Notes under the pieces: generated by a model
The model's input: only the letters and a program-made list of their open reading frames with translations
Databases searched by the model: none
What the model was told of the DNA's origin: nothing
Source of the DNA: Psychrilyobacter piezotolerans
GTDB taxonomy: Bacteria; Fusobacteriota; Fusobacteriia; Fusobacteriales; Fusobacteriaceae
DNA: 64,000 bases
Assembly: GCF_003391055.1 (NCBI RefSeq)
Contig: NZ_QUAJ01000009.1
Coordinates: 1-64,000, forward strand
Direction of reading: 5' to 3'
Position numbers and translations under genes: made by a program
Shown: piece by piece, positions 1-64,000 of the stretch
Numbering within the stretch: position 1 is the first letter of the stretch
Layout of the letters: each line of letters begins with the position of its first letter

Positions 1-2
1 GA

Positions 3-575
3 TTATTCTCCAATGAAGCCGGGAGTGGAAGTGCACCCTGTGCCGCTGCTGCTGCTGAGGTCAGCCATCCTGCAAAACAAGGATTAATACAGTCTTTAGG
101 AGTTTATATAGATACCCTTGTTATTTGTAGTGCCACTGCATTCGTTATATTATTAGCAGATAAAACTACTACTGAAGGGAAAACAGGGATGAGTCTTTTA
201 CAGGCTGCCATGAGGCATCATCTGGGTGAATTCGGAGTTATATTTATTGCCATCGTTCTCCTGCTCTTTGCTTTTAGTACTTTTTTAGGTATTCTTTACT
301 ATGCAAAATCCAATGTTTCCTTTATTGTTGAGGGGAAATTAGCTCAGAACCTCTATAAAACCTTTGCTCTTTCTATGCTGTTTGCAGGGGGCTTAAGCCA
401 GTATCTGTTTGTTTGGGCTCTAGCAGATATGGGAGTCGGACTTATGACAGTCTTAAACCTCTTTGCCATAGTTCCTTTAGGTAAAATAGCTTTAGATTCT
501 TTGGCTGATTATGAGGAAAATTATATGAATCCTAAGACTGAGACTGAAAAACCTAATGAAATAGAACAGGCATAG
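3..575 (+). CDS. Sodium:alanine/glycine symporter (AGCS family), C-terminal part
   Basis: The 3' end of an inner-membrane amino-acid:Na+ symporter. The reading frame is open from base 3, so the real start lies left of the window. The visible 190 residues begin inside the conserved AGCS segment FSNEAGSGSAP and then show a HPAKQGLIQS stretch followed by hydrophobic helices (VILLADKT..., the FIAIVLLLFAFSTFLGI helix, and MTVLNLFAIVPLGKIAL near the end). Order and spacing match the last third of AlsT/DagA-type carriers, which import alanine or glycine with Na+. The C-terminal tail is short and acidic. Family assignment is firm; the exact substrate is not shown by the sequence. Confidence 0.9.
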   Translation, partial: LFSNEAGSGSAPCAAAAAEVSHPAKQGLIQSLGVYIDTLVICSATAFVILLADKTTTEGKTGMSLLQAAMRHHLGEFGVIFIAIVLLLFAFSTFLGILYYAKSNVSFIVEGKLAQNLYKTFALSMLFAGGLSQYLFVWALADMGVGLMTVLNLFAIVPLGKIALDSLADYEENYMNPKTETEKPNEIEQA

Positions 576-686
576 TATATCAGGAGTTCCCAGACATAAT
601 ATAGGGAGCTCTTTTTGTTGAATTTATACTGAATCTGGGTTATTCTTAGATGAAGTATATCGATAAAACACTACGGAGGAAGGATC

Positions 687-1505
687 GTGAAAAATAAGTT
701 CAGAATCGGAGAAATTTCAAAACTTTTTAGAATAAGTATAAAAACACTGAGATATTATGATGAAACAGGTATTTTCAAACCAGACCATATCAACCCGGAA
801 AATAGATACAGATATTACTCAGCAGATCAATTTGAACTTTTAACTATGGTAACCTATATGAGACACTTGGAAATGCCGGTAAAAGATATAAAAAAAACGC
901 TGGAGAATATGACTGTTGATAATATAATAAGTTTTTTAGAAGGCCACCAGTCAAATTTGGATGAAAAAATAAGGGAATTAGAGTTTCTTAAGAAAAAGGT
1001 TGAATTCAGAGTAGAAAATCTAAAAATAGGGAAAAGTATGATTGGAAAAGAAGAGTATACCCTAGAAGAACTTCCTCCAAGAAACATAGCCAGGCTGTCG
1101 AGAAATTTTTCAAAAAAAGAAGATCTGGAAGTTGCCGTTAGAGAATTTGAGATAAAACTCAAGAAATTAAACCTTTTTGCCTTAGGCAAGGTAGGAGTCG
1201 TATTAAATAAGGACAGACTTAACCTAAGAAATTTTAGTGAATATGATGCCCTGTATTTTTTATTGGATGATTTGGAATCCATAGATGGTTTTGAAACTCT
1301 TCCAGGTGGAACTTATGCTTCCTTATATTATAGGGGCAGTATCGAAGAATCTAAAAATTATTATCCTAAAATATTGGATTATATAGATAACATGGGATAT
1401 GAACTTATAGGTCCTGCCTTTGAAAGAGCTATAATAAGTAATTCTGCAACCAGTGAAAAAAATGAATATGTAAGAAAAATTGAAATCCCCGTAAAAAAAA
1501 GTTGA
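687..1505 (+). CDS. MerR-family transcriptional regulator with GyrI-like effector domain
   Basis: A 272-residue one-component regulator. The N-terminus (about 1-70) is a classical MerR winged helix: FRIGEISKLFRISIKTLRYYDETG, then the wing with NRYRYYSADQFELL. A dimerisation coiled coil follows (about 75-120, ending KKKVEFRVENL). Residues about 125-270 resemble the GyrI/BmrR effector domain that binds small hydrophobic or cationic ligands (TLPGGTYASLYYRGS, and a terminal EIPVKK strand). BmrR-type proteins usually activate efflux genes by twisting a 19-bp promoter spacer. The start is GTG, preceded by a GGAGGA ribosome site. The gene stands alone, with a terminator right after it; the DUF554 gene downstream has no known link to it. 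Confidence 0.88.
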   Translation: MKNKFRIGEISKLFRISIKTLRYYDETGIFKPDHINPENRYRYYSADQFELLTMVTYMRHLEMPVKDIKKTLENMTVDNIISFLEGHQSNLDEKIRELEFLKKKVEFRVENLKIGKSMIGKEEYTLEELPPRNIARLSRNFSKKEDLEVAVREFEIKLKKLNLFALGKVGVVLNKDRLNLRNFSEYDALYFLLDDLESIDGFETLPGGTYASLYYRGSIEESKNYYPKILDYIDNMGYELIGPAFERAIISNSATSEKNEYVRKIEIPVKKS

Positions 1506-1536
1506 CCCTCCAGTTACTGGAGGGTTTATAATTTTT
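1506..1536 (+). terminator. Rho-independent terminator after the merR-type gene
   Basis: A perfect 8-bp stem (CCCTCCAG / CTGGAGGG) with a TTA loop starts one base after the stop codon and is followed by a T-rich stretch (TTTATAATTTTT). Confidence 0.85.
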
Positions 1537-1569
1537 CGGATATAACAATTTAAATGAGGGAGGAAAAAA

Positions 1570-2241
1570 ATGACAGGGATTATGATAAATACAGCCTCTA
1601 TTGTAGGAGCTGGGTTTATAGGTTCATTATTTGGTAAAAAAATTGATGTAAGATATAGGGAAGGAACAATGACAGCCTTAGGGCTTGTAGCTTTAACCAT
1701 AGGTATAGGGACAATTGCGCAAGTTTTCCCATTGATCAAAAAACCCTTAATATTTATTATAAGTCTTTCTCTGGGATCCTTGCTGGGAGAATGGATAAAT
1801 TTAGAAGGATCAATCAAGAAATTTACAGAAAAGAAAAGAGGAAGTGGAATGGAAGGTCTGTTGACATGTATATTTTTATTTTCTTTGGGGTCCATGTCTA
1901 TTTTAGGCCCTATTCAGAGTGCACTAAATAACGATAACACCCTTCTAATTGCAAATGCAATATTATCAGGAGTAGCATCCTTTTTCTTTGCCTCAACTTT
2001 TGGCAAAATAATATCCTTTTCAGCATTTCCATTGCTTATAATACAAGGATCAATATTCTTTTTAGCGAAGATGTTTTCCAATTTTATTACAGATAGTTTT
2101 TTAATAGAAATCACACTGTTAGGAGGAATATTTATTCTGGTTAGCGGACTAAATATATTAAAAATAAGCAATATTAGGAGTCTTAATTTACTGCCATCTT
2201 TATTATTTCCTGTAATTTTTAGTTTGTTTGGATGGCTATAA
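1570..2241 (+). CDS. DUF554 family integral membrane protein (YdfK/YqgA-like)
   Basis: A 223-residue, very hydrophobic protein with about six to seven predicted membrane helices. The N-terminal signature (ASIVGAGFIGSLFGKKI, then a short loop and TALGLVALTIGIG) is typical of DUF554; the LGSLLGEWINLEG segment and the FSLGSMSILGPIQSAL helix are the other conserved blocks. The family is widespread in anaerobes and has no established biochemical role; a transport function is often guessed. An AGGGAGG ribosome site precedes the ATG. It is probably monocistronic, as hairpins lie on both sides. Confidence 0.85.
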   Translation: MTGIMINTASIVGAGFIGSLFGKKIDVRYREGTMTALGLVALTIGIGTIAQVFPLIKKPLIFIISLSLGSLLGEWINLEGSIKKFTEKKRGSGMEGLLTCIFLFSLGSMSILGPIQSALNNDNTLLIANAILSGVASFFFASTFGKIISFSAFPLLIIQGSIFFLAKMFSNFITDSFLIEITLLGGIFILVSGLNILKISNIRSLNLLPSLLFPVIFSLFGWL

Positions 2242-2255
2242 AACCAAAAAAATCC

Positions 2256-2296
2256 AGTTCAATAATATCAGGATTGAACTTAATCTTTTTTTATTC
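2256..2296 (+). terminator. Probable terminator after the DUF554 gene
   Basis: An 8-bp inverted repeat (AGTTCAAT / ATTGAACT, 2256-2280) with a 9-base loop is followed by TAATCTTTTTTTATTC. Confidence 0.7.
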
Positions 2297-2317
2297 TTTG
2301 TCATCTTATAGGATAAT

Positions 2318-2345
2318 CTTTTTGCCACTAATCTACACTAATCGA
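2318..2345. repeat. Copy of the 'CCACTAATTTACACTAATT' dispersed intergenic repeat
   Basis: The stretch TTGCCACTAATCTACACTAA is nearly identical to bases 51499-51518 and related to fragments at 35.05, 36.93 and 39.58 kb. It lies between two terminator hairpins of convergent genes. Confidence 0.6.
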
Positions 2346-2360
2346 GATATGGATATTAAA

Positions 2361-2390
2361 TAAAAAGACACTAAAATTAGTGTCTTTTCT
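2361..2390 (-). terminator. Terminator of the pentapeptide-repeat operon
   Basis: An 11-bp inverted repeat (AAAGACACTAA / TTAGTGTCTTT, 2364-2387). Read on the minus strand it ends in CTTTTTATTTAAT, so it fits the leftward operon that stops at 2401. Confidence 0.8.
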
Positions 2391-2400
2391 GGATTTCCTA

Positions 2401-2820
2401 TCAACTATCGCTATCTAAGATTTCTTTAAATTTTTCAGGCCAAACAGCCTCTTCTGGATTTTTAGTAGATAAAATCTGTTTTCGGGTTAAGCCTAATGTA
2501 TGACTAAAGTCTACACCGTTAACTTTGGCACTGCGTAAATCAGCATCTTGTAAATGAGCTTCATCTAAATCAGCCCCGCTTAAATCAGCCCCACTTAAAT
2601 TAGCTTTACGTAAATCAGCCCCCCGTAAATTAGTGCCCCGTAAATCAGTACCCCGTAGATCAGCTCCACGTAAATCATCACCACTTAAAACAGTAGCAAC
2701 TAACTTAGCTTTACGTAAATCAGCTTTACGTAAATCAGCCCCCCGTAAATCATTGCCGCTTAAATCAACATCACGTAAATCAGTTTCACTTAAATCAGCA
2801 TCTTCAAATTTTTTTTTCAT
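2401..2820 (-). CDS. Pentapeptide-repeat protein
   Basis: A 139-residue protein made almost entirely of A(D/N)LXX pentapeptide repeats, from about residue 5 to 115 (for example DLRGADLRKADLRKAKL and ANLSGADLSGADLDEAHL). It ends in a non-repeat tail, HTLGLTRKQILSTKN, of the kind that caps the quadrilateral beta-helix in this family. Some members (QnrB, MfpA, McbG) mimic B-form DNA and protect gyrase; most have unknown roles. It is the last gene of a three-gene leftward operon, 16 bases behind its neighbour. The repetitive DNA gives open frames on the opposite strand, but these lack any homology. The function here is not known; self-protection against a toxin or peptide is only a possibility. 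Confidence 0.88.
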   Translation of the reverse strand: MKKKFEDADLSETDLRDVDLSGNDLRGADLRKADLRKAKLVATVLSGDDLRGADLRGTDLRGTNLRGADLRKANLSGADLSGADLDEAHLQDADLRSAKVNGVDFSHTLGLTRKQILSTKNPEEAVWPEKFKEILDSDS

Positions 2821-2836
2821 TTTCCCTCCTTTTTAA

Positions 2837-3175
2837 TTATTCAATATATTTGTCTAATGTTTTTTCAATATTATTCAATGAAGATAATGCTTCTTCACAT
2901 TTCCTGGCTCCCTCTTCCCAAAATTCTTTATACTCACCGCTGCTTTTAGAAAGTTCTATATGATCACTTAAATTTGCTTGGATTGTCTCTCTTTGATCTG
3001 ATATTAAATTTAAATTTACCGTTCCTGTCATTCCTGTTCCTTCTAAATAAATTTCATTATTTTCTACTAAATGAGCTTTTAATACATAAGAAAGATAAAT
3101 TTCATCTCCTTTCGTTGAAAGACCATTAAAAAAAAATGATTTATCAACAATTATTGTTTTTATTATTTCCAACAT
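2837..3175 (-). CDS. Unrecognised 112-residue protein, middle gene of the pentapeptide-repeat operon
   Basis: I do not recognise this family. The protein is hydrophilic and acidic, has no signal peptide or membrane segment, and looks like one small alpha/beta domain: beta-rich in the first 60 residues (MLEIIKTIIVDKSFFFNGLS, then EIYLEGTGMTGTVNLNLI) and helical in the last 50 (KEFWEEGARKCEEALSSLNN), with possible coiled coil near the end. It lies 41 bases behind the Cys-rich gene and 16 bases ahead of the pentapeptide-repeat gene, so co-transcription is likely. A GGATGGGGTGA stretch precedes the ATG. Confidence 0.7.
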   Translation of the reverse strand: MLEIIKTIIVDKSFFFNGLSTKGDEIYLSYVLKAHLVENNEIYLEGTGMTGTVNLNLISDQRETIQANLSDHIELSKSSGEYKEFWEEGARKCEEALSSLNNIEKTLDKYIE

Positions 3176-3216
3176 AATTTCACCCCATCCTTACTTTAAA
3201 AGTATACACCTATTTT

Positions 3217-3519
3217 TTATAAACAATCTATACAATCGACTGCTGTTTCACCTAAAACAGTAATAATACCAGGTACATTATCCGGTCCTCCACAAGCAGA
3301 CACGGCCGCTGCTAAGAATGCAGCACATCTTAGTTTTTTACCCCAACTACAATTTTTTGTTTCTTCTCCCAAAGAGTAAATAGGTTTTTCTAAAACCTCT
3401 TTAAATTTATCTATTGTAACTTGGTCACCAGTAAATACAATTATTTTCCCGCTTCTTAAAAGTTCAGCTCTTTCAAAAATTGCAGATATTTCTTCGCCAC
3501 TAATAAATATTTCCGACAT
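3217..3519 (-). CDS. Small Cys-rich protein, first gene of the pentapeptide-repeat operon
   Basis: A 100-residue protein of unknown family. The start at 3519 is chosen because an AAAGGAGGGA ribosome site lies the right distance upstream; an in-frame ATG 33 bases earlier has no such site. The N-terminal half is charged and leader-like (EEISAIFERAELLRSGK). The C-terminal half carries all five cysteines (residues 57, 65, 76, 96 and 99), a hydrophobic AAFLAAAVSA stretch, a CGGPDN turn and a terminal CIDCL. This two-part build is reminiscent of secreted peptide or bacteriocin precursors, but no modification enzyme or exporter lies next to it, so a metal- or disulfide-containing cytoplasmic protein is equally possible. 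Confidence 0.7.
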   Translation of the reverse strand: MSEIFISGEEISAIFERAELLRSGKIIVFTGDQVTIDKFKEVLEKPIYSLGEETKNCSWGKKLRCAAFLAAAVSACGGPDNVPGIITVLGETAVDCIDCL

Positions 3520-3714
3520 TAAAATCCCTCCTTTTATTTTTATAATGATCATATTATCAAAAAGTTACCCTCAGATATAACCTACCTGATTAAATAATAA
3601 ATTCCTCTATAAAAATAAAAAAATTCAAATGAAAGTTCCGAAATACTCTATCCGGATAAAGGTTGGTATATTTATTTGACAATCTTAAATTTATGATGAA
3701 ATATATATTAATAA

Positions 3715-3990
3715 CTTGACCTGTGCAAATTTTAAAATTCAATAAAATTTTGTATCACAAAATCAGTATTTTTTATGCAGGAATTCTTAATTTCAATAGG
3801 AGTTCCTTTTTTATTTTCCTTCCTTTATTTCATAATAGATATATCTATTGAACAGGCAACTCCTTTGGTGTTTTATGTCGTTACCGTAATATTACCTTAG
3901 GATTTAACTATTTTTTTATTTATTTTTGAAGGAATAATCATTTGTTTTAGGTAATTAAACAAATAAGAAACAAAATTTGCACAAGTCTGG
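3715..3990. mobile_element. MITE-like element with 19-bp terminal inverted repeats and 7-bp flanking direct repeats
   Basis: This gene-free stretch of about 545 bases (3553-4098) holds a 276-bp unit bounded by inverted repeats. The left end CTTGACCTGTGCAAATTTT (3715-3733) matches the reverse complement of the right end, CCAGACTTGTGCAAATTTT (3972-3990), at 16 of 19 positions. Both ends are flanked directly by TTAATAA (3708-3714 and 3991-3997), which looks like a target-site duplication. No open frame of useful length lies inside, so it would depend on a transposase elsewhere. A shorter, more diverged unit with similar ends is at 36.02 kb. I could not assign the ends to a named IS family. Confidence 0.65.
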
Positions 3991-4098
3991 TTAATAAGTA
4001 TATTTTAAAATCAAAAAATATAGTGGTGAAAATACCCAAAAAAACATAAAAAACTTAAAGTACAAAAGAAGATTACTTCCGCAATAAGGGGGGAAAAA

Positions 4099-4449
4099 AT
4101 GAAAATTAATTTTGAAAAAAGAGGAGATGTCGATATAGTAAGTCTTATTGGAAGATTAGATGGAAATACTGCGTCTTCGGTAAAAGATGAAACTATGGAG
4201 AAATTAACTGAAAATACCAAGCTGATTATTGATATGAAAGATTGCGAATATGTGTCAAGTGCAGGTTTAAGAGTTTTGATGATAGTAGCGAAAACATTAA
4301 GAGCAAAGGGTGGAAATGGAGTGCTTGTAGAAATGAATGAAGAAGTCGGTGATGTGATGGAAATGACAGGTTTTGGTAATATTTTCAGATCTTTTAATAC
4401 TATAAATGAGGCACTTGAATTCTTACGAAAGGGAGGGGAGGAATGCTAA
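4099..4449 (+). CDS. STAS-domain anti-sigma factor antagonist (SpoIIAA/RsbV-like)
   Basis: A 116-residue single STAS domain. The usual phosphoacceptor loop is present: DMKDCEYVSSAGLRVLM, with Ser53-Ser54 at the start of the helix; the second serine aligns with the residue phosphorylated in RsbV/SpoIIAA. In this family the unphosphorylated form binds the RsbW-type kinase and releases its client. The kinase and the matching phosphatase lie downstream at 6662 and 7116. The last 7 bases overlap the glgX start (ATGCTAAG inside GAGGAATGCTAAG), so the two genes are translationally coupled. The start has a GGGGGGAA ribosome site. Confidence 0.9.
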   Translation: MKINFEKRGDVDIVSLIGRLDGNTASSVKDETMEKLTENTKLIIDMKDCEYVSSAGLRVLMIVAKTLRAKGGNGVLVEMNEEVGDVMEMTGFGNIFRSFNTINEALEFLRKGGEEC

Positions 4450-6566
4450 GAATAGATGTATTTCCTACTCACCAGCAAAATGGAATAAAATTTAGAAGAG
4501 GAAGGGCCCTGCCTTTTGGATCAACTATTGTTCCAGAAGGAATTAATTTTTCGGTATTTTCAAGATATGCAACCAGCTGTGATTTGGTTTTATTTAATAA
4601 AAAAGAAAAAGAACCCTTTGCGATAATACCCTTCCCTAAAGAATTCAGAATTGGAAATGTATTTGCAATGACTGTTTTTGATCTTGATTTTGAAGATATT
4701 GAATACGGATATAGAGTGGATGGACCATATGATCCTGCAGAGGGGCACCTATACAACAAAGAAAGAATATTGATGGATCCATATGCAAAAGCTGCCGGCG
4801 GAAGAGAAATCTGGGGGATAGAACCAGACTGGAATAATCCCTTCCAGCATAGGTCTAGAATTTTTTTTGATGATTTCGAATGGGAGGGCGAAAAGCCCCT
4901 GGAACTGGAAATGGAAGACTTAATTATTTATGAATTACATGTAAGAAGCTATACAAAACACCAGACTTCAAAAGTAAAGCATCCTGGTACTTATGCTGCC
5001 ATTATTGAAAAAATCCCTTACTTGAAAGAACTGGGAATCAATTGTATAGAGCTTCTTCCTATATATGAATTTGATGAATTTGAAAACTCAAAAATTTCAA
5101 AAGAAAATGGGGAAAAGTTGATGAATTACTGGGGTTATAGTACCGTAGGTTTTTTTGCGCCAAAAGCCGGCTATGCTGCAACAGGTAAATTTGGAATGGA
5201 AGTTGATGAATTAAAAAATCTCATAAAAGAATTACATAAAAATGGTATAGAAATAATTCTTGATGTTGTCTTTAATCATACAGCTGAAGGAAATGAGGAT
5301 GGACCTTATATTTCTTTTAAGGGACATGATAATAAAACCTATTACCTGCTGACTCCGGAAGGACACTACTATAATTTTAGCGGGTGCGGGAATACACTAA
5401 ATTGTAATAATCCCATAGTCAGGAATATGATCCTGGATTGTTTGAGATACTGGGCATCTGAATACCATATTGATGGATTCAGATTCGACCTTGCTTCTAT
5501 TCTTTCAAGAGATCAAGAGGGAGCACCAATGGCAAATCCTCCATTGCTGGAAACATTGGCATTTGATCCGATTTTAGGGAAATGTAAACTTATTGCAGAG
5601 GCATGGGATGCCGGTGGTCTCTATCAGGTGGGTTCATTTCCTTCTTGGGGAAGGTGGGCAGAATGGAATGGGAAATTTAGGGATGATATCAGGAAATTCC
5701 TAAAGGGAGATAAACGGGCGGTTAAAAAAGTGATTGAAAGAATCCAGGGATCACCCGATCTTTATGGATGGGAAAATAGAGGTACCACAGCTTCCATAAA
5801 TTTTATCACCTGCCATGATGGTTTTACTATGATGGATCTTGTTTCATACAATGAAAAACATAATATTGCAAATGGAGAAGACAATTGTGACGGCACAGAT
5901 GACAATGAAAGCTGGAATTGCGGATGGGAGGGTCCCACAGATGACCCGGATATTAATTTTCTGAGGAAAAAACAGATAAAGAATGCAATAATTCTGCTGC
6001 TTGTTAGCCGCGGGATTCCAATGATCCTTTCAGGGGATGAATTTGGAAACACCCAGTTTGGGAATAATAATGCTTACTGTCAGGACAATGAGATTTCATG
6101 GTTAAATTGGGATTTAGTAAAAGAAAATAATGATCTTTTTTCATATTTTAAAAATATAATAGCCTTTAGAAAAGCATATCCTGTTTTAAGGGTCACCAGA
6201 TTTGACAGCTATCATACTGACGCAGGGTATCCTGAGATTTCATGGCATGGAACCAAAGCGTGGAATTTTAATTATGATTCTCTATCATATACGGTAGGAG
6301 TAATGTTTTTTGGGTCTGCTGAGAAGTATGGAACTGAAGATGACGAATTTATTTATATGGCTATGAATTCCCATTGGAAGACCCATGGATTTGAACTTCC
6401 AGTACTCCCCGGGGAAAAGTCTTGGTATGTAGCTGTCAACACGGATATGCCCAGTGGAGAGGATTTCTGGCCTCAAGGGAAGGAACAAAAACTGAAAAAT
6501 CAAAAGAAAATCTTGGTGGGGTCTAGATCTGTAATTGTCTTAATTTCAAAAAAGAACAATAATTAA
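4443..6566 (+). CDS. glgX: Glycogen debranching enzyme, isoamylase type (GH13)
   Basis: A 707-residue enzyme that hydrolyses alpha-1,6 branch points of glycogen or limit dextrin in the cytoplasm. An N-terminal CBM48-like beta domain (about 20-150: FGSTIVPEGINFSVFSRYA) precedes a GH13 barrel. All four conserved regions are visible: DVVFNH (274-279), GFRFDLA (345-351, nucleophile Asp349), EAWD (386-389, acid/base Glu386) and NFITCHDGF (His458-Asp459). Length and order match GlgX/TreX. Its start overlaps the STAS gene by 7 bases and the RsbW-like gene follows about 95 bases later, so it sits inside a partner-switch operon. No other glycogen gene (glgA/B/C/P) is in the window. Confidence 0.93.
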   Translation: MLRIDVFPTHQQNGIKFRRGRALPFGSTIVPEGINFSVFSRYATSCDLVLFNKKEKEPFAIIPFPKEFRIGNVFAMTVFDLDFEDIEYGYRVDGPYDPAEGHLYNKERILMDPYAKAAGGREIWGIEPDWNNPFQHRSRIFFDDFEWEGEKPLELEMEDLIIYELHVRSYTKHQTSKVKHPGTYAAIIEKIPYLKELGINCIELLPIYEFDEFENSKISKENGEKLMNYWGYSTVGFFAPKAGYAATGKFGMEVDELKNLIKELHKNGIEIILDVVFNHTAEGNEDGPYISFKGHDNKTYYLLTPEGHYYNFSGCGNTLNCNNPIVRNMILDCLRYWASEYHIDGFRFDLASILSRDQEGAPMANPPLLETLAFDPILGKCKLIAEAWDAGGLYQVGSFPSWGRWAEWNGKFRDDIRKFLKGDKRAVKKVIERIQGSPDLYGWENRGTTASINFITCHDGFTMMDLVSYNEKHNIANGEDNCDGTDDNESWNCGWEGPTDDPDINFLRKKQIKNAIILLLVSRGIPMILSGDEFGNTQFGNNNAYCQDNEISWLNWDLVKENNDLFSYFKNIIAFRKAYPVLRVTRFDSYHTDAGYPEISWHGTKAWNFNYDSLSYTVGVMFFGSAEKYGTEDDEFIYMAMNSHWKTHGFELPVLPGEKSWYVAVNTDMPSGEDFWPQGKEQKLKNQKKILVGSRSVIVLISKKNNN

Positions 6567-6661
6567 TTGAGATAAATACAGGTGAAAAATTAGAATTCAT
6601 CGTTGAAAAAGGATACCTATTAATAGATATTGTATTTATTCTGAAAACTATGGTGATGAAT

Positions 6662-7069
6662 ATGTCAAAAAAATTTTTTAAGGCAGAGATGGATAATCTC
6701 GAAGAGATGATACAATTTATTCTTTTACAAGCTAAGAGAATAGTTAAAAATAGAAAAATAGATTATCAACTGAGATTAGTTAGTGAGGAAGCATTTATAA
6801 ACATTATAAATTATGCATATGGTAAAGAAAGTGGAGAACTTAAAATTGATTGCAAAATCGTAAACAATGATACGATTTTCATAGAAATAATTGATACAGG
6901 AACTGCCTTTGATCCCCTGCAAAAAGAGGATCCTGATATTACACTGCCGCTAGAGGAAATAAAGGATTGGGGACTTGGAATCTTCATAATCAAAAATATT
7001 ATGGATACAGTTCATTATAAAAGGGAAGATGAACAAAATATACTTACTTTGACTAAAAAGTTACTTTAA
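6662..7069 (+). CDS. RsbW/SpoIIAB-like anti-sigma factor serine kinase
   Basis: A GHKL-type HATPase of about 135 residues. The N box is RLVSEEAFINIINYAY, the G1 box IIDTGTAFDP, and the glycine-rich G2 segment DWGLGIFIIKNIMD. Proteins of this type phosphorylate a STAS antagonist and hold a sigma factor or other client. The start at 6662 is preferred because GGTGAT lies 4 bases upstream and the protein then begins MSKKFFKAEM; in-frame ATGs at 6650 and 6656 are alternatives. No sigma-factor gene is nearby, so the client is unknown. The kinase is encoded between glgX and the PP2C phosphatase. Confidence 0.87.
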   Translation: MSKKFFKAEMDNLEEMIQFILLQAKRIVKNRKIDYQLRLVSEEAFINIINYAYGKESGELKIDCKIVNNDTIFIEIIDTGTAFDPLQKEDPDITLPLEEIKDWGLGIFIIKNIMDTVHYKREDEQNILTLTKKLL

Positions 7070-7115
7070 ATCTTCTATATTATTGATGGTAGTATGGATA
7101 TTGGAGTTGGTTAAA

Positions 7116-9278
7116 ATGTCGATAAATAAAAAAGCAATAAAAACAAAGATACTGTCATTATTATTGGGAATGACTTCCATCTCTCTGCTTATATTTTTAT
7201 TGATTACCAGTATAGATATAAAAATGAAAGCGAAGGCTTCTTTGGAATCCAGTAAGGAAGTATGGGATGAATCTATTTCAAAGAGTAGAGAAATACTCAG
7301 ATCGGATACTGAAGGGTATATGCGTGCACTTGTAAAATCTCAGGCTGATTATTCTGATTCTTTGTTTAATAAAGTGGAATCTGGTGTTAATGTTATGAGT
7401 GAGTATGCAAAAGTTATTTTTTCTGATCCGACTATGTTTAAATATGTAGATACATATTATAGGGAGGTGGAGCCTGAGAATCCTCAAGATGTTTCAGTTG
7501 TAAATTTACCCCCGGGTATCTCCAGAAATATTATGAAGGAGCAGATAGATCTTTTGAGTAATATGGATTATGTTTTCAGGCCGATCTATTCAAATGATAA
7601 GAATTTATTGTCGGTATACATAGGGACAGAGGATGGAATATACAAAGGCTTTCCCTGGCGGTCTACACTGGTAAAGGATTATGATCCAAGAAAGAGAGGG
7701 TGGTATAGGGAAGCGCTGAAGACAAAAGACCTCGGGTGGACAACTCCCTATATAGACGCAACGCCTTTTCCTGACCGTTATAATGATATGAGTAAAAAAA
7801 TAATTGTGACCTGTTACAAGGCAGTATATGACAATAAGGAAAACTTCGTAGGTGTTGTCGCTTCCGATATAACCGTCAGATCATTGTTGGGAATAATAAA
7901 CACTCAGGTAAAGGATATAGGGACTGCCTATATAATTGATAAAAAAGGAAAGGTAATTGCATATTCTGGCAAGAAAATTCAGTTTGTCTATGAGAACAGT
8001 TATAATTTATTAGAGACTGAAAACAAAGATTATAAAAGGATCGTTGAAAAAATGATCTCTGGAGCAACAGGTTTTGATAGATACTATGATGATAGTGGGA
8101 AGGAAAAGGATTTAGCTTATGCACCAATTCTCAGTACCGGATGGAGTCTTGCAGTTGAGATTTCCGCTGACAAAATAACCGCCAGTGCAGATATAGTTGA
8201 AAATACCTTTGAAAAAATTCATGAACACAGGGACACCGAGATTGATGGAGCAGTGAATAGTGCCCTGAGAGATATGATGATCGCATATCTAATACTGATA
8301 ATAATAATAATATTTGTTGGAGTGAAAATGTCCAATAAACTCTCAAACCCTATTATCAAACTTGTAAATTATGCGGAATTTGTAGGGAGAGGTAACCTGG
8401 ATGAAAGCATCGAAATTAATACAGGCGATGAGATACAGCTCCTTTCCGAATCATTTAATAAAATGACAAGGGATCTAAAACTATATATATATGAATTAAA
8501 AGAGACTGCTGCAGCTGAGGAAAAAATTGAAAATGAACTTGAGATTGCAAAAAGAATACAGGTAAGTATGCTTCCAAGAATTTTCCCCCCATTTCCTACC
8601 AGAAAAGAATTTGATATTTTTGCCAGTATGGAACCTGCAAAAGAAGTTGGGGGAGACTATTATGATTTCTTCTTGATTGATGAAAATAGACTTTGTTTTT
8701 CTATTGCCGATGTATCCGGCAAAGGGGTACCTGCTTCATTGTTTATGGTTATTGCCAAAACTTTAATGAAAAATGAAGCTTTAAGAGGAATTTCTGCCGA
8801 GGAGGTTCTGTTTAATGTAAATAATATGCTTGTGGAAGATAATGATGAATGCTTATTTGTTACAGCCTTTATTTGTATATTAAATATAGCAACAGGGGAA
8901 GTAGAGTATTCAAATGCAGGTCATAATCCACCGTTAATCTGTAGAAAAGGTAACTCTGAATATGAATATTTATCCATGGAAAAAAACTTTGTTGTTGGGG
9001 GAATACCTGGATTTAAGTTTAAGAAAGAAAATTTAAAACTTGAAAATGGAGATATTCTATATCTCTATACAGACGGAGTAACAGAAGCAATGGATAAGGA
9101 AAATAAACAATATTCGGAAACAAGACTCAAAAAATTAATTTCGGAAATGAAAAAAGATAAAAGAGATGTATATAATATTGAAAAAGTAATTAAAGAAGAT
9201 ATTAAAGAATTTGTTGATGGGGCAGAACCATCCGATGATATTACAATGGTTATACTAAAATATAACGGTAATGTATAA
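7116..9278 (+). CDS. Membrane Cache-HAMP-PP2C (SpoIIE/RsbU-type) phosphatase
   Basis: A sensor phosphatase of 720 residues. It has an N-terminal membrane helix (LSLLLGMTSISLLIFLLITS), a large extracytoplasmic double-Cache domain (about 30-380; note the ...YDPRKRGWYREALK and GVVASDITVRSLL motifs), a second helix (MMIAYLILIIIIIFVGVKMS), a HAMP linker with coiled coil, and a C-terminal PP2C domain with EVGGDYYDFF, IADVSGKGVPASLF, SNAGHNPPL, LYTDGVTEAMD and SDDITMVILK. It would dephosphorylate the STAS protein at 4099 in response to an external ligand. The start at 7116 has a GGAG site 10 bases upstream; a TTG at 7083 is less likely. Cache ligands cannot be read from the sequence. Confidence 0.9.
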   Translation: MSINKKAIKTKILSLLLGMTSISLLIFLLITSIDIKMKAKASLESSKEVWDESISKSREILRSDTEGYMRALVKSQADYSDSLFNKVESGVNVMSEYAKVIFSDPTMFKYVDTYYREVEPENPQDVSVVNLPPGISRNIMKEQIDLLSNMDYVFRPIYSNDKNLLSVYIGTEDGIYKGFPWRSTLVKDYDPRKRGWYREALKTKDLGWTTPYIDATPFPDRYNDMSKKIIVTCYKAVYDNKENFVGVVASDITVRSLLGIINTQVKDIGTAYIIDKKGKVIAYSGKKIQFVYENSYNLLETENKDYKRIVEKMISGATGFDRYYDDSGKEKDLAYAPILSTGWSLAVEISADKITASADIVENTFEKIHEHRDTEIDGAVNSALRDMMIAYLILIIIIIFVGVKMSNKLSNPIIKLVNYAEFVGRGNLDESIEINTGDEIQLLSESFNKMTRDLKLYIYELKETAAAEEKIENELEIAKRIQVSMLPRIFPPFPTRKEFDIFASMEPAKEVGGDYYDFFLIDENRLCFSIADVSGKGVPASLFMVIAKTLMKNEALRGISAEEVLFNVNNMLVEDNDECLFVTAFICILNIATGEVEYSNAGHNPPLICRKGNSEYEYLSMEKNFVVGGIPGFKFKKENLKLENGDILYLYTDGVTEAMDKENKQYSETRLKKLISEMKKDKRDVYNIEKVIKEDIKEFVDGAEPSDDITMVILKYNGNV

Positions 9279-9324
9279 TTAAGTATTAATTCTTCTAAAT
9301 TTTGAGTCGATCTGGGAAATTAAT

Positions 9325-9353
9325 TTGCATTAATATAAAAACCATGATATACT
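9325..9353 (+). promoter_or_regulatory. Promoter of the SRP RNA gene
   Basis: TTGCAT (9325-9330), a 17-base spacer and TATACT (9348-9353). The first base of the RNA's closing helix (9360) is 7 bases past the -10 box. Confidence 0.75.
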
Positions 9354-9359
9354 CATTTT

Positions 9360-9635
9360 GTCGTACTAACCGGGGAGCCAGCGGTGCCTTGTAATCTACA
9401 ATCCGCTTTAGTAGAGGTGATGTCGACCTGAGGATCGGTCTGTCATAGCAGGTCCTGTTAGAAAATGTTGAGAATAGAGTCCTATACGGCGAAATGCCAG
9501 TGAACCGTGTCAGATCCGGAAGGAAGCAGCACTAAGTTGGTTATTTTGGGTGTTATAGGGTAGCTTTGTTTGAGTTTTTTAATAGGGTGCCGTGTGGTTG
9601 GAGTGTTTTCGAAGGTCGATGTACGGCTTTTTTTT
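9360..9635 (+). ncRNA. ffs: Signal recognition particle RNA, large bacterial type (with Alu domain)
   Basis: The S-domain hallmark GTCAGATCCGGAAGGAAGCA (the GGAA tetraloop and asymmetric loop that bind Ffh) is at about 9509-9530. The 5' part (CCGGGGAGCCAGCGGTGCC) has the look of an Alu domain, so this is the roughly 270-nt form found in Bacillus and clostridia rather than the 4.5S form. The ends pair as GTCGTAC (9360-9366) with GTACGGC (9621-9627), followed by an eight-T run that also serves as terminator. The RNA joins Ffh to target membrane proteins to the translocon. The minus-strand glycosylase gene ends in the T-run. Confidence 0.93.
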
Positions 9636-10227
9636 ATGATATAAATTTATTGTTTTTAATATAAAAGCGCCAGAGCTTTTCCTTGTATTCTTTTGCATAT
9701 TCTATCCCAATTCTTTTGCACTCTACTATGAATTTTGGTTTATAGCCGTCATCTTCTATCCATAAATTTTCTTCAGTCGTCAAATCGCAGCCATCGTCGT
9801 CTATGTTTATATTAAATGCCTGGCATAATTTCCCCGGTCCGTTTAAAAGCTCCTGGTCTGTTTTAGACCTTCTGTTTTCATACATGAATTCTATACCATC
9901 TAATGGTTCTAAGGCTCTGATTAAAACGGCATGTGGAATACCTTTAAGGTTTGCAACGACATTAAAACAGCTGTAGATACCATATATCAGGTAAACGTAG
10001 GAATGTCCCCCTTCCATAAACATGGTTTTTGTTCGTTTTGTTAATCGGTTGTTATATGCATGGGAGGCTCTGTCTTCAGGAGCAAGGTATGCTTCTGTTT
10101 CTACAATCCTTCCTCTCATGATATTTTTTCCTGTCTTTTTGACAAGGATCTTTCCCAAAAGTTCCCTTGCCACTGAATGTCCATCCCGGATATAAAATTC
10201 TCTATTTAAAACCACAGCATCTTTCAA
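9634..10227 (-). CDS. 3-methyladenine DNA glycosylase, AAG/MPG type
   Basis: A 197-residue base-excision enzyme that removes alkylated purines. The family motifs are in order: ARELLGKILVKK, GRIVETEAYLAPEDRASHAY (with the catalytic Glu), MFMEGGHSYVYLIYGIYSCFNVV, VLIRALEP and GPGKLCQAF. It uses a TTG start, chosen because AAAAGGAGGG precedes it by six bases and the protein then aligns at its N-terminus. The gene is monocistronic, convergent with the SRP RNA. Bacillus YxlJ is the closest type I know. Confidence 0.92.
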   Translation of the reverse strand: MKDAVVLNREFYIRDGHSVARELLGKILVKKTGKNIMRGRIVETEAYLAPEDRASHAYNNRLTKRTKTMFMEGGHSYVYLIYGIYSCFNVVANLKGIPHAVLIRALEPLDGIEFMYENRRSKTDQELLNGPGKLCQAFNINIDDDGCDLTTEENLWIEDDGYKPKFIVECKRIGIEYAKEYKEKLWRFYIKNNKFIS

Positions 10228-10438
10228 TTTATTCCCTCCTTTTTATTTTTTTTATTTACTGCATAAAATCTCCTTTCCTGTATTTTTTTATTAAAAATGG
10301 AATCCTTAGGTCTTTTTACAGATGGTAACTGAGGTTATTTAAATAAAAGGATTTTTTAGTTTTTTTTTGAAATATATATTAATTGATATTGGTTTGATTA
10401 TATGTCATATTTAAATAAGAACCTTAAAGGGGGCTGGA

Positions 10439-12046
10439 ATGATGCAGAGGGAAAAAAATAAAAATCCAAAAAATTCAAAAATATATCTTATAGGGAGTGG
10501 TATAGCATCGTTAGCAAGTGCAGTTTATTTAATAAAAGATGCTGAGGTATCCGGAAAAAATATTCATATATTGGAACAAAACAATATTTTAGGAGGTGCC
10601 CTTGATGGTGCGGGAGACCCAGAAAATGGATTTGTCGTTCGTGGCGGAAGGATGCACGAGGAGCATTTTGAATGTTATTGGGATCTTTTATCTAATATAC
10701 CATCCTATGAGGATCCGAATATTTCTGTTAAAGATGAATCTTTTGAATTTAGTTCTAAATTTGTTTCAAATGCAAAAGCCCGTTTACTTAAAAATGGAGA
10801 AAAAATGGACCTCACATCTTTCGGACTTTCATTAAAAGAAAAGATTTCTTTATTAAAGTTGACACTTACATCTGAAAAATCATTAGACAACAAACGGATC
10901 GAGGACTGGTTTGAAGAAGAATTTTTTGAAACCAATTACTGGAAACTCTGGACAACGATGTTTGCATTTCAAAAATGGAGTAGTTTAGCAGAGATGAGAC
11001 GTTATATGAGGCGTTTTATACATCTTGTAGACGGGCTGCCCAGACTTGGAGGCATTATGCGTACTAAATATAATCAATATGAATCGGATGTCATACCCCT
11101 TAAGCGATTTCTTCAAGAAAAAGGAGTTCAGTTTGAGATGGAGAAACAGGTCGTAGATATCGACTTTAATTTTTCTGCTGACAAAAAAATAGCTGAGGTA
11201 TTGCATATTTTTGATAAAAATGGAAAAAAAGATGAGATTATCTTGAGGGAAAATGATTATGTATTTATAACCAATGGTTCTATCACAGAGAGCACAGACA
11301 ATGGTTCTTGGACAAAACCTCCAGTTTTAAAAGGTAAATCAACTTCAGGGGCGTGGATGCTCTGGGAAAAAATAGCAAAAAAAGATAAAGGATTTGGTAA
11401 CCCGGGAGTTTTTAGTGATAATATCGATTTACAAAAATGGTATTCCTTTACTGCCACACTGAAGGATAGAACATTTCATGATTATATGGAAAAATTTTCC
11501 GGTAATATAGATGGAACCGGCGGTTTGGTGACTATGACAGATTCCAACTGGCTCATGTCAATTGTAATTGCCCGTCAGCCACACTTTTCCAACCAACAAA
11601 ATGACGTAAAGATCTTCTGGGGATATGGTTTGTACCCCGACAAAGAGGGGAATTATATAAAGAAAAAAATGTCTGAATGTAACGGTGAGGAGATCCTTGA
11701 AGAACTATGGTATCATCTCAAAATTCAAGACTTAATGAAACCCATTGTAGATTTAGGGGCAATTAATTGTATTCCGGTAGCCATGCCTTTTATCGACAGT
11801 TTATTCATGCCCCGTGCAAGGGGGGATCGTCCCGAGGTCTTGCCGGAAGGAGCAGTAAACTTTGCTTTTCTCGGACAGTTTGCTGAACTTCCAAAAGATT
11901 GTGTCTTTACAGTTGAATACTCTGTACGATGTGCTCAAACGGCAGTTTACGGACTCTTTGAAACTGGAAAGGAAGTCTTGCCGGTTTATGATTCAATTAA
12001 TAAACCTCAGGTGCTGCTAAAAACCATTAAAGCGATGAGTAAGTAG
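10439..12046 (+). CDS. ohyA: Oleate hydratase (MCRA family, FAD-dependent)
   Basis: A 535-residue flavoprotein that adds water to the cis-9 double bond of unsaturated fatty acids, giving 10-hydroxy acids. The N-terminal Rossmann motif is IYLIGSGIASLASAVYLI, followed by LEQNNILGGALDGAG, then VVRGGRMHEEHFECYWDL; the latter region carries the active-site glutamate of the family. RLGGIMRTKYNQYES and VFTNGS-like segments, and a C-terminal FLGQFAELPKDCVFTVEYSV block, are all typical. It is slightly shorter than the streptococcal enzyme (about 590). These enzymes detoxify host or environmental unsaturated fatty acids. An AAAGGGGG site precedes the start. No neighbour suggests an operon; lateral acquisition is possible but untested. 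Confidence 0.92.
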   Translation: MMQREKNKNPKNSKIYLIGSGIASLASAVYLIKDAEVSGKNIHILEQNNILGGALDGAGDPENGFVVRGGRMHEEHFECYWDLLSNIPSYEDPNISVKDESFEFSSKFVSNAKARLLKNGEKMDLTSFGLSLKEKISLLKLTLTSEKSLDNKRIEDWFEEEFFETNYWKLWTTMFAFQKWSSLAEMRRYMRRFIHLVDGLPRLGGIMRTKYNQYESDVIPLKRFLQEKGVQFEMEKQVVDIDFNFSADKKIAEVLHIFDKNGKKDEIILRENDYVFITNGSITESTDNGSWTKPPVLKGKSTSGAWMLWEKIAKKDKGFGNPGVFSDNIDLQKWYSFTATLKDRTFHDYMEKFSGNIDGTGGLVTMTDSNWLMSIVIARQPHFSNQQNDVKIFWGYGLYPDKEGNYIKKKMSECNGEEILEELWYHLKIQDLMKPIVDLGAINCIPVAMPFIDSLFMPRARGDRPEVLPEGAVNFAFLGQFAELPKDCVFTVEYSVRCAQTAVYGLFETGKEVLPVYDSINKPQVLLKTIKAMSK

Positions 12047-12098
12047 GGGAAATTATGAAAAATGATTTGAAATAATCTTAAATTAGAAGATATTAAAA

Positions 12099-12137
12099 CA
12101 AAAAGAGGCTTTCCCTTTTGGGTCAGCCTCTTTTGTT
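12099..12137 (+). terminator. Terminator after the oleate hydratase gene
   Basis: AAAGAGGCT (12102-12110) pairs with AGCCTCTTT (12125-12133), and TTGTTT follows. The same stem sequence recurs at 43117-43142. Confidence 0.8.
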
Positions 12138-12232
12138 TACTAAATCTAGTAATTAAGTGACTAGAAAAACACATTATTTAGTAGTTGCTTCAAAGTAAAA
12201 TCTACTTATGAATCCCCCTTTTTTAATATAAA

Positions 12233-12262
12233 TTGGAGTAAATTAAAAAATTGTATTATAAT
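12233..12262 (+). promoter_or_regulatory. Promoter of the GNAT-CDF gene
   Basis: TTGGAG (12233-12238), 18-base spacer, perfect TATAAT (12257-12262); the ATG follows 35 bases later behind an ACGGAGGG site. Confidence 0.65.
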
Positions 12263-12296
12263 AGGTTAAATAAAAACAACTCTTACGGAGGGAAAG

Positions 12297-13520
12297 ATGT
12301 ATAGGATATTAAAAGGGAAGACTTTGGCAAAATTTATAGAAAGATTAAAAGAATTGAATCCTGATATTTTAACAGATTCAGATGATACAGTATTTATAAT
12401 CTTATCTGAAGAAAAAATTATAGGATATGCTGTATTGGGGAAAGATAAAGTTTTAAAGGATATATTTATAGAAGAGAGCCGGAGATATAGTTCCTCGGGG
12501 ACTAAATTAATAGAATTTATTAAAAACTATCTCTCCGCTAAGGGAATAGATGAGATCTACTTGGACAGATACTTAGAAAATGCCATATTTTTTAAAAAAG
12601 TAGGGTTCAAAGAGTGGTCTGGAAATCTATATAAGATAGATGGGCTTACAGCCAGGGAAAAAAGGAAAAAAGATGGGATAAGAAGTACCCTTATATCTAT
12701 TGTAATTAATATGCTTTTAGCAGGGATAAAGATATTCTTTGGAATAATCGGAAAAAGTAAAGCCCTGGTCGCTGACGGATTTCATTCTGTTTCAGATATA
12801 GTGGGGTCCATCGTAGTTTTAGTAGGGGTATATCTGGGGAACAAACCGGCAGATGAGGAGCATCCCTATGGACACGGAAAATTAGAGAGTATAGCCGGAA
12901 ATATAATCGGTGTAATACTGGTGATCACTGCATACAGTTTGATTGTGGAGAATATAGGAGATTATTTCAGAGAAACTGTCCGAATAATCCCAGAGAAGAT
13001 AACCTTGGTTATCGTACTGATCGCAATAGCTGTTAAATATGTATTATACAGGTATAAATATAATGTGGGGATGAGGATAAAAAATGATGCTGTTATAGCC
13101 GATGCCAGAGAGCATAAGAGTGATGTATTGTCTTCTATAGGGGTCTTGGTAGGGATACTGTTATCGATCTATGTAAACCCGATATTTGACCTTCTGCTCA
13201 GTATAGGGGTAGGGCTGATTATTGGTAAGGAAGGACTGCATATAATTTTTCAGACTTCTAATAACTTAATGGATGTACAGGATAAAAAATTAATAGAAGA
13301 GGTAGATAAATATGTGAATTCATTTGGATTTATAGAAAATACCCACGATATAAGGATGAAAACATCGGGAAATATGATCTATCTGTCACTGCACATCAGG
13401 TTAGATGGAAAGATGACCATCCATGAGGGACATGAACTGTCCGATGATATAAAATACTCCATTCTAAATAAATTTGAGGATGTAGGAGATGTAACGATCC
13501 ATATGGATTGCACAATATAA
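12297..13520 (+). CDS. GNAT acetyltransferase domain fused to a cation diffusion facilitator
   Basis: A 407-residue fusion. Residues 1-115 form a GNAT-like domain: VFIILSEEKIIGYAVLG, then an acetyl-CoA loop like RRYSSSGTKLIEF (63-74), then AIFFKKVGFKEW near the end. From about 125 a complete CDF transporter follows: six helices, the metal site ADGFHSVSD (159-167) in helix 2, the HPYGHGKLES loop (189-198), the second site ADAREHKSD (268-276), and a C-terminal ferredoxin-like domain ending VTIHMDC. CDF proteins export Zn, Fe or Mn by proton antiport. The role of the acetyltransferase half is unknown. It has its own promoter and is monocistronic. Confidence 0.9.
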   Translation: MYRILKGKTLAKFIERLKELNPDILTDSDDTVFIILSEEKIIGYAVLGKDKVLKDIFIEESRRYSSSGTKLIEFIKNYLSAKGIDEIYLDRYLENAIFFKKVGFKEWSGNLYKIDGLTAREKRKKDGIRSTLISIVINMLLAGIKIFFGIIGKSKALVADGFHSVSDIVGSIVVLVGVYLGNKPADEEHPYGHGKLESIAGNIIGVILVITAYSLIVENIGDYFRETVRIIPEKITLVIVLIAIAVKYVLYRYKYNVGMRIKNDAVIADAREHKSDVLSSIGVLVGILLSIYVNPIFDLLLSIGVGLIIGKEGLHIIFQTSNNLMDVQDKKLIEEVDKYVNSFGFIENTHDIRMKTSGNMIYLSLHIRLDGKMTIHEGHELSDDIKYSILNKFEDVGDVTIHMDCTI

Positions 13521-13564
13521 ATTTTAATTGAACTGAACTAATTCAAGGGCTGTTTTACGATAAA

Positions 13565-13593
13565 TTGAAATAGAAAAAGAGATATGATATAAT
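13565..13593 (+). promoter_or_regulatory. Promoter of the pcrA-lpx operon, extended -10
   Basis: TTGAAA (13565-13570), 17-base spacer, TGATATAAT with TATAAT at 13588-13593. No terminator or other comparably good promoter was found before 21499, so it may drive pcrA through msbA. Confidence 0.7.
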
Positions 13594-13628
13594 TTAGAAA
13601 GAATGTAAAAAAGAGTATAGGTGGGAAT

Positions 13629-15794
13629 ATGAGTATATTAAACGGGTTGAATAGCGAACAGAGAAAAGCGGCAGAAAAAATAGATGGACCGCTCTTGATC
13701 TTAGCAGGAGCAGGAAGCGGAAAGACAAGAACAGTTACATATAGGATAGCCCATATGGTGCTGGAAAAAGGAATCAGTCCATATAAGATCCTGGCTGTAA
13801 CATTTACAAATAAGGCAGCCAAAGAGATGAGAGAAAGGGTAGAAAATTTAATAGGCTTAGAAGCTAAAAAAGTTATGGTATCCACATTCCATTCATTTGG
13901 AGTGAGGCTGCTCAGGGTATACGCTGCAAAATTAGGTTATGATGCCAATTTTAATATCTATGATGCAGATGATCAGAAAAAATTAGTAGGCAGATTGATG
14001 AAAGAGCTGGTGGTAACAAATAAGCAGCTGACTCCGGCCTCTGTAGTATCTAAGATATCCAAATATAAGGAAGATGGGGATGAGCCCTCAGATGTAGCTA
14101 AGGAAGTTTATAATGCCGATACAAGAGTTGTGGCAGCTGTGTATGAAAAATATGCCCAGGAGCTTATAAAAAATAATGCTATGGACTTTGCCGATCTACT
14201 CCTAAATACCAATAAACTATTGGATGACCCGGAAGTTTTGGAAAAAATACAGGGCAGGTATGAATATGTAATGGTAGACGAATACCAGGATACCAATAAT
14301 ATTCAATATCAGATAATAACTAAGATAGCTAAAAAGCATAAAAATATATGTGTTGTTGGGGATGAAGACCAGAGTATATACGGGTTTAGAGGAGCAAATA
14401 TAAGAAATATCCTGGATTTTGAGAAGGAATATAAGGATGCCATGGTAGTGAAATTGGAGCAAAATTATAGATCTACTCAGAATATATTGGGAGCTGCAAA
14501 TAGTATTATTAAATTAAATACAACTTCCAGGGGTAAAAACCTTTGGACCGAGAAGGAAAAAGGTCATTTAATTGAGATATTTTCTGCATCGGATGGAAGA
14601 GCAGAGGCAGATTATATCCTGCAGGAGATAATAAAGGGTAAAAATAACGGCAGATCCTATAAAGATTATACTGTTTTATACAGAACCAATGCACAGTCAA
14701 GGGTATTTGAGGAAGCTTTTTTAAGACATAGGATCAGCTATAAAATATTTGGCGGGATGCAGTTCTATCAGAGGGTAGAGGTAAAGGATATCCTTTCCTA
14801 TATGAGGGTAATAAATAATCCCAAAGATACTGTTAGTTTATTCAGGATAATCAATGTTCCCAAAAGAAAAATCGGAGCAAAGACCATTGAAAAAATCAGG
14901 GATTTTGCCGATGAAAATGAGATCATATTTTTTGAAGCCATGGGCAGGATAGAGGAAACCGGTCTGGGGTCGGCTGTAAAAGTGACTGTGCTCAGACTGT
15001 ATGAAATGTTAAAAAATATAATGGAAGAAAGTCAATTTCTAACAGCCTCAGAGATATATGATATGATCTTAGAGGGAACTAACTATATGAATTATTTAAC
15101 TAGTTACGATGAAAAATTTGAAGCTAGGATGGATAATGTAAGGGAACTTCGAACTTCCATACAGGAGATGGAAGATTCGGAGCAATATGAAGGATTTATT
15201 AGTGTAGGAGAGTTTTTAGAACAGACGGCATTGGTAGCGGCTACAGATGACTTAGAGGAAGATACAGATTATGTGAAATTGATGACGATCCATAACTCCA
15301 AGGGATTGGAATTTCCAATAGTTTTCCTGGTGGGGATGGAGGATGAATTATTTCCAAGTGCTAAGGCTGATTTTTCCGATGATGATTTAGAGGAAGAGAG
15401 AAGACTCTGCTACGTGGCTATAACACGTGCCGAGGAAAAATTACATATCTCCCATGCATCTGAAAGGATGGTATATGGAAGGATCTCATATATGAGGGAT
15501 CCCTCCAGGTTTTTAAAGGAGATAGATGACAGGTATGTGGATTATATAAATAAAGCAAAGGTTACTCCTAAAAAGAAAGAAAGTAAATTAGGAGGATTAA
15601 ACTTAATAACAAAGGCAGACTTTAAGGTGGATGAAAAATCACCGTTTAAAATTGGTGAAAAGGTAACCCATAAAAAGTTTGGTACGGGGATTATAAAGGA
15701 TGTAGAAGCAGGTAAAAGACTAGTAATCAGGTTTAGAGATGGGGATAAAAAATTACCCCTGGTTCTAGCTGAAAAGTTTTTGGTCAAAGAATAG
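13629..15794 (+). CDS. pcrA: UvrD/PcrA-type DNA helicase
   Basis: A 721-residue superfamily 1A 3'-5' helicase used in nucleotide excision repair and in clearing recombination or transcription conflicts. Visible motifs: Q motif LNSEQRKAA, Walker A GAGSGKT (27-33), Ia TFTNKAAKEM, II VDEYQDTN (216-223), III DEDQSIYGFRGA, IV LEQNYRST, V MTIHNSKGLEFPIVF and VI CYVAITRAEEKL. The C-terminus ends in a Tudor-like KFGTGIIKDVEAGKRLVIRF segment that in PcrA binds RNA polymerase. Full length. It lies 11 bases before lpxC. Confidence 0.94.
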   Translation: MSILNGLNSEQRKAAEKIDGPLLILAGAGSGKTRTVTYRIAHMVLEKGISPYKILAVTFTNKAAKEMRERVENLIGLEAKKVMVSTFHSFGVRLLRVYAAKLGYDANFNIYDADDQKKLVGRLMKELVVTNKQLTPASVVSKISKYKEDGDEPSDVAKEVYNADTRVVAAVYEKYAQELIKNNAMDFADLLLNTNKLLDDPEVLEKIQGRYEYVMVDEYQDTNNIQYQIITKIAKKHKNICVVGDEDQSIYGFRGANIRNILDFEKEYKDAMVVKLEQNYRSTQNILGAANSIIKLNTTSRGKNLWTEKEKGHLIEIFSASDGRAEADYILQEIIKGKNNGRSYKDYTVLYRTNAQSRVFEEAFLRHRISYKIFGGMQFYQRVEVKDILSYMRVINNPKDTVSLFRIINVPKRKIGAKTIEKIRDFADENEIIFFEAMGRIEETGLGSAVKVTVLRLYEMLKNIMEESQFLTASEIYDMILEGTNYMNYLTSYDEKFEARMDNVRELRTSIQEMEDSEQYEGFISVGEFLEQTALVAATDDLEEDTDYVKLMTIHNSKGLEFPIVFLVGMEDELFPSAKADFSDDDLEEERRLCYVAITRAEEKLHISHASERMVYGRISYMRDPSRFLKEIDDRYVDYINKAKVTPKKKESKLGGLNLITKADFKVDEKSPFKIGEKVTHKKFGTGIIKDVEAGKRLVIRFRDGDKKLPLVLAEKFLVKE

Positions 15795-15805
15795 GGAGAT
15801 TAACT

Positions 15806-16636
15806 ATGAGAAGGAAAACCATTGCAAAAGAGATAAGTTATGAGGGGATAGGTCTTCATAAGGGTGAATTGATAAAGATAAAACTAATCCCAGTTACGGA
15901 AAAAACCGGGATTATATTTAAAAGGGTAGATCTAAAAGAGGGAGAGAATGAGGTAATAATGGACCTGGAAAATACCTTTGATCTGACCCGTGGAACAAAT
16001 TTAAAAAATAAATATGAGGCTAAAATTCATACTATCGAGCATTTTTTATCGGTACTATCGATATTTGAAATAACAGATTTAATGATAGAGATCGATGGGA
16101 ATGAACTGCCCATTGGAGATGGAAGTGCCAAAATATTCGGGGAATTAATAAGGGATACAGGAACCTTTGATTTGGATTCTGAGATAGAAGAGTTAATAAT
16201 AACCGAGCCGGTACACCTGACTCGTGGGGACAAGCATATTGTGGCATTGCCCCATGATGGATTTAAGATAACTTATACCATAAAATTTGATCATACATTC
16301 TTAAAAACACAGATGTTGGAAATAGATCTGAGCAAAGAGAATTATCTGGAGGAGATAGCACCAGCCAGAACTTTTGGATTTGACTATGAGGTGGAATATC
16401 TGAGAAAAAATAACCTGGCCTTAGGCGGGACTCTGGAGAACGCCATAGTAATTAACAAAGATGGTGTGGATAATCCCAGTGGTCTTAGGTTTGAGGATGA
16501 ATTTGTAAGGCATAAAATTTTGGATATAATAGGTGATCTGAAAGTAATGAACAGGCCTATAAAAGGTCATATAATCGCCATAAAAGCAGGACATGCACTG
16601 GATATAGAATTTGCAAAATTATTAACTAAAAACTAG
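15806..16636 (+). CDS. lpxC: UDP-3-O-acyl-N-acetylglucosamine deacetylase
   Basis: The committed zinc-dependent step of lipid A synthesis. At 276 residues it is slightly short. Zn ligands are visible as HTIEHFLSVL (His of the first motif) and FVRHKILDIIGDL (His and Asp of the second); the catalytic His lies in IKAGHALDIEFA. The N-terminal KEISYEGIGLHKGE and ELPIGDGSAK blocks are typical. First gene of the lpx run, directly behind pcrA. Confidence 0.95.
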   Translation: MRRKTIAKEISYEGIGLHKGELIKIKLIPVTEKTGIIFKRVDLKEGENEVIMDLENTFDLTRGTNLKNKYEAKIHTIEHFLSVLSIFEITDLMIEIDGNELPIGDGSAKIFGELIRDTGTFDLDSEIEELIITEPVHLTRGDKHIVALPHDGFKITYTIKFDHTFLKTQMLEIDLSKENYLEEIAPARTFGFDYEVEYLRKNNLALGGTLENAIVINKDGVDNPSGLRFEDEFVRHKILDIIGDLKVMNRPIKGHIIAIKAGHALDIEFAKLLTKN

Positions 16637-16649
16637 GAGTGATTAAAAG

Positions 16650-17069
16650 ATGATGAATATAGCTGAAATAAAAAAAAGAATACCACATAGATACCCGTTT
16701 TTATTGGTAGACAGAGTTACAAAAATTGGAGAAACTACTTTGGAAGCCTACAAAAATGTAAGTGTAAATGAGGAGTTTTTCAATGGACATTTCCCTGATT
16801 TCCCAATTATGCCAGGAGTATTAATAGTAGAAGGAATGGCCCAAGCACTGGGATTATTAGTCAATGCAGATGATGAACCTATTACGCCTCTTTTTGCCTC
16901 AATTGAAAGTGCAAAATTTAAAAAACCTGTAGTACCTGGAGATAGATTGGTGTATGAAGTGGAAGTAATAAAAGCTAAGAGATCTATAGTAAAGGGTAGA
17001 GGAGTAGCAAAAGTAGATGGAGAGGTAGTAGCCACAGCAGATCTAATGTTTGCTATTATGAAAAAGTAG
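16650..17069 (+). CDS. fabZ: 3-hydroxyacyl-ACP dehydratase
   Basis: A 139-residue hot-dog fold enzyme of type II fatty-acid synthesis. The N-terminal [17 protein letters not shown], the catalytic His in [20 protein letters not shown] and the Glu of VEGMAQ are all present. Its place between lpxC and lpxA is the classical arrangement that balances 3-hydroxyacyl-ACP between membrane phospholipid and lipid A. Confidence 0.95.
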
Positions 17070-17080
17070 GGAGGAAATTC

Positions 17081-17854
17081 ATGGCTAACATACATAAAAC
17101 CGCAATCATTGGGGAGGGAGCTGTACTTGGCAAAAACGTAGAAATAGGTCCCTACAGTATCATTGGAAGCGAAGTAGTAATAGGGGATAACACCATAATT
17201 GAATCCCATGTTGTGATAGACGGAATTACTATAATAGGTAAGAATAATAAGATATACTCATACGCTTCAATAGGAAAGGAGTCACAGGACCTTAAATATA
17301 AGGGAGAGCCTACTAAGACCATAATAGGCGACAACAACAAGATAAGGGAATTTGTAACGATCCACAGGGGAACAGATGATAAGTGGGAAACGGTAATAGG
17401 TAACAATAACCTGCTTATGGTATATGTGCATGTAGCCCATGATGTCATCGTAGGAGATAACTGTATTTTGGCTAACAATGTAACCTTGGCAGGGCATGTA
17501 ACCGTGGGAGATTTCGCAATTATAGGCGGGCTTACCCCTGTACATCAATTTTGTAATATAGGAGCCCACAGTATGACCGGTGGAGGGTCTCTTATAGTCC
17601 AGGATGTACCTCCATATATTTTAGCAGAGGGATCCCGTGCAGTAGCCCGTGGATTAAACAGTGTAGGTCTTTCAAGAAGAGGTTTTTCAAAGGAAGATTT
17701 ATCCATATTAAAAAAAGTATATAGATTAATATTTAGATCTAAGATGCTGTTGAAGGATGCACTAGCTGAGATAGAGGAAACATATGGTGAAAATGAGTAT
17801 GTAAAAAACTTTGTAGAATTTATTAAAAACAGCAGCAGGGGGATTATCAAATAA
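17081..17854 (+). CDS. lpxA: UDP-N-acetylglucosamine O-acyltransferase
   Basis: First acyltransferase of lipid A synthesis. 257 residues with about ten hexapeptide repeats of a left-handed beta-helix (IGEGAVLGKNVEIGPYSIIG...), the catalytic-His segment MVYVHVAHDVIVGDN, and the helical C-terminal domain. Stop and start codons overlap as TAATG with lpxI. Confidence 0.95.
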   Translation: MANIHKTAIIGEGAVLGKNVEIGPYSIIGSEVVIGDNTIIESHVVIDGITIIGKNNKIYSYASIGKESQDLKYKGEPTKTIIGDNNKIREFVTIHRGTDDKWETVIGNNNLLMVYVHVAHDVIVGDNCILANNVTLAGHVTVGDFAIIGGLTPVHQFCNIGAHSMTGGGSLIVQDVPPYILAEGSRAVARGLNSVGLSRRGFSKEDLSILKKVYRLIFRSKMLLKDALAEIEETYGENEYVKNFVEFIKNSSRGIIK

Positions 17855-18657
17855 TGGAGAAGATAGCTGTTATTGTAGGGAATGGAGATCTTCCGGTAAA
17901 ATTTTTAGAATCTGCTAAAGAATATGGGATAGATCCATATCCAATAGGGCTGTTTGATACAGTATCAGAGAAGGTAAAGGCTCATCCTAATTATATAGAG
18001 ATGAATATAGGGGAGATGAAAAAAATACTTCTATATTTATTGACTAATAATATCCAAAAGATGGTTATGCTGGGAAAGGTTGAAAAAAAAATATTGTTTA
18101 ATGACCTTTGTTTAGACGAAGTAGGAGAGGAACTTCTAAAGAAGATGCCCGATAAAAAAGATGAAACTTTATTATTTGGTGTGATCTCTCTATTCAGGTT
18201 AAATGGCATAAAAGTACTGCCTCAAAACCACCTTATGAAAGATATGATGTTCTCTGAAAAAGTATATACAAAAACTATCCCCAGTGGGGATGAAAATAAA
18301 ACTATAAAAATAGGTATAGAGGGGGCCCGGGCTCTGACTATTATAGATGCAGGGCAGTGTGTGGTCTGTAAAGATGGCTCTATCATTACCCTGGAGGGTA
18401 TAGAAGGAACCGACAAAACTATTGAAAGGGCCTATGAGTATGCAGGGGATAACTGTATCCTGGTGAAGATGGCCAGACCCCAGCAGGATATGAGGGTAGA
18501 TATACCGGCAATTGGTTTGGATACAATAAAAAAAATAATATCTATCGGTGGAAAGGGTATAGTTGCGCAAGCTGAGAGGATGTTGTTTTTAGACAAAGAA
18601 GAGTGTATAAAATTAGCAGATGACAATAACATTTTCATTGTAGGAGTGAGGGTATAG
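17854..18657 (+). CDS. lpxI: UDP-2,3-diacylglucosamine pyrophosphatase, LpxI type
   Basis: A 267-residue DUF1009 protein that cleaves UDP-2,3-diacylglucosamine to lipid X; it replaces LpxH in alphaproteobacteria, fusobacteria and others. N-terminal IAVIVGNGDLPVKFLESAKE and C-terminal VKMARPQQDMRVDIPAIGLD and GIVAQAERMLFLDKEE segments mark the family. It overlaps lpxA by one base and precedes lpxB, which uses lipid X. Confidence 0.93.
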   Translation: MEKIAVIVGNGDLPVKFLESAKEYGIDPYPIGLFDTVSEKVKAHPNYIEMNIGEMKKILLYLLTNNIQKMVMLGKVEKKILFNDLCLDEVGEELLKKMPDKKDETLLFGVISLFRLNGIKVLPQNHLMKDMMFSEKVYTKTIPSGDENKTIKIGIEGARALTIIDAGQCVVCKDGSIITLEGIEGTDKTIERAYEYAGDNCILVKMARPQQDMRVDIPAIGLDTIKKIISIGGKGIVAQAERMLFLDKEECIKLADDNNIFIVGVRV

Positions 18658-18669
18658 AGGAGGGACAGT

Positions 18670-19740
18670 ATGAAGTATTTTGTTTCCACAGGTGAGATCT
18701 CAGGGGATCTCCACCTATCATATCTTGTAAATGCAATGAATAAAATTGACAACAATGCCAGTTTTTTTGGAGTAGCAGGTAAACATTCCAAGAAAGCTGG
18801 TGTTACTGTTATACAGGATATAGATGAATTAGCTGTAATGGGTTTTTGGGAAGCTTTAAAAAAGTATAAATTTTTAAAGAATAAAATCTACGAATATATA
18901 GAGTTTATTAAAAAAGAGGAGATCAAAAAAGTAATCCTAGTAGATTATGGAGGATTTAATCTGAAATTTATGGAACTTCTCCAAAAACATGTAGAGGACA
19001 TAGAGATATACTATTATATACCTCCTAAAGTTTGGGTTTGGGGAGAAAAACGTGTAGAAAAATTAAGACATGTAGATCATATAGTGGTTATATTTCCATG
19101 GGAAGTGGATTTTTATAAAAAACATGGGATAGATGTAGTCTATTATGGGAATCCATTTTTGGATATCTATAAACGGATAGATCAGAGGGGAGAGAAGATT
19201 CTTTTACTCCCCGGGAGCAGAAAAAAAGAGGTGCAGAACCTCCTCCCTGTAATGCTGGAAGTTGTGGAAAAATCTGCCAATGAAAATTTTATATTAAAAC
19301 TGGCTAAAATGGAACATCTGAAGTGGGTGGATCTGGATATAAGCAGATATAAAAACTTAGAGATCGTAGATAATTCGTCTCTTGGAGATGTTGTAAAGCG
19401 GTCTAAATATGCCATAGCGGCTTCAGGAACAGTAATATTGGAATTGGCACTTTTGGGATTGCCAGGGGTTGTGATCTATAAGATCGACAGATTGAGCGGA
19501 CTTATAGGGAAATATATATTAAAATTAAAATATGTATCTCTGCCTAACTTAGCCCTGGACAGGGAAGTTTATAGAGAACTTCTCCAAGGGGACTGCAATA
19601 GAGATAAGATCTTAGAAGCTATACAAAATATAGAAGATAACAGGGAATATTTTGAGGAGCAGATAGGTGAAATAATAGAAAAACTAGGCGGAAATAATAT
19701 AATAGAAAAGTATGCTAAATTCTTTTTGGAAGGAAAATAA
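18670..19740 (+). CDS. lpxB: Lipid-A-disaccharide synthase
   Basis: A 356-residue GT-B glycosyltransferase (GT19) condensing lipid X with UDP-diacylglucosamine. Motifs: VSTGEISGDLHLSYLVNAM, YYYIPPKVWVWGEKRVEKL, YYGNPFLD, ILLLPGSRKKEVQNLLPVML and the donor-site AIAASGTVILELALLGLPG. It follows lpxI by 12 bases. Confidence 0.95.
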   Translation: MKYFVSTGEISGDLHLSYLVNAMNKIDNNASFFGVAGKHSKKAGVTVIQDIDELAVMGFWEALKKYKFLKNKIYEYIEFIKKEEIKKVILVDYGGFNLKFMELLQKHVEDIEIYYYIPPKVWVWGEKRVEKLRHVDHIVVIFPWEVDFYKKHGIDVVYYGNPFLDIYKRIDQRGEKILLLPGSRKKEVQNLLPVMLEVVEKSANENFILKLAKMEHLKWVDLDISRYKNLEIVDNSSLGDVVKRSKYAIAASGTVILELALLGLPGVVIYKIDRLSGLIGKYILKLKYVSLPNLALDREVYRELLQGDCNRDKILEAIQNIEDNREYFEEQIGEIIEKLGGNNIIEKYAKFFLEGK

Positions 19741-19741
19741 T

Positions 19742-21499
19742 ATGAAAAAAATGAAATTAAAAGTTCAAAAAACATCTCTAAAAAAGATGTTTGACTATGG
19801 AATGCACTATAAATATAGATTTATGGTGATAGTGATATTATCTTTAATAGTAGGGTTGGGAAAGGCAGCACCGGCATACTTATCTAAATACCTCATGGAT
19901 AATGTACTCATAGCCAAAGATACGAAGATGCTGTTACTGGTGTCCGGTGGTTTAGTTATTTCAGCGGTTATAAAGGGTTTTTCCATGTATTATAAGGAAA
20001 CTTTTTCTTCCTATACAACGAGGTTGGTTGTCAGGGATATCCAGCAGGATATCTACAGGCATCTTCATAAATTAAGTCATTCTTATTTTGATAAAACTCC
20101 TCAGGGGGAGATAATGGCAAGGATAAGCGGAGATGCAGATAACCTGGGTAAGATCGGGTTTATGGTGTTTCAGATCCTGCCGGAATTCCTGACTGTAACG
20201 GTACTTCTTATAGGATTATTCAGGATCGATGTAATCCTTGCTCTAATGACCTTGGTGTTACTGCCTGCAATGATGATGATTTTAAAGAAAATTTTGAAAA
20301 AAATAAAGAAAACTGCCAGAAAAAGGCAGGATCAGCGGGGGGAATTAAATTCCCTTATCCAGGAATCTCTATCTGGAATCAGAGTGGTAAAAGCATTTGC
20401 TACTGAGCAGGATGAGATAAAAAAATATGAAGAAAAAAATATGGAAGTATTGAATACCGAATATAGAAATAAGAAGGTAGAGGCCAGAATTTCACCTATA
20501 AATGAAGTTGTAACCACTACTATAGTAGTGGGAGTACTGCTCTATGGGGGAAATAAGGTTATCATTGATGCTAACTTTACAGCTGGAGATCTTACTTCAT
20601 TTTTAACTTCACTGGGGCTTATGTTTGAGCCGCTTAAAAAGGTGATTAAAAGGGGTAGTGAACTGATGTCTATCATTCCTTCCGCTGACAGGGTAATGGA
20701 GCTCCTGGAGGAAGTACCGGAAGTAGTGGAGAAAAAAGATGCCGCAGACTACGGGGATCTTTCACCTAAGGTGAAATTTAAGGATTTAAAATTCAGATAT
20801 GGTAAAGACTTGGATTATGCCATAGATAATATTAATTTTGAAGCAAATGCCGGAGAGGTCGTAGCATTGGTAGGTAGAAGCGGAAGCGGAAAAACTACCC
20901 TGGTAAACTTAATTCCCAGGTTTTATGAGGTTGAAGAAGGTTCTATAACTATAGATGGTATGGATATAAGAGACCTGAAAATAAAGGAATTAAGAGATCA
21001 TATAGGAATAGTTCCCCAGGAGACATTCTTATTTAGCGGCAGTATCTATTCCAATATCCTCTACGGTGCAGGAAGAGATGTAACTAAAGAGGACGTCATA
21101 AATGCTGCTAAGATGGCCAATGCCCACAACTTTATAATAGAGTTTGAAAATGGATATGACCAAGAGGTAGGAGAACGGGGAACATTGTTGTCTGGCGGGC
21201 AGAAACAAAGGATAGCCATAGCAAGGGCACTCCTGAAAAATCCGGAAATCATGATCTTAGATGAGGCCACATCTGCACTGGACACAGAGTCTGAAAGACT
21301 GGTTCAAGACGCACTGGAAAAATTAATGGTAGGAAGAACAACCTTTGTAATAGCCCATAGATTATCTACAATAGTCAATGCAGATAAGATCGTAGTTATG
21401 GACAAGGGAAAAATAGCAGAGGCTGGAAGTCATGAGGAATTGTTATCCCATGGAGGAATCTATAAAAAGCTGTATGAAACACAATTTGGAGAAGAGTAA
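19742..21499 (+). CDS. msbA: Lipid A export ABC transporter (MsbA-like)
   Basis: A 585-residue half-transporter: a six-helix ABC membrane domain (about 1-330) and an ATPase domain with Walker A GRSGSGKTT, signature LLSGGQKQRIAIARAL and Walker B IMILDEATSALD. The start at 19742 fits a GGAAGG site; an in-frame ATG at 19712 lies inside lpxB. Terminal position in the lpx operon supports lipid A-core flipping rather than drug export. Confidence 0.9.
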   Translation: MKKMKLKVQKTSLKKMFDYGMHYKYRFMVIVILSLIVGLGKAAPAYLSKYLMDNVLIAKDTKMLLLVSGGLVISAVIKGFSMYYKETFSSYTTRLVVRDIQQDIYRHLHKLSHSYFDKTPQGEIMARISGDADNLGKIGFMVFQILPEFLTVTVLLIGLFRIDVILALMTLVLLPAMMMILKKILKKIKKTARKRQDQRGELNSLIQESLSGIRVVKAFATEQDEIKKYEEKNMEVLNTEYRNKKVEARISPINEVVTTTIVVGVLLYGGNKVIIDANFTAGDLTSFLTSLGLMFEPLKKVIKRGSELMSIIPSADRVMELLEEVPEVVEKKDAADYGDLSPKVKFKDLKFRYGKDLDYAIDNINFEANAGEVVALVGRSGSGKTTLVNLIPRFYEVEEGSITIDGMDIRDLKIKELRDHIGIVPQETFLFSGSIYSNILYGAGRDVTKEDVINAAKMANAHNFIIEFENGYDQEVGERGTLLSGGQKQRIAIARALLKNPEIMILDEATSALDTESERLVQDALEKLMVGRTTFVIAHRLSTIVNADKIVVMDKGKIAEAGSHEELLSHGGIYKKLYETQFGEE

Positions 21500-21545
21500 C
21501 CCTCTAGCCCTCTCCCCGAATAGGGGGAAAGGGTTTTGAGTTTGA
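21500..21545 (+). repeat. 'CCCTCTA...CTCTCC' dispersed hairpin repeat, possible terminator of the lpx operon
   Basis: Starts right at the msbA stop with CCCTCTAGCCCTCTCCCC and folds back with GGGGGAAAGGG before a TTTTGAG stretch. Relatives begin at 41263, 55794 and 58123, two of them also immediately after a stop codon (hisS, aspS). Confidence 0.6.
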
Positions 21546-21613
21546 ATTTAATTAAAAAGTTAATAAAAAGATTACGAAGTAATCTTTCTATTATATAAAA
21601 GGAGAAATAAATA

Positions 21614-22342
21614 ATGAGTATTTTAAGAGGCGATAAGAGAAAAAACAATGACTTAAGAGATGTTAAATTAATAACGGGATTCACAATTCATGCTGAAGGG
21701 TCGGTATTGATAGAGATGGGACATACTAAGGTAATTTGTACTGCATCTGTAAGTGAAAGTGTTCCAAGATTTTTAAAAAAGACAGGAAAAGGATGGCTTA
21801 CAGCAGAATATTCAATGTTACCGAGAGCTACTGAAGACAGAAACAGAAGAGAAGCTTCAATGGGTAAATTAGGTGGAAGAACTATGGAGATCCAAAGATT
21901 GATCGGGAGATCTCTTAGAGCATGTTTAGACATGGGTAAACTAGGGGAAAGAAGTATAACCATCGACTGTGACGTAATCCAAGCTGACGGTGGGACAAGA
22001 ACCGCTTCTATAACTGGTGGATATGTAGCTCTTGCTATAGCAATAAATAAATTAGTTGCAGATGGTAAGTTAGAAGAATCTCCATTAATCTCAAATGTAG
22101 CTGCTATCAGTGTAGGAGTAGTAGGAGGAGTTCCAATGTTAGACCTTAAATATACTGAGGATGCAAGTGCAGATGTAGATATGAACGTAATAATGAACTC
22201 TAAGATGGAATTTGTAGAAGTACAGGGAACAGGAGAGGAAACTACATTTACAAGAAAGGAATTAAATGACCTATTGGACCTGGCTGAAAAAGGGATCAAG
22301 GAATTATTTGAAATACAAAACGAAGCAATAGAGAGAGCATAA
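21614..22342 (+). CDS. rph: Ribonuclease PH
   Basis: A 242-residue phosphorolytic 3'-5' exoribonuclease that trims tRNA 3' ends. Family features: [75 protein letters not shown] and [17 protein letters not shown]. It follows the lpx operon after 114 bases and has a GGAG site at its start. Confidence 0.95.
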
Positions 22343-22349
22343 AAAAAGA

Positions 22350-22393
22350 AAAAAATATCTCCTGCATTGATTTGTAGGAGATATATTTTTTTT
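22350..22393 (+). terminator. Terminator after rph
   Basis: ATATCTCCT (22355-22363) pairs with AGGAGATAT (22376-22384), then ATTTTTTTT. Confidence 0.85.
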
Positions 22394-22416
22394 ACGAACC
22401 TTTAATGTGGTATAAT
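22388..22416 (+). promoter_or_regulatory. Extended -10 promoter before the 28-residue gene and rdgB
   Basis: TGGTATAAT with a perfect TATAAT at 22411-22416; the -35 region (22388-22393, TTTTTT) is poor. It overlaps the rph terminator T-run and leaves a leader of about 115 bases. Confidence 0.5.
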
Positions 22417-22538
22417 TAAAATATAGTTGCAATAATAAATATTGAATTAAATTTTAATAAAAAATCATTATTAATGTTTTTCTAATTTTTGCAGTGGCTG
22501 TCAAATTGTGAATATCCACAGATAGAGAGGTGATAATT

Positions 22539-22625
22539 ATGTTTAATACTACAAAAATACTAATGTTATTTTGGCTGGGAGTGCTTTTTATTTGGTGCCT
22601 TATAAATGCCAATAAAGAAGACTAA
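22539..22625 (+). CDS. Small single-pass membrane protein, 28 residues
   Basis: An ATG frame of 28 codons preceded by GAGAGGTGATAATT, a good ribosome site at normal distance. The product reads MFNTTKILMLFWLGVLFIWC followed by LINANKED: one hydrophobic helix with a charged tail, the build of many bacterial small membrane proteins. It lies downstream of an extended -10 promoter and 62 bases before rdgB. The function is unknown; it could also act as a leader for rdgB. Confidence 0.6.
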   Translation: MFNTTKILMLFWLGVLFIWCLINANKED

Positions 22626-22687
22626 AAAATTAAATGAACTAGAAATAGTGCATATATAGCTCTATTTCATTATACAAGGAGAAAAAG

Positions 22688-23266
22688 ATGAAAAAATTAT
22701 TTTTAGCTACAGGAAATAAGAAAAAAATAAAGGAGATATCTGAAATCTTAGATGGATATGAGATCCTTTCCATAAATGACGGATATACAATTCCAGATGT
22801 GGTAGAGGATAAAGATACCTTTGAAGGAAACAGCCAGAAGAAAGCCTTAGAGATAGCCAAAGCTGTAGGTATGCCAGTCATTGCAGATGACAGCGGATTG
22901 TGCGTAAATGCTCTAGGAGGAGCTCCTGGGATATATTCAGCCAGGTATTCTGGAGAAAATGCTACAGATAAGACAAATAATATTAAATTGATCCGGGAAC
23001 TAAAAGGAAAAGAGGATAAAAGTGCTAAATTCGTATGTGTTATAACTCTAGCAAAACCAAATGGTGAATACCATAGTTTCAGGGGAGAGGTAGAAGGGGT
23101 AATAGTAGAAAAGCCGGGGGGAACAGATGGATTTGGATATGACCCTCATTTCTATATTGAAAAATATGGTAAAACTTTTGCTGAGATTCCAGAGATAAAG
23201 AAAGAGATCAGTCATAGAGCTAAGGCACTGAAAAAATTACAGGCAGAGATTGATAGATATTTATAA
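22688..23266 (+). CDS. rdgB: dITP/XTP pyrophosphatase (HAM1/RdgB)
   Basis: A 192-residue house-cleaning enzyme hydrolysing non-canonical purine NTPs to monophosphates. Markers: FLATGNKKKIKEISEIL at the N-terminus, the metal-binding ADDSGLCVNALGGAPGIYSA, and GGTDGFGYDPHFYIE. A strong terminator follows. Confidence 0.95.
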   Translation: MKKLFLATGNKKKIKEISEILDGYEILSINDGYTIPDVVEDKDTFEGNSQKKALEIAKAVGMPVIADDSGLCVNALGGAPGIYSARYSGENATDKTNNIKLIRELKGKEDKSAKFVCVITLAKPNGEYHSFRGEVEGVIVEKPGGTDGFGYDPHFYIEKYGKTFAEIPEIKKEISHRAKALKKLQAEIDRYL

Positions 23267-23267
23267 A

Positions 23268-23318
23268 AAAAAAGGGCGACCCAAGTAGATTTTCTACTTG
23301 GGTCACCCTCTTTTTATT
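23268..23318 (+). terminator. Strong terminator after rdgB
   Basis: A 16-bp stem (GGGCGACCCAAGTAGA with TCTACTTGGGTCACCC, one mismatch) at 23274-23308, followed by TCTTTTT; A-rich on the other side. Confidence 0.9.
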
Positions 23319-23443
23319 TGTATATGATTATACTAACTCCTATTAACTAAAGTACTCTTTAATTTAAAAATATCGATAAAAATTGATGAATCGACTAAAA
23401 TTAAAGAAGGCTGGTGATTTAAAAGTTTAAAGTGTTAGGAGTT

Positions 23444-24034
23444 TTATTTTATAAATCCCATTAATCTTTTAATATTGGTTGTATTTTCTTTTGAAGTAAG
23501 AAGTTCTAATAGAGTAAAAGCAACATCAAATGCAGTGGATGGATTATATGAAGTAATTATATTGTTATCAATAACTATAGATTGGTCTGCTATTACATTT
23601 GCACTAAAATCAGATAATTGCTTCTGACGCTTTTTATTATTGAGATTATAAGTAGTTGCATTTCTTCCATTAAGAACACCACTTTTTCCAATAGGAAGTG
23701 CAGCAACACAAATGGAAGCTATAATTTTACCCTGTTTATCAAATTTTTTGATAACATCTAAAAAGTCTTCACTAAAAGCATCTTTGTAGAACCCTGCCTC
23801 TTCAAAGCCGCCAGGAATTGCCAATGCATCAAATTCGTCAACATTTATATCTCTGATATGCATTTCTGGGGTAACTGTAAAATTCCACGTACATTTTAAT
23901 GTGTCTTTCGTACCTGCTGTAATTAACTCTGTATTACCATCGCCTTCAAATTGATTCCAACCCATTACATCTGTAAAAACAGCTGCTTCAACTGCTTCAA
24001 ATCCATCAGCAAGTAACAAACAAATTTTCTTCAT
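23444..24034 (-). CDS. DJ-1/PfpI family protein (YajL-like)
   Basis: A 196-residue class I glutamine-amidotransferase-like fold. The N-terminus KKICLLLADGFEAVEAAVFTD, the ALAIPGGFEEAGFYKD loop with the conserved Glu, and the nucleophile elbow IIASICVAALPIGKSG with its Cys are those of DJ-1 proteins. Members act as chaperones, deglycase/glyoxalase-like enzymes or redox sensors; the assay-level role is not readable here. It is divergent from a LysR gene, which probably controls it. Confidence 0.88.
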   Translation of the reverse strand: MKKICLLLADGFEAVEAAVFTDVMGWNQFEGDGNTELITAGTKDTLKCTWNFTVTPEMHIRDINVDEFDALAIPGGFEEAGFYKDAFSEDFLDVIKKFDKQGKIIASICVAALPIGKSGVLNGRNATTYNLNNKKRQKQLSDFSANVIADQSIVIDNNIITSYNPSTAFDVAFTLLELLTSKENTTNIKRLMGFIK

Positions 24035-24138
24035 AATAACTTCTCCTTTTGTTAAAAAATATTTACAAATAAAATAATTTATATTATTATGATAACATAA
24101 GTTATTAGTTCGGTAAAATCAAAATAATAGAAATTAAT

Positions 24139-24155
24139 GTTCGTAAAATACGAAC
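24139..24155. promoter_or_regulatory. Candidate LysR operator between the DJ-1 gene and its divergent regulator
   Basis: A perfect 7-bp inverted repeat GTTCGTA-AAA-TACGAAC, containing the T-N11-A pattern of LysR boxes. A partial copy (GTTCGGTAAAAT) lies about 30 bases away, near 24107. Confidence 0.55.
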
Positions 24156-24181
24156 CTATTAAATGAAAGGAGGTTAAATAA

Positions 24182-25063
24182 ATGGAAATACGTAAATTTC
24201 AAACATTTAAAAAAGTAGTTGAACTTAAAAGTTTTTCTAAAGCAGCGGAGAGTTTATATTATGGAAAATCCACTGTTAGTGAGCACATACAATCCCTTGA
24301 AAGAGAGGTAGGAGCACCTCTTTTTGATCGTCTTGGAAAAACAATAAATGTAACAGATACAGGAAATGAATTATACAAGTATGTAGTTGAGTTACTGAAT
24401 ACTTATGATATAATTAAGAATATTTCAGTAGATACAATAGATACAAAAGGAGAGTTAAATATCGGTGTTTCGGAGTCGCTGGTCATATATCGTTTAAATT
24501 CAGGATTGTCTCAATTTAATCGTGCCTATCCAAATGTTAATTTAAAAATTATAAGTGATAATTGTTATAAGCTTAGAGAAAGATTATATGCTGGTGAGCT
24601 TGACCTTATCATTACATTAGAACCTAAAACGAATTTTGAAGATTTAATAACTCATAAAATTAGTGAAGAAAATCTTGTATTTATAAGTGGTAAAGAGTTT
24701 GATATTAAAAATATTAATAGAGAAAATAAAGGTGAGATAGAGAAAAAGTGTTTTATTTTTACAGAAAAAGAATGCTCTTTAAGACGATTTTTTCAAAACT
24801 ATCTCTACAATATAGATGTTTCGCCGTTAAGAACATTAGAGTTTTCAAGTATTGAAGCCGTAAAGCAATGTGTGGTAAGTAATCTTGGAGTAAGCTTACT
24901 ACCTCAATTTTGTGTAGAAGATTTAATAGAAGCTAAAAAGATTAGAGTTATTAAGGGAAATAGGGATAAAATTAAATTTTCAACTCAGATATCGTATCAT
25001 AAAAATAAATGGTTATCACCATTGCTGAATGAATTTATGAAGCATATTATTAAAATAAACTAA
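24182..25063 (+). CDS. LysR-family transcriptional regulator
   Basis: A 293-residue LTTR. The N-terminal helix-turn-helix is clear (FQTFKKVVELKSFSKAAESLYYGKST in two parts, then SEHIQSLEREVGAPLFDRLG), followed by a periplasmic-binding-protein-like effector domain from about residue 90. The start follows an AAAGGAGGTTAAATAA site. Divergent from the DJ-1 gene with a palindrome between, so self- and neighbour-control is the natural inference. The effector is unknown. Confidence 0.9.
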   Translation: MEIRKFQTFKKVVELKSFSKAAESLYYGKSTVSEHIQSLEREVGAPLFDRLGKTINVTDTGNELYKYVVELLNTYDIIKNISVDTIDTKGELNIGVSESLVIYRLNSGLSQFNRAYPNVNLKIISDNCYKLRERLYAGELDLIITLEPKTNFEDLITHKISEENLVFISGKEFDIKNINRENKGEIEKKCFIFTEKECSLRRFFQNYLYNIDVSPLRTLEFSSIEAVKQCVVSNLGVSLLPQFCVEDLIEAKKIRVIKGNRDKIKFSTQISYHKNKWLSPLLNEFMKHIIKIN

Positions 25064-25214
25064 AGGATATTTATATTTGTTTGGCGAAAAAGGCTTTTCA
25101 TAAAGTTATTAAGGGGTTTCAAATTCAATGTAAATTTAATATTATTCTTCCTAGTGATAAAAGTGATATACAGAAAGAGAGCTAAAGTTTTATACTATAA
25201 CCTGGAAAGTGGAC

Positions 25215-25256
25215 ACTAAAAAAAGCAGGAGATTCTGTTTAGAATCTCCTGCTTTA
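25215..25256 (-). terminator. Terminator of the PfkB-family kinase gene
   Basis: A 15-bp perfect stem (25222-25236 with 25241-25255, loop GTTT). On the minus strand it ends in GCTTTTTTTAG; on the plus strand the T-run is weak. Confidence 0.85.
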
Positions 25257-25281
25257 AATCTTTAATTTATTCATCTATTTT

Positions 25282-26241
25282 TTAGATGAATTTTTCTTCC
25301 CATGAGACGTCCCTCATAGTTTTAGCAATTTTCATAAGATCCATGTCGGGATGGATAGTCCCTTCATAGGAGATGGTAATAATAGACATGGTCATAGAAA
25401 ACTTTACAATTTCCTCCATATCCATATCGTTCATATATCCGAATCCCAGTCCGGCCACAAAGGAATCCCCTGCACCTGTTACGTTTTTAACGGTTACATT
25501 ACAGGCTTTGACCTTTCCGCTGGATATTCCATCGGTATAGTACACCCCTTCAGAATCTAAACTTATAAATACTTTTTTTACACCTAAGTTTAAAAAATAT
25601 TCTCCGGCTTTCTTTAGATCTTCATCTGTGTCTATAGAAAACCCAGTCAAGATTTCAGCTTCATTTTTATTTGGTTTTATTGTATGAAAATAGCCGATTA
25701 GATGCTTTATCTTCTCAGCCTTCTCAGAAGATACCGGATCTAAGATGAATTTAGTTTTACCAGTAAACTTTTTTAAGATATACTCTAAATTTTCGGGATC
25801 ATCAGCATCTAAGAATGTGTATTCTGCATCTTCAATTAAGTGAGATTTAGAATCGATAAAATCTGTATTCATAGCACTGATACTTTCCATATCTGCCACT
25901 GCTGAAACCATTTCTCCAAATTGATCCAATATAGCCAAATAACTTGGTGTTCTTCCACCCTCTAAAATAAGAGAATCTTCCATATCATACCCTATCAGCT
26001 CTGAATGGTCCAACATAGCACGACCCTTTTCATCGTCTCCTAAGATAGAAATAAACTTGGTATTTAGACCAATTCTAGCCATATTTTCTGCAATGTTTCT
26101 AGAGACACCACCAAAGGCCATCCTTACTTTTCCAGGATTAGAGTCTTTCACCCTGTATTTTACCCCAACATTACAAATTCCAAATATGTCTACAACTGAT
26201 GCTCCAAATACCAAAATATATGGTTTATTTTTCTTATACAT
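25282..26241 (-). CDS. PfkB-family sugar/nucleoside kinase (pseudouridine-kinase-like)
   Basis: A 319-residue ribokinase fold. It has the N-terminal VFGASVVDIFG, the substrate-binding GGVSRNIAENMARIG (PfkB signature 1), and the anion-hole/catalytic VTGAGDSFVAGLGFG (signature 2). The pattern of the first signature and the VDIFG start resemble PsuK/YeiC pseudouridine kinases, but no psuG glycosidase is adjacent, so the substrate is uncertain. AGGAGTAGGGAG precedes the ATG. Confidence 0.82.
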   Translation of the reverse strand: MYKKNKPYILVFGASVVDIFGICNVGVKYRVKDSNPGKVRMAFGGVSRNIAENMARIGLNTKFISILGDDEKGRAMLDHSELIGYDMEDSLILEGGRTPSYLAILDQFGEMVSAVADMESISAMNTDFIDSKSHLIEDAEYTFLDADDPENLEYILKKFTGKTKFILDPVSSEKAEKIKHLIGYFHTIKPNKNEAEILTGFSIDTDEDLKKAGEYFLNLGVKKVFISLDSEGVYYTDGISSGKVKACNVTVKNVTGAGDSFVAGLGFGYMNDMDMEEIVKFSMTMSIITISYEGTIHPDMDLMKIAKTMRDVSWEEKFI

Positions 26242-26382
26242 AAACTACTCCCTACTCCTTTATTTTAAAAAATACTATCTATTTTATCACGTTTTCAAAA
26301 TAATTTAAAGGCGTATAGTATATTGAACACCTATTTTTATTACAAATTTTTAATTTTATATTCTTTATGATTAAAAATTATC

Positions 26383-26700
26383 TTAAAAAACAGGTTTTAT
26401 TTCTTCTTCCTCGTCATATCTTAGATCTACCAGACTAACTTTATTTTCTTTCACGCCATCCTCTTCACCCCAAGAAAATGAAGTTTCTTTTGGTATAGAA
26501 AGATAGATGTTTTCTGCCGGATTCAATAATTTTGCATCCTTTAGATAGACTGCTCCACTTATAAAATCCAGTACCCTTTGGTACATTTTTTTATCTGATG
26601 AAGTTAAATTGATATGTAAAATTTTATCTTCTACAATATAATTTACGATTCTTTTAGAATCTTCAAAACTTTTAGGCTTTATAAAAATAACATCGCTCAT
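26383..26700 (-). CDS. sepF: SepF-like cell division protein
   Basis: A 105-residue protein made almost wholly of the SepF domain: VIFIKPKSFEDSKRIVNYIV, the glycine-containing FISGAVYLKDAKLL turn and the NIYLSIP strand. SepF links FtsZ filaments to the membrane in Firmicutes, actinobacteria and archaea; the N-terminal amphipathic membrane-binding helix of typical SepF is missing here, so this form may dock differently. The C-terminal tail is acidic. It is 14 bases downstream of the DUF799 lipoprotein. Confidence 0.85.
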   Translation of the reverse strand: MSDVIFIKPKSFEDSKRIVNYIVEDKILHINLTSSDKKMYQRVLDFISGAVYLKDAKLLNPAENIYLSIPKETSFSWGEEDGVKENKVSLVDLRYDEEEEIKPVF

Positions 26701-26714
26701 ATTGTCACTCCTCT

Positions 26715-27542
26715 TTAATTTAATATTGGAATAATTTCCTCCAACACCTCGGCTTTTTCCTTCTCTTCTATATACATCTCATCGGTGACTATAGATTCTT
26801 TATTACTAACTTTTTCCCGGAGATATTTGATCTCATCTTCACTTTTTTTTACATAAGCCGGGTTATCCCGGCTCCCCCTGGGGATGACATGGGATAATTT
26901 TTTACTCACCAGGGCCATCTCTGGGGCTAACTCGTGATCTAAGCCTGCAATAGTAGCATATTTTATTCCCTGATGGACAGCTATGTCTATGGCGGCACGG
27001 GTCATCCCTGCATTTAATTGATCGGAGTCGCCGCTGACTGCTCCGCTTATGGTATTTATTGCCGAACTGACACCAAAATATTTTATAGCTACCCTGATTG
27101 GTTTTACCCAGATCAATTTTTCAAAATTATACACCATAAAAGTTCCCTTGACAGAACGGGTATGGTAGTAGGGATAGGTCATAAAATCCAACTCATCCAA
27201 GTCTGTATAGAGGAGACCATCCACCCCTAAGATCTCAGACAGCTCGATGGGTTTTACAAATTTTAACTGTCCTCCATCTGTTATTCCTGCTTCATTTAGG
27301 AGTTCATCGGTTTTATTGATATTTTGGATATCATATCCAGCATTATCCTGTTCAAAATTATTATAAACTACCTTCCGAAAGATAAATCCTCCAGCTACAT
27401 CATTTGTATTATTATTGACGGGTAAAATTGCCAGTTTAGCCGGGGATATTGACGGGGTAGCTTTTAATACAAAATCCTGCTTTGGTGTACAACCTATAAA
27501 TATTAAGAGAATAAATAATAAAAATAACTTATACCTCTTCAT
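26715..27542 (-). CDS. DUF799 (GNA1162-type) outer-membrane lipoprotein
   Basis: A 275-residue lipoprotein: signal peptide KRYKLFLLFILLIFIG then lipobox Cys. The body matches DUF799/GNA1162: AKLAILPVNNNTNDVAGG, GVDGLLYTDLDELDF and a basic middle region. In Neisseria and others these proteins are encoded with CsgG/HfaB-like and DUF4810 lipoproteins and have a TolB-like fold. Here the CsgG gene is one base upstream; the DUF4810 partner is absent. The secretion or adhesion role is inferred from that context. Confidence 0.85.
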   Translation of the reverse strand: MKRYKLFLLFILLIFIGCTPKQDFVLKATPSISPAKLAILPVNNNTNDVAGGFIFRKVVYNNFEQDNAGYDIQNINKTDELLNEAGITDGGQLKFVKPIELSEILGVDGLLYTDLDELDFMTYPYYHTRSVKGTFMVYNFEKLIWVKPIRVAIKYFGVSSAINTISGAVSGDSDQLNAGMTRAAIDIAVHQGIKYATIAGLDHELAPEMALVSKKLSHVIPRGSRDNPAYVKKSEDEIKYLREKVSNKESIVTDEMYIEEKEKAEVLEEIIPILN

Positions 27543-27543
27543 A

Positions 27544-28461
27544 TTACTTCATCAACTTTACTACGCCGGGAATGGTGAAAGCTTCCCCTTTATACTCTAA
27601 GATAGCGGCATCTTCACCCAAATAATCCACTACCCTTGCTTCTCCTACTTTATTCTCTTCAAATCCTAAGAATTTACCGTTAAATTCGATCTTTTCTCCC
27701 TGCTTATATACACCTAATTTTGTACCTATCTCCACATTACTTTTTCTACCTGCATTGATATAAAGTTTATTCCCGGAGACTTTGGCTACATTTGCCATCC
27801 AAGGGGTCTTATCCACAGTCTCTATGATATTATCCATAACGTCTATAGCTGCGGCTCTAAAGGCTTCCTGCTCCAGACCTTCATCATATCCACCTGTGGT
27901 ACCTACACCTAGAGTAGTGCTGTATTCAACGTCTGATACACCCTCACCTTGGTCGGATAATACTACTTCCCCGGTTCTTACATTTATCATCTTCATGTCA
28001 AATGAGATCTCGGCTCTCTGGGTTTTGCTGGTAGAGATGACACCTTTATTTCCAGTGGTGTTTACAGAATATTTAGTGATTGCACCTGTGATAACATAGT
28101 CTGCATCCTGGAATTTTCTCTCAGATGCCAGCTGCCCCTGTCCCAGAGTATTAGAAAAATTTATCTCCTGCATTACCTTGGCCAGATCTTCCCGCTCTAA
28201 AACAATAAATCTGTTACTTTTTACCAGTTCTGTAATAATAACATCGGTTAAATTATTTCCCAGTCTTCTGCTGCCAAATCTGGTTTGATTTTTAAATTCA
28301 GCTATGACAACTTTTCTTTTAGGAGATACTACCCCCTGTACAGAATCATAATCCCTCATACTTTGAATTTTATCATCTTTTCTTACATTGGATTCCCCTT
28401 TGTTTGAACAAGCACCCAGGGTTAATGCTAACAGAGCAACTACTAATAATTTTTTCTTCAT
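27544..28461 (-). CDS. CsgG/HfaB-family outer-membrane secretion lipoprotein
   Basis: A 305-residue lipoprotein with signal KKKLLVVALLALTLGAC. The CsgG core is visible: VVIAEFKNQTRFGSRRLGNN, LTDVIITELVKSNRFIVLERED, DADYVITGAITKY and a membrane-spanning-strand-like AEISFDMKMINVRTGEVV segment. CsgG forms a nine-membered outer-membrane pore for curli; HfaB-like forms anchor holdfast or other adhesins. No curlin subunit genes are in the window, so the cargo is unknown. It overlaps nrnA by one base (TAATG). Confidence 0.88.
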   Translation of the reverse strand: MKKKLLVVALLALTLGACSNKGESNVRKDDKIQSMRDYDSVQGVVSPKRKVVIAEFKNQTRFGSRRLGNNLTDVIITELVKSNRFIVLEREDLAKVMQEINFSNTLGQGQLASERKFQDADYVITGAITKYSVNTTGNKGVISTSKTQRAEISFDMKMINVRTGEVVLSDQGEGVSDVEYSTTLGVGTTGGYDEGLEQEAFRAAAIDVMDNIIETVDKTPWMANVAKVSGNKLYINAGRKSNVEIGTKLGVYKQGEKIEFNGKFLGFEENKVGEARVVDYLGEDAAILEYKGEAFTIPGVVKLMK

Positions 28462-29474
28462 TATTCGCCTCCTAAACTCATATTTTTAATTATTATATCC
28501 AATATTTCATCGGAAGTTTTATCAGTTTTAAATCCAGCCGCCTTAACATGACCGCCGCCGCCCAAAAGACCAGCCAGGGCATTTACATCTACATCATATT
28601 TAGACCTGAAACTTCCCTTGATATGCCCCTTATCCTCCCTGAGAAAGAGGGATACACTTGCATTTTCATAGGAAAGGAGGAGTTCTCCCAGGCCACCGGT
28701 ATCATCTTTACCAGCTCCTAATTCAGATAGTTCCGCCTCACTGATATAATAGTACACCAACTTATGGCTGTCTACAAATTTAAAATCGGATAAAACCCGG
28801 CCTGTTAATTTTAGTTTTTCCATGGATTTGGTGTTAAAAAAGTTTTTGATAACTTCATCTGGTTCTACCCCATATTCCAGAAGCTCGGAAGCTGTCTTAA
28901 AAACTTTTTTAGTGGTATTTGAATGTTTAAAATTACCGGTATCATTGACTATACCTGTGTAGAGAGACTCTGCTATTCCGTGGTCCAGTTCGATCCCTGC
29001 TTCTTTAAAAAAATCAAATAAAATCTCTGAAGTGGATGAAATGTCTCCTACATAGTTGTAATCTCCAAACCTGTCGTTACTGATATGGTGATCGATATTT
29101 ATAACTTTAGTATTTTCGCCCTTTAATTCTCCTACCCTTCCAATTCTGTCAAAGTTACCGCTGTCAAGACAGATCATAAGGTCAAACTCATATTTCGAAT
29201 CGTAGTTTCCGAATTCTTCAATGAGGATAGAGTGGGTTAAAAACTTTAAATTTTTAGGGGTTTTATCCTCCAAGATAAATCTTAAAGTTTTATCCAGGTA
29301 GATCTCACCCCTCCCTTCAGTTTGCTTTTTTAAAGTTTCATTTAATTTATTCAGAGCTAAAAGCAGAGCTAACCCGCTCCCTATGGCATCTCCATCGGGG
29401 CTGGTATGTCCTGTAATTAATATTCTATTACTTTTTTTTATAACCTCCAATATCTCACTAAACTTATTGTTCAT
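28461..29474 (-). CDS. nrnA: DHH/DHHA1 phosphoesterase, NrnA-like (oligoribonuclease/pAp phosphatase)
   Basis: A 337-residue enzyme with the DHH motifs TGHTSPDGDAIGSGLALLLA, DLMICLDSGNFDRIG, VINIDHHISNDRFG and the GGGGHVKAAG of the DHHA1 domain. NrnA degrades nano-RNA and 3'-phosphoadenosine-5'-phosphate; the short spacing between domains fits that subgroup rather than RecJ. It overlaps the FolK-DUF523 gene by 11 bases. Confidence 0.88.
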   Translation of the reverse strand: MNNKFSEILEVIKKSNRILITGHTSPDGDAIGSGLALLLALNKLNETLKKQTEGRGEIYLDKTLRFILEDKTPKNLKFLTHSILIEEFGNYDSKYEFDLMICLDSGNFDRIGRVGELKGENTKVINIDHHISNDRFGDYNYVGDISSTSEILFDFFKEAGIELDHGIAESLYTGIVNDTGNFKHSNTTKKVFKTASELLEYGVEPDEVIKNFFNTKSMEKLKLTGRVLSDFKFVDSHKLVYYYISEAELSELGAGKDDTGGLGELLLSYENASVSLFLREDKGHIKGSFRSKYDVDVNALAGLLGGGGHVKAAGFKTDKTSDEILDIIIKNMSLGGE

Positions 29475-30357
29475 CCTTATTCACCTCGATTATGTCTATT
29501 CCTTTTAGTAGGAGTTCGTCTGCTGTTATTCCATTTCTGGGAATCATATTTTTCGTGAAAGTCCCGTCATATATAGTATCTATTCCACAAGACGGGCTTT
29601 TTCCTTTTAATAGAGCAAGTTTTATATTGTTTTTTAAGGCTTTTTCCAGAGCTTTACCGGCTCCTGCCTGAAATTCATGGGTAACATCTATACCTTCAAT
29701 AGTTACCACCTTATCACCCTTTCTTTCAGCTGATGGACGGGGGATACCGAGTCCCCCCTCTACTTCGGGGCAGGTTTCTATGAATTCAAACCTGTCTTTT
29801 AGGAGTTCAGCCGCAATATAATTGTAACTGGCCGTACCTTTATACGAAGTTTTTTTCCCAACAAGACAACTGCTGATTAGGAGAGATATTTTTTTCTCTG
29901 CTCTGACACTTCTATCATTATAATCTATGATAGATCGGATATAGCTTTTATCCCTAATAACATCTAAAAGGGGAATCAATACAAAATTTCGCTCCTTATA
30001 CCTGGGATGGGGCAGAATAAGATCATCATTGTTTAACTTTAGATTCCCATAGGATATAATATCTATATCCAGGGTTCTAGGTCCCCATCTCAATTTTCGC
30101 TCCCTCTTTAACTTCAACTCTATCCTTTGAAGTTCTCTGAGGAGTTCAAAGGGTAACAATTGGGTTTTAATCTCAATTGCACAATTTAAAAATTCATCCT
30201 GCTCCAGATATCCCACTGGATCTGTTGAATAAAATCTTGAGACAGCGGTAACCTTAGTTTTTTTTAGTTGAGATATGGCAAAGATACCTCCTAAGAGGTA
30301 GTAGTATTTATTCCCTATATTAGATCCCATACTGAGATAAACTCTAGTCCATCTCAT
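29464..30357 (-). CDS. folK: Fusion of HPPK (FolK) with a DUF523 (TudS-like) domain
   Basis: A 297-residue bifunctional protein. Residues 1-150 are 6-hydroxymethyl-7,8-dihydropterin pyrophosphokinase (YLSMGSNIGNK, FYSTDPVGYLEQDEFLN, RWGPRTLDIDIISYG). Residues 156-297 are DUF523: ISSCLVGKKTSYKG, ETCPEVEGGLGIPRP and LLKGKSPSCG, giving Cys164, Cys196 and Cys257. In the thiouracil desulfurase TudS three cysteines at such positions bind a [4Fe-4S] cluster. Nothing known links that chemistry to folate; the joint role is unknown. It overlaps folB by 14 bases, so the folate context is real. Confidence 0.9.
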   Translation of the reverse strand: MRWTRVYLSMGSNIGNKYYYLLGGIFAISQLKKTKVTAVSRFYSTDPVGYLEQDEFLNCAIEIKTQLLPFELLRELQRIELKLKRERKLRWGPRTLDIDIISYGNLKLNNDDLILPHPRYKERNFVLIPLLDVIRDKSYIRSIIDYNDRSVRAEKKISLLISSCLVGKKTSYKGTASYNYIAAELLKDRFEFIETCPEVEGGLGIPRPSAERKGDKVVTIEGIDVTHEFQAGAGKALEKALKNNIKLALLKGKSPSCGIDTIYDGTFTKNMIPRNGITADELLLKGIDIIEVNKDEQ

Positions 30358-30718
30358 AGTTTTTTGCCTCTCTGGTTATTCCCACTCCTACATAGTCAAA
30401 ACTGCCATTTATAGGAGCACCGGGTTTCCTGATCTCTACTTCTACCTTTTCTATACCATATTTTACCAGTAAAGTATGAGCGATCATCTCAGCTAAAGCT
30501 TCTATCAATTTAAATTTTTTATTCTTTATGATATCTTCTACATCATAATATACATCTACATAGCTTATACTTTTACTCAGATCATCTGTAAGACCTGCTT
30601 TCTTTAATGATTTATATAAGGTTACATCAGCATAAAAGTTTTGACCCAATATATTTTCCTCGGTTAAAGCACCGTGATACCCATATGCCTTTATATTTTT
30701 TACTATTATCTTGTCCAT
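30344..30718 (-). CDS. folB: Dihydroneopterin aldolase
   Basis: A 124-residue T-fold enzyme making 6-hydroxymethyl-dihydropterin, the substrate of FolK downstream. Markers: IKAYGYHGALTEENILGQNF, SKSISYVDVYYDV, LIEALAEMIAHTLL and EVEIRKPGAPI. The overlap with folK shows coupling. Confidence 0.92.
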   Translation of the reverse strand: MDKIIVKNIKAYGYHGALTEENILGQNFYADVTLYKSLKKAGLTDDLSKSISYVDVYYDVEDIIKNKKFKLIEALAEMIAHTLLVKYGIEKVEVEIRKPGAPINGSFDYVGVGITREAKNYEMD

Positions 30719-30754
30719 TGTTCTCCTCCAAGAGTTTTTTTTACGTCACATTGT

Positions 30755-31624
30755 CTAATCCAGTGGTTTAAACCCTTCACCTAACACCTCGTAAACCTCT
30801 GATATGATCATGAATGCACTTGGATCCACTTGTTTTATAAAAGCCTGAAGATCTCTGATCTCCTTGTTTTTTAAGACAGTCATAATCATTGATTTACTCT
30901 CATCTGTATAGAGTCCCTTTGCCGATAGAGCTGTTCCCCCTTTTTTTATATCATTTATTATTATTTCCCTTATAACTTCGTAGTGATCACTTATGACATA
31001 GACCATCTTAGTGTATCCTACCCCTTCAAAGATCTTATTGATAACTACGTTAGTTGTAAACATTGCAATGATTGCATATAATCCTTTTTCTATTCCAAAG
31101 ATAGCTATTCCGCTGACTATAATAATTGTATCATTGATCATCATACAGTAACCTACCGGTATCTTGGTAATTTTATTGACCATTTGAGCTATAATATCGG
31201 TTCCGCCGGTACTGCCACCAAATTTTAAAACTAACCCCAGACCTACTCCCAGTAAAATACCTCCAAAGAGTGGTGCCAATAAAAAATTACTCCCCTTTGT
31301 AAAATCTATTACATTATCGAGTCCCACAATCTTTCTGAATAGATCTATATAAAATGACAGCATTATGATGCCGAACAATGTTTTAGCACCATATTCCTTA
31401 CCAAAAGTTTTAACCCCTATTAAAAATAACGGGATATTGATAAACAGCATACTGGTCCCAACAGACAGGTTAAATGTATAATATAATATGGTTGCTATCC
31501 CCGTTACCCCACCACTGACTATCTTTGCAGGAACTATAAACAGCCCTATTCCAATTGCGGCTATAATAAGTCCTAAATTAATTACAAAATAATCGATAGC
31601 CAATGTCTTTACCCTTCTTTTCAT
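30755..31624 (-). CDS. YitT-family membrane protein (DUF161 + DUF2179)
   Basis: A 289-residue protein with about six membrane helices (GLIIAAIGIGLFIVPAKIVS, GVTGIATILYYTFN, LGVGLGLVLKFGGSTGGTDI) and a C-terminal soluble DUF2179 domain (VIREIIINDIKKGGTALSA, PSAFMIISEVYEVLGEGF). The family is common in Firmicutes and fusobacteria and has no settled function. It sits between the tandem HPr kinase and folB on the same strand. Confidence 0.85.
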   Translation of the reverse strand: MKRRVKTLAIDYFVINLGLIIAAIGIGLFIVPAKIVSGGVTGIATILYYTFNLSVGTSMLFINIPLFLIGVKTFGKEYGAKTLFGIIMLSFYIDLFRKIVGLDNVIDFTKGSNFLLAPLFGGILLGVGLGLVLKFGGSTGGTDIIAQMVNKITKIPVGYCMMINDTIIIVSGIAIFGIEKGLYAIIAMFTTNVVINKIFEGVGYTKMVYVISDHYEVIREIIINDIKKGGTALSAKGLYTDESKSMIMTVLKNKEIRDLQAFIKQVDPSAFMIISEVYEVLGEGFKPLD

Positions 31625-31648
31625 TTCCTTTTTGCCCCCTAATATGTT

Positions 31649-33550
31649 TTATATAAACTCTTTGTGTCTCACTCTGCCCTTATATGCCTTTTCAGGATCA
31701 TAGCCATACTTGATAGCTATTAAATTCATGATAGTGGTTTCTACCATGGTCGCTGCATTTCTTCCGGAACTTATATATAGTTCTGCGTGATCTACAGGAT
31801 GACCCAAGACCTCTACCTGGATCCCTTTGGAGCTGGTCTTAGTCAAATATTCATCGCTTTTTAATTCCTTCAGCTCTATTATTGCGTCTAATCTTTTTTC
31901 CTTTCTTACAGACCCCAGTCCATAGAGTGCCTTGATGTCTATGATTCCCAGCCCTCGAAGTTCCATAAAGTAAGGGATCCTGCCGGCTTTTCCTATCACC
32001 ATTCCACTGGGGTGTTCATGAAAAGTTACCTTATCATCTGTAATTAATCTATGTCCTCTGTGAATTAATTCCAGGGCGGTCTCACTCTTACCTATCCCGC
32101 TCCTTCCTGTGAGCAGTACCCCAAATCCAAACATCTCAACAAATACTCCATGCATGGTGATTTTAGGAGCAAACTTTTTTTCTAAAAATTGATTTAAATC
32201 TGCTGTTAACTGGGTAGAAGTTTGGTCGGAGAGCAGCATGATTTTCTTTTTTTCCCTGGACAGGTCAATAAAACACTGTTCAATCTCATCTGCATCTGCT
32301 ATGATCATAGCAGGGAAGTCAAAGTCAAAAAAATTGTTTAAATTTCTATATTTAACATCCTGATCCAGACTCTTTAAAAAATTTAATTCCCCCTGGGAAA
32401 ATAGTTGTAAACTTTTAGATCCATCTTTATAAAACACTTCATAAAATCCAGAAAGTGCCAAAGCAGGGTTATGAAGTGCTGTTTTGGTTATATAAGTTGA
32501 CTCTAAAAATTCCTCTCCCGTAATAACTTTTAGATTAAATTCATCGACTATTTTTTTTACTGTCAAAATCTTTTTTTTCATCTCATCACCTTTCTTATTT
32601 TTTTTATTAAAAGCGATCAATTTTGCAGTTTCTTCTAAAAAATATTCAGAAGAATTCACTCCAATTTGTTTCAACCTTTCATTTATAGCTGCCGTTTCGA
32701 TTATTACAGCTAAATTTCTTCCTTTTCGTACCGGAAGGCTCAGCTTAGGTATCTTAACTCCCAGGATCTCCTCAAATTTTTTATCGATACCCAGCCTGTC
32801 ATAAAATTTCATTTTGTCCCATTTTTCCAGATTAATATATAGGTTTATTTCCTTAGTTCTCCTGGTTGCAATGATCCCATAGTTATTGGTGATGTCTATA
32901 TTCCCGCTGCTAGTCCCCAGATAAAAATGTGTTTTTACATTACTCTTATCATAGCCGTTTTCTCCCAGCAGGATATCACTTCCAACTTTTTTTATAATTA
33001 AATTTTCATCGGTGATATACTTGTGTCCCCTTTCAATCAATTCCAGGGTAGCCCCAATCCTTGCATCTTCATAACCACCTATCAAAACTCCTATTCCCAG
33101 AATTTCAATTAAAACGTGTTCCTCCAACCTTATTTCAGGTGCTAATTTTCTCTGGAGGAAATATTTTAATTTCCTTATGACAACTGCAGTTTTATTTTGA
33201 GTAGTCAGGAGCGGTTTATTATGTTTTATAGCATATTCTATAAAATCAGGGTGGATCTCCTTCTCACAGGCTACGATAATACAAGGAAAATTATAGGAAA
33301 AGTATTTTTTTAACCTGTCTTTTCTGTCTTCAGGGGAGAGGGAGTCGATATACCTCATCTCCTCCGTTCCCAAGACATGCAGCTGCTTGTTGAGCTGATC
33401 TCCCTTTATTAAAAAGCCGGTTAATTCTGCTCCTACTCTATGTACTGTAGGGAGTAAGATCTTTCTTTCTAAATTATCCAGTCCCCCGTAGATTACAGTG
33501 AAATCAAAAGCTTTTACCAGTTTTGATAATCTTACAAATTTTTTAATCAT
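31649..33550 (-). CDS. hprK: Tandem HPr kinase/phosphorylase (two HprK units, first ATP site degenerate)
   Basis: A 633-residue protein, twice the normal HprK length of about 310. Unit 2 (324-633) has all key elements: Walker A GRSGIGKS (482-489), the following ETALELIHRGH, the MELRGLGIIDIKALYG signature and the C-terminal GRNAATMVETTIMN. Unit 1 (1-320) aligns throughout but has GYEDARIG (159-166) in place of Walker A and lacks the LRGLGIIDI signature, so it is predicted catalytically dead; it keeps the C-terminal GRNLAVIIETAAIN. Met324, the first residue of unit 2, is preceded by AAAGGTGATGAG at ribosome-site distance, so a separate C-terminal protein may also be made. HprK phosphorylates HPr on Ser46 for carbon control. 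Confidence 0.93.
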   Translation of the reverse strand: MIKKFVRLSKLVKAFDFTVIYGGLDNLERKILLPTVHRVGAELTGFLIKGDQLNKQLHVLGTEEMRYIDSLSPEDRKDRLKKYFSYNFPCIIVACEKEIHPDFIEYAIKHNKPLLTTQNKTAVVIRKLKYFLQRKLAPEIRLEEHVLIEILGIGVLIGGYEDARIGATLELIERGHKYITDENLIIKKVGSDILLGENGYDKSNVKTHFYLGTSSGNIDITNNYGIIATRRTKEINLYINLEKWDKMKFYDRLGIDKKFEEILGVKIPKLSLPVRKGRNLAVIIETAAINERLKQIGVNSSEYFLEETAKLIAFNKKNKKGDEMKKKILTVKKIVDEFNLKVITGEEFLESTYITKTALHNPALALSGFYEVFYKDGSKSLQLFSQGELNFLKSLDQDVKYRNLNNFFDFDFPAMIIADADEIEQCFIDLSREKKKIMLLSDQTSTQLTADLNQFLEKKFAPKITMHGVFVEMFGFGVLLTGRSGIGKSETALELIHRGHRLITDDKVTFHEHPSGMVIGKAGRIPYFMELRGLGIIDIKALYGLGSVRKEKRLDAIIELKELKSDEYLTKTSSKGIQVEVLGHPVDHAELYISSGRNAATMVETTIMNLIAIKYGYDPEKAYKGRVRHKEFI

Positions 33551-33584
33551 AAGCCCCCCTATTGTCTACCGGTGTCATTGGTGA

Positions 33585-33785
33585 CTAGTTTTTATCTTTC
33601 TTTTTTTTATAGAAATCATCTGGTCTGATGCTTAATTCTATCTCATTCTCATCTATTCCCTTTTCCACTATCTGGTCTGGATTTTGTTTTTTATCTCCTG
33701 AAATATTTGGAGCTATAAAATAACCTCCCAAGACAATAATGAAGATTAAGATAATCCTCCAAAATAAAACTTGTTTTTTAGTCAT
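33585..33785 (-). CDS. Small membrane-anchored protein, 66 residues
   Basis: One N-terminal membrane helix (VLFWRIILIFIIVLGGYFIA) and a short charged tail ending in KKKKDKN. The start at 33785 is chosen because AGGGGTAGAATT precedes it; an earlier in-frame ATG lies inside folC. It begins 4 bases past the folC stop and ends 35 bases before the hprK start. I do not recognise a family. A role as secreted or envelope-tethered peptide is conceivable but unsupported. Confidence 0.65.
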   Translation of the reverse strand: MTKKQVLFWRIILIFIIVLGGYFIAPNISGDKKQNPDQIVEKGIDENEIELSIRPDDFYKKKKDKN

Positions 33786-33789
33786 AATT

Positions 33790-35022
33790 CTACCCCTTTT
33801 GAATAGATCTTTTGAATTTTGACAACAGATAAAATGATCCGCAGACAACTATAACTTTCTTTGTTTTTTTAGCCAGGTCAAAAGCTTTTACCAGGTCATC
33901 TTCCACCCTTTGTTCCTTAAAGTCAGGCACCAGATCCAGTAATTCCCTTCCCGAAGTTCCCCTGTGAAAATCTTCCAATGATGTAAATATTACCTCATCA
34001 CTAAACTCTGAAATCTCCTCTAATATTCCATGTCTATCTTTATCTCCTAAGATAGAGACCATGGCAACTACATCCTCCTTCTTATATTTAGACAGAATAT
34101 TTTCCTTTAATCTGGATGCGGCATCTACATTATGGGCTCCATCCAGTATTATAAGGGGATCTTCTTTAGAAAAAATCTCAAATCTTCCAGGCCAGTAAAC
34201 TTTTGAGACTGCATTCTGTATATTTTGATCCGATATACCTATTTTTTTCAAGGTTTCATAGGCCCCTAAAAAATTATTTATTTGATACTCCCCATAAAGA
34301 GCCAGATTAAATTCCAGATTATCTATATAAATTTTAGTTCCGAAATCTTCTGTCAGTTGAAATTTTACATCCCTGTATTTTTTTATCACATCTACATAGT
34401 CCTTAGTTTTTTCCTCAACAGCAGCTATTAATTCTGGTTTAGAGTCAGCAATTACCACCGGGCTGTTTTTGATAATGCCGCATTTTTCACGGGCTATATC
34501 GGTCAGATTATCTCCTAAAATATTTATATGGTCCAGGGATATATTGGTAATTATTGAAATTTCAGGATGACAGACATTGGTTGCATCAAAACGCCCCCCT
34601 AAACCTGTCTCTAAAACTACATATTCACAACCGCAATCTTTGAAATAATCAAACATCATTGCGGTAGTTATCTCGAAGAAGGTGGGGTGAAAATTATTGA
34701 CTTCAATTAAGGTCCTTATTTTTTTGTAGTAAGAGTATATCTTTTCATCGGATATCTGCTCCCTATTAACCACAATTCTTTCATTGAATTTTTCAATATG
34801 GGGCGAGGTATATTTTCCTACCTTATATCCTGCTTCTAATAAACCTGCTTCTAAAATACTTGCTGTGGACCCCTTACCGTTGGTTCCTGCAATGTGCAGG
34901 ATCTTATAGCTGTCCTGGGGATTCCCCATGAATTTTAAGATGTTTTTTATATTATCTAATCCCAGCTTTATCCCCATATTGGTAAGGGAATAAAGTTCTT
35001 CCAAGGTTTTATCTATATTCAT
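33790..35022 (-). CDS. folC: Folylpolyglutamate/dihydrofolate synthase
   Basis: A 410-residue Mur-ligase-type ATPase adding glutamate to folates. P-loop IAGTNGKGSTASILEAGL; YTSPHIEKFNERIVVN omega loop; VLETGLGGRFDATNV; ISLDHINILGDNL; ILDGAHNVDAA. Its presence with folB and folK on the same strand groups three folate genes within 5.5 kb. No folP or folE is in the window. Confidence 0.93.
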   Translation of the reverse strand: MNIDKTLEELYSLTNMGIKLGLDNIKNILKFMGNPQDSYKILHIAGTNGKGSTASILEAGLLEAGYKVGKYTSPHIEKFNERIVVNREQISDEKIYSYYKKIRTLIEVNNFHPTFFEITTAMMFDYFKDCGCEYVVLETGLGGRFDATNVCHPEISIITNISLDHINILGDNLTDIAREKCGIIKNSPVVIADSKPELIAAVEEKTKDYVDVIKKYRDVKFQLTEDFGTKIYIDNLEFNLALYGEYQINNFLGAYETLKKIGISDQNIQNAVSKVYWPGRFEIFSKEDPLIILDGAHNVDAASRLKENILSKYKKEDVVAMVSILGDKDRHGILEEISEFSDEVIFTSLEDFHRGTSGRELLDLVPDFKEQRVEDDLVKAFDLAKKTKKVIVVCGSFYLLSKFKRSIQKG

Positions 35023-35050
35023 AATTTTACTTCCTTTGAATTTTTCTTTT

Positions 35051-35228
35051 TAACCACGAATAACACAGATTTTTCAAGAAAAAATAACCGTAAAGATCAT
35101 TACTAAAAATTTTGTAATTCTCTTTGATCTCTGCTCTTTGAGATTAAATTTTTTACGTATTAATTATTGAACTTTCGCAGTGGCACACGCATTTAAAATC
35201 ATAGAGGTTGCCCGCCTCTGGCGGGCAA
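35051..35228. repeat. Intergenic stretch with a dispersed-repeat fragment and a GC-rich hairpin
   Basis: The 275-base gap before folC carries an ACCACGAATAACACAGATTT fragment (35055-35074) of the dispersed repeat family, and a 9-bp perfect stem TTGCCCGCC-TCT-GGCGGGCAA at 35208-35228. The stem is far richer in G+C than its surroundings and has no T-run on either side, so it looks like a REP-type unit rather than a terminator. Confidence 0.6.
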
Positions 35229-35297
35229 ACAGCTATAATTTTTCTTTGAAATTATCAAAATACTTTATTTTAAATAGAATTCCAAAGAAAATAAGAA

Positions 35298-35990
35298 TTA
35301 CACTCTTTTCATCATTTCTACAATTAAGTTTTTAGAGTTCTTAGATGCTAATTTTACGAATTCCTGGAAATCTGTTTTAGCATCATCATTTGCTTTATCC
35401 GAGATAGATCTTATGATTACAAATGGAGTTTTGAATAAATGGCAGACATGAGCTACTGCTGCTCCTTCCATCTCTGTACATTCACTGTTGAAAGTTTCTC
35501 TCAACCAATTTATCTTTTTAGGTTCAGCTACAAAGACATCCCCGCTTACGATTCTGCCTGTATAGATATTTTTTTTGTCAAATAATTCCAGAGCACTTTT
35601 CTCGGCTATTTTAATTAATTTTTCATCTGCTTTAAAGATAGAAGTTTCCATTCTAGGGATCTCTCCATGTTTCATTCCAAAAGCTGTACAGTCAAAGTCA
35701 TGCTCCATAAGTTCATTTGAGATAACGATGTCCCCTACTTCTATATTAGGGTTGGTCCCGCCTGCTACCCCTGTAAATATCAGTTGATTTACTTTAAATC
35801 TGTCGATTAATAAAGTGGTACATACAGATGCATTTACCTTACCTATTCCTCCCTCTACCAATACGATCTCTTTCCCTTCCAAAGTTCCCTTGTAGAAGAT
35901 AATATCCAGTATTTTCTCCTCCTCTAAGTTTGAAATCATATTTTTTAATTCTATTATTTCCTCGTGCATAGCACCTATTATTCCTATCAT
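35298..35990 (-). CDS. mtnN: 5'-methylthioadenosine/S-adenosylhomocysteine nucleosidase
   Basis: A 230-residue nucleosidase clearing MTA and SAH and making the AI-2 precursor S-ribosylhomocysteine. Family blocks: IGIIGAMHEEIIELKN, LVEGGIGKVNASVCTTLLID, FTGVAGGTNPNIEVGDIVIS, TEMEGAAVAHVCHLF and IIRSISDKANDDA with the catalytic Asp. AGGAGGGTATAAAAA precedes the start. Confidence 0.94.
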   Translation of the reverse strand: MIGIIGAMHEEIIELKNMISNLEEEKILDIIFYKGTLEGKEIVLVEGGIGKVNASVCTTLLIDRFKVNQLIFTGVAGGTNPNIEVGDIVISNELMEHDFDCTAFGMKHGEIPRMETSIFKADEKLIKIAEKSALELFDKKNIYTGRIVSGDVFVAEPKKINWLRETFNSECTEMEGAAVAHVCHLFKTPFVIIRSISDKANDDAKTDFQEFVKLASKNSKNLIVEMMKRV

Positions 35991-36020
35991 TTTTTTATAC
36001 CCTCCTAATTTATTTATTAT

Positions 36021-36146
36021 CCCGGCTTGTGCAAAAATTATTTTTAAATATAATACTAAAAAGTCAAACTAAAAACACGTTATGTTATATTTTTTTATAA
36101 TAAAATATAACGATCATTAAAGTAATCTTAAATTGCATAAGTCGAG
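36021..36146. mobile_element. Short, diverged relative of the 3.7-kb MITE-like element
   Basis: The left end CCCGGCTTGTGCAAAAATT (36021-36039) and the reverse complement of the right end, CTCGACTTATGCAATTT (36130-36146), both resemble the ends of the 3715-3990 element. Flanks TTATTAT and TTATCTT are similar but not identical. The middle holds a 10-bp inverted repeat, GTTATATTTT / AAAATATAAC (36084-36111). It lies between the divergent mtnN and LPP20 genes, where it may contribute promoter or terminator signals. Confidence 0.4.
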
Positions 36147-36268
36147 TTATCTTATAAAATTATATCAAATTTAAATTGAAATTACATGATTTTTTTTAAT
36201 TTTAATAGGATTTTTAAAAAAATATATGTATAATAAGTTGAATATAATATAAATAGGAGGACATTATC

Positions 36269-36910
36269 ATGAATATAAAAAAATCAATTTTAATTTTAAC
36301 TATTTTGACTGCGGCAGCATTTGGCGGATGTAGTGCCAAGGAGACAAAACCAGAGTTAGGGACCAATGTAAATTATGAAAAGATGAAGGAATATCCTAAA
36401 TGGGTAATCCAGCCTACTTATGATAATGGAATTGCCGGTGTGGGATCAGCTGTGATGACAGATCTTGGGTTTGATTTTGCCAGGAAGGAAGCTATGGCTA
36501 ATGCCAGGATGGATCTGGGAGGGCAGATTAGAACCAAAGTTGATGGATTGTTCAAATCATATACCAGTAAAATCGGGGTAGGTGAATCTACCAGTGTGGA
36601 TTCCCTTTCAGAAAATGTAATAAAAGAATTGGTCAGTGTAGACCTCAAGGGAGCCTCTCTGAAAGAGACTTGGATATCTCCTGAGGATGAATTATTTGTT
36701 TTGATGACTGTAGACAGTGAAATGCTGATTGAGAGTGCAGCAAAGGCTATAAATAACCCGAATAATTATACCGACGAAAATTTAAAATTAAAAATAAAAG
36801 CTGAATCCTCACAGGCTGAATTAGAGAGAGAGTTAAATGCTTATTTTGGCAGCTCCAACAATGAAGATTTTCCTGGAACTACTGTGGAAGAAAAAAGCAG
36901 CGATGAATAA
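36269..36910 (+). CDS. LPP20-family lipoprotein
   Basis: A 213-residue lipoprotein. Signal peptide ILILTILTAAAFGG with lipobox Cys (about 21). The body has the LPP20 pattern: PKWVIQP, a GIAGVGSA strand, then a helix rich in Ala (ARKEAMANARMDLGGQIRTK) and strands such as LKETWISPEDELFVLMTVD. The C-terminal tail is helical and acidic. Named after Helicobacter Lpp20; related folds occur in FlgP and TolB-associated envelope proteins. The next gene encodes a second LPP20-like protein. AGGAGG precedes the start. Confidence 0.82.
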   Translation: MNIKKSILILTILTAAAFGGCSAKETKPELGTNVNYEKMKEYPKWVIQPTYDNGIAGVGSAVMTDLGFDFARKEAMANARMDLGGQIRTKVDGLFKSYTSKIGVGESTSVDSLSENVIKELVSVDLKGASLKETWISPEDELFVLMTVDSEMLIESAAKAINNPNNYTDENLKLKIKAESSQAELERELNAYFGSSNNEDFPGTTVEEKSSDE

Positions 36911-36930
36911 TTAAAAGTTAGTAACTAAAC

Positions 36931-36977
36931 CTGAACCACGAATTACGCTAATTAGCGGTTTCAAAAATTGGTCTTAG
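36931..36977. repeat. Dispersed intergenic repeat fragment
   Basis: AACCACGAATTACGCTAATT followed by a partial fold-back (GGTCTTAGTGGCAAAAA), related to the copies at 2.32 and 51.50 kb. Confidence 0.5.
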
Positions 36978-37027
36978 TGGCAAAAAAGGTTTTAAATTTC
37001 GCCAATAGACGATTAGGAGGAAAGAGC

Positions 37028-38035
37028 ATGAAAAAATTAATAATATTACTTTTGGGAGTTATTATGACCGTCTCAAGTTTTTCTAAGACTTTGGAGGGAG
37101 TAGGGATGGGTAACAGCGAGGTGACGGCAAAAAAAGAAGCCTTAGCAGACCTGTCTAACCAGATACAGGTGACCATCAGGAGTAACTTTACCAGCAACGA
37201 AAGCCTGACTAACGGGCAGTCAAATAGAGAGGTTTCATCTGGAATATCTACCATTTCAGAAACGAATATCCTAGGTGTAGACTTCAAAGTCAAGAAAAAA
37301 TGGTTTAGATCAAAGTATACAGCTACTGCTACCTTAGATGAATCCAAGATATCTCTATATGAGAAAAAAGCCAATGAACTCAGGGGTCTGATAAACAGCA
37401 ACTATAACCAGTTTTCCCAGACAGAAGATTTGAACCTTAAAAAGAACTACTTAACCAGTGCTTTAAAAAGTTATGAGGAGTTTGATTCATATAGAAATGT
37501 GGCTGTTATCCTGGGAAGTACCAAAATTTACAACCTGCCCTATACAAAGACTCAGATAAAAAATGATCTCCAAGCGGTGGAGAAAAAAATTAGCAGCGAC
37601 AGCCTTTATAGCGGCGTAAATATCCTGTATATTAAGAGCAGCGGAAAATTTAACGGAGGTTCCAAGGAGTATTTTGATAATTATTTCAATACTATGTTAG
37701 CTTCCATATCCCGTGAAAATGACGATAAGGTAGCTGTCAGCAGTGAGAATGATTCCACAGTTAATACCCTGGTGAAAGTTGTATTAAACAGCAATCATAC
37801 ATCTACTACGCCTGCAGTTCTCTACAATAAGAAAATGATTACCCCGGAATCTTTTGTAACGACACTGAATATCACAGTGGAACTGTATAATAAGAAAAAA
37901 GTAGAAAATTTACTCACCATCAGTGCTACCGGAGTGGGAACCGATGAAAATTCACAGGAAGCTGCCTATGAAAAAGCAGTGAAAAACGGATTTGAGCAGA
38001 TGAAGGATAAATTAGAGAAATCACTTATAAAGTAA
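37028..38035 (+). CDS. Exported LPP20-like protein with extra C-terminal domain
   Basis: A 335-residue secreted protein. The start at 37028 has AGGAGGAAAGAGC upstream and gives a clean signal peptide (KKLIILLLGVIMTVSSFSK). Residues about 22-130 look like an LPP20 domain (GVGMGNSEVTAKKEALADLS, then FRSKYTATATLDESKISLYE). The rest is alternating helix and strand with a C-terminal Ala/Lys-rich helix (SQEAAYEKAVKNGFEQMKDK), of a kind seen in other LPP20/FlgT-like periplasmic proteins. No Cys lipobox, so it should be soluble in the periplasm. It probably partners the lipoprotein encoded just upstream. Confidence 0.72.
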   Translation: MKKLIILLLGVIMTVSSFSKTLEGVGMGNSEVTAKKEALADLSNQIQVTIRSNFTSNESLTNGQSNREVSSGISTISETNILGVDFKVKKKWFRSKYTATATLDESKISLYEKKANELRGLINSNYNQFSQTEDLNLKKNYLTSALKSYEEFDSYRNVAVILGSTKIYNLPYTKTQIKNDLQAVEKKISSDSLYSGVNILYIKSSGKFNGGSKEYFDNYFNTMLASISRENDDKVAVSSENDSTVNTLVKVVLNSNHTSTTPAVLYNKKMITPESFVTTLNITVELYNKKKVENLLTISATGVGTDENSQEAAYEKAVKNGFEQMKDKLEKSLIK

Positions 38036-38044
38036 TCTTATAAA

Positions 38045-38080
38045 CTAAAAAATGAGTGGGAAACCACTCATTTTTTATAT
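38045..38080. terminator. Bidirectional terminator
   Basis: AATGAGTGG-GAAA-CCACTCATT (38051-38072), flanked by AAAAA on the left and TTTTTT on the right. It closes the LPP20 pair and can serve the leftward gene ending at 38201. Confidence 0.85.
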
Positions 38081-38200
38081 TTATCTTATTTTTAAGTTTT
38101 TCAAAGATAGATTTTCTTTTGTATATAAAACTCCGTTATACTCACCTTCATAATGAACTCTTTCTGAATAAGGTCCAGCCACATTCATCATCCTCCCGAA

Positions 38201-39022
38201 TTAATTTTTATAAATTTCATATGTGTAATGAGATTGTAGTGGAACTTTTTTATATTTTAATGATTTTGTAACAATTTTTTCAAATTCATCAAGATCCATC
38301 GGATCTACAGCAAAAACCCCTTTGGGAATGGAAACCCATCTTTTTAATATTTTATCACGAAACCTTATTCTGACAAACACACCTGCAATATGACGACGAG
38401 GTGTTATAAACATTACATTTTTTTTTATATTTAATCTTCTGTATCTGAATAGATAAAATGTTCTATATATGACATCATTCTCTAAAAAAATAAGTCTATT
38501 GAAGAGATAATAAAAATATGAATGTGCTGCGTAATGCGAGGCATAAATCAAAAAAAATCCAGGAAAGGTTATACCTGTTTCAATCATTGAATAGAGTATC
38601 ATAAGTATAAATATGAAAGAAAAAAATAAAAACAGTGGTATCCCCCAGATAATAACTTTCTTTTTTCTATATTTATATTGATAGGGATTATCATCTTCAT
38701 CTATCAGATCCTCTAGATATTTGGATGTAGTTGTTCTGTAGGTATTTTCCTTACATATCGTTACGAGCTTCCCCAGCTTATTAAATACTTCCTCTATACT
38801 ATCCTCTGAAAACATGAAATATATTTCCCTTGTCTTTCTGTTTCTCATGATAGATATGATGATATTATTTTTTTCGATCCTCTTTTTTCTGATATCACCC
38901 AGTTTTATCATTGTTTTTTTCTTTAAAAATCTGCCCGATTCTTTGACGATATTTCTGTCTGTTAGAATTGTATTTTCATTTTCATGTATTATCGCTTCAT
39001 TATCTTTAAGCCTGTATCTCAT
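38201..39022 (-). CDS. Unrecognised membrane protein, 273 residues
   Basis: I do not recognise a family. The N-terminal third is soluble and basic (RLKDNEAIIHENENTILTDR), similar in style to the PH-like domain of the upstream gene; two adjacent membrane helices follow (VIIWGIPLFLFFSFIFILMI and a TFPGFFLIYASHYAAH segment), then a basic soluble region (RYRRLNIKKNVMFITPRRHI). The start at 39022 fits a GGGAG site 8 bases upstream; an overlapping GTG at 39031 is possible. It is probably translated with the 39028-39558 gene. Confidence 0.65.
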   Translation of the reverse strand: MRYRLKDNEAIIHENENTILTDRNIVKESGRFLKKKTMIKLGDIRKKRIEKNNIIISIMRNRKTREIYFMFSEDSIEEVFNKLGKLVTICKENTYRTTTSKYLEDLIDEDDNPYQYKYRKKKVIIWGIPLFLFFSFIFILMILYSMIETGITFPGFFLIYASHYAAHSYFYYLFNRLIFLENDVIYRTFYLFRYRRLNIKKNVMFITPRRHIAGVFVRIRFRDKILKRWVSIPKGVFAVDPMDLDEFEKIVTKSLKYKKVPLQSHYTYEIYKN

Positions 39023-39027
39023 AACTA

Positions 39028-39558
39028 TCACTCCCTTCCTTTCAGTTTACTTTCAATTTTAAATGCGATTGTCTTTGCTTCATCTGCAGTGAGGCTGGAT
39101 AAAAGAGAGTATGCTTTATATTCAGATTTTTTGTTCTGTAACATTATTATTACTTGAGGAGTATAATTTAAACCTTGATACGAAGCATTTTTTATTTCTG
39201 AGTAATAAAATTTATATGAAAAAAATCTAAAAGCATTCCTGATTATTACACCTTTATCAGTTATTACCATTTTACTGATCCAGCCTTCTATAATTTGATT
39301 TAAAGGCCATAAAAAATAAAAAGCTAAAACAAGCAGAATTCCCCACTCTCCATCTAAAATAAATTTTCTAAGTGTAAAAATAACATAGATTCCAATTAAA
39401 ATCATAAATCCGGCTATTAATTTATAAACTGTCCCTTTTTTATAGGATATATATTCCACTACCTCATCTTTATCCAGCAATTTTCTTATTACACGGTCTT
39501 TTTTGAGTATTTCTTCAATACTCTTTTTCCCGTTGGTTCCCGTATTTGAAGTTTCCAT
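39028..39558 (-). CDS. Bacterial PH-domain-like membrane protein
   Basis: 176 residues: a charged N-terminus (EEILKKDRVIRKLLDKDEVV), two membrane helices (about 48-66 and 73-92; KLIAGFMILIGIYVIFTL and GILLVLAFYFLWPLN), then a domain like bPH/DUF304 (MVITDKGVIIRNAFRFFSYK followed by YYSEIKNASYQ). Such proteins are common, with no defined role. First gene of a two-gene leftward unit; the next gene starts within a few bases of its stop. Confidence 0.6.
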   Translation of the reverse strand: METSNTGTNGKKSIEEILKKDRVIRKLLDKDEVVEYISYKKGTVYKLIAGFMILIGIYVIFTLRKFILDGEWGILLVLAFYFLWPLNQIIEGWISKMVITDKGVIIRNAFRFFSYKFYYSEIKNASYQGLNYTPQVIIMLQNKKSEYKAYSLLSSLTADEAKTIAFKIESKLKGRE

Positions 39559-39584
39559 ATTATTTCTTCTCCTATCAATTTTTT

Positions 39585-39876
39585 TACCACGGATTTGCCC
39601 ACTTTTAAATCGAAGTTTATAGTCGTTCAGCTTCGGCAGTACTGTTCCTACAACAACGATTGTGACTTACTCTGCTAAGACAAGATGGTTATAGCTTCGG
39701 TTTCTCTAATTTGAGAGAAACCATAAGAAGGAGGAGTAAGAATCTTCTTAAACTTCTTTGGTTCTGTTTCTCAGATCAAGTCACATTTAAAATTAGGTTG
39801 ATTTACATCTAATTTTGATACTTGTGAATCTAAATAGAAAAAAATTAAAATCTAAGGGTTCCACCCTTGTATAATG
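39585..39876 (+). repeat. Large dispersed intergenic repeat, copy A
   Basis: The 368-base gap 39559-39926 is filled by a non-coding unit. It contains AATCGAAGTTTATAGTCGTT, then GTTCCTACAACAACGATTGT plus GACTTACTC, then AACTTCTTTGGTTC, and it ends in ATCTAAGGGTTCCACCCTT. Head and tail recur in copy B (41310-41608), head and middle recur inverted in copy C (55886-56075). Confidence 0.75.
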
Positions 39877-39926
39877 AGATAGAGCTATAAAAGTGCTATC
39901 ATATGATTTATTTAATTTTCCCTCCT

Positions 39927-40931
39927 TTAATAATTTTCAAAATCACTGAAAATATTTTCATTTTCACTACTCAAACGATCTATTTCTTCATAGATTTTAT
40001 CCATGGTATAATAATAATTTTCATTTCTAATCCCTTTCTTATAATCTCTTTTAGTAATTTCATATTTTTTACCATCTTTAGCATCCCTAAAGGCATTTTT
40101 TTGTATAACCAACATTTTATCTGTTTCCTCTTCAAGAAGAGTGTTATCGAATCGTAAGAAAAATCTATCGATATGATTATTATATTTCGAAAATTCTTTC
40201 ACGAATCCTTTGATAGTTTTAAGGTATTCTTCTTTGGATATTTTTTTCTTCTTCAAGTCCTCTTTATCGGAAAAAATCATTATTTCTATACGATTATCTT
40301 TAAATTTCTTTTTTAAGAGTTCCTTATAGGAATCAACCATCCATTTTTCGCTAATCGTGATACTTATCTCTGGAGAATATTTCCAAGAAAAATGTTTACT
40401 GATCATCTTTTCATAGAATTTATCGACTTCCCTATAAAAAATTACCCTTCTGTAGTTATCGACTATCTCTCCATCCCTTATCCATACTCCTACGGGGAAT
40501 TTTTTATCATGTTTTAGATATCCTCCTATAGCTGGATACCATTTCATACCATGAGCTTCATCTCCGTAATAATTGTAATAAATTCTAGTTACTACGAAAT
40601 CAAAGTCATATTTTTCCTTAAAATGTTTTTCCACTCGTTCTTTAACGAGAGGATGGAAAAGATTGACTCCTATAGGTTTTTTTCCCATTGAATGATATGA
40701 TTTGTAAAACAAAAACATAAATAAAAATGGTAAAATAAACTTAACTATCATAGTAAAATCTTTACTTTTGATAGTTTTCCATGAAAAAAATATAAACATA
40801 GGAATAACTAACAAAATAAATGGGAACAGTATATTGGGAAAAATAATCAGTAAGACAGAATAAATCACCGCCAATATAATTGATTTTCCACCAGTGTTTT
40901 TTAATAGTTCTTTAATTTTTTTTATTTCCAT
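39927..40931 (-). CDS. Unrecognised membrane protein, 334 residues
   Basis: No family recognised. The N-terminal 95 residues hold two to four membrane helices (SIILAVIYSVLLIIFPNILF, ILLVIPMFIFFSW, VKFILPFLFMFLFY). The long remainder is hydrophilic, with VTRIYYNYYGDEAHGMKWYP, several Lys/Glu-rich helices (KFYEKMISKHFSW) and an acidic C-terminus. AGGAGGCAAAT precedes the ATG. Its 5' region is long and full of repeats; a c-di-GMP riboswitch on the same strand starts about 840 bases upstream, so it is the nearest candidate target. Confidence 0.65.
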   Translation of the reverse strand: MEIKKIKELLKNTGGKSIILAVIYSVLLIIFPNILFPFILLVIPMFIFFSWKTIKSKDFTMIVKFILPFLFMFLFYKSYHSMGKKPIGVNLFHPLVKERVEKHFKEKYDFDFVVTRIYYNYYGDEAHGMKWYPAIGGYLKHDKKFPVGVWIRDGEIVDNYRRVIFYREVDKFYEKMISKHFSWKYSPEISITISEKWMVDSYKELLKKKFKDNRIEIMIFSDKEDLKKKKISKEEYLKTIKGFVKEFSKYNNHIDRFFLRFDNTLLEEETDKMLVIQKNAFRDAKDGKKYEITKRDYKKGIRNENYYYTMDKIYEEIDRLSSENENIFSDFENY

Positions 40932-41129
40932 ATTTGCCTCCTATTTTTGATCTTTCCTTAAAAGTTTCATTTTATATTGAAATCCACTGAGTAGATTTAA
41001 AAACCTTTGATTCTTCATCACTGAGAAAAGAAATAAAGAATTACACAAAGAATCTTTTTTCAGTCGCATAACTGAAACTTAGAGTTATGAATATAACTCT
41101 GTAGTTGAACTTAGTCAGATATTAGAGAT

Positions 41130-41300
41130 TGTTTGAAATTACAATCTCAATATTCCTGTAGATTACACAGAACTTATACGAATATTAACTTTCGATATCA
41201 CTTAATAAAGAAAGTTAAATGTATTACAGATATTTTTAAAGTTTATAGTCATCAGACCCTCTCTCTTACTCTCTTTCCCTCAAAGGGAGAAAGAATTTTA
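41130..41300. repeat. Dispersed-repeat fragments upstream of the 40931 gene
   Basis: Part of the 1.26-kb gene-free stretch 40932-42192. It carries a GTAGATTACACAGA fragment of the 'rATTACACrrA' family and a 'CCCTCT' hairpin unit (41263-41297: CTCTTTCCCTCAAAGGGAGAAAG). I saw no gene between 40932 and 41130. Confidence 0.5.
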
Positions 41301-41309
41301 TATTTTAAT

Positions 41310-41608
41310 CGAAGTTTATAGTCGTCCTACTTCTCAGTAATCATCTAGCGAGTTTCGTCGAACCCACCATGTCCGTCAGGCATCTCACTAAGAAACGGAG
41401 ATTCATGGCATCTGCCCACCAAGACAATTATAAACTTCTTGACTTTCTTTGGTTCGTTTCTTGTGTCAATACAAGAAATGAACCCGTATTAAAGAGGGAC
41501 TCTTTAGAATTTTATTTTTGTCGCAGATTACAGAGATTTCCTTAGATTTTTGTACTCGTGAATCAAAATAAAAAAAAACTAAAATCTAAGGGTGTCACCC
41601 TTAACAGA
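41310..41608 (+). repeat. Large dispersed intergenic repeat, copy B
   Basis: Shares AATCGAAGTTTATAGTCGTC at the head, AACTTCTTGACTTTCTTTGG in the middle and CTAAAATCTAAGGGTGTCAC plus CCTT at the tail with copy A; the centre differs. It also carries GTCGCAGATTACAGAGATTT of the dispersed 'AATCTGTGTAATCTGCGAC' family. The tail is a small hairpin (AAGGGTG/CACCCTT). Confidence 0.72.
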
Positions 41609-41745
41609 CTCTATTTACTTTTTATCTGAAAAAGAAATAGAGGAAAGAAAAGCAGAAACTTTGGAACCTTCTGACGCAATATTCTTGATTTTGAAAAAAT
41701 TCTAGAGTTTTGGTGATGCCCCTTGCGGGTAGACTCTCCTCGATA

Positions 41746-41773
41746 CAAAAAAATACAGACCCCAAAAGATCTG
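41746..41773 (-). terminator. Expression-platform terminator of the c-di-GMP riboswitch
   Basis: On the minus strand CAGATC-TTTTGG-GGTCTG is followed by TATTTTTTT. Its 5' arm adjoins the 3' side of aptamer helix P1, so the two folds could compete. Confidence 0.7.
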
Positions 41774-41840
41774 CAACTGGCTGCCATTTTAAAGGTCCTA
41801 TAGCTTTGCGTCACAGGATTTCCCCTGTTTTGCCAATATT
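41773..41840 (-). promoter_or_regulatory. Cyclic di-GMP-I (GEMM-I) riboswitch aptamer
   Basis: Read on the minus strand: TTGGCAAAAC, then the P2 hairpin ACAGGG-GAAA-TCCTGT with a GNRA tetraloop, then the hallmark GACGCAAAGCTATAGG, then ACCTTTAAAATGGCAGCCAG and TTGC closing P1 with GCAA. Every conserved block of the GEMM-I consensus is present in order. A promoter lies about 70 bases upstream and a terminator hairpin begins at the last base. The next gene on this strand starts about 840 bases away (40931), beyond an inserted repeat. Confidence 0.92.
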
Positions 41841-41907
41841 TTTAATTTTTAATTAAAAAATTGTTGTTTTTTAATTAAAAGTGAAGTGTTTTTAACTATT
41901 TCTTTAT

Positions 41908-41936
41908 AGAGTAGAACATTTTCTTTTTGTTGTCAA
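41908..41936 (-). promoter_or_regulatory. Promoter of the riboswitch transcript
   Basis: Minus strand: TTGACA (41936-41931), 17-base spacer, TACTCT (41913-41908). The aptamer begins about 60 bases past the expected start site. Confidence 0.7.
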
Positions 41937-42192
41937 CTTTTACAATATCTGACAATTATAATTTTTTATAGTTTAGCTTAATAAGTTTTTCTTCCCCATG
42001 AGCCTTATTGTACTTACAGCCAGGATTTTGAAACTTTACTGCCATCCTCATGATTTCGATCCCTCTTCTCATTCAGGTAGTTATTTGATATAATTATACT
42101 AAAAATATATATAAAATAAAAAGATATTAAAGATGTCACATTAATATGATATGGGTATAAATAAAAAAACCTAGGTAGAAGGGAGAATTAAT

Positions 42193-43059
42193 ATGGATAT
42201 AAGACAATTAAAATATTTTTTAGCTATCGCAGAGACAAGAAATATAACTAAGGCAGCAAAAAAACTATATATTTCCCAGCCGCCACTGAGTCAGCAGCTA
42301 AAATTATTGGAGGAAGAATTAGGAGTAACTCTGTTAGAAAGAAGCACCCGTAAGATGAAACTTACTGAAGCCGGAAAATTATTACAGCATCGTGCCAAAC
42401 AGATCATTGAACTTATGGAAACTTCTGTAAAGGAGATTAAGAATTTAAATTTAGGAGGTAAGGGAATTCTTTCCATTGGATTTGTTTCGTCTTCAGGAGC
42501 CATTCTTCTGCCAGAACAAATTCATAATTTCTATAAGGAATATCCCGAGATTAATTTTCAAATGAAGGAAGGAAATACATATAAAATTTTAGACCTGTTA
42601 AATAATGGGATGATTGAGATTGGAATAGTCAGAACACCATTTAATACTGAGAATTTTAATCTTATATACCTGCCTAAGGAACCTATGGTTGCCGTAGTTA
42701 GGGAGGATCTGTTTTTTCCCGATTCTCCTAAATCAATATCTTTAAAAGATCTAAAGGATAAGCCTCTGATCTTAGATAAAAGATTTGAAAATCTGATCAC
42801 TTCCAGCTGTCATCAAGTTGGATTCCAGCCTACTATTATCTGTGAGGGGGAGGACAATAAATCTATCCTTCTATGGACATATACCGGGATGGGAATAGGA
42901 ATAGTTCCAAAAAGTGCAGCTAAACTTATGCCCAATAAAAATTTGAAGTCGATAATAATAGAGGAGAGTGAATTAGAAACTCAAACTGTTATTGTCTGGG
43001 TAAAGAATCGTCCCCTATCCCAGGTGGCAGAAACATTTTTGTTGAATTTTAAAGAATAA
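42193..43059 (+). CDS. LysR-family transcriptional regulator
   Basis: A 288-residue LTTR with a well-conserved N-terminus (MDIRQLKYFLAIAETRNITK, KLYISQPPLSQQLKLLEEEL, GVTLLERSTRKMKLTEAG) and a substrate-binding-like domain (about 90-288: LSIGFVSSSGAILLPEQI). An extended -10 box TGATATAAT is at 42086-42094, about 100 bases upstream. It converges with ridA across a shared terminator. The effector and targets are unknown; the molybdenum-hydroxylase accessory genes nearby are possible targets. Confidence 0.9.
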   Translation: MDIRQLKYFLAIAETRNITKAAKKLYISQPPLSQQLKLLEEELGVTLLERSTRKMKLTEAGKLLQHRAKQIIELMETSVKEIKNLNLGGKGILSIGFVSSSGAILLPEQIHNFYKEYPEINFQMKEGNTYKILDLLNNGMIEIGIVRTPFNTENFNLIYLPKEPMVAVVREDLFFPDSPKSISLKDLKDKPLILDKRFENLITSSCHQVGFQPTIICEGEDNKSILLWTYTGMGIGIVPKSAAKLMPNKNLKSIIIEESELETQTVIVWVKNRPLSQVAETFLLNFKE

Positions 43060-43112
43060 CGACTGCGATTCTGCTCTATGGATACACTCAGTTAGTTTCT
43101 ATATTGGTAGTT

Positions 43113-43146
43113 AAAAAAAAAGAGGCTGACCAGCCTCTTTTTATAG
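43113..43146. terminator. Bidirectional terminator between lysR and ridA
   Basis: AAAAAGAGGCT-GACC-AGCCTCTTTTT (43117-43142), an 11-bp stem with A and T runs at either end. The core stem equals that at 12102-12133. Confidence 0.9.
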
Positions 43147-43148
43147 TA

Positions 43149-43496
43149 CTATACTGCTGCTACGACAGAAACTTCTACCAATAATTCTTCTCTGGCCATT
43201 TTTGCTTCTACACATGCTCTGGCAGGGGCAAAACCTTCATTTACCCAGTTATCCCAAACTTCATTCATATCTTGAAATAATGCCATATCCTTAACATAGA
43301 TTGTAGCAGATAATATTTTATCCTTATTTGATCCTACGCTGGCTAATAATTCTTCTATTTTTTCAAGTGTTGTAATTGTTTGTTCTTTCATATCCTTAGT
43401 AGAATCCTTGGCTACCTGCCCGCATAGGTATACGGTATTGTTGTGTACTACTGCTCTGCTCATTCTTTTCTGTGTTTCATATCTTTTGATTTCCAT
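43149..43496 (-). CDS. RidA-family (YjgF/UK114) deaminase
   Basis: A 115-residue protein of the Rid superfamily: [39 protein letters not shown] and the C-terminal [20 protein letters not shown] with the substrate-binding Arg. RidA proteins hydrolyse reactive 2-aminoacrylate and related imines. The start at 43496 has GGTGGAG six bases upstream; a GTG at 43508 overlaps that site. It lies 70 bases downstream of the molybdopterin-binding gene and could belong to the same operon. Confidence 0.88.
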
Positions 43497-43566
43497 CTTC
43501 TTCTCCACCTTTTAATTTATTTTTATCTTCAGTCTGTTTATACAAACTAAAGTTGTTACTTATCTC

Positions 43567-44583
43567 TTATTTACCAAAACTGCAATTTGGATATCTGCAT
43601 ATATCGCAGTCCTGGCAAAGACCACCATGACCATACCTCATGATATCTTCCATACTGAGTTTTTCCCCACTGAGAACTCTGGGTAAGACCAGGTCAAATA
43701 CAGTTTTTTTACAGTACATCACACAGCCGGGAAGTCCCATGATTGGGATTTCATCCAAATATGAAAGGAGAAACATGGATCCGGGAAGTACCGGGGACCC
43801 ATAACTTACCAATTCTCCTCCCAACTCAATTATAGAGCTGGGTGTAAGGTCGTCTGGATCTACAGACATACCACCTGTACATATTACCATATCTGCTTTA
43901 TTATTTATATGGGTTTTAATTGCATCCTTTATCATCTCTTTATCATCTGTTACCACAATCTGACCGATCACATCACAGTTATATTCAGTCACTTTTTTTT
44001 CAACTACAGGTCCGAATTTATCTACTATCCTTTTATGGTAGATCTCGCTCCCTGTGGTTACTATACCGATTTTCATCTTTTTAAACTGTTTTACATCTAT
44101 TAATTTATGAGATGTTATTTGTGCAGCTGACTCCATCTTTGCTTTTTTTATAATGAGGGGGATCACCCTTGCTCCGGCGATCTTCTCTCCTTTTTTTACA
44201 GGAATATTTTCAGGTAATGTAGCAAAGGAGATCTGGCCCAGCATATTCAGTTCAAAGAGCTTTTCTTTGTCTACCTTGAGAAGTCCGTCAACTTCTGCAT
44301 AAAAATCTATCTTTCCCTCTTTTATTTCTTCACTTAAATATACATACTCTCCACAGCCGATCTTTCCTAAAATTAATGCGGCATCATTTTCATGAAGTTC
44401 ATCTTCTTTAATTTCAAATATATATATATGTTCCTTACCTAATCTTAGGAGTTTTTCTATATCTTCTTCTTTAATTATATGACCCTTCTTAAAGGCTCTT
44501 CCCTTAAATTTTCCTGGAATTATCTCTGTTATATCGTGGGAAATAACATGGCCCACTGCATCTTTAGTATCTATCCTTTTCAT
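43567..44583 (-). CDS. Molybdopterin-binding protein of the selenium-dependent Mo-hydroxylase set
   Basis: 338 residues. The C-terminal half has a MoeA/MogA-like molybdopterin-binding domain (KIGIVTTGSEIY, then VICTGGMSVDPDDLTPSSI and IMGLPGCVMYCKKTVFDLV). The protein ends in a Cys cluster (GLCQDCDICRYPNCSFGK, five Cys) that could bind Fe-S or another metal. The N-terminal half resembles the leader domain of the family found beside xdhC and yqeB in selenium-dependent molybdenum hydroxylase clusters. It is 10 bases from the XdhC gene. Confidence 0.82.
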   Translation of the reverse strand: MKRIDTKDAVGHVISHDITEIIPGKFKGRAFKKGHIIKEEDIEKLLRLGKEHIYIFEIKEDELHENDAALILGKIGCGEYVYLSEEIKEGKIDFYAEVDGLLKVDKEKLFELNMLGQISFATLPENIPVKKGEKIAGARVIPLIIKKAKMESAAQITSHKLIDVKQFKKMKIGIVTTGSEIYHKRIVDKFGPVVEKKVTEYNCDVIGQIVVTDDKEMIKDAIKTHINNKADMVICTGGMSVDPDDLTPSSIIELGGELVSYGSPVLPGSMFLLSYLDEIPIMGLPGCVMYCKKTVFDLVLPRVLSGEKLSMEDIMRYGHGGLCQDCDICRYPNCSFGK

Positions 44584-44593
44584 AACTCCACTC

Positions 44594-45403
44594 CTATAAT
44601 ATTATGACTTTCACTTCCCTCATATGTTTTCCTGTTCCGTTATTTTTTACTTGGAGGATTTCTGCCATTATTCCCAGAGCAATTTCAGCAGGGTCTCCAT
44701 TTGATATATCCAGCCCCACAGGAGAATAGATCTTTAAGAGATCCTCTTTATCTACTCCTTCATCCATTAGATCTCTGTAACTTTCAACTACTTTTTTTCG
44801 GCTCCCGATCATACCTGCATAGGCGATCTTTCGTCCTACCACAGCCTTTAATGCATCCTTGTCACCCAGGTGTCCACGGGTTACGATAACCAGATAGGAT
44901 CCCTCATCCAGTGAATAATTTTTTAATATCTCTCCTATATCTCCACAGAGGAGTTCATCGGCTTCAGGAAACCTTTCTTCATTTACATATTCCTCTCTGT
45001 CATCTATTATGACAGTGTACATATTGAGATATTTACCCAGTTTATAGAGGTCTACTCCAAGATGTCCTCCTCCAGCTATAACCAGCTTTCTCCTCCTCTG
45101 GAAAACCTTGATATATCCCCTGACCTTTCCACCGCAGATCATATCCAGACTGCCCTCTGCTGCCAATGTAAATTCAAACTCCCTGTTTTCACCGATTTTC
45201 ATAGCTTCTATAGCAGAATTAATCACCTGGAATTCCAGGTTTCCGCCACCTATGGTACCTAAAGTTGTGTGGTCAAAAAAAACTCCCATGATACTGCCTG
45301 ATTTGCCGGGGCTGGACCCGTCTACACCTGTGAGAGTTACCAGAGCTGCTTTTTCACCCCTATCTATCCTTTTGGCTATTTCCAGCATGATTTTTCCTTC
45401 CAT
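44594..45403 (-). CDS. XdhC-family maturation factor
   Basis: A 269-residue XdhC/CoxI protein. N-terminal KAALVTLTGVDGSSPGKSGS and TLGTIGGGNLEFQVINSA, a central MICGGKVRGYI, then a Rossmann domain KLVIAGGGHLGVDLYKLGKY and YAGMIGSRKK. XdhC-type proteins bind and sulfurate the molybdenum cofactor before insertion into hydroxylases. It lies between yqeB and the MPT-binding gene with tight spacing, so the three form one operon. Confidence 0.9.
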   Translation of the reverse strand: MEGKIMLEIAKRIDRGEKAALVTLTGVDGSSPGKSGSIMGVFFDHTTLGTIGGGNLEFQVINSAIEAMKIGENREFEFTLAAEGSLDMICGGKVRGYIKVFQRRRKLVIAGGGHLGVDLYKLGKYLNMYTVIIDDREEYVNEERFPEADELLCGDIGEILKNYSLDEGSYLVIVTRGHLGDKDALKAVVGRKIAYAGMIGSRKKVVESYRDLMDEGVDKEDLLKIYSPVGLDISNGDPAEIALGIMAEILQVKNNGTGKHMREVKVIIL

Positions 45404-45414
45404 CTTCCCTCCTT

Positions 45415-46227
45415 TTAAATTCTAACTTGTTCCTGCTTTCTCCTCAGGTATAGAACTGCTTCCAGAGCTGAACCGCCGATGTTTCTGGCTTTATCCGATA
45501 TTGTATAGCAATTCTGCTGCTGATCTTTACGGGGATCCACATCTCCTATCTTAAACCCTTTAGGAACTCTGTATCCATCCCTTATAAGACCCCTTAAAAT
45601 TCCGGTCAGGGGTGATCTCACCTCTATATCTCCTATGAGAGCAAGGACTTCGTCTTTTTCCACGAAATCTCCAATACCTTTGATGTTTTTAATAATTCCA
45701 TGGGCTTCACTGTAGATAACCCTTTCCCGTCCATAGCCCTTTATGACTCCCGGAACTCCGGTGTTCTTCCTGGCTTCCCCGGAAAAAATCAATCGTCCCA
45801 GGTCGTGGCCGCGCATTGTTTCGATGGCAACATCCACATCTTTTCCTGCCGTGAAACCAGGGCCAAGCCCCACAGTAATAGGAGCCATATGGATATCTGT
45901 TCCCAGGTTTTTTTTAGCCAGGATAGCATCGATTACAGCCAATGGCTTTAATTTTTTTATTGTGTCACCATAGGGATCCACAATTACAGCGATATCTCCT
46001 CTATCCAATATTTTATCGACCTCATCTATCCCGTGAGCCAGCACAGCCTTACTTTCTTCTAAGATCAGTTCTTTTTGGTATACGGCTTCTCCATAACAGA
46101 CAGTTCTCCTTATAAAAGACGGGTTTTCTGTCTCTAAAACTACGACTCTAAATCCGCTCCTATGAAATTTCTGGATCACACCGGAAGCTATGTCTCCTCC
46201 GCCCCTTACTATTATCAGCTCAGACAT
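45415..46227 (-). CDS. yqeB: YqeB/EF2563-family selenium-dependent molybdenum hydroxylase protein
   Basis: A 270-residue protein beginning with a nucleotide-binding-like LIIVRGGGDIASGVIQKFHR and containing VIVDPYGDTIKKLKPLAVID, KKNLGTDIHMAPITVGLGPG, a biotinyl-like FVEKDEVLALIGDIEVRSPL turn and KARNIGGSALEAVLYL. It matches the EF2563 family, a marker of organisms with labile-selenium molybdenum hydroxylases. Its mechanism is not established. The hydroxylase and selD are not in this window. Confidence 0.88.
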   Translation of the reverse strand: MSELIIVRGGGDIASGVIQKFHRSGFRVVVLETENPSFIRRTVCYGEAVYQKELILEESKAVLAHGIDEVDKILDRGDIAVIVDPYGDTIKKLKPLAVIDAILAKKNLGTDIHMAPITVGLGPGFTAGKDVDVAIETMRGHDLGRLIFSGEARKNTGVPGVIKGYGRERVIYSEAHGIIKNIKGIGDFVEKDEVLALIGDIEVRSPLTGILRGLIRDGYRVPKGFKIGDVDPRKDQQQNCYTISDKARNIGGSALEAVLYLRRKQEQVRI

Positions 46228-46261
46228 TGTTCCTCCTATTTTCTATTTTTAAGTTATTTTA

Positions 46262-46290
46262 AAAAATAAACTCCTAAATAATAGGAGTCT
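46262..46290 (-). terminator. Terminator after the LysM-M23 gene
   Basis: ACTCCTA / TAGGAGT stem (46270-46288), with TTATTTTTTA following on the minus strand. Confidence 0.7.
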
Positions 46291-46322
46291 CCTTTTTTAT
46301 ATTTTGGGAAATTATAAGAAAC

Positions 46323-47144
46323 CTAAAATTTCATCGGGTTCATGGATTGATTTTTATACCTGATCTCATAGTGCAGATGGGGACCGGTGACTCTGCCCGT
46401 CTTCCCGGATTTAGCCAGAACCTTTCCTTTTTTTACAGTTTGTCCTTTTTTTACCAGGATTCTATTGAGGTGTGCAAATCTTGTTTCATAGTTATTTCCG
46501 TTGTCTATAATGATGATCTTTCCATACCCGTTCATCCAGCCGGCATAGGTGACTATTCCGCTGTAGGGAGAGTATACAGGGGTATTTGTAGAGGCTTTTA
46601 AATCTACTCCTGTATGCAGTATTCTTCTGCCTAAAACAGGGTGATCCCTGTACCCGTAGGGGCTGTTTATGGTCATGGTCTTTAGGGGCTGCCCAAAGTT
46701 TTTTAAAATAGAGTCTTTAGAATTATTTTTATATGTTGTAGTGGAACTGGAACTGAAATTTAGATCTCCCTTATTTACCATTTTTCCCAGGTATATTTTA
46801 TCCCCTTTATAGAGGGTGTTATTTTTTAAATCGTTTATTTTTTTCAAATGATCAACTTTTACGTCATATTTTTTTGAGATACTATAGAGTGTATCCCCTG
46901 ATCTCACCATATGATAGCTGCCTTTGTAATTTTTAGAGGGTTTAAGGTATATCTTTTGACCCGAGTATAATAAATTGCTTTCTAAGTTATTTATATCCTT
47001 TAATTCCGGGACTGGAACATCTCTTTTTTGGGCAATTGAATAGAGTGTATCCCCTTTTTTTACTGTATGATATTTACTGTTGGAACATGAAATTAAGATA
47101 ACCGAAGTTATTATTATAAAAAACATCTTTTGTATAGGTCTCAT
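46323..47144 (-). CDS. LysM-M23 peptidoglycan-hydrolase lipoprotein (NlpD/EnvC-like)
   Basis: A 273-residue lipoprotein. Signal IQKMFFIIITSVILIS then Cys. Two LysM repeats follow (about 25-68, YHTVKKGDTLYSIAQK, and 77-120, YHMVRSGDTLYSISKKYDVK). After a Ser/Thr-rich linker comes an M23 lytic-endopeptidase domain (about 160-273) with the metal-binding HTGVDLK, YGKIIIIDNG and RVTGPHLHYEIRY. All zinc ligands (His, Asp, HxH) appear intact, so it should be an active endopeptidase rather than only an activator. It would act in septal or envelope peptidoglycan remodelling. Confidence 0.92.
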   Translation of the reverse strand: MRPIQKMFFIIITSVILISCSNSKYHTVKKGDTLYSIAQKRDVPVPELKDINNLESNLLYSGQKIYLKPSKNYKGSYHMVRSGDTLYSISKKYDVKVDHLKKINDLKNNTLYKGDKIYLGKMVNKGDLNFSSSSTTTYKNNSKDSILKNFGQPLKTMTINSPYGYRDHPVLGRRILHTGVDLKASTNTPVYSPYSGIVTYAGWMNGYGKIIIIDNGNNYETRFAHLNRILVKKGQTVKKGKVLAKSGKTGRVTGPHLHYEIRYKNQSMNPMKF

Positions 47145-47324
47145 AAACTCTCCTAAGGTTAAAATTTTATATTAGATTAAAAAATAATAGTTATTAAAAT
47201 TATACTCTATTTCATTACTTTGTGTAAACAAATGAAGGAAAAATATTGAACTTTTTAGAAAGAAGTACCTGTTTTATTAAAATGGTGTTAATTTTGTTTC
47301 TTTTTTGGGGCTGTTTTAAAAAAA

Positions 47325-47353
47325 TTGCTTTTCTTCAGGAAGTGTTGTATAAA
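47325..47353 (+). promoter_or_regulatory. Promoter of megL
   Basis: TTGCTT (47325-47330), 17-base spacer, TATAAA (47348-47353), 40 bases before the ATG. Confidence 0.55.
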
Positions 47354-47392
47354 TGTGGTAGGCTGAAATAACATTTTTTAAGGGGGCTTAAA

Positions 47393-48583
47393 ATGAAGGA
47401 AATCGAGGAAAAAGGATTTGGAACAAAAGCAATACATGGAGGAGCAGAAAAAAATCCATTTGGGACATTAACTACACCAATATACCAGAGTTCCACCTTT
47501 GTATTTGATACGGCAGAACAAGGCGGTAGAAGGTTTGCTTTAGAAGAAGCCGGATATATATATTCAAGATTGGGAAACCCTACATCAAGTGTTGTGGAGA
47601 GAAAATTGGCATTATTGGAAGGAGCAGAAGCTGCGTTAGCTACCAGTTCTGGAATGGGAGCTATCTCTTCTACAATGTGGACACTGCTTAAATCTGGAGA
47701 CCACCTATTGGCAGACAAAACTTTATACGGGTGTACTTATGCTTACTTCAGTCATGGACTGACTAAATTTGGGATCGATGTAGAATTTGTGGATACTTCT
47801 GATTTGGAAGCTGTAAAAAAAGCTATGAGACCAAATACTAAGATAGTTTATTTAGAAACACCGGCAAACCCTAATTTAAAAATTGTAGATATCAAGGCTG
47901 TTTGTGAAATCGCACATAAAACTCAAGGAACCAGGGTAGTTGTAGATAATACATTTGCAACACCATATCTTCAAAGACCATTAGAATTCGGGGCTGACCT
48001 GGTAATTCATTCAGCAACTAAATATTTAAACGGACACGGAGACGTAGTAGCTGGATTCGTAGCAGGAGATTTAGATACAGTAACCCAGATAAGATTAGTA
48101 GGTGTAAAGGATATGACCGGTTCGGTTCTCAGCCCGCAAGATGCTTTCCTTATGATCAGAGGAATGAAGACTTTAGAACTCAGAATGGCAAGACATTGCA
48201 GTAATGCATATAAGGTAGCAAAATTCCTGGATGCTAATTCTATGGTGGAAAAAGTATATTATCCGGGTCTTGTATCTCATGAAGGACATGAAATAGCAAG
48301 GGAACAGATGGATGGATTCGGGGGGATAATTGCCTTTGATGTAAAGGGTGGATTGGAAGCAGGGAAAAAATTATTAAACAGTTTAGATTTGTGCACTTTA
48401 GCAGTAAGTTTAGGGGATACAGAAACTTTAATCCAGCATCCGGCATCTATGACTCATTCTCCATATACAGTGGAAGAGAGAGCAGCAGCAGGAATAACTG
48501 AGGGATTGGTTAGAATATCTGTAGGGCTGGAAGATGCAGATGATATTATAGCAGATTTAGAGCAGGGATTGGCAAGATTATAA
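47393..48583 (+). CDS. megL: Methionine gamma-lyase
   Basis: A 396-residue PLP enzyme of the Cys/Met metabolism family, cleaving methionine to methanethiol, 2-oxobutyrate and ammonia. Lines of evidence: YSRLGNPTSSVVERKLALLE, the gamma-lyase hallmark Cys in LLADKTLYGCTYAYFSHGL (Cys116 of the well-studied enzymes), the PLP lysine in VIHSATKYLNGHGD and the C-terminal TEGLVRISVGLEDADDIIAD. Cystathionine gamma-synthase/lyase lacks that Cys, so MGL is preferred. AAGGGGGC precedes the start. Typical of fusobacteria that make methanethiol. A decayed copy of its 3' end is at 51.6 kb. Confidence 0.92.
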   Translation: MKEIEEKGFGTKAIHGGAEKNPFGTLTTPIYQSSTFVFDTAEQGGRRFALEEAGYIYSRLGNPTSSVVERKLALLEGAEAALATSSGMGAISSTMWTLLKSGDHLLADKTLYGCTYAYFSHGLTKFGIDVEFVDTSDLEAVKKAMRPNTKIVYLETPANPNLKIVDIKAVCEIAHKTQGTRVVVDNTFATPYLQRPLEFGADLVIHSATKYLNGHGDVVAGFVAGDLDTVTQIRLVGVKDMTGSVLSPQDAFLMIRGMKTLELRMARHCSNAYKVAKFLDANSMVEKVYYPGLVSHEGHEIAREQMDGFGGIIAFDVKGGLEAGKKLLNSLDLCTLAVSLGDTETLIQHPASMTHSPYTVEERAAAGITEGLVRISVGLEDADDIIADLEQGLARL

Positions 48584-48671
48584 AATTATTTTAAGGTGGC
48601 GGGGGAAACTCTGCTGCTTTTTATTATTATCTAGGAAATTAAAGTTTATAAAAACATTGATTATGATTAAT

Positions 48672-48696
48672 TGGATGCAACGTCACGTTGCTTTTT
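48672..48696. repeat. 'GGATGCAACGTCACGTTGC' repeat, copy 1
   Basis: Self-complementary GCAACG/CGTTGC with a short loop. A second, inverted copy with one change is at 52856-52879; the pair brackets tldD, pmbA and the pseudogenes. Confidence 0.6.
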
Positions 48697-48746
48697 ATGA
48701 ATAACTGTTAAAATTAAATCAATTAAGATATTAATAGGAGGATATT

Positions 48747-50132
48747 ATGTTAAGCAGGGAGATTATTAAAAAGATCTTTAAAACAGCTTTGGTCAGCGGT
48801 GATTTTGCCGAGATTTTTTTTGAAAAAAAAGATACATTTTCACTTACTTTATCATCACAAAAGATAGAGAAAGTACTTTCTGGAAGTGATTTTGGAGTTG
48901 GAGTCAGGATTTTAGACAGATCAAATGCAGTTTATGGGTATACAAATAATTTAAGTGATGAGAACTTACTTTTAATCACGAAAAAATTAGCTGATTCATT
49001 GGAAAAAAAAGAAAACTCGGTGGAGGGAAGGTTAGGAAAACCTGAAGTTGAAGAAAATAAACATAAGATCAGGAGGATGCCGGACACGGTGCCTGTAGAA
49101 GAAAAAGTGGCATTATTAAAAAAAGTAGACAAGGCAGCCAGAGAATATGATGAAAAGATCAGCCAGGTAGAAGCCTCGTATTTTGATACTGTGCAGAATA
49201 TTAAAATAATTAATTCAGAGGGATTAAATAGGAGTGACACCAGGGTTCATACCAGGTTAAGAGTGGAGTGTATTGCAAAGGATGGAGAAAATGTACAAAC
49301 TGGTTCATCTGCTCCAGGTGGACAGAAAGGGTTTGAGTTTTATAGTGAAGATGTGGATGTAGCAGAAGCTGCAAAAGAAGCAGCCAGGCAGGCTGTAACA
49401 CTGTTATCTGCTGAGGATGCTCCCAGTAAAGAGATGACAGTTATCATGGAAAATGGGTTTGGCGGTGTGATATTCCATGAAGCCTGCGGGCATGGGCTGG
49501 AAGCTACATCTGTTGCTAAAAAATTGTCTGTTTTTACAGATAAAATTGGAGAAAAGATAGCCAGCAGCTGTGTGACTGCCATCGATGACGGGACTATTGC
49601 CAATGGATGGGGATCTCTAAATATAGATGATGAAGGTCATAGAGCTCAAAAAAATATCCTGATAAAAGACGGGATACTGCAGGGGTATATGATAGATAAA
49701 TTAGGAGGTAGAAGGATGGAAGGAAAGTCATCTGGTTCCGGTAGAAGAGAATCGTATAAGTTTGCTCCGACTTCCAGGATGACAAACACATTTATTGCAC
49801 CTGGAACTTCTACTTTAGAAGAGATGTTAAAAGATGTAAAATTTGGGTTATACGCAAAATCAATGGGGGGCGGAAGTGTAAATACTACAACCGGTGATTT
49901 TAATTTCTCAGTAAGGGAAGGCTACCTGATAGAAGATGGGAAGATAACTACTCCTGTAAAGGGGGCTACTCTAATTGGAAGCGGTCCCGAAATTTTACAC
50001 AAGATCGATATGGTAGGAGATAACCTGTCCTGTGCCCAGGGAGTGTGCGGATCATTAAGCGGGCACATTCCAACTGATGTAGGCCAGCCCAGGATAAGAG
50101 TTTCATCGATCACAGTAGGAGGGAAGAAATAA
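48747..50132 (+). CDS. tldD: TldD metalloprotease subunit
   Basis: A 461-residue protein. The zinc motif HEACGH lies in GVIFHEACGHGLEATSVA. Other markers are EVEASYFD-like VEASYFDTVQNIKIINSEG, and the C-terminal GGGSVNTTTGDFNFSVREGY and SGPEILHKIDMVGDN. TldD and TldE (PmbA) form a heterodimeric protease that degrades unfolded peptides and matures some RiPPs such as microcin B17. pmbA follows 2 bases later. Confidence 0.93.
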   Translation: MLSREIIKKIFKTALVSGDFAEIFFEKKDTFSLTLSSQKIEKVLSGSDFGVGVRILDRSNAVYGYTNNLSDENLLLITKKLADSLEKKENSVEGRLGKPEVEENKHKIRRMPDTVPVEEKVALLKKVDKAAREYDEKISQVEASYFDTVQNIKIINSEGLNRSDTRVHTRLRVECIAKDGENVQTGSSAPGGQKGFEFYSEDVDVAEAAKEAARQAVTLLSAEDAPSKEMTVIMENGFGGVIFHEACGHGLEATSVAKKLSVFTDKIGEKIASSCVTAIDDGTIANGWGSLNIDDEGHRAQKNILIKDGILQGYMIDKLGGRRMEGKSSGSGRRESYKFAPTSRMTNTFIAPGTSTLEEMLKDVKFGLYAKSMGGGSVNTTTGDFNFSVREGYLIEDGKITTPVKGATLIGSGPEILHKIDMVGDNLSCAQGVCGSLSGHIPTDVGQPRIRVSSITVGGKK

Positions 50133-50134
50133 TT

Positions 50135-51463
50135 ATGGACTACACTAATTTATTTAATAAAGCTAAGGAAAAAAAGATAGAGGAGCTGGAAGTTTATTTT
50201 TCCAGAAGTGGTTCTACTTCAATTAAATTATTTAACTCAGAGGTAGAGGAATATAAAGTGTCCGATGTTTCGGGGATTTCATTAAAGGGGAAATATAATG
50301 GGAAAGCAGGGTCCGTATATACCGAAGAGATCTCAGAAGAAAGTGCAGTTAAATTATTGGACCAGTTGATATTAAATGCTTCAATTGTAGAAACAAATGA
50401 GGAGTTCTCTTTATTTGAAGGGGATAAAAACTATCCGGAAGTAAGGACATTTAATGAAGATATAAGAAATATAAAAACTTCCGCTAAGATTGAGCTGTTA
50501 AAAAAAATAGATGAAAAGGTAAGGAGTTATGAAAATATAGATACTCTTCAGAGGTTGGTTTTTGTTGAGAGTGAAACAGAAACAAAGATAATCAACTCCA
50601 GGAATTTAGATTTAGAGAAAAAGAAAAATACCATCTTAGTTTACTGTTATGCTGCTGCTAAAAAAGGTGATGAAGTCACAACAGGGGGTGATTTTATCCT
50701 AACCCATGATATTAACAGTATCGACGTGGAAAAATTTGCTGAAAAGGTAGCTTTAAATGCAGCAAATAAACTGGGAGGAAGGAAAACTGATTCCGGTAAA
50801 TATAAAACTCTTCTTTCAAATGAGGTTGCAGCTGATCTGTTGGGAGCTATGAGTTCTAGTTTTTCTGCTGAAAATGTTCAAAAAGGATTATCGATGTTAG
50901 AGGGGAAATTGGAGAATCCGGTATGTTCTGAAAATATCACCATAACGGATAAGCCACTGGTTGATTTTGGCCCTAATTCAACAGCATTTGATGATGAGGG
51001 AGTAGCTGCATCTGATAAGGTTATTGTTGAAAGGGGGAGATTAAAAACTTTCTTACACAACAGAAAAACAGCTGAAAAAGACGGGGTAGAAAGTACCGGG
51101 AATGGATTTAAAGCAGGATTTAAAGGGCTGGTAGCAGTTAAACCAACTAATTTTTCAATTGAGAACGGGGGAAGTTCCTTGGAGGAACTGACTGCCAAGG
51201 TAGGAGATGGAATATACATAAATGATCTATCGGGAATCCATGCAGGACTAAATCCGGTTACCGGGGATTTTTCTCTGCAGGCAGGGGGATTTTTAATTAA
51301 AGACGGGAAGTTAGACCTGCCCGTCAATCTGATAACAGTTGCAGGGAACTTCTTTGAGATGTTAAAAGATGTAAATGATCTTGGAAATGATTTTAAATAT
51401 GGTTATTCCGGGGTAGGTTCCCCGTCATTATTCATAAATGAATTGAGTATATCGGGGAAATAA
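50135..51463 (+). CDS. pmbA: TldE/PmbA partner of TldD
   Basis: A 442-residue protein homologous to TldD but without the HExxxH motif, as expected for the partner. GDFSLQAGGFLIKDGKLD, DLSGIHAGLNPVTGDFS and an N-terminal VEEYKVSDVSGISLKGKYNG segment are diagnostic. Translation is probably coupled to tldD. Confidence 0.93.
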   Translation: MDYTNLFNKAKEKKIEELEVYFSRSGSTSIKLFNSEVEEYKVSDVSGISLKGKYNGKAGSVYTEEISEESAVKLLDQLILNASIVETNEEFSLFEGDKNYPEVRTFNEDIRNIKTSAKIELLKKIDEKVRSYENIDTLQRLVFVESETETKIINSRNLDLEKKKNTILVYCYAAAKKGDEVTTGGDFILTHDINSIDVEKFAEKVALNAANKLGGRKTDSGKYKTLLSNEVAADLLGAMSSSFSAENVQKGLSMLEGKLENPVCSENITITDKPLVDFGPNSTAFDDEGVAASDKVIVERGRLKTFLHNRKTAEKDGVESTGNGFKAGFKGLVAVKPTNFSIENGGSSLEELTAKVGDGIYINDLSGIHAGLNPVTGDFSLQAGGFLIKDGKLDLPVNLITVAGNFFEMLKDVNDLGNDFKYGYSGVGSPSLFINELSISGK

Positions 51464-51498
51464 AAAAATAGACACAGATTAAAAACCTTTAACTTTTT

Positions 51499-51554
51499 TG
51501 CCACTAATTTACACTAATTAATTTTATTAGTAAAAAATTGGTGTTCATTGGTGG
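51499..51554. repeat. Dispersed repeat, inverted pair forming a long hairpin
   Basis: CCACTAATTTACACTAATT (51501-51519) pairs with AATTGGTGTTCATTGGTGG (51536-51554) at 17 of 19 positions, counting two G-T pairs. The left arm is nearly identical to bases 2321-2339. It lies just after pmbA, without a T-run. Confidence 0.7.
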
Positions 51555-51574
51555 CTAAGTTATTAGTTGTGATA

Positions 51575-51668
51575 TTTAATGATAAAATTGGTATAGCTGA
51601 TTTAGAGCAGGGAACAGCAAAATTATAGGGTATATATAGATAGTAGGGAGAAATCTCTGCTATTTTTT
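51575..51668 (+). pseudogene. 3' remnant of a second methionine gamma-lyase gene with its terminator
   Basis: The frame reads NDKIGIADLEQGTAKL then stop (TAG at 51626-51628), against ADDIIADLEQGLARL then stop at the end of megL. The DNA after it (GTAGGGAGAAATCTCTGCTA plus TTTTTTATT) also matches the megL downstream hairpin (GGCGGGGGAAACTCTGCTGC plus TTTTTATT). Nothing of the rest of the gene is recognisable upstream, where the long hairpin repeat lies. Confidence 0.75.
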
Positions 51669-52260
51669 ATTTGCGATAACTGGCGGCATTATAACGGGCC
51701 TATAAGCAGGAGGGAGGATAGATATTATTTTGAAAAGCTAGAGAATAAAATAAAACAGATACAGAATAATGGCGGAAAAGTCATCGGGTACGTATCTACC
51801 GATTATGGAAACAGGGATGAAAGGGAAGTAAGAAAAGATATAGATCTCTGGAAAAATGAGTGGAATATAGAGGGGGTATTTTTAGATGAAGGGATGGGGA
51901 GTTGTGGTGACAGTTGTGAAAAGCTGATAAAAAAGTATCAGGATTACTATGAATATATAGGAGATAAAATCATTGTTACCAATGCAGGGTATATAGATGA
52001 AAACTATGAAAAATTTTTAAAAGACGGGGTGATTATGATAGTTTTTGAAAATACCTATAAAAAAATTTATATCTCCTGATAACTATCTGGATAACCTGGA
52101 TCTGCATAGTGGAAAAAAAGGGGTCTTACTGCACACAACTCCTGTGGATATAGATGGAACAAAGTTAAAAAGCTTATATAAAAAATATGATTTGGACTAT
52201 ATATATTTAACTTCTAAAAATTGGGATACTATATCATTGAAACTTTTGGAAAACTTATAG
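51669..52260 (+). pseudogene. Broken spherulin-4-like (spherulation-specific family 4) glycosidase gene
   Basis: An open frame runs from the megL remnant's T-run without a start codon. Its product contains NNGGKVIGYVSTDYGNRDER, a DIDLWKNEW helix, IEGVFLDEGMGSC and IIVTNAGYIDENY, the pattern of spherulin-4 TIM-barrel proteins. It stops at 52079. The C-terminal part (SPDNYLDNLDLHSGKKGVLL to LLENL) continues in another frame to 52260. The shift falls at a seven-A run (about 52062-52068). So the gene has lost its 5' end and carries one indel. It cannot make the normal protein. Confidence 0.72.
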
Positions 52261-52266
52261 TATACT
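52237..52266 (+). promoter_or_regulatory. Promoter of the nitroreductase gene
   Basis: TTGAAA (52237-52242), 18-base spacer, TATACT (52261-52266), inside the end of the spherulin pseudogene. Confidence 0.6.
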
Positions 52267-52289
52267 GTAAGAAATAATGGAGGTAGACA

Positions 52290-52853
52290 ATGAATGAAAT
52301 TTTAAAAATAATTAAAGACAGAAGAACCACCAGATCCTATAAGAAAGAGATGATTACAGAGATCGAATTAAATGAAATAATAGAAGCTGGGATGTGGGCT
52401 CCCAGTGGACATAATAGACAACCTTGGCATTTTACGATAATAGAAAATAAAGAGATTATGAAAAAAATAAATTTTGAGACAAAAGAAGTGTGCAAAAATA
52501 TCGATGATCCCCTCTATTTTGGATGGGCTAACAACAATGAATATGATGCATTTTATGATGCACCAGTTTTAATTTTACTGTCTTATAGCGATGACGGATT
52601 TTCTCCAATTGATGACTTGGGAGCTGTAAGTCAAAATATGGGGTTGGCAGCAGAAAGTATCGGAATAGGAAGCTGCTGGATCGGTTTCATAAACAAACTC
52701 TTTGAGAGCAGTGGTGAAAAACAAAAGGAATATGCAAAGTTATTAAAAATTCCAAAGGGTTATACACTGCATCATGGAATAGTATTTGGGTATCCTGCCA
52801 AAGAAAAATTAAAATCACAACCGAGAAAGGGAAGTTTTAATAGAATAAAATAA
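52290..52853 (+). CDS. Nitroreductase-family flavoprotein
   Basis: A 187-residue FMN enzyme: IKDRRTTRSYKKEMITEIEL, EAGMWAPSGHNRQPWHFTII (FMN-binding), DDLGAVSQNMGLAAESIGIG followed by SCWIGF, and a C-terminal HHGIVFGYPAKE. Family members reduce nitro compounds, quinones or flavins; the physiological substrate is not evident. A GGAGGT site precedes the start. Confidence 0.9.
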   Translation: MNEILKIIKDRRTTRSYKKEMITEIELNEIIEAGMWAPSGHNRQPWHFTIIENKEIMKKINFETKEVCKNIDDPLYFGWANNNEYDAFYDAPVLILLSYSDDGFSPIDDLGAVSQNMGLAAESIGIGSCWIGFINKLFESSGEKQKEYAKLLKIPKGYTLHHGIVFGYPAKEKLKSQPRKGSFNRIK

Positions 52854-52855
52854 AA

Positions 52856-52879
52856 ACAACGTGATGTTGCATCCAGATA
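52856..52879. repeat. 'GGATGCAACGTCACGTTGC' repeat, copy 2 (inverted)
   Basis: AAAACAACGTGATGTTGCAT plus CCAG; the reverse complement GGATGCAACATCACGTTG matches 48672-48696 with one change. It lies right after the nitroreductase stop. Confidence 0.6.
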
Positions 52880-52901
52880 ACAAAAAAATGGAGGTTAAAT
52901 T

Positions 52902-53537
52902 ATGAAAAATAGACTGAATAAAAAAGCTGTGAGGATAATAATTTTGTTGTCGGTAATATTTTTAATTTATAATGTGATTAGGCCGAAACAACCAGGAGAA
53001 GTGAGGGTAAAGGATTATATGCCGAATAAACCTATGGTTAAGATCTTTGATGGAGGATTTGAAGGAGCCGGAAGTGTAGAAATAATAGATAAGATAAGGG
53101 GTGAATTTTATCAGAAGAAAACCCTGGATACTGCTGCCATGGGGGTGGCTGTTTACCGTGTAAATAAAGACGGGTACAGGCTGGTATACAGGGAAGGGGA
53201 AACTAACCAATTAAAAGATGACTATATAGATGAAAAATCCAACAATAATTTGATCCTGCTGAGATCACCTATTAAAAAAGGGATTTCCTGGATAAATGAC
53301 GATAAATCTACATATAAGATCTTATCTGTAGATGAAAAGATAGAATTGATGGGTGGGGAAACAGAGGCAGTAAAATTAAGGTACAGGAAAGCTGGGGATG
53401 AATACTATATCTATTTTGCAAAAGGACTGGGGATTGTGGAAATAGAGTCCGAGATGGGAAGCAGTAAATTAATCGAAGTGAGGTATGATGTGGAAGATTA
53501 TCTTTTAAAACTGAAAAAAGAAGAAAAGAAAAACTAA
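52902..53537 (+). CDS. Unrecognised exported/membrane-anchored protein, 211 residues
   Basis: One N-terminal hydrophobic helix (AVRIIILLSVIFLIYNVIRP) that may be an uncleaved anchor, then a mainly beta periplasmic domain (FDGGFEGAGSVEIIDKI, VAVYRVNKDGYRLVYREG, KAGDEYYIYFAKGLGIVEI). The beta pattern resembles small envelope domains of unknown role. The C-terminus is Lys-rich. GGAGG precedes the ATG. It lies about 135 bases before truB, which has its own promoter. Confidence 0.7.
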   Translation: MKNRLNKKAVRIIILLSVIFLIYNVIRPKQPGEVRVKDYMPNKPMVKIFDGGFEGAGSVEIIDKIRGEFYQKKTLDTAAMGVAVYRVNKDGYRLVYREGETNQLKDDYIDEKSNNNLILLRSPIKKGISWINDDKSTYKILSVDEKIELMGGETEAVKLRYRKAGDEYYIYFAKGLGIVEIESEMGSSKLIEVRYDVEDYLLKLKKEEKKN

Positions 53538-53610
53538 CTATGTGTTTCAAGAATTTGAATTTAATGGATATAAATTCATGGTATCAGTGGCTGAGAAAAG
53601 ATTTCTGTGA

Positions 53611-53639
53611 TTGTTTAAGGCCAGTGAATATGATATACT
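53611..53639 (+). promoter_or_regulatory. Promoter of truB (and possibly hisS)
   Basis: TTGTTT (53611-53616), 17-base spacer, TATACT (53634-53639). The predicted start site (about 53646) is downstream of an ATG at 53643, which therefore cannot be the truB start. Confidence 0.6.
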
Positions 53640-53672
53640 GTTATGAAAATAAATAATATAGGGTGGATAAAA

Positions 53673-54533
53673 TTGAACGGATTAATTAATGTAGATAAAC
53701 CAAAAGGATATACTTCCTTTGATGTGATCAGAAAATTGAAAAGAATATTAAAAATGAAAAAAATAGGACATACCGGGACTCTGGATCCCCTGGCAACAGG
53801 AGTACTTGTGATCTGTCTTGGAAGGGCTACCAAATTAGCTAATGTAATAGAAGCCAAGGAAAAAACCTATATAGCTGACTTTATTTTGGGATCAAAAACA
53901 GATACCTACGATACTGAAGGGGAAGTTATAGATAGAAGTGATGTAAGGGTAACTGCTGAAGATGTAAAGAATATATTGTCTAAATTCAGAGGGGAAATTA
54001 AACAGGTTCCTCCTATGTATTCTGCACTGAAAGTAAACGGGAAAAGACTCTATGAGCTGGCCCGTGAAGGGGTAGTCATTGAAAGAAAAAGCAGAGATGT
54101 AGTAATATCAAAGCTGGAATTGATGGAATTTGACGAGCAAACACAGACAGGGAAACTTTACTGTGAAGTATCCAAGGGAACTTATATCAGGTCATTGATC
54201 TTTGATATGGGGGAAGAACTGGCGACCTATGCACATATGAATGGGCTGAGAAGGACCAAAGTTGGAGAATATCTGGTAGAAGACGGATTTACCATTGAGC
54301 AGATGGAAGAGATGGGAGAAAGAGGTGATCTATCTTTCGTAACCAGTGTAGAAGACAGCTTTAACTTTGAAAAAGTAGAGATAAAAGACGAAAAACAGAT
54401 AAAATTATTTTTAAATGGAAATACAGTGATGTGTGAAAAACCAAATGACAAATACAGGATCTATGTAAATAGAGAATTTGTCGGCTTAGGAGAGGTCATT
54501 GATAATAGATTAAAAGGCTGGAAAGTATTTTAG
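53673..54533 (+). CDS. truB: tRNA pseudouridine-55 synthase
   Basis: Makes the T-loop pseudouridine in tRNA. Markers: NVDKPKGYTSFDVIRKL, the catalytic Asp in GHTGTLDPLATGVLVICLG, SGTYIRS-like SKGTYIRSLIFDMG and a C-terminal PUA-like domain. The start is taken as TTG at 53673: GGGTGG lies six bases upstream, the protein then begins like other TruB proteins, and a promoter at 53611-53639 would start transcription after the ATG at 53643. 286 residues in this form. Confidence 0.92.
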   Translation: MNGLINVDKPKGYTSFDVIRKLKRILKMKKIGHTGTLDPLATGVLVICLGRATKLANVIEAKEKTYIADFILGSKTDTYDTEGEVIDRSDVRVTAEDVKNILSKFRGEIKQVPPMYSALKVNGKRLYELAREGVVIERKSRDVVISKLELMEFDEQTQTGKLYCEVSKGTYIRSLIFDMGEELATYAHMNGLRRTKVGEYLVEDGFTIEQMEEMGERGDLSFVTSVEDSFNFEKVEIKDEKQIKLFLNGNTVMCEKPNDKYRIYVNREFVGLGEVIDNRLKGWKVF

Positions 54534-54555
54534 ACAAAATTTGTGAGGTGAAAGA

Positions 54556-55794
54556 ATGGAATTGATAAAAGCAATGAGAGGAACTAGAGATATCTATGAT
54601 GTAGAAGCTCTAAAATTTAACTTTATAGAAGATACGGCGAAAGAGTTATTGGAAAATTATGGTTTTGGAAGGATAATAACTCCTACATTTGAATCTACAG
54701 ACCTGTTCAAAAGAGGGATAGGGGAAGGGACGGATATTGTAGATAAGGAGATGTATACATTCTCTGACCGTGGAGACAGAAGTATCACTCTGAGACCTGA
54801 GGGGACAGCCCCGGTAGTAAGATCATATCTGGAAAATAAGACCTATGCCAAGGAAGATCTGACTAAATATTATTATATCAACAATATGTTCAGATATGAA
54901 AGACCCCAGGCAGGAAGATACAGGGAATTTTATCAGATTGGTGTAGAAATCCTGGGAAATGCATCACCTATGGCAGATGCTGAAGTGATATCCATGGGAT
55001 ACAGACTGATGGAAAAATTAGGTATAGAAGATCTAAAGGTTAACATAAACTCTGTAGGAGGAAATGAAACAAGAGCAAAATACAGAGAGATTTTGGTAAA
55101 CTACCTTACTCCTAAAAAAGATGGATTATGTACCGACTGCCAGACCAGATATGAAGCTAACCCCCTTAGAGTATTGGACTGTAAGAATAAAAACTGCCAG
55201 GAATTGACGGTAGATGCTCCAATGCTGCCTGATAATTTAAATTCCGAAGAAAAGGCACACTATGAGACTGTAAAAGAGTACTTAGACATGTTTGGTGTGG
55301 AATATGTAGAAAACCCGAGATTAGTTAGGGGACTGGATTATTACTCAAGCACGGTGTTTGAGATCATAACTGAAAAATTAGGTTCCCAGGGAACGGTCCT
55401 GGGTGGTGGAAGATACGATAACTTAATTAAGCAATTAGGAGATAAGGAAGTTCCGGCAGTAGGATTTGGATCGGGCCTGGACAGACTTATGATGTTATTA
55501 GGAGAAGATAAAATCGTAAATACTCCCGATATATATATAAGCTGGATGGGGGAAGAAAATATAGACTACGCTTTCTTAGTTGCCAATAAATTAAGAGATA
55601 ATGGGGTAAAAGTTTATATTGAATATGCACCAAAATCTGCCAATGCTCATAGGAAAAAAGCATTTAAATTAGGAGCTCAAAGGGAAGTTATCATCGACTC
55701 GGAATCTAAAGCCAATAGAACTATGGGATTGAAAGAATTAAGCAGCAGGGATGTAGAAGTAGTTGCATTTGATGAGTTATTGGAGAAGGTGTAA
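54556..55794 (+). CDS. hisS: Histidyl-tRNA synthetase
   Basis: A 412-residue class II synthetase. Motif 1 region GFGRIITPTFESTDLFKRGI, motif 2 MFRYERPQAGRYREFYQIGV, the histidine loops LVRGLDYYSSTVFEI and TVLGGGRYDNLIKQLG, motif 3 AVGFGSGLDRLMMLL, then the anticodon-binding domain. It also shows LRPEGTAPVVRSYLE. Located 22 bases after truB; a hairpin repeat follows its stop. Confidence 0.95.
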   Translation: MELIKAMRGTRDIYDVEALKFNFIEDTAKELLENYGFGRIITPTFESTDLFKRGIGEGTDIVDKEMYTFSDRGDRSITLRPEGTAPVVRSYLENKTYAKEDLTKYYYINNMFRYERPQAGRYREFYQIGVEILGNASPMADAEVISMGYRLMEKLGIEDLKVNINSVGGNETRAKYREILVNYLTPKKDGLCTDCQTRYEANPLRVLDCKNKNCQELTVDAPMLPDNLNSEEKAHYETVKEYLDMFGVEYVENPRLVRGLDYYSSTVFEIITEKLGSQGTVLGGGRYDNLIKQLGDKEVPAVGFGSGLDRLMMLLGEDKIVNTPDIYISWMGEENIDYAFLVANKLRDNGVKVYIEYAPKSANAHRKKAFKLGAQREVIIDSESKANRTMGLKELSSRDVEVVAFDELLEKV

Positions 55795-55860
55795 CCCTCT
55801 TAACTCCTTTCTTGTTGTCATTTCCTCTTGAATAAGAGGAAACTATAGTGATTGCTTTGG
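55794..55860 (+). repeat. 'CCCTCT' hairpin repeat after hisS
   Basis: Begins at the stop codon as TAACCCTCTTAACTCC, with a TTTCCTCTT / AAGAGGAAA fold-back. Related to units at 21500, 41263 and 58123. Confidence 0.55.
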
Positions 55861-55885
55861 AGTAATTAAAACTTGATTTTTTAAT

Positions 55886-56075
55886 CAGTACAATCTGCGA
55901 CAAAAAGAAGGTTCTAAGGGTTTCGCCCTTAACTGAGATCATTTCTTGCCTTGATGCAAGAAAAAGATCCAAAGAAAATCAAGAAGATTTATATGTTGTC
56001 TTAATGAGTAAGTCACGATCGTTGTTGTAGGAACACTACAGCTGAAGCTTAACGATTATAAACTTCATTTTTAAA
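55886..56075 (-). repeat. Large dispersed intergenic repeat, copy C (inverted)
   Basis: Read on the minus strand: ATGAAGTTTATAATCGTTAA, then GTTCCTACAACAACGATCGT plus GACTTACTC, TCTTGATTTTCTTTGG, a TAAGGGCGAAACCCTTA hairpin and TTTTTGTCGCAGATT. Head and middle match copy A closely; the hairpin and CGCAGATT match copy B. Confidence 0.75.
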
Positions 56076-56157
56076 ATCTAAATACTAGAATAACATGTAT
56101 AAAAAGGATTAAAGTCAAAATAAAAAGAAGGTTCTAACCAAGAAAAAAGAATTTTAG

Positions 56158-56300
56158 ATCTGTGTTAATTAGATTTTTAATCCATAGAAATCTGTGTCAA
56201 AAATATTATTTTAAAGACAACTGTGTAATAGCAGTAAAGTATTTAATTCGTGATAAAAAGAAGAATTTAAAGTCAGACTTTAGTCTGCGTCAAAAAAATA
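56158..56300. repeat. Fragments of the 'AATCTGTGT(AA)...CTGCGTC' dispersed family before aspS
   Basis: ATCTGTGTTAATTAGATTTT (56158-56177), AATCTGTGTCAAAAA (about 56189-56203) and GACTTTAGTCTGCGTCAAAA (about 56275-56294). With copy C this fills the 545-base gap between hisS and aspS; no gene was seen there. Confidence 0.55.
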
Positions 56301-56339
56301 GAAATAAAAATATTTTATATAAAATAGTGAGGTATAGGA

Positions 56340-58124
56340 ATGAATATGTACAGAACCCATAAATTGGGAGAATTAAGAGCAGAAAATATCGGTGAAGTAG
56401 TAACTTTATCTGGTTGGGTAGCAACTAAGAGAGACTTAGGAGGATTAACTTTTATCGACCTTAGAGACAGGGAAGGAGTGACTCAAATAGTAGTTCCTCA
56501 AGATGCTACAGAAGAGATGAAAGAAATAATCTCTAAGATCAGAAGTGAATATGTAATAAAAGTAACTGGAGAAGTAAAGGAAAGATTTTCTAAAAATGAC
56601 AAGATGGCTACTGGAGATATAGAAGTATTCATCACAAATATAGAAGTATTAAACTCAGCAGAAGTATTACCGTTTGAAATATCAGATGATGCCAATGTAA
56701 ACGAAAATTTAAGACTAAAATATAGATATTTAGATATCAGAAGACCTGCTATGATGAACAATATCAGAAAAAGACACGATATGATGATGGCTATCAGAAG
56801 ATTCATGGACGAGAGTGAATTTATCGAAGTAGATACTCCTCTACTAACTAAGTCAACTCCTGAAGGAGCTAGAGATTTCTTAGTACCGAGCAGAATGAAT
56901 AAAGGTAAATTCCATGCACTACCTCAATCACCACAATTATTCAAGCAATTATTAATGATTGGCGGAGTAGAAAAGTATTTCCAAATTGCTAAATGTTTCA
57001 GAGATGAAGATCTGAGAGCAGACAGACAATTAGAATTTTTACAATTAGATATGGAAATGTCATTTGTAACAATGGATGATGTTATGGAATATGTAGAAGG
57101 ATTATGTAAGAAGGTATTTACTAGAGTAACCGGTGAAGAAGCTGACTATTCATTCGAAAAAATGCCATACCATGAGGCTATGAGCAGATTTGGTTCTGAC
57201 AAACCTGATGTTAGATTTGGAGTAGAATTAAAAGACCTAACTTCTATGATGAAAGATTGTGGATTTAAGGCGTTCTCTGGAACTGCTAACTCAGGTGGAA
57301 TAGTAAATGCCATCGTAGCACCAGGACAAGCTACCAACTTTTCTAGAAAAGTTTTAGGGGACTTGGAAACTTATGTTAAAACTTATTTCGGAGCTAAAGG
57401 CTTAGCTTGGATCAAAGTAACTGAAGAGGGAGTAAACTCTCCAATTGCTAAGTTCTTCTCTGAGGAAGAAATGGCACAAATCCTAGAGACTACAGGAGCA
57501 AAGGCAGGAGATGTTATATTAATCTTAGCTGACAAAGCAAAAGTAGTTTACGGAGGATTAGGAGCACTTAGATTAAAATTAGGAAATGAATTGGGATTAA
57601 TCAATAAAGACAGCCATAAATTCCTATGGGTAGTAGACTTCCCTATGTTTGAGTGGAGTGAAGATGAAGAAAGATACAAAGCACAGCATCACCCATTCAC
57701 ATCTATCAAAGAAGAGGATATGGAGATGTTCTTGGCTGGAGACCAGATGGATAAAGTAAGAACTAACTCTTATGATATCATCTTAAACGGTTTCGAAATT
57801 GGTGGAGGAAGTATCAGAATCCACGATAGAAAAGTACAAAAAGTTGTATTTGAACAATTAGGATTAACTGAAGCTGAGATCAAAGAAAAATTTGGTTTCT
57901 TCGTAGAAGCATTTAAATACGGTGCTCCTCCTCATGGCGGATTAGCATTTGGTGTGGACAGATGGTTAATGGCAATGTTAAAGCAGGACTCTATAAGAGA
58001 CGTAATTCCATTCCCGGTAACAAACAAAGGACAATGTCTGTTGACAGAAGCTCCTGGAAATGTAGATATAGAACAATTAGAAGAGCTGTCATTAACTAGT
58101 ACTTATGAAGAAGCGACTAAGTAA
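56340..58124 (+). CDS. aspS: Aspartyl-tRNA synthetase (bacterial type)
   Basis: A 594-residue class II synthetase with N-terminal OB fold ([20 protein letters not shown]), motif 2 [20 protein letters not shown], the bacterial GAD insertion (about 300-400), and motif 3 [38 protein letters not shown] is also diagnostic. Bacterial length, so GatCAB or Asn synthetase status cannot be told here. GAGGTATAG precedes the ATG. Confidence 0.95.
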
Positions 58125-58216
58125 CGCCCTCTAGATCTTCCTCTTTATAAAAGGGGAGACTTGGGAATTGAAAAAAAAATATAAAATTTTAGGAGTGGTG
58201 AAAACTACTCCTTTTT
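58123..58216 (+). terminator. aspS terminator region
   Basis: First a 'CCCTCTA' unit with CCTCTTTATAAAAGGGGAG (58130-58158 region), then a hairpin AGGAGTGGT-GAAA-ACTACTCCT with TTTTTG (58191-58216), which is the more likely terminator. Confidence 0.75.
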
Positions 58217-58232
58217 GTATGGGGCTTTATTA

Positions 58233-58241
58233 TGTTATAAT
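58233..58241 (+). promoter_or_regulatory. Extended -10 promoter of the SNF2 helicase gene
   Basis: TGTTATAAT, perfect TATAAT at 58236-58241, 35 bases before the ATG; no convincing -35 box. Confidence 0.5.
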
Positions 58242-58275
58242 TAGCATATATAAAACATAATGGAAGGGGATACAA

Positions 58276-61200
58276 ATGAATATTTCAAAGAGAGAAGTAA
58301 AATTAATTGCAGGAGATATTAGTAATTATAATCGTGGATTAAAATCTTTTAAAAGTAATCTATGTGAAATTGAAAATGCAGAATATAACTGGGATGATTT
58401 GGAAATTGAATTTCAGGGGACCGCTTTAGGAACGAAAATGTATAATTTTGATATTAAACTCAATATAGATGTAAAAGCTAAAGATGATAGAATAATGGAT
58501 TATAATTGTAATTGCCCGGCTTTTGATCAATATGACAGGGCATGTAAACATATTATAGGTGGTCTATTAACCTTTGAAGCAGGAGGTTATTTAGATGGGA
58601 TAGAAGAACATATTTTAGAAAGCTCTTATTCCCAACCACTTTTAGAAGTTGAAGATCTAGAACTAATTCATATTGACTGTGATGAACTAGAAGGGCTTGA
58701 AGAATTTGAATACTATCCCTATGATGAACCTGATTATAACACTCCAAATAAATCGAGAGAAACTTTATTATATGAGTCATTAAAAAAATATGAAAAGAGT
58801 TTAGAAAAGACAGAAAATATAGAAGAAAAGATTGAATTAGAAACAGAATATTATCTCGAGAGAGAAAATATATATTCATACAGACCCAATTATTTCCTAA
58901 AAATTAAAATAGGGATTGTTGGGAAAAGAAAATACGTAGTAAAAGATGTAGTTCAATTTATAGATTCCTATAAACATGGAAAAATATTGGAGTTTGGAAA
59001 AGAGTTTGAATTTAACCCGGCAGAACATAAATTAACTGATTATGATTATAAATTATTAGATCAAATCTCTAGGATGTGTAAAATTACCGAAGAGTTCTTA
59101 ACTAAATACAATGGATATCATATTTCTAGTGTTAGAAAAGGAAAAATTAGTTTAACTAATGAATGGTTTAAAATGTTTTTAGAGAATATTAGTGGGAATG
59201 AAAATATAAAATTAGATAATGAGAAGATGAAATTATCATCATTAGAAGAAGCAAACTTCACTTTCATAAATAAAAAAAGTTTAGGAGTTGAACCATTTTC
59301 TGTATTGACAGATGGAGCAGAGTTTATTGCCACACAAGCAGAGATATATCCCATAAAAAAGAAGGATAGAGAATTAATTAAAATACTATATGATGCTGCA
59401 TCATTACAAAATGGTAGTATATCGAGAGCCGGTGAGTTAGGGAAAACACTGACAAAATTGGTAAAAAATACCGATTTAGGAACGATAGAGTTTTTAGATC
59501 AGGTAGGTGAACCTATAATATTTATTGATGAAAATAGAGTTTATAGGAATGTATTGTCTATAGATATTAAAGTCAGCTATCAAAAAGAAATGATAGTAGA
59601 AGGTAAAAAATATTTATTAAATGAGGATAAGAAGAAAACGGCTGAAATATTTAAAGAAGTGACAGGGCTGGATCAAAGATCTGACTTTAATACTAGTCTA
59701 TATGGTAAAGGGGATGTTTTAGAGTTTTTTTTGAATAAACTGCCTAAATTAAATGAAAAATACAATGTTCAAATAGATGAAAATCTGAATAGAATTAAAA
59801 TGAAAAAGGTATCTATCGATGGGACTATCATTAAAAATGGAGATCTATTAGAAATAACTTTTGACACTAATGGTATCAGTGAAGATGATTTAAAAGCTAT
59901 TCAGCTTGGATTATTGAATAAGAAAAAATATGTTAAATTATCTGATGATGGCATAGTAGATCTGGCTGATAAAAAATTAAGAGAATTAGAAGGTACTTTG
60001 GCAGAGTTAGATTTTGAATTAGGAACACAACAAATATCTGAATTTACAGCTAGTAAATTAGGTCTGATCTCTCCTAGTTTAAATATGAAAAATGTAGGGG
60101 ATTTAAAAATAGAAAAACTTTTAAAATCTATAAAGAACAATGAAAGAGAAATTGTTCCTAAAAGCATTAATGCAACTCTCAGAAACTATCAGAACCATGG
60201 CTATGACTGGATGAAAAAATTACACGATAGTAATTTAGGAGGTATACTGGCTGATGATATGGGTTTAGGAAAGACCTTACAGGCTATTGCACTATTGACA
60301 GCAGTTCACAGTGAACAAAATGGTAGAAGTATTGTTATTGCTCCTACTTCACTGACCCATAACTGGTTAAAAGAAATAAGGAAGTTTTCTCCTGAGTTGA
60401 ATGCCGTTATAGTTGAGGGCTCTGTTAAGGAAAGAAAAGAATTGTTAAATAATTTTAAAAATGGAGTTATTTTGACTTCCTATGGTTCTTTTAAAAAAGA
60501 TATAGAAAATTATGAAAATTTAGAATTTTTAGTGGCTATGTTAGACGAAGCACAGAATATCAAAAACAGTGGGACTTTAGTTAAGAAAGCTGTTCAAAAA
60601 ATTAAAAGTTCTTCAAGGTTTGCATTAACAGGAACACCTATTGAAAATTCTATATTTGAACTGTGGTCAATATTTGATTTTGTACTTCCAACTTATTTAC
60701 ACAGCAGAGAAAAATTCAAAAGAAACTACGGAAAGAAAATAAATCAAGATATGGATGAAGACTGCCTAATAAATTTAAAAAAATTGATAAAGCCGTTTAT
60801 TTTAAGAAGGACAAAATCAGAAGTTTTGAAGGAATTACCTGAAAAAATAGTAACAAATATGATTTTAGGAATGGACACTGTTCAAAAAAAGTATTACCTT
60901 TCATATCTTTCAAAATTTAAAGAAGAATTAAAAGACAACTTAGAGGAAGAATTTGATAAAAGCAGGATAAAAATCCTTGCACTGCTAACCAGATTACGTC
61001 AAATTTGCTGCACTCCGGAATTATTTATAGAAAATTATAAGGGAAAGAGTGCAAAGGTGGAAGCTCTGATAGAATTATTAGAAGAATTAAAATCTGGCGG
61101 ACATAGAGTCTTAGTGTTTTCACAATTTGTTAAAAGTTTTGAAATAATAAAAAAACAACTTGATTTAAAAAAAATAACACATTTTCAAATTGATGGCAGA

Positions 61201-61554
61201 ACTAAAGCGAAAAAAAGGTTAGAAATGTGTGATTCTTTTAATGGTGGTGAAAAAGATATATTTTTAATATCTTTAAAAGCTGGAGGTTCAGGTTTAAATC
61301 TGACAGGAGCAGATGTTGTCATTCACTTTGACCCTTGGTGGAATCCTGCTATAGAGGCTCAGGCAACGGATCGTGCCCATAGAATCGGTCAAGATAAAGT
61401 GGTGCAGGTAATAAAACTTATAACAGAAGGAACTGTGGAAGAAAAAATTATTGAAATTCAGGAAAAAAAATCACACCTTATTAATTCTATGGTTGACAGT
61501 AAAGGGAAAATAGAAAAATTAACAAAAAAGGATATCCTGGAATTATTTGAGTAG
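58276..61554 (+). CDS. SWIM zinc-finger SNF2-family helicase
   Basis: A 1092-residue protein. A SWIM finger (CNCPAFDQYDRACKHIIG) is near residue 78-95; a long middle region of unknown fold (the bacterial SNF2-associated domain) reaches about 620; a complete SNF2 ATPase follows: LADDMGLGKTLQAIALL (I), LDEAQNIKN (II), ALTGTPIENS (III), VFSQF (IV), DIFLISLKAGGSGLNLTGAD (V) and ATDRAHRIGQDKVVQVIKL (VI). Such bacterial SNF2 proteins may remodel RNA polymerase or DNA-bound proteins; some sit in phage-defence loci. It is convergent with the Wadjet-like pair, so a functional link is not implied. Confidence 0.92.
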   Translation: MNISKREVKLIAGDISNYNRGLKSFKSNLCEIENAEYNWDDLEIEFQGTALGTKMYNFDIKLNIDVKAKDDRIMDYNCNCPAFDQYDRACKHIIGGLLTFEAGGYLDGIEEHILESSYSQPLLEVEDLELIHIDCDELEGLEEFEYYPYDEPDYNTPNKSRETLLYESLKKYEKSLEKTENIEEKIELETEYYLERENIYSYRPNYFLKIKIGIVGKRKYVVKDVVQFIDSYKHGKILEFGKEFEFNPAEHKLTDYDYKLLDQISRMCKITEEFLTKYNGYHISSVRKGKISLTNEWFKMFLENISGNENIKLDNEKMKLSSLEEANFTFINKKSLGVEPFSVLTDGAEFIATQAEIYPIKKKDRELIKILYDAASLQNGSISRAGELGKTLTKLVKNTDLGTIEFLDQVGEPIIFIDENRVYRNVLSIDIKVSYQKEMIVEGKKYLLNEDKKKTAEIFKEVTGLDQRSDFNTSLYGKGDVLEFFLNKLPKLNEKYNVQIDENLNRIKMKKVSIDGTIIKNGDLLEITFDTNGISEDDLKAIQLGLLNKKKYVKLSDDGIVDLADKKLRELEGTLAELDFELGTQQISEFTASKLGLISPSLNMKNVGDLKIEKLLKSIKNNEREIVPKSINATLRNYQNHGYDWMKKLHDSNLGGILADDMGLGKTLQAIALLTAVHSEQNGRSIVIAPTSLTHNWLKEIRKFSPELNAVIVEGSVKERKELLNNFKNGVILTSYGSFKKDIENYENLEFLVAMLDEAQNIKNSGTLVKKAVQKIKSSSRFALTGTPIENSIFELWSIFDFVLPTYLHSREKFKRNYGKKINQDMDEDCLINLKKLIKPFILRRTKSEVLKELPEKIVTNMILGMDTVQKKYYLSYLSKFKEELKDNLEEEFDKSRIKILALLTRLRQICCTPELFIENYKGKSAKVEALIELLEELKSGGHRVLVFSQFVKSFEIIKKQLDLKKITHFQIDGRTKAKKRLEMCDSFNGGEKDIFLISLKAGGSGLNLTGADVVIHFDPWWNPAIEAQATDRAHRIGQDKVVQVIKLITEGTVEEKIIEIQEKKSHLINSMVDSKGKIEKLTKKDILELFE

Positions 61555-61593
61555 AAGCAGTAGTATGCTATAAAGAATTGATGGTCAAAATGT

Positions 61594-61640
61594 AAAAGAG
61601 GGTGAGAAAAGCAGAGTTTCTACTTTTCTCACTCTCTTTT
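61594..61640. terminator. Bidirectional terminator between the SNF2 and DUF2399 genes
   Basis: AAAAGAGGGTGAGAAAAG (61594-61611) pairs with CTTTTCTCACTCTCTTTT (61623-61640) across an 11-base loop. Confidence 0.88.
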
Positions 61641-61646
61641 AGTTAT

Positions 61647-62840
61647 TTACAGAATTTCTTCTAATATCTCCTTATAGTAAGATTCCTGATAGGCTCCCCT
61701 TTTTTCTTTAACCAGGGCCTCTAAGAGATCTATTTTTATCTCATCTCCGAGTTTTACCTTTTCTAATTTTTTTAATCGCTCCACAGTTAATGTAACTTTT
61801 GACATATATTTAAGAAGGTTTTCTTTGGTATATGAAATCAGCTTTATCCATGGGTACCTTTCCTTTAAACTTTGACCTATTAATATACCTTCAGGGTCTA
61901 TATCACCGCTGTAATAAATCTTTTTATTCTGTCTTACTAATTTTTCCAAAAATAGGTGCCCGCATTGATTTATTTGACCACTTGTGCAAATTAAACTAAG
62001 CTCCTCTTTTTTTGTTTCGAGATATTCTCTAATTGCTATAAAAACATTTGGATTTTCTACAATCAATACTTTTGAATACTTTGCCTCCATATGTTTTACT
62101 TTATATAAATTTCCTATATTAATGTTGATATTTTCAGAATTTTCAAGAAGGCTGTATGTAGTGTTATCTTTAGTCACTCCTTTAAATCCGTAGATAGTTA
62201 TAAAATTACTCAAAGAATCTCCTACTAATCCCATCTGTAATAACAGGGACTTCTCTTCCATGCTGTTTTGGGTATCCTCATGGAAATAGTATTTTAAGTA
62301 GTTGATTAAACACCTGTAGTTACTGGTGCCTGCATCAAAAAAGTGTGGATCATGCAGCTTTCTTCCGCCAAGATTTCCTAGAGTTATCAGCCTTTCGGGG
62401 TTTTCCTGTAAGTCGTCCATTGTTTTCACAAGTTCGTAATGGTGTTCTAACTTTAATATTGATGGAGTTTTCAAAAGATATTCCTTTAGTTTTTTAGTAT
62501 GAACAGATTTAATCAATAAATCTAGTTTTTTATTTCTTTGATCGATTTCTTTTTCTAAAATGTGTTTTTTTGTTTTTAAAATTACTTTTAGTTCATCCCT
62601 CAAAAACCCTTCTAACTCCCTGGATTCTTTCATATCTAACGTTTCTAAAAACTTCTTTATAGTGAACTTAATAGTTTCATCTTTGGTTTTGATTCCCAAT
62701 TTTTTGACAGCCTCTATCTCAACAAAAGTAGGATCAGATATCTTTATAGTACCCTTGATTTCTCCATAGGAGGAGTATTTTTTTACTAACTCCTTTATTA
62801 CCCTTTTCATGCCTTCAGAATTAAAAAAATCAACTAACAA
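61647..62840 (-). CDS. JetD-like nuclease subunit (DUF2399 / TIGR02679 family) of a Wadjet-type system
   Basis: A 397-residue protein. The C-terminal half has the Toprim-like DUF2399 signature: VLIVENPNVFIAIREYLE, LICTSGQINQCGHLFLEKLV and the acidic IYYSGDIDPEGILIGQSLKE. The N-terminal half is helical and basic, as in TIGR02679 proteins. In Wadjet/MksBEFG-type systems this subunit is the nuclease that cuts extruded circular plasmids. It stands downstream of an SMC-like ATPase gene on the same strand, separated by 283 bases of repeat-containing DNA. Other members of the set would lie past 64000. Confidence 0.78.
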   Translation of the reverse strand: MLVDFFNSEGMKRVIKELVKKYSSYGEIKGTIKISDPTFVEIEAVKKLGIKTKDETIKFTIKKFLETLDMKESRELEGFLRDELKVILKTKKHILEKEIDQRNKKLDLLIKSVHTKKLKEYLLKTPSILKLEHHYELVKTMDDLQENPERLITLGNLGGRKLHDPHFFDAGTSNYRCLINYLKYYFHEDTQNSMEEKSLLLQMGLVGDSLSNFITIYGFKGVTKDNTTYSLLENSENININIGNLYKVKHMEAKYSKVLIVENPNVFIAIREYLETKKEELSLICTSGQINQCGHLFLEKLVRQNKKIYYSGDIDPEGILIGQSLKERYPWIKLISYTKENLLKYMSKVTLTVERLKKLEKVKLGDEIKIDLLEALVKEKRGAYQESYYKEILEEIL

Positions 62841-62969
62841 CTATTACTCACCTCCTTTCAAGGGTTCTAAAATTAAAACCTTTGACGCTGACTAAAATCT
62901 GACTATTAAAGTGCGAAAAAATAAGACTTTATAATAGTACTAGTCCTAAAAAGTCATTTTTCAAAAGTC

Positions 62970-63030
62970 GTTTCAAATCTGCGTCAAGCATTTTCATTCT
63001 TTTAATCTGTGTAATCTGCGACACGTATTT
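62970..63030. repeat. Dispersed-repeat fragment between the two Wadjet-like genes
   Basis: AAATCTGCGTCAAGC and TTAATCTGTGTAATCTGCGA plus CACG, the clearest copy of this family in the window. It fills most of the 283-base gap 62841-63123, where no gene was seen. Confidence 0.6.
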
Positions 63031-63123
63031 ACTTTTTTTCTTAGGGTTTCATTGTACATTGTCAATTATACATTATATATTTTTTCCAGATGTTCACGTC
63101 ATTAGGGCAATTAGTGCGGAATA

Positions 63124-64000
63124 TTAGTTGCTAGATTTAAGATTTCTAAAATCGATATCCCTGGTATCTCTAATCCTTTTCTTTCCATTCCATATATATT
63201 TTATAAGGGTAACGAAGGAGTCTTCAGGGGATAAATTTCTCCTTGTTGCGACATTTTCTATATGGACAATAGCAAGGTTTGGAACAGAATGATATGTTCC
63301 TGAGAGCTTTTGAGAAGCCAGTAAGTAGTTGATATTTAAACTTTCTAATATCTCAAATAATTTAGAGATATTTTCATCATCCACTACTGAAAAAGCTTCG
63401 TCCATCCCCAATATAATAGGAGCTTTACTACCAGCTTTTTTAAATTTAGCATAAAGAGCGGAAAATAGTGGTATATACATGGCCATAGCCTTTTCTCCAC
63501 CACTATATGAATTTAATTTTCTTTTAGTCAGCTCTAAAGGCTTACTTTCATTATTTGCAGAAACCTTCATTTTAAAATCATACCATTTTCTATAATCCAG
63601 GATCTCTTTTATAATCTCATAACTGCTGGTGTACTCTTTATTATCTTCAGCTCTCTTTTTTAATTCATCCATCTTCTTTTTAAAGAATATTTTCAGTGCT
63701 TCTTGAGATTCCTTTCCTTTATTAGTAGGATTATATATATTTTCTATATGCTCCTTTAACTTTTTACCGTTAAATCCAAATTGAAGATCTCTGGGATTCC
63801 ATTCTAAAGTATAACTTTTTCCACTATTGGTCTTGGCATTAGCCATTATCCGATCGATTTGTTTTACCCATTCCCGACTTTCTTTTATCTGAACGGCCAC
63901 CTCATTATACAGGTAGTTAAACACCATCTCGGAAAAGAATCTCCCCTCTTCATCGGATAATATCTCACTGTGGATCTTAATTATTTCATCTAAATTATTA
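63124..64000 (-). CDS. SMC-like ATPase (TIGR02680 / JetC-like), C-terminal part
   Basis: The C-terminal about 290 residues of a larger protein; the frame stays open through the window end (upstream residues include KIHSEILSDEEGRFFSEM), so the start lies beyond base 64000. It has the ABC signature YSGGEKAMAMYIPLFSALYA and Walker B PIILGMDEAFSVVDD, followed by a D-loop-like stretch and a YLLASQKLSGTYHSVPNLAI strand. The pattern is that of TIGR02680, the SMC-type motor of the TIGR02677-TIGR02680 cluster grouped with Wadjet systems. Walker A would be in the missing N-terminal part. Confidence 0.8.
   Translation of the reverse strand, partial: NNLDEIIKIHSEILSDEEGRFFSEMVFNYLYNEVAVQIKESREWVKQIDRIMANAKTNSGKSYTLEWNPRDLQFGFNGKKLKEHIENIYNPTNKGKESQEALKIFFKKKMDELKKRAEDNKEYTSSYEIIKEILDYRKWYDFKMKVSANNESKPLELTKRKLNSYSGGEKAMAMYIPLFSALYAKFKKAGSKAPIILGMDEAFSVVDDENISKLFEILESLNINYLLASQKLSGTYHSVPNLAIVHIENVATRRNLSPEDSFVTLIKYIWNGKKRIRDTRDIDFRNLKSSN

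What the first reader, a model, noticed from the sequence alone, without database searches (positions are those of the whole stretch)
31649..33550. Tandem HPr kinase: dead first unit, active second unit, preserved internal start
The gene encodes two full HprK units in one frame. Unit 1 has lost the P-loop (GYEDARIG at 159-166 against GRSGIGKS at 482-489) and the LRGLGIIDI signature but keeps the overall fold pattern and the C-terminal GRN..ET..N block. At the junction, Met324 is preceded by AAAGGTGATGAG at proper distance, as if the ribosome site of a once separate second gene had been kept. One gene may give a long pseudokinase-kinase and a short active kinase, forming mixed hexamers and a built-in inhibitor or sensor. 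Basis: motifs are seen; HprK biochemistry is established; the two-product idea is inference.
Basis: partly seen in the sequence, partly recalled or inferred. Interest (0 to 1): 0.75.

Follow-up and report, generated by a model that had tools for sequence, protein, structure and literature searches.

The report
Two-part HPr kinase, split active site
In fusobacteria the enzyme that phosphorylates the sugar-uptake protein HPr is two fused copies that seem each to have lost the opposite half of a shared active site, so the 'dead' copy is probably a needed working part, and a conserved start signal between the copies suggests the gene makes a second, shorter protein.

Summary
The gene (minus strand, 31649-33550) encodes two complete HprK units, 633 aa in one frame. 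It is no assembly error: 64 intact full-length tandems were read across the phylum, all with a dead first P-loop. The tandem itself was noted for F. nucleatum in 2008 (PMC2405797).

The interpretation needs turning round. Against 75 single-unit HprKs, unit 1 has lost the catalytic half (0-5 of 13 universal residues), but unit 2 is crippled too: it lost the half that a neighbouring subunit lends to the HPr site (Trp237, Tyr243, Arg245, Gly247, Pro266; 0-1 of 5), which unit 1 keeps (4-5 of 5). Best reading: one composite site per tandem, unit 1 acting in trans. A 269-aa relative keeps just these two half-sites. Ser46 of the companion HPr is present in 37 of 37 genomes with the enzyme and Asn in 14 of 14 without.

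The internal start is well supported by sequence: in 62 of 64 genes a start codon at the junction has Shine-Dalgarno pairing of -5 or better (mean -7.7; -1.9 at other in-frame starts), with ATG, GTG or TTG in different genera. The short product would lack the trans half, so it is more likely a tuner than an independent kinase. No product has been shown.

The parts
31649..33550 (-). tandem HprK gene, 633 aa (unit 1 + unit 2, one frame)
33551..33568 (-). Shine-Dalgarno region of the main start (TAGACAATAGGGGGGCTT-ATG, pairing energy -9.8)
32582..33550 (-). unit 1 (residues 1-323): catalytically dead HprK unit that keeps the trans half-site
33053..33076 (-). dead P-loop of unit 1 (GYEDARIG, residues 159-166)
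   Evidence: no functional P-loop in any of 64 unit 1 sequences
32789..32821 (-). kept Arg245 loop of unit 1 (W244...Y250-D-R252-L-G254), the half-site that HprK lends to a neighbour
   Evidence: trans role of Arg245 from PMC9399212
32681..32734 (-). kept K3 loop and start of the C-terminal helix of unit 1 (P273VRKGRNLAVIIETAAIN290)
32582..32593 (-). internal Shine-Dalgarno region AAAGGTGATGAG at the junction (pairing energy -6.9)
   Evidence: anti-SD present in same-genus genomes
32579..32581 (-). putative internal start codon ATG (codon 324); GTG or TTG at this place in other genera
31649..32581 (-). unit 2 (residues 324-633) and the putative short product: intact catalytic half, trans half lost
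32084..32107 (-). intact P-loop of unit 2 (GRSGIGKS, residues 482-489)
32033..32038 (-). catalytic Asp505-Asp506 of unit 2 (Asp178-Asp179 of other HprKs)
31937..31963 (-). HprK signature ELRGLGIID of unit 2 (residues 530-538)
31832..31864 (-). degenerate Arg245 loop of unit 2 (residues 563-573: Trp, Tyr, Arg and Gly all replaced)
31757..31777 (-). altered K3 loop of unit 2 (YISSGRN, residues 592-598; the universal Pro266 is Tyr here)

Best explanation
This is an HPr(Ser) kinase in which an ancestral self-associating enzyme was doubled and the two copies split the shared active site. In ordinary HprK one subunit supplies the P-loop, His140, Asp179 and Glu204, and a neighbouring subunit reaches over with Arg245 and its C-terminal helix to hold HPr. 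Here unit 2 keeps only the first half and unit 1 only the second. A tandem therefore most likely works as a built-in heterodimer with one good site: unit 2 binds ATP and transfers phosphate, unit 1 supplies the Arg loop and docks HPr. The substrate is most likely the HPr encoded next to an enzyme I gene (NGKSIMG around Ser46). An internal ribosome site at the junction most likely also yields unit 2 alone; lacking the trans half, it would adjust the ratio of units in the oligomer, lowering or tuning activity, rather than act as an independent kinase. Shown here from sequence: the tandem, the complementary losses, selection on both units, the conserved ribosome site, the co-loss with Ser46. Inferred: that the two halves meet in one site, that the short product is made, and what it does.
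For: Complementary loss: of 13 universal catalytic-side residues, single-unit HprKs keep 13 (75 of 75), unit 2 keeps 12-13 and unit 1 keeps 0-5; of 5 trans-side residues, single-unit keep 4-5, unit 1 keeps 4-5 and unit 2 keeps 0-1. Outside the N-domain, universal residues lost only by unit 1 (14) all lie in the catalytic core and those lost only by unit 2 (7) all lie in the Arg245 loop and C-terminal part; Fisher p 9e-6, though neighbouring sites are not independent. Match to the outgroup majority residue in the Arg245 loop: unit 1 0.78, unit 2 0.02; in the core: 0.40 and 0.69. Arg245 and the C-terminal helix act on the neighbour's site in known HprKs (PMC9399212). A 269-aa relative in a 1.2 Mb genome keeps just the unit 1 trans half (model positions 227-310) followed by the unit 2 catalytic half (134-278), and its HPr keeps Ser46. 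Unit 1 is under purifying selection (dN/dS 0.005-0.10, like unit 2), and its model resembles solved HprK (TM 0.85 to 1ko7). HPr Ser46 is kept in 37 of 37 genomes with the enzyme and is Asn in 14 of 14 without. Internal start.
Against: No structure of the oligomer was modelled here, so contact between the unit 1 Arg loop and the unit 2 P-loop is inferred; the original crystal papers were not available and the trans role is taken from a later paper that cites them. Unit 2 has its own conserved replacement (YISSGRNAA), which could in principle compensate. The mini-tandem is one genome. The Shine-Dalgarno strength is largely fixed by the amino acids of the linker: synonymous recoding keeps a mean of -6.5 against -7.7 observed, so selection on codons alone is weak. 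Sequences in one genus are not independent. Expression of the short product is not shown.
Confidence: 0.75

Rival explanations
1. Unit 1 is a regulatory pseudokinase (inhibitor or metabolite sensor) and unit 2 is a self-sufficient kinase whose changed C-terminal part simply works differently.
For: Unit 1 has no usable P-loop in any of 64 genes and its N-domain is kept; unit 2 has a new conserved motif YISSGRNAA.
Against: The residues lost by unit 2 are just those that HprK lends to a neighbour, and unit 1 keeps just those; a mere inhibitor need not keep Arg245, Gly247 and Pro266 in 64 of 64. The mini-tandem dropped both N-domains and the dead nucleotide site but kept the Arg loop of unit 1.
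Confidence: 0.15
2. One reading: the short product is the active kinase and the long one a built-in inhibitor in mixed hexamers.
For: Internal start is conserved; unit 2 has all P-loop, His, Asp, Glu and signature residues.
Against: The short product would lack the trans half altogether. The mini-tandem has no N-domain-bearing unit 2 to release as a short form, yet its HPr keeps Ser46.
Confidence: 0.08
3. The Shine-Dalgarno-like sequence at the junction is a by-product of a Lys/Glu/Gly-rich linker, or slows ribosomes between domains, and no short protein is made.
For: Amino acids such as Gly-Asp and Gly-Glu force GG.GA; synonymous recoding scores nearly as well. In one genus (4 genes) the candidate start lies about 6 codons earlier, and one gene has only a weak site.
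Against: Shuffling the linker codons destroys it (-2.7 against -7.7); other in-frame starts average -1.9; other 14-codon windows reach -6.3 or better in 3.8% of cases; the start codon is ATG, GTG or TTG in different genera at proper spacing, although GTG and TTG are only 5-28% of the codons for those amino acids in these genes. In several genera (L039, L045, L051, L056, L042) even the synonymous null is beaten.
Confidence: 0.17

Closest known systems
HPr kinase/phosphorylase HprK (TIGR00679; solved: S. xylosus 1ko7, L. casei 1jb1/1kkl/1kkm, M. pneumoniae 1knx)
   Same: Both units share the N-domain and C-domain fold; unit 2 carries the P-loop, catalytic residues and signature; the genome has an HPr with Ser46.
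   Different: Known ones are single-unit homo-oligomers in which each subunit has both half-sites; here the half-sites are divided between two fused units.
Tandem HPrK of Fusobacterium nucleatum (Comas et al. 2008, PMC2405797)
   Different: In the passages and phylogeny section read that paper reports only the fusion; nothing there on a dead unit, split active site, phylum-wide conservation or internal start.
Kinase-pseudokinase tandems (for example the plant tandem kinase-pseudokinase family, PMC6170490)
   Same: Dead and living kinase units fused in one protein.
   Different: Different fold family; dead units there are usually read as regulators (own knowledge), here the dead unit appears to supply part of the active site.
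Bacterial and archaeal genes with internal in-frame starts (Cas11b, PMC11899642; Salmonella SpaO, PMC13059759; ClpB, PMC6168691)
   Same: One gene gives a full-length protein and a shorter C-terminal product (abstracts).
   Different: Those products are reported in the papers; here only the conserved ribosome site is known.

Membership tests
HPr(Ser) kinase/phosphorylase (TIGR00679) | Score over the curated cut-off (240 bits) | tested here: met
   Whole protein 507.5, unit 2 alone 281.2; unit 1 alone 234.9, just under
HPr(Ser) kinase/phosphorylase (TIGR00679) | P-loop, His140, Asp178-Asp179, Glu204 and signature RGxG | tested here: met
   Unit 2: 12-13 of 13 in all 64; unit 1: 0-5
HPr(Ser) kinase/phosphorylase (TIGR00679) | Arg245 loop and K3-loop Pro266 that complete the neighbour's site | tested here: met
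   Supplied by unit 1 (4-5 of 5), not by unit 2 (0-1 of 5); single-unit HprKs 4-5
HPr(Ser) kinase/phosphorylase (TIGR00679) | A substrate HPr with Ser46 in the same genome | tested here: met
   L089 in the own genome, NGKSIMG; 37 of 37 genomes with the enzyme
HPr(Ser) kinase/phosphorylase (TIGR00679) | Hexamer; kinase and phosphorylase activity | not testable with these tools
   Needs purified protein
Canonical single-unit HprK with self-complementing subunits | Each unit carries both half-sites | tested here: not met
   Neither unit does
Pseudokinase (unit 1) | Fold kept, nucleotide-binding and catalytic residues lost, gene under selection | tested here: met
   absence of activity itself not testable here
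Gene with an internal in-frame start | Conserved Shine-Dalgarno and start codon at proper spacing | tested here: met
   62 of 64 with pairing of -5 or better, null models
Gene with an internal in-frame start | Short product seen in cells | not testable with these tools
   No proteomic or ribosome-profiling data at hand

The most novel reading that the evidence does not exclude
A kinase whose shared active site was split between two fused copies by complementary decay, so that neither half works alone, and whose gene also makes a catalytic-half-only subunit from a conserved internal start to set how many complete sites the oligomer contains.
Probability: 0.4. Interest if true: 0.85.

Novelty: new variant of a known kind. 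Interest (0 to 1): 0.72.

Why it matters
It gives a clean natural case of complementary decay turning a homo-oligomer with shared active sites into an obligatory two-part enzyme. It changes how HprK of a whole phylum, which includes human commensals and pathogens, should be read: annotating residues 324-633 as 'the kinase', or unit 1 as useless, would both mislead. It also makes testable, with two purified fragments, how much of HprK catalysis depends on the neighbouring subunit. The mini-tandem shows how little of the dead unit is needed.

Tried and rejected
Sequencing error or chance fusion: rejected, phylum-wide. Unit 1 as decaying pseudogene: rejected, dN/dS 0.005-0.10. HprK tandems outside the phylum: none among 75 outgroup loci, though that scan was seeded on unit 2 motifs and capped at 80 loci. 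Sister relation of unit 1 and unit 2: not resolved; each is one clade. Internal promoter or terminator at the junction: no more matches than shuffled sequence. Original crystal-structure papers: not held. Coordinates of the predicted models are not given out, so unit-to-unit contacts could not be measured. Literature for other work on this tandem: one paper.

Full report
What is there. The gene lies on the minus strand, 31649-33550, and encodes 633 residues. Both halves match HprK N- and C-domains; whole protein 507 bits, unit 2 alone 281, unit 1 alone 235 against a curated cut-off of 240. It is the only HprK of its genome.

It is conserved. Of 98 genomes of the phylum, all of the window's own family (f1), f2, f3 and f6 and one genus (g25) of f4 carry the tandem, apart from fragments at contig ends or broken genes in incomplete genomes; the rest of f4 lacks HprK except G067. 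In all 64 full-length genes unit 1 has no working P-loop, while unit 2 does. Each unit forms one clade across the phylum, support 99, so the tandem most likely arose once and was inherited; whether the two are sisters is not resolved. Both units are under strong purifying selection, dN/dS 0.005-0.10 for unit 1. Unit 1 alone is modelled at mean pLDDT 85.8 and resembles solved HprK, TM 0.85 to 1ko7. The tandem in F. nucleatum was mentioned in one sentence in 2008 (PMC2405797); in the passages read, nothing further was said about it.

The new point: unit 2 is crippled too. I aligned 64 unit 1, 64 unit 2 and 75 single-unit HprKs of other phyla found in a genome scan. Residues conserved in at least 90% of single-unit enzymes fall into two sets. 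Lost by unit 1, kept by unit 2: Pro38, Gln55, His140, most P-loop residues, Glu163, Asp179, Glu204, Arg206, Gly207, Gly209 (L. casei/E. faecalis numbering = B. methanolicus + 2). Lost by unit 2, kept by unit 1: Gly58, Trp237, Tyr243, Arg245, Gly247, Pro266, Ile276, Ala294. Counted per sequence, catalytic-side residues (of 13): single-unit 13, unit 2 12-13, unit 1 0-5; trans-side residues (of 5): single-unit 4-5, unit 1 4-5, unit 2 0-1. Arg245 is Arg in 75 of 75 single-unit enzymes and 64 of 64 unit 1 sequences, and in 4 of 64 unit 2 sequences, none with the Gly247 that follows. Agreement with the outgroup majority in the Arg245 loop is 0.78 for unit 1 and 0.02 for unit 2.

Why this matters mechanically. 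In known HprKs one HPr is bound by two subunits: the catalytic site of one, and Arg245 plus the C-terminal helix of the other (PMC9399212, citing the L. casei complex). The two lost sets coincide with these two contributions. The tandem therefore looks like a fused pair with one complete site, unit 1 acting in trans.

Natural support. G067, a 1.2 Mb genome of f4, has a 269-aa gene in which the trans half (model positions 227-310, with HFDRLG) is followed directly by the catalytic half (134-278), without either N-domain and without unit 1's nucleotide site. Its HPr keeps Ser46. In general the HPr of the NGKSIMG type has Ser46 in 37 of 37 genomes read that carry the enzyme, and Asn in 14 of 14 genomes of f4 without it. 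A second HPr type mostly keeps its Ser whether or not the enzyme is present. So the tandem, and even the mini form, is most likely a working HPr kinase for the first type. The Asn state may reflect one or two events, not fourteen.

The internal start. At the junction 62 of 64 genes have a start codon with Shine-Dalgarno pairing of -5 or better; mean -7.7 kcal/mol over all 64, against -1.9 at 1757 other in-frame ATG/GTG/TTG codons and -8.7 at the main starts. The anti-Shine-Dalgarno sequence is present in two genomes of the same genus. Only 3.8% of other 14-codon windows reach -6.3; shuffling linker codons gives -2.7; recoding synonymously gives -6.5, so the strength resides mainly in which amino acids the linker uses. 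The linker amino acids differ between genera, yet a site is rebuilt each time, and the start is ATG, GTG or TTG. This fits selection for initiation better than chance or ribosome pausing. No promoter signal stands out.

What the short product would do. It would be a complete fold with the catalytic half and no trans half. I therefore predict little or no kinase activity alone and a role in changing the ratio of units in the oligomer. This part is inference, and the mini-tandem shows that kinase function does not need it.

Verdict. Observation confirmed; interpretation partly supported and in one respect reversed. New variant of a known kind.

Noticed in passing
L068:612-1421 (G067:C10): 269-aa mini-tandem: unit 1 trans half-site followed by unit 2 catalytic half, both N-domains gone, so the family's C-terminal part precedes its catalytic core.
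   Followed up: yes
L089, L209, L117, L237-L249: HPr of the NGKSIMG type has Ser46 in all genomes read with HprK and Asn46 in all 14 read without it, within the same phylum.
   Followed up: yes
L122, L123, L102-L110: A second HPr type (GTSLLKLLSLG) keeps its Ser at position 46 regardless of HprK; the own genome has two copies of it.
   Followed up: partly
29464-30357: Fusion of folate enzyme HPPK with a 2-thiouracil desulfurase-type domain (PF04463) in one ORF.
   Followed up: no
33585-33848: Small ORF upstream of the tandem, 87 aa, with a probable membrane helix and no Pfam match.
   Followed up: no
L050 (G056:C33): The tandem is broken into pieces in different frames in this 62%-complete genome; likely assembly errors, not tested.
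   Followed up: no
L089: The Ser46 HPr gene sits between an enzyme I gene and what looks like an IspH gene with a downstream S1-like reading frame.
   Followed up: no

Follow-up and report, generated by a model that had tools for sequence, protein, structure and literature searches.

A riboswitch that is complete but has no gene beside it raises an obvious question: what does it control? We examined such an element in a window of 64,000 nucleotides (C9:1-64000) from Psychrilyobacter piezotolerans, whose genome comprises 3.36 Mb in 86 contigs. The initial annotation called it an orphan c-di-GMP-I (GEMM-I) riboswitch with no adjacent gene and offered three readings: a long leader to a membrane protein gene, a native target lost through repeat insertion, or a stand-alone small RNA. 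Our analysis favors, at a probability of about 0.65, a c-di-GMP-I ON riboswitch that would lead an operon of membrane-protein genes starting at 40931, 39558, and 39031 (minus strand), with ligand binding, direction, and read-through all deduced from sequence. In kind this is an ordinary riboswitch with an unusually long leader, and it is informative on how switches lose genes. Its likely target appears to have been hidden by repeat DNA.

The aptamer and its ligand

In an Rfam covariance search with cmscan, positions 41844-41769 of the minus strand matched RF01051 at 60.1 bits, above the gathering score of 35; the E value was 2.9e-9 when the full window was searched and 9.5e-11 over 2.1 kb. This agrees with the GEMM-I assignment made initially, together with a GNRA-capped P2 and conserved aptamer motifs; indeed, the sequence contains a GAAA-capped P2, GACGCAAAGC, and GGCAGCCAGTTGC. 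Equivalents of the ligand-contact residues are all present: G20 corresponds to G 41833, A47 lies in GACGCAAAGC, and C92 corresponds to C 41773, the numbering being by analogy with Vc2 as given in the available part of PMC11218506. Counted over the 50 copies of exactly 76 nt, the P2 loop is GAAA in 48, and each of the six base pairs of P2 is a standard pair in 47-50 copies and occurs as several pair types, a compensatory change. The element is a genuine c-di-GMP-I riboswitch, a known class, and is predicted to bind its ligand.

With 40 GGDEF and 10 EAL matches, the genome should be able to make that ligand. None of these matches falls on contig C9, which extends to the whole contig the initial statement that the window has no GGDEF or EAL gene. 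The base before CAAA in the aptamer is G, which presumably points to c-di-GMP. In all, the genome holds eight c-di-GMP-I copies: a short form of 76 nt and a long form of 83-87 nt account for four each. Other short copies stand before an L-type lectin adhesin and before a beta-helix-like protein (an assignment below the Pfam cut-off), and so a sessile, cell-surface role would fit. Long copies without a terminator (L088 5130-5216, minus strand, and others) have a GGGGG ribosome site and a start codon right after the aptamer, suggesting translational control; by eye, the genes that follow encode TPR-like proteins. Elsewhere in the window, positions 9361-9626 (plus strand) encode a bacterial large signal recognition particle RNA (161.2 bits).

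The promoter proposed initially is present as described. TTGACA (41936-41931) is followed after 17 bases by TACTCT (41913-41908); the -10 is poor, matching TATAAT at 3 of 6 positions. A generic promoter scanner did not list the site. The corresponding promoter of a paralogous riboswitch on another contig of the same genome, C26, reads TTGACA-17-TATATT. Between promoter and aptamer lies an A+T-rich hairpin common to the window and C26 and absent from the matching loci of two other genomes, G006 and G007. A 31-codon ORF (41956-42051, minus strand) that starts ATGAGGATGGCAG and has a purine-rich stretch upstream ends just before the riboswitch promoter.

A duplicated cassette and its operon

The ATG at 40931 lies 837 bases beyond the end of the aptamer, matching the initial figure of about 840 to the nearest same-strand gene. 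The repeat noted between the two is also real: a query of 1,006 bases (40940-41945) gave 82 genome matches, itself and paralogous riboswitches included. This region is built as a mosaic of short, dispersed modules of repeat in either orientation. The leader also gave weak Rfam matches (snR83, hveRNA, and miRNAs), all far under their gathering scores, and we took them as chance.

The paralogous locus on C26 gives the apparent orphan a candidate target. Its short copy has the same promoter, aptamer, and terminator as the window copy, at 87% identity, and the aptamers agree at 71 of 76 positions. There, the switch is followed by three related membrane genes and then, in unchanged order, by homologues of the 334-, 176-, and 276-aa genes of the window. 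The three extra genes encode 261 aa, 240 aa, and a product that is apparently split (122 + 134 aa); the 176-aa protein is related to all three. Comparing window and C26 DNA (L087), we found three main colinear blocks: 41941-41747 with 2598-2791 (87%), 41001-39900 with 5640-6740 (91%), and 39683-38184 with 7230-8738 (81%). Homology begins at 41941, 5 bases 5′ of TTGACA, and runs to 38184, 17 bases beyond the stop of the last gene. The interval separating the first two blocks is filled by 745 bases of dispersed repeat in the window, and in C26 by 2.85 kb that includes the three extra genes.

Since promoter, aptamer, and terminator recur on C26 together with the three genes downstream, as a single duplicated cassette, the long-leader reading is the best supported: the 40931-38201 operon is most likely led by this switch via a leader of about 840 bases. 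The orphan label is therefore not upheld. The window switch looks orphaned because repeat DNA occupies the place of the three genes that stand directly 3′ of the switch in C26. Loss of these genes from the window is favored by G006, in which the switch is followed by a remnant from the same gene family. The second initial reading, a target lost through repeats, is thus right about these three genes, which are absent with repeat DNA in their place; a tblastn search with the C26 proteins found no remnants of them in the window leader. It does not extend to the rest of the operon, which remains, with dN/dS between window and C26 copies of 0.37 for the 334-aa gene, 0.26 for the 176-aa gene, and 0.39 for the 276-aa gene. 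These values indicate that the three genes have been under constraint. Coordinates are collected in Table 1.

Table 1. Riboswitch, leader, and operon features in the window
Feature	Positions	Strand	Basis
Sigma-70-type promoter, TTGACA-17-TACTCT	41908..41936	-	Sequence reading; counterpart in C26 paralogue
A+T-rich hairpin, promoter-aptamer interval	41842..41885	-	Inverted repeat I2, folded
c-di-GMP-I (GEMM-I) aptamer, short 76-nt form	41769..41844	-	RF01051, 60.1 bits
Intrinsic terminator hairpin with T7	41747..41775	-	Terminator scanner, folding; 5′ arm includes C92 equivalent
Dispersed-repeat stretch (745 bases)	41002..41746	-	Non-colinear with C26 (L087) 2792-5639
Second terminator-like hairpin in repeat, possible further attenuator	41586..41604	-	Scanner
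70-base segment shared with C26 before the 334-aa gene; contains an AGGAGG ribosome-binding site	40932..41001	-	DNA comparison
334-aa predicted membrane protein, first remaining operon gene	39927..40931	-	87% identity to C26 copy
176-aa protein, two predicted membrane helices then strand-rich domain	39028..39558	-	75% identity to C26 copy
276-aa membrane protein, last cassette gene	38201..39031	-	69% identity to C26 copy

Does transcription from the switch still reach these genes? The switch could be a relic, its connection cut by the repeat and the hairpin within it, with the operon running on another promoter and the switch making a functionless short RNA. The 745-base repeat stretch and the hairpin at 41604-41586 speak for this, as do the G006 locus, with its stop-codon remnant, and the G007 locus, where the gene is gone; across 837 bases, a weak promoter of the operon genes' own is also possible. 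The hairpin folds, and its T-run does not directly abut. Against a relic, the aptamer, the terminator, and the TTGACA-17 spacing are intact, and the aptamer has stayed close to its C26 counterpart. In the leader (41746-40931, minus strand), a single promoter-like site was listed, CTGACT-17-TATATT at 41118-41090 (9/12), and such sites are no more numerous than in shuffles. We consider the relic rather unlikely and continue with the long leader. It is an extreme one: among 54 short copies, only that of G007 (1,949 bases) lies farther than the window copy from a same-strand ORF of at least 80 aa.

With the operon itself, the likely c-di-GMP regulon of this member of the Fusobacteriaceae would gain an uncharacterized, lineage-restricted set of membrane proteins. 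As stated initially, the 334-aa membrane protein has no known family, neither Pfam nor NCBIfam giving a match above the curated cut-off; it is present in 1 of 98 Fusobacteriota genomes, and a scan of the genome contigs found no named relatives. A defense system was considered as well, and the three operon genes had no PADLOC match. AlphaFold2 models were both of low confidence (mean pLDDT 51.8 and 56.4); in that of the 176-aa protein, two helices precede a run of strands, and a further helix closes the chain. By eye, the 176-aa family resembles bacterial PH-domain membrane proteins, a likeness for which Pfam gives no support.

The terminator and the predicted switching mechanism

How would such a switch work? 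In the absence of c-di-GMP, the stretch of RNA that directly follows the aptamer would fold into the terminator, whose 5′ arm would take the ligand-pairing C 41773; transcription would end at about 41750, and a short RNA would be released. With c-di-GMP bound, C 41773 would be held by the ligand and the terminator would be left incomplete, allowing read-through of about 840 bases, mostly repeat DNA, into the operon, which would then be ON. In the window copy of what appears to be a duplicated cassette, this path would run through the repeat DNA that occupies the place of three genes 3′ of the switch.

The terminator that had been annotated was recovered by a scanner as a hairpin plus T7 at 41775-41747, overlapping the aptamer end. 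It consists of TGCAGATCTTTTGGGGTCTGTA followed by T7, a 9-bp hairpin directly 3′ of the aptamer with a predicted energy of -9.2 kcal/mol. Its 5′ arm starts at the U of UGC, in which C is 41773, the C92 equivalent. In predicted folding of growing transcripts, the aptamer forms before the full hairpin, and C41773 is in the terminator from length 145. Keeping UGC unpaired would cost 5.6 kcal/mol in the window copy; the energy comparison covers the short copies whose terminator overlaps (42) or adjoins (2) the base.

We then considered how general this overlap is. The terminator count took in 83 copies, 55 short (75-77 nt) and 28 long (79-90 nt), including the eight of the window's genome and one from G020 that scores 29.9 bits, under the gathering score. 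The 5′ arm of the strongest terminator covers C92 in 42 of the 55 short copies versus 1 of the 28 long ones. As for the other short copies, the arm starts one base later in 2, the hairpin lies farther down in 7, and none was found by our criteria in 4, two of which (G006:C2:2208542 and G033:C21:38158) have a similar hairpin by eye. The 3′ arms of the terminators are diverse yet stay complementary to the conserved UUGC, in support of an overlap that is functional. Across the family, the short class would thus offer a natural set of sequence-diverse candidate ON switches with one logic.

The direction of switching cannot be read from the class, since class I switches of Clostridioides difficile are called OFF, and an OFF switch of that kind was weighed for the window copy. 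Passages of PMC11477304 describe the C. difficile class I switches in this way, and in the predicted fold aptamer P2/P3 and the terminator coexist. However, the terminator needs the C92 equivalent, and the sole 7-bp antiterminator, which we drew by eye in the window copy by pairing GGACCUU of P3 with GGGGUCU of the terminator, is broken in C26. This makes an OFF switch improbable. P1 was likewise rejected as the competing stem: formed by bases 5′ of G20 and 3′ of C92, it has 4 of 6 pairs in the window copy, and across the short class it does not exceed shifted controls (2.12 versus 2.55 of 6 pairs; 49 of the 50 76-nt copies, G020 left out). Six terminator base pairs are still possible with C92 held. 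Because P1 is not above controls and these six pairs remain possible, the ON direction that we infer derives from the C92 argument and from nothing else.

Known systems provide parallels. The pilM riboswitch of Geobacter metallireducens, a GEMM-I ON switch described in the available part of PMC9262584, has a terminator that sequesters the ligand-pairing C75, so that terminator and ligand-bound aptamer exclude each other via a cytosine, as proposed here for 41773; unlike the window switch, which is predicted to sense c-di-GMP, pilM senses cGAMP and has other targets, and the window leader is far longer. Bc3-Bc4-Bc5 of Bacillus thuringiensis, a triple c-di-GMP-I riboswitch, is ON by the same logic according to passages of PMC4759541: the ligand-site cytosine and neighboring stems are kept from the terminator when ligand is bound. 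The window copy, in contrast, is single, and host phylum and target genes differ. For length, the nearest comparison is Bc1 of B. thuringiensis, with a 220-base expression platform and two intrinsic terminators before the gene; the window leader, at about 840 bases and largely of dispersed repeats, exceeds it. In the same partly available source (PMC11218506), c-di-GMP had hardly any effect on Bc1 in vivo, which calls for caution over the window switch. The accessible portion of PMC9943018, considered for antisense-acting switches, has no bearing on the window locus. Among openly licensed PMC papers found under the genus and phylum names, no title names c-di-GMP riboswitches of Psychrilyobacter, and the words c-di-GMP and riboswitch are absent from the main text, as available, of a Psychrilyobacter genome paper (PMC10580919).

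Related loci and the fate of the switch

RF01051 matches occurred in 18 of 61 genomes searched. A search with the 176-aa protein matched 2 of the 61, the window's own and G006, and a profile of the family matched 4 of 98 Fusobacteriota genomes, two of them weakly (E values of 3.5e-4 and 8.8e-4). In this profile search, strong members stand at three loci only, on C9, on C26, and in G006, and all three are preceded, on their own strand, by a short c-di-GMP-I copy. For comparison, the 3-kb stretches that follow copies take up about 0.4% of strand positions. Because C9 and C26 are paralogues, at most two independent witnesses speak for the linkage, the second being the G006 remnant.

Stop codons interrupt the related gene that follows the switch in G006, a remnant; the corresponding site of G007 has no same-strand ORF of at least 80 aa for 1,949 bases. 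The terminators of both carry a mismatch (-5.1 versus -9.2 kcal/mol in the window), and their promoters are off consensus, with poor spacing or a poor -10. The series from C26 (full operon) through the window (repeats) and G006 (remnant) to G007 (no gene) may depict how riboswitches become orphans.

Could the short terminated transcript itself be the product, a stand-alone c-di-GMP-regulated small RNA or signal sponge? The unit has its own promoter and terminator; passages of PMC11477304 list a c-di-GMP-I switch without a known target in C. difficile, CD2517/CD2517.1; and the geneless G007 aptamer is identical to that of G006 at 74 of 76 positions (97%), although two neighboring genes are 89.4 and 86.9% identical. 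If the aptamers changed at the rates of these genes, the probability of two or fewer changes would be 0.010 and 0.0018, for a pair picked after seeing the data and with other pairs mostly alike. When nine G006/G007 pairs were matched by downstream genes and sequence, the eight others had aptamers 80-100% identical, which argues that the conservation is not special; as evidence against simple decay, it is only a hint. Moreover, a short RNA comes from every terminator-controlled switch, and the mismatched terminators and poor promoters of G006 and G007 look like decay. At the window locus, where the initial annotation had allowed for such an RNA, operon homology accounts for the element, and the paralogous locus supplies a target operon that the CD2517/CD2517.1 orphan lacks. 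We found no support there for a stand-alone RNA and judge it very unlikely. It is also doubtful, and only slightly less so, that after target decay some copies persist as selected free-standing c-di-GMP-binding small RNAs, with the window copy as an intermediate. For the window, a switch leading its operon through a long leader stays the preferred reading.

The geneless G007 copy (L074 2130-4155, G007:C2), with its conserved aptamer, is a possible true orphan. Spread by phage was considered, and the only viral-contig match of the short-class pattern (L149), on the minus strand, falls inside an ORF of phage structural type, so we took it as a chance coding match. Finally, short switches occur as tandem pairs, 166-168 bases apart, in L067 (G006:C1:553405 and 553571), L069 (G007:C3:967476 and 967644), and L070 (G003:C428:1259 and 1425), to which Bc3-Bc4-Bc5 is a close parallel (PMC4759541, in the part available). 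Each of the paired switches has a C92-covering terminator, and an adhesin-like gene follows, which in the window's genome has a single switch.
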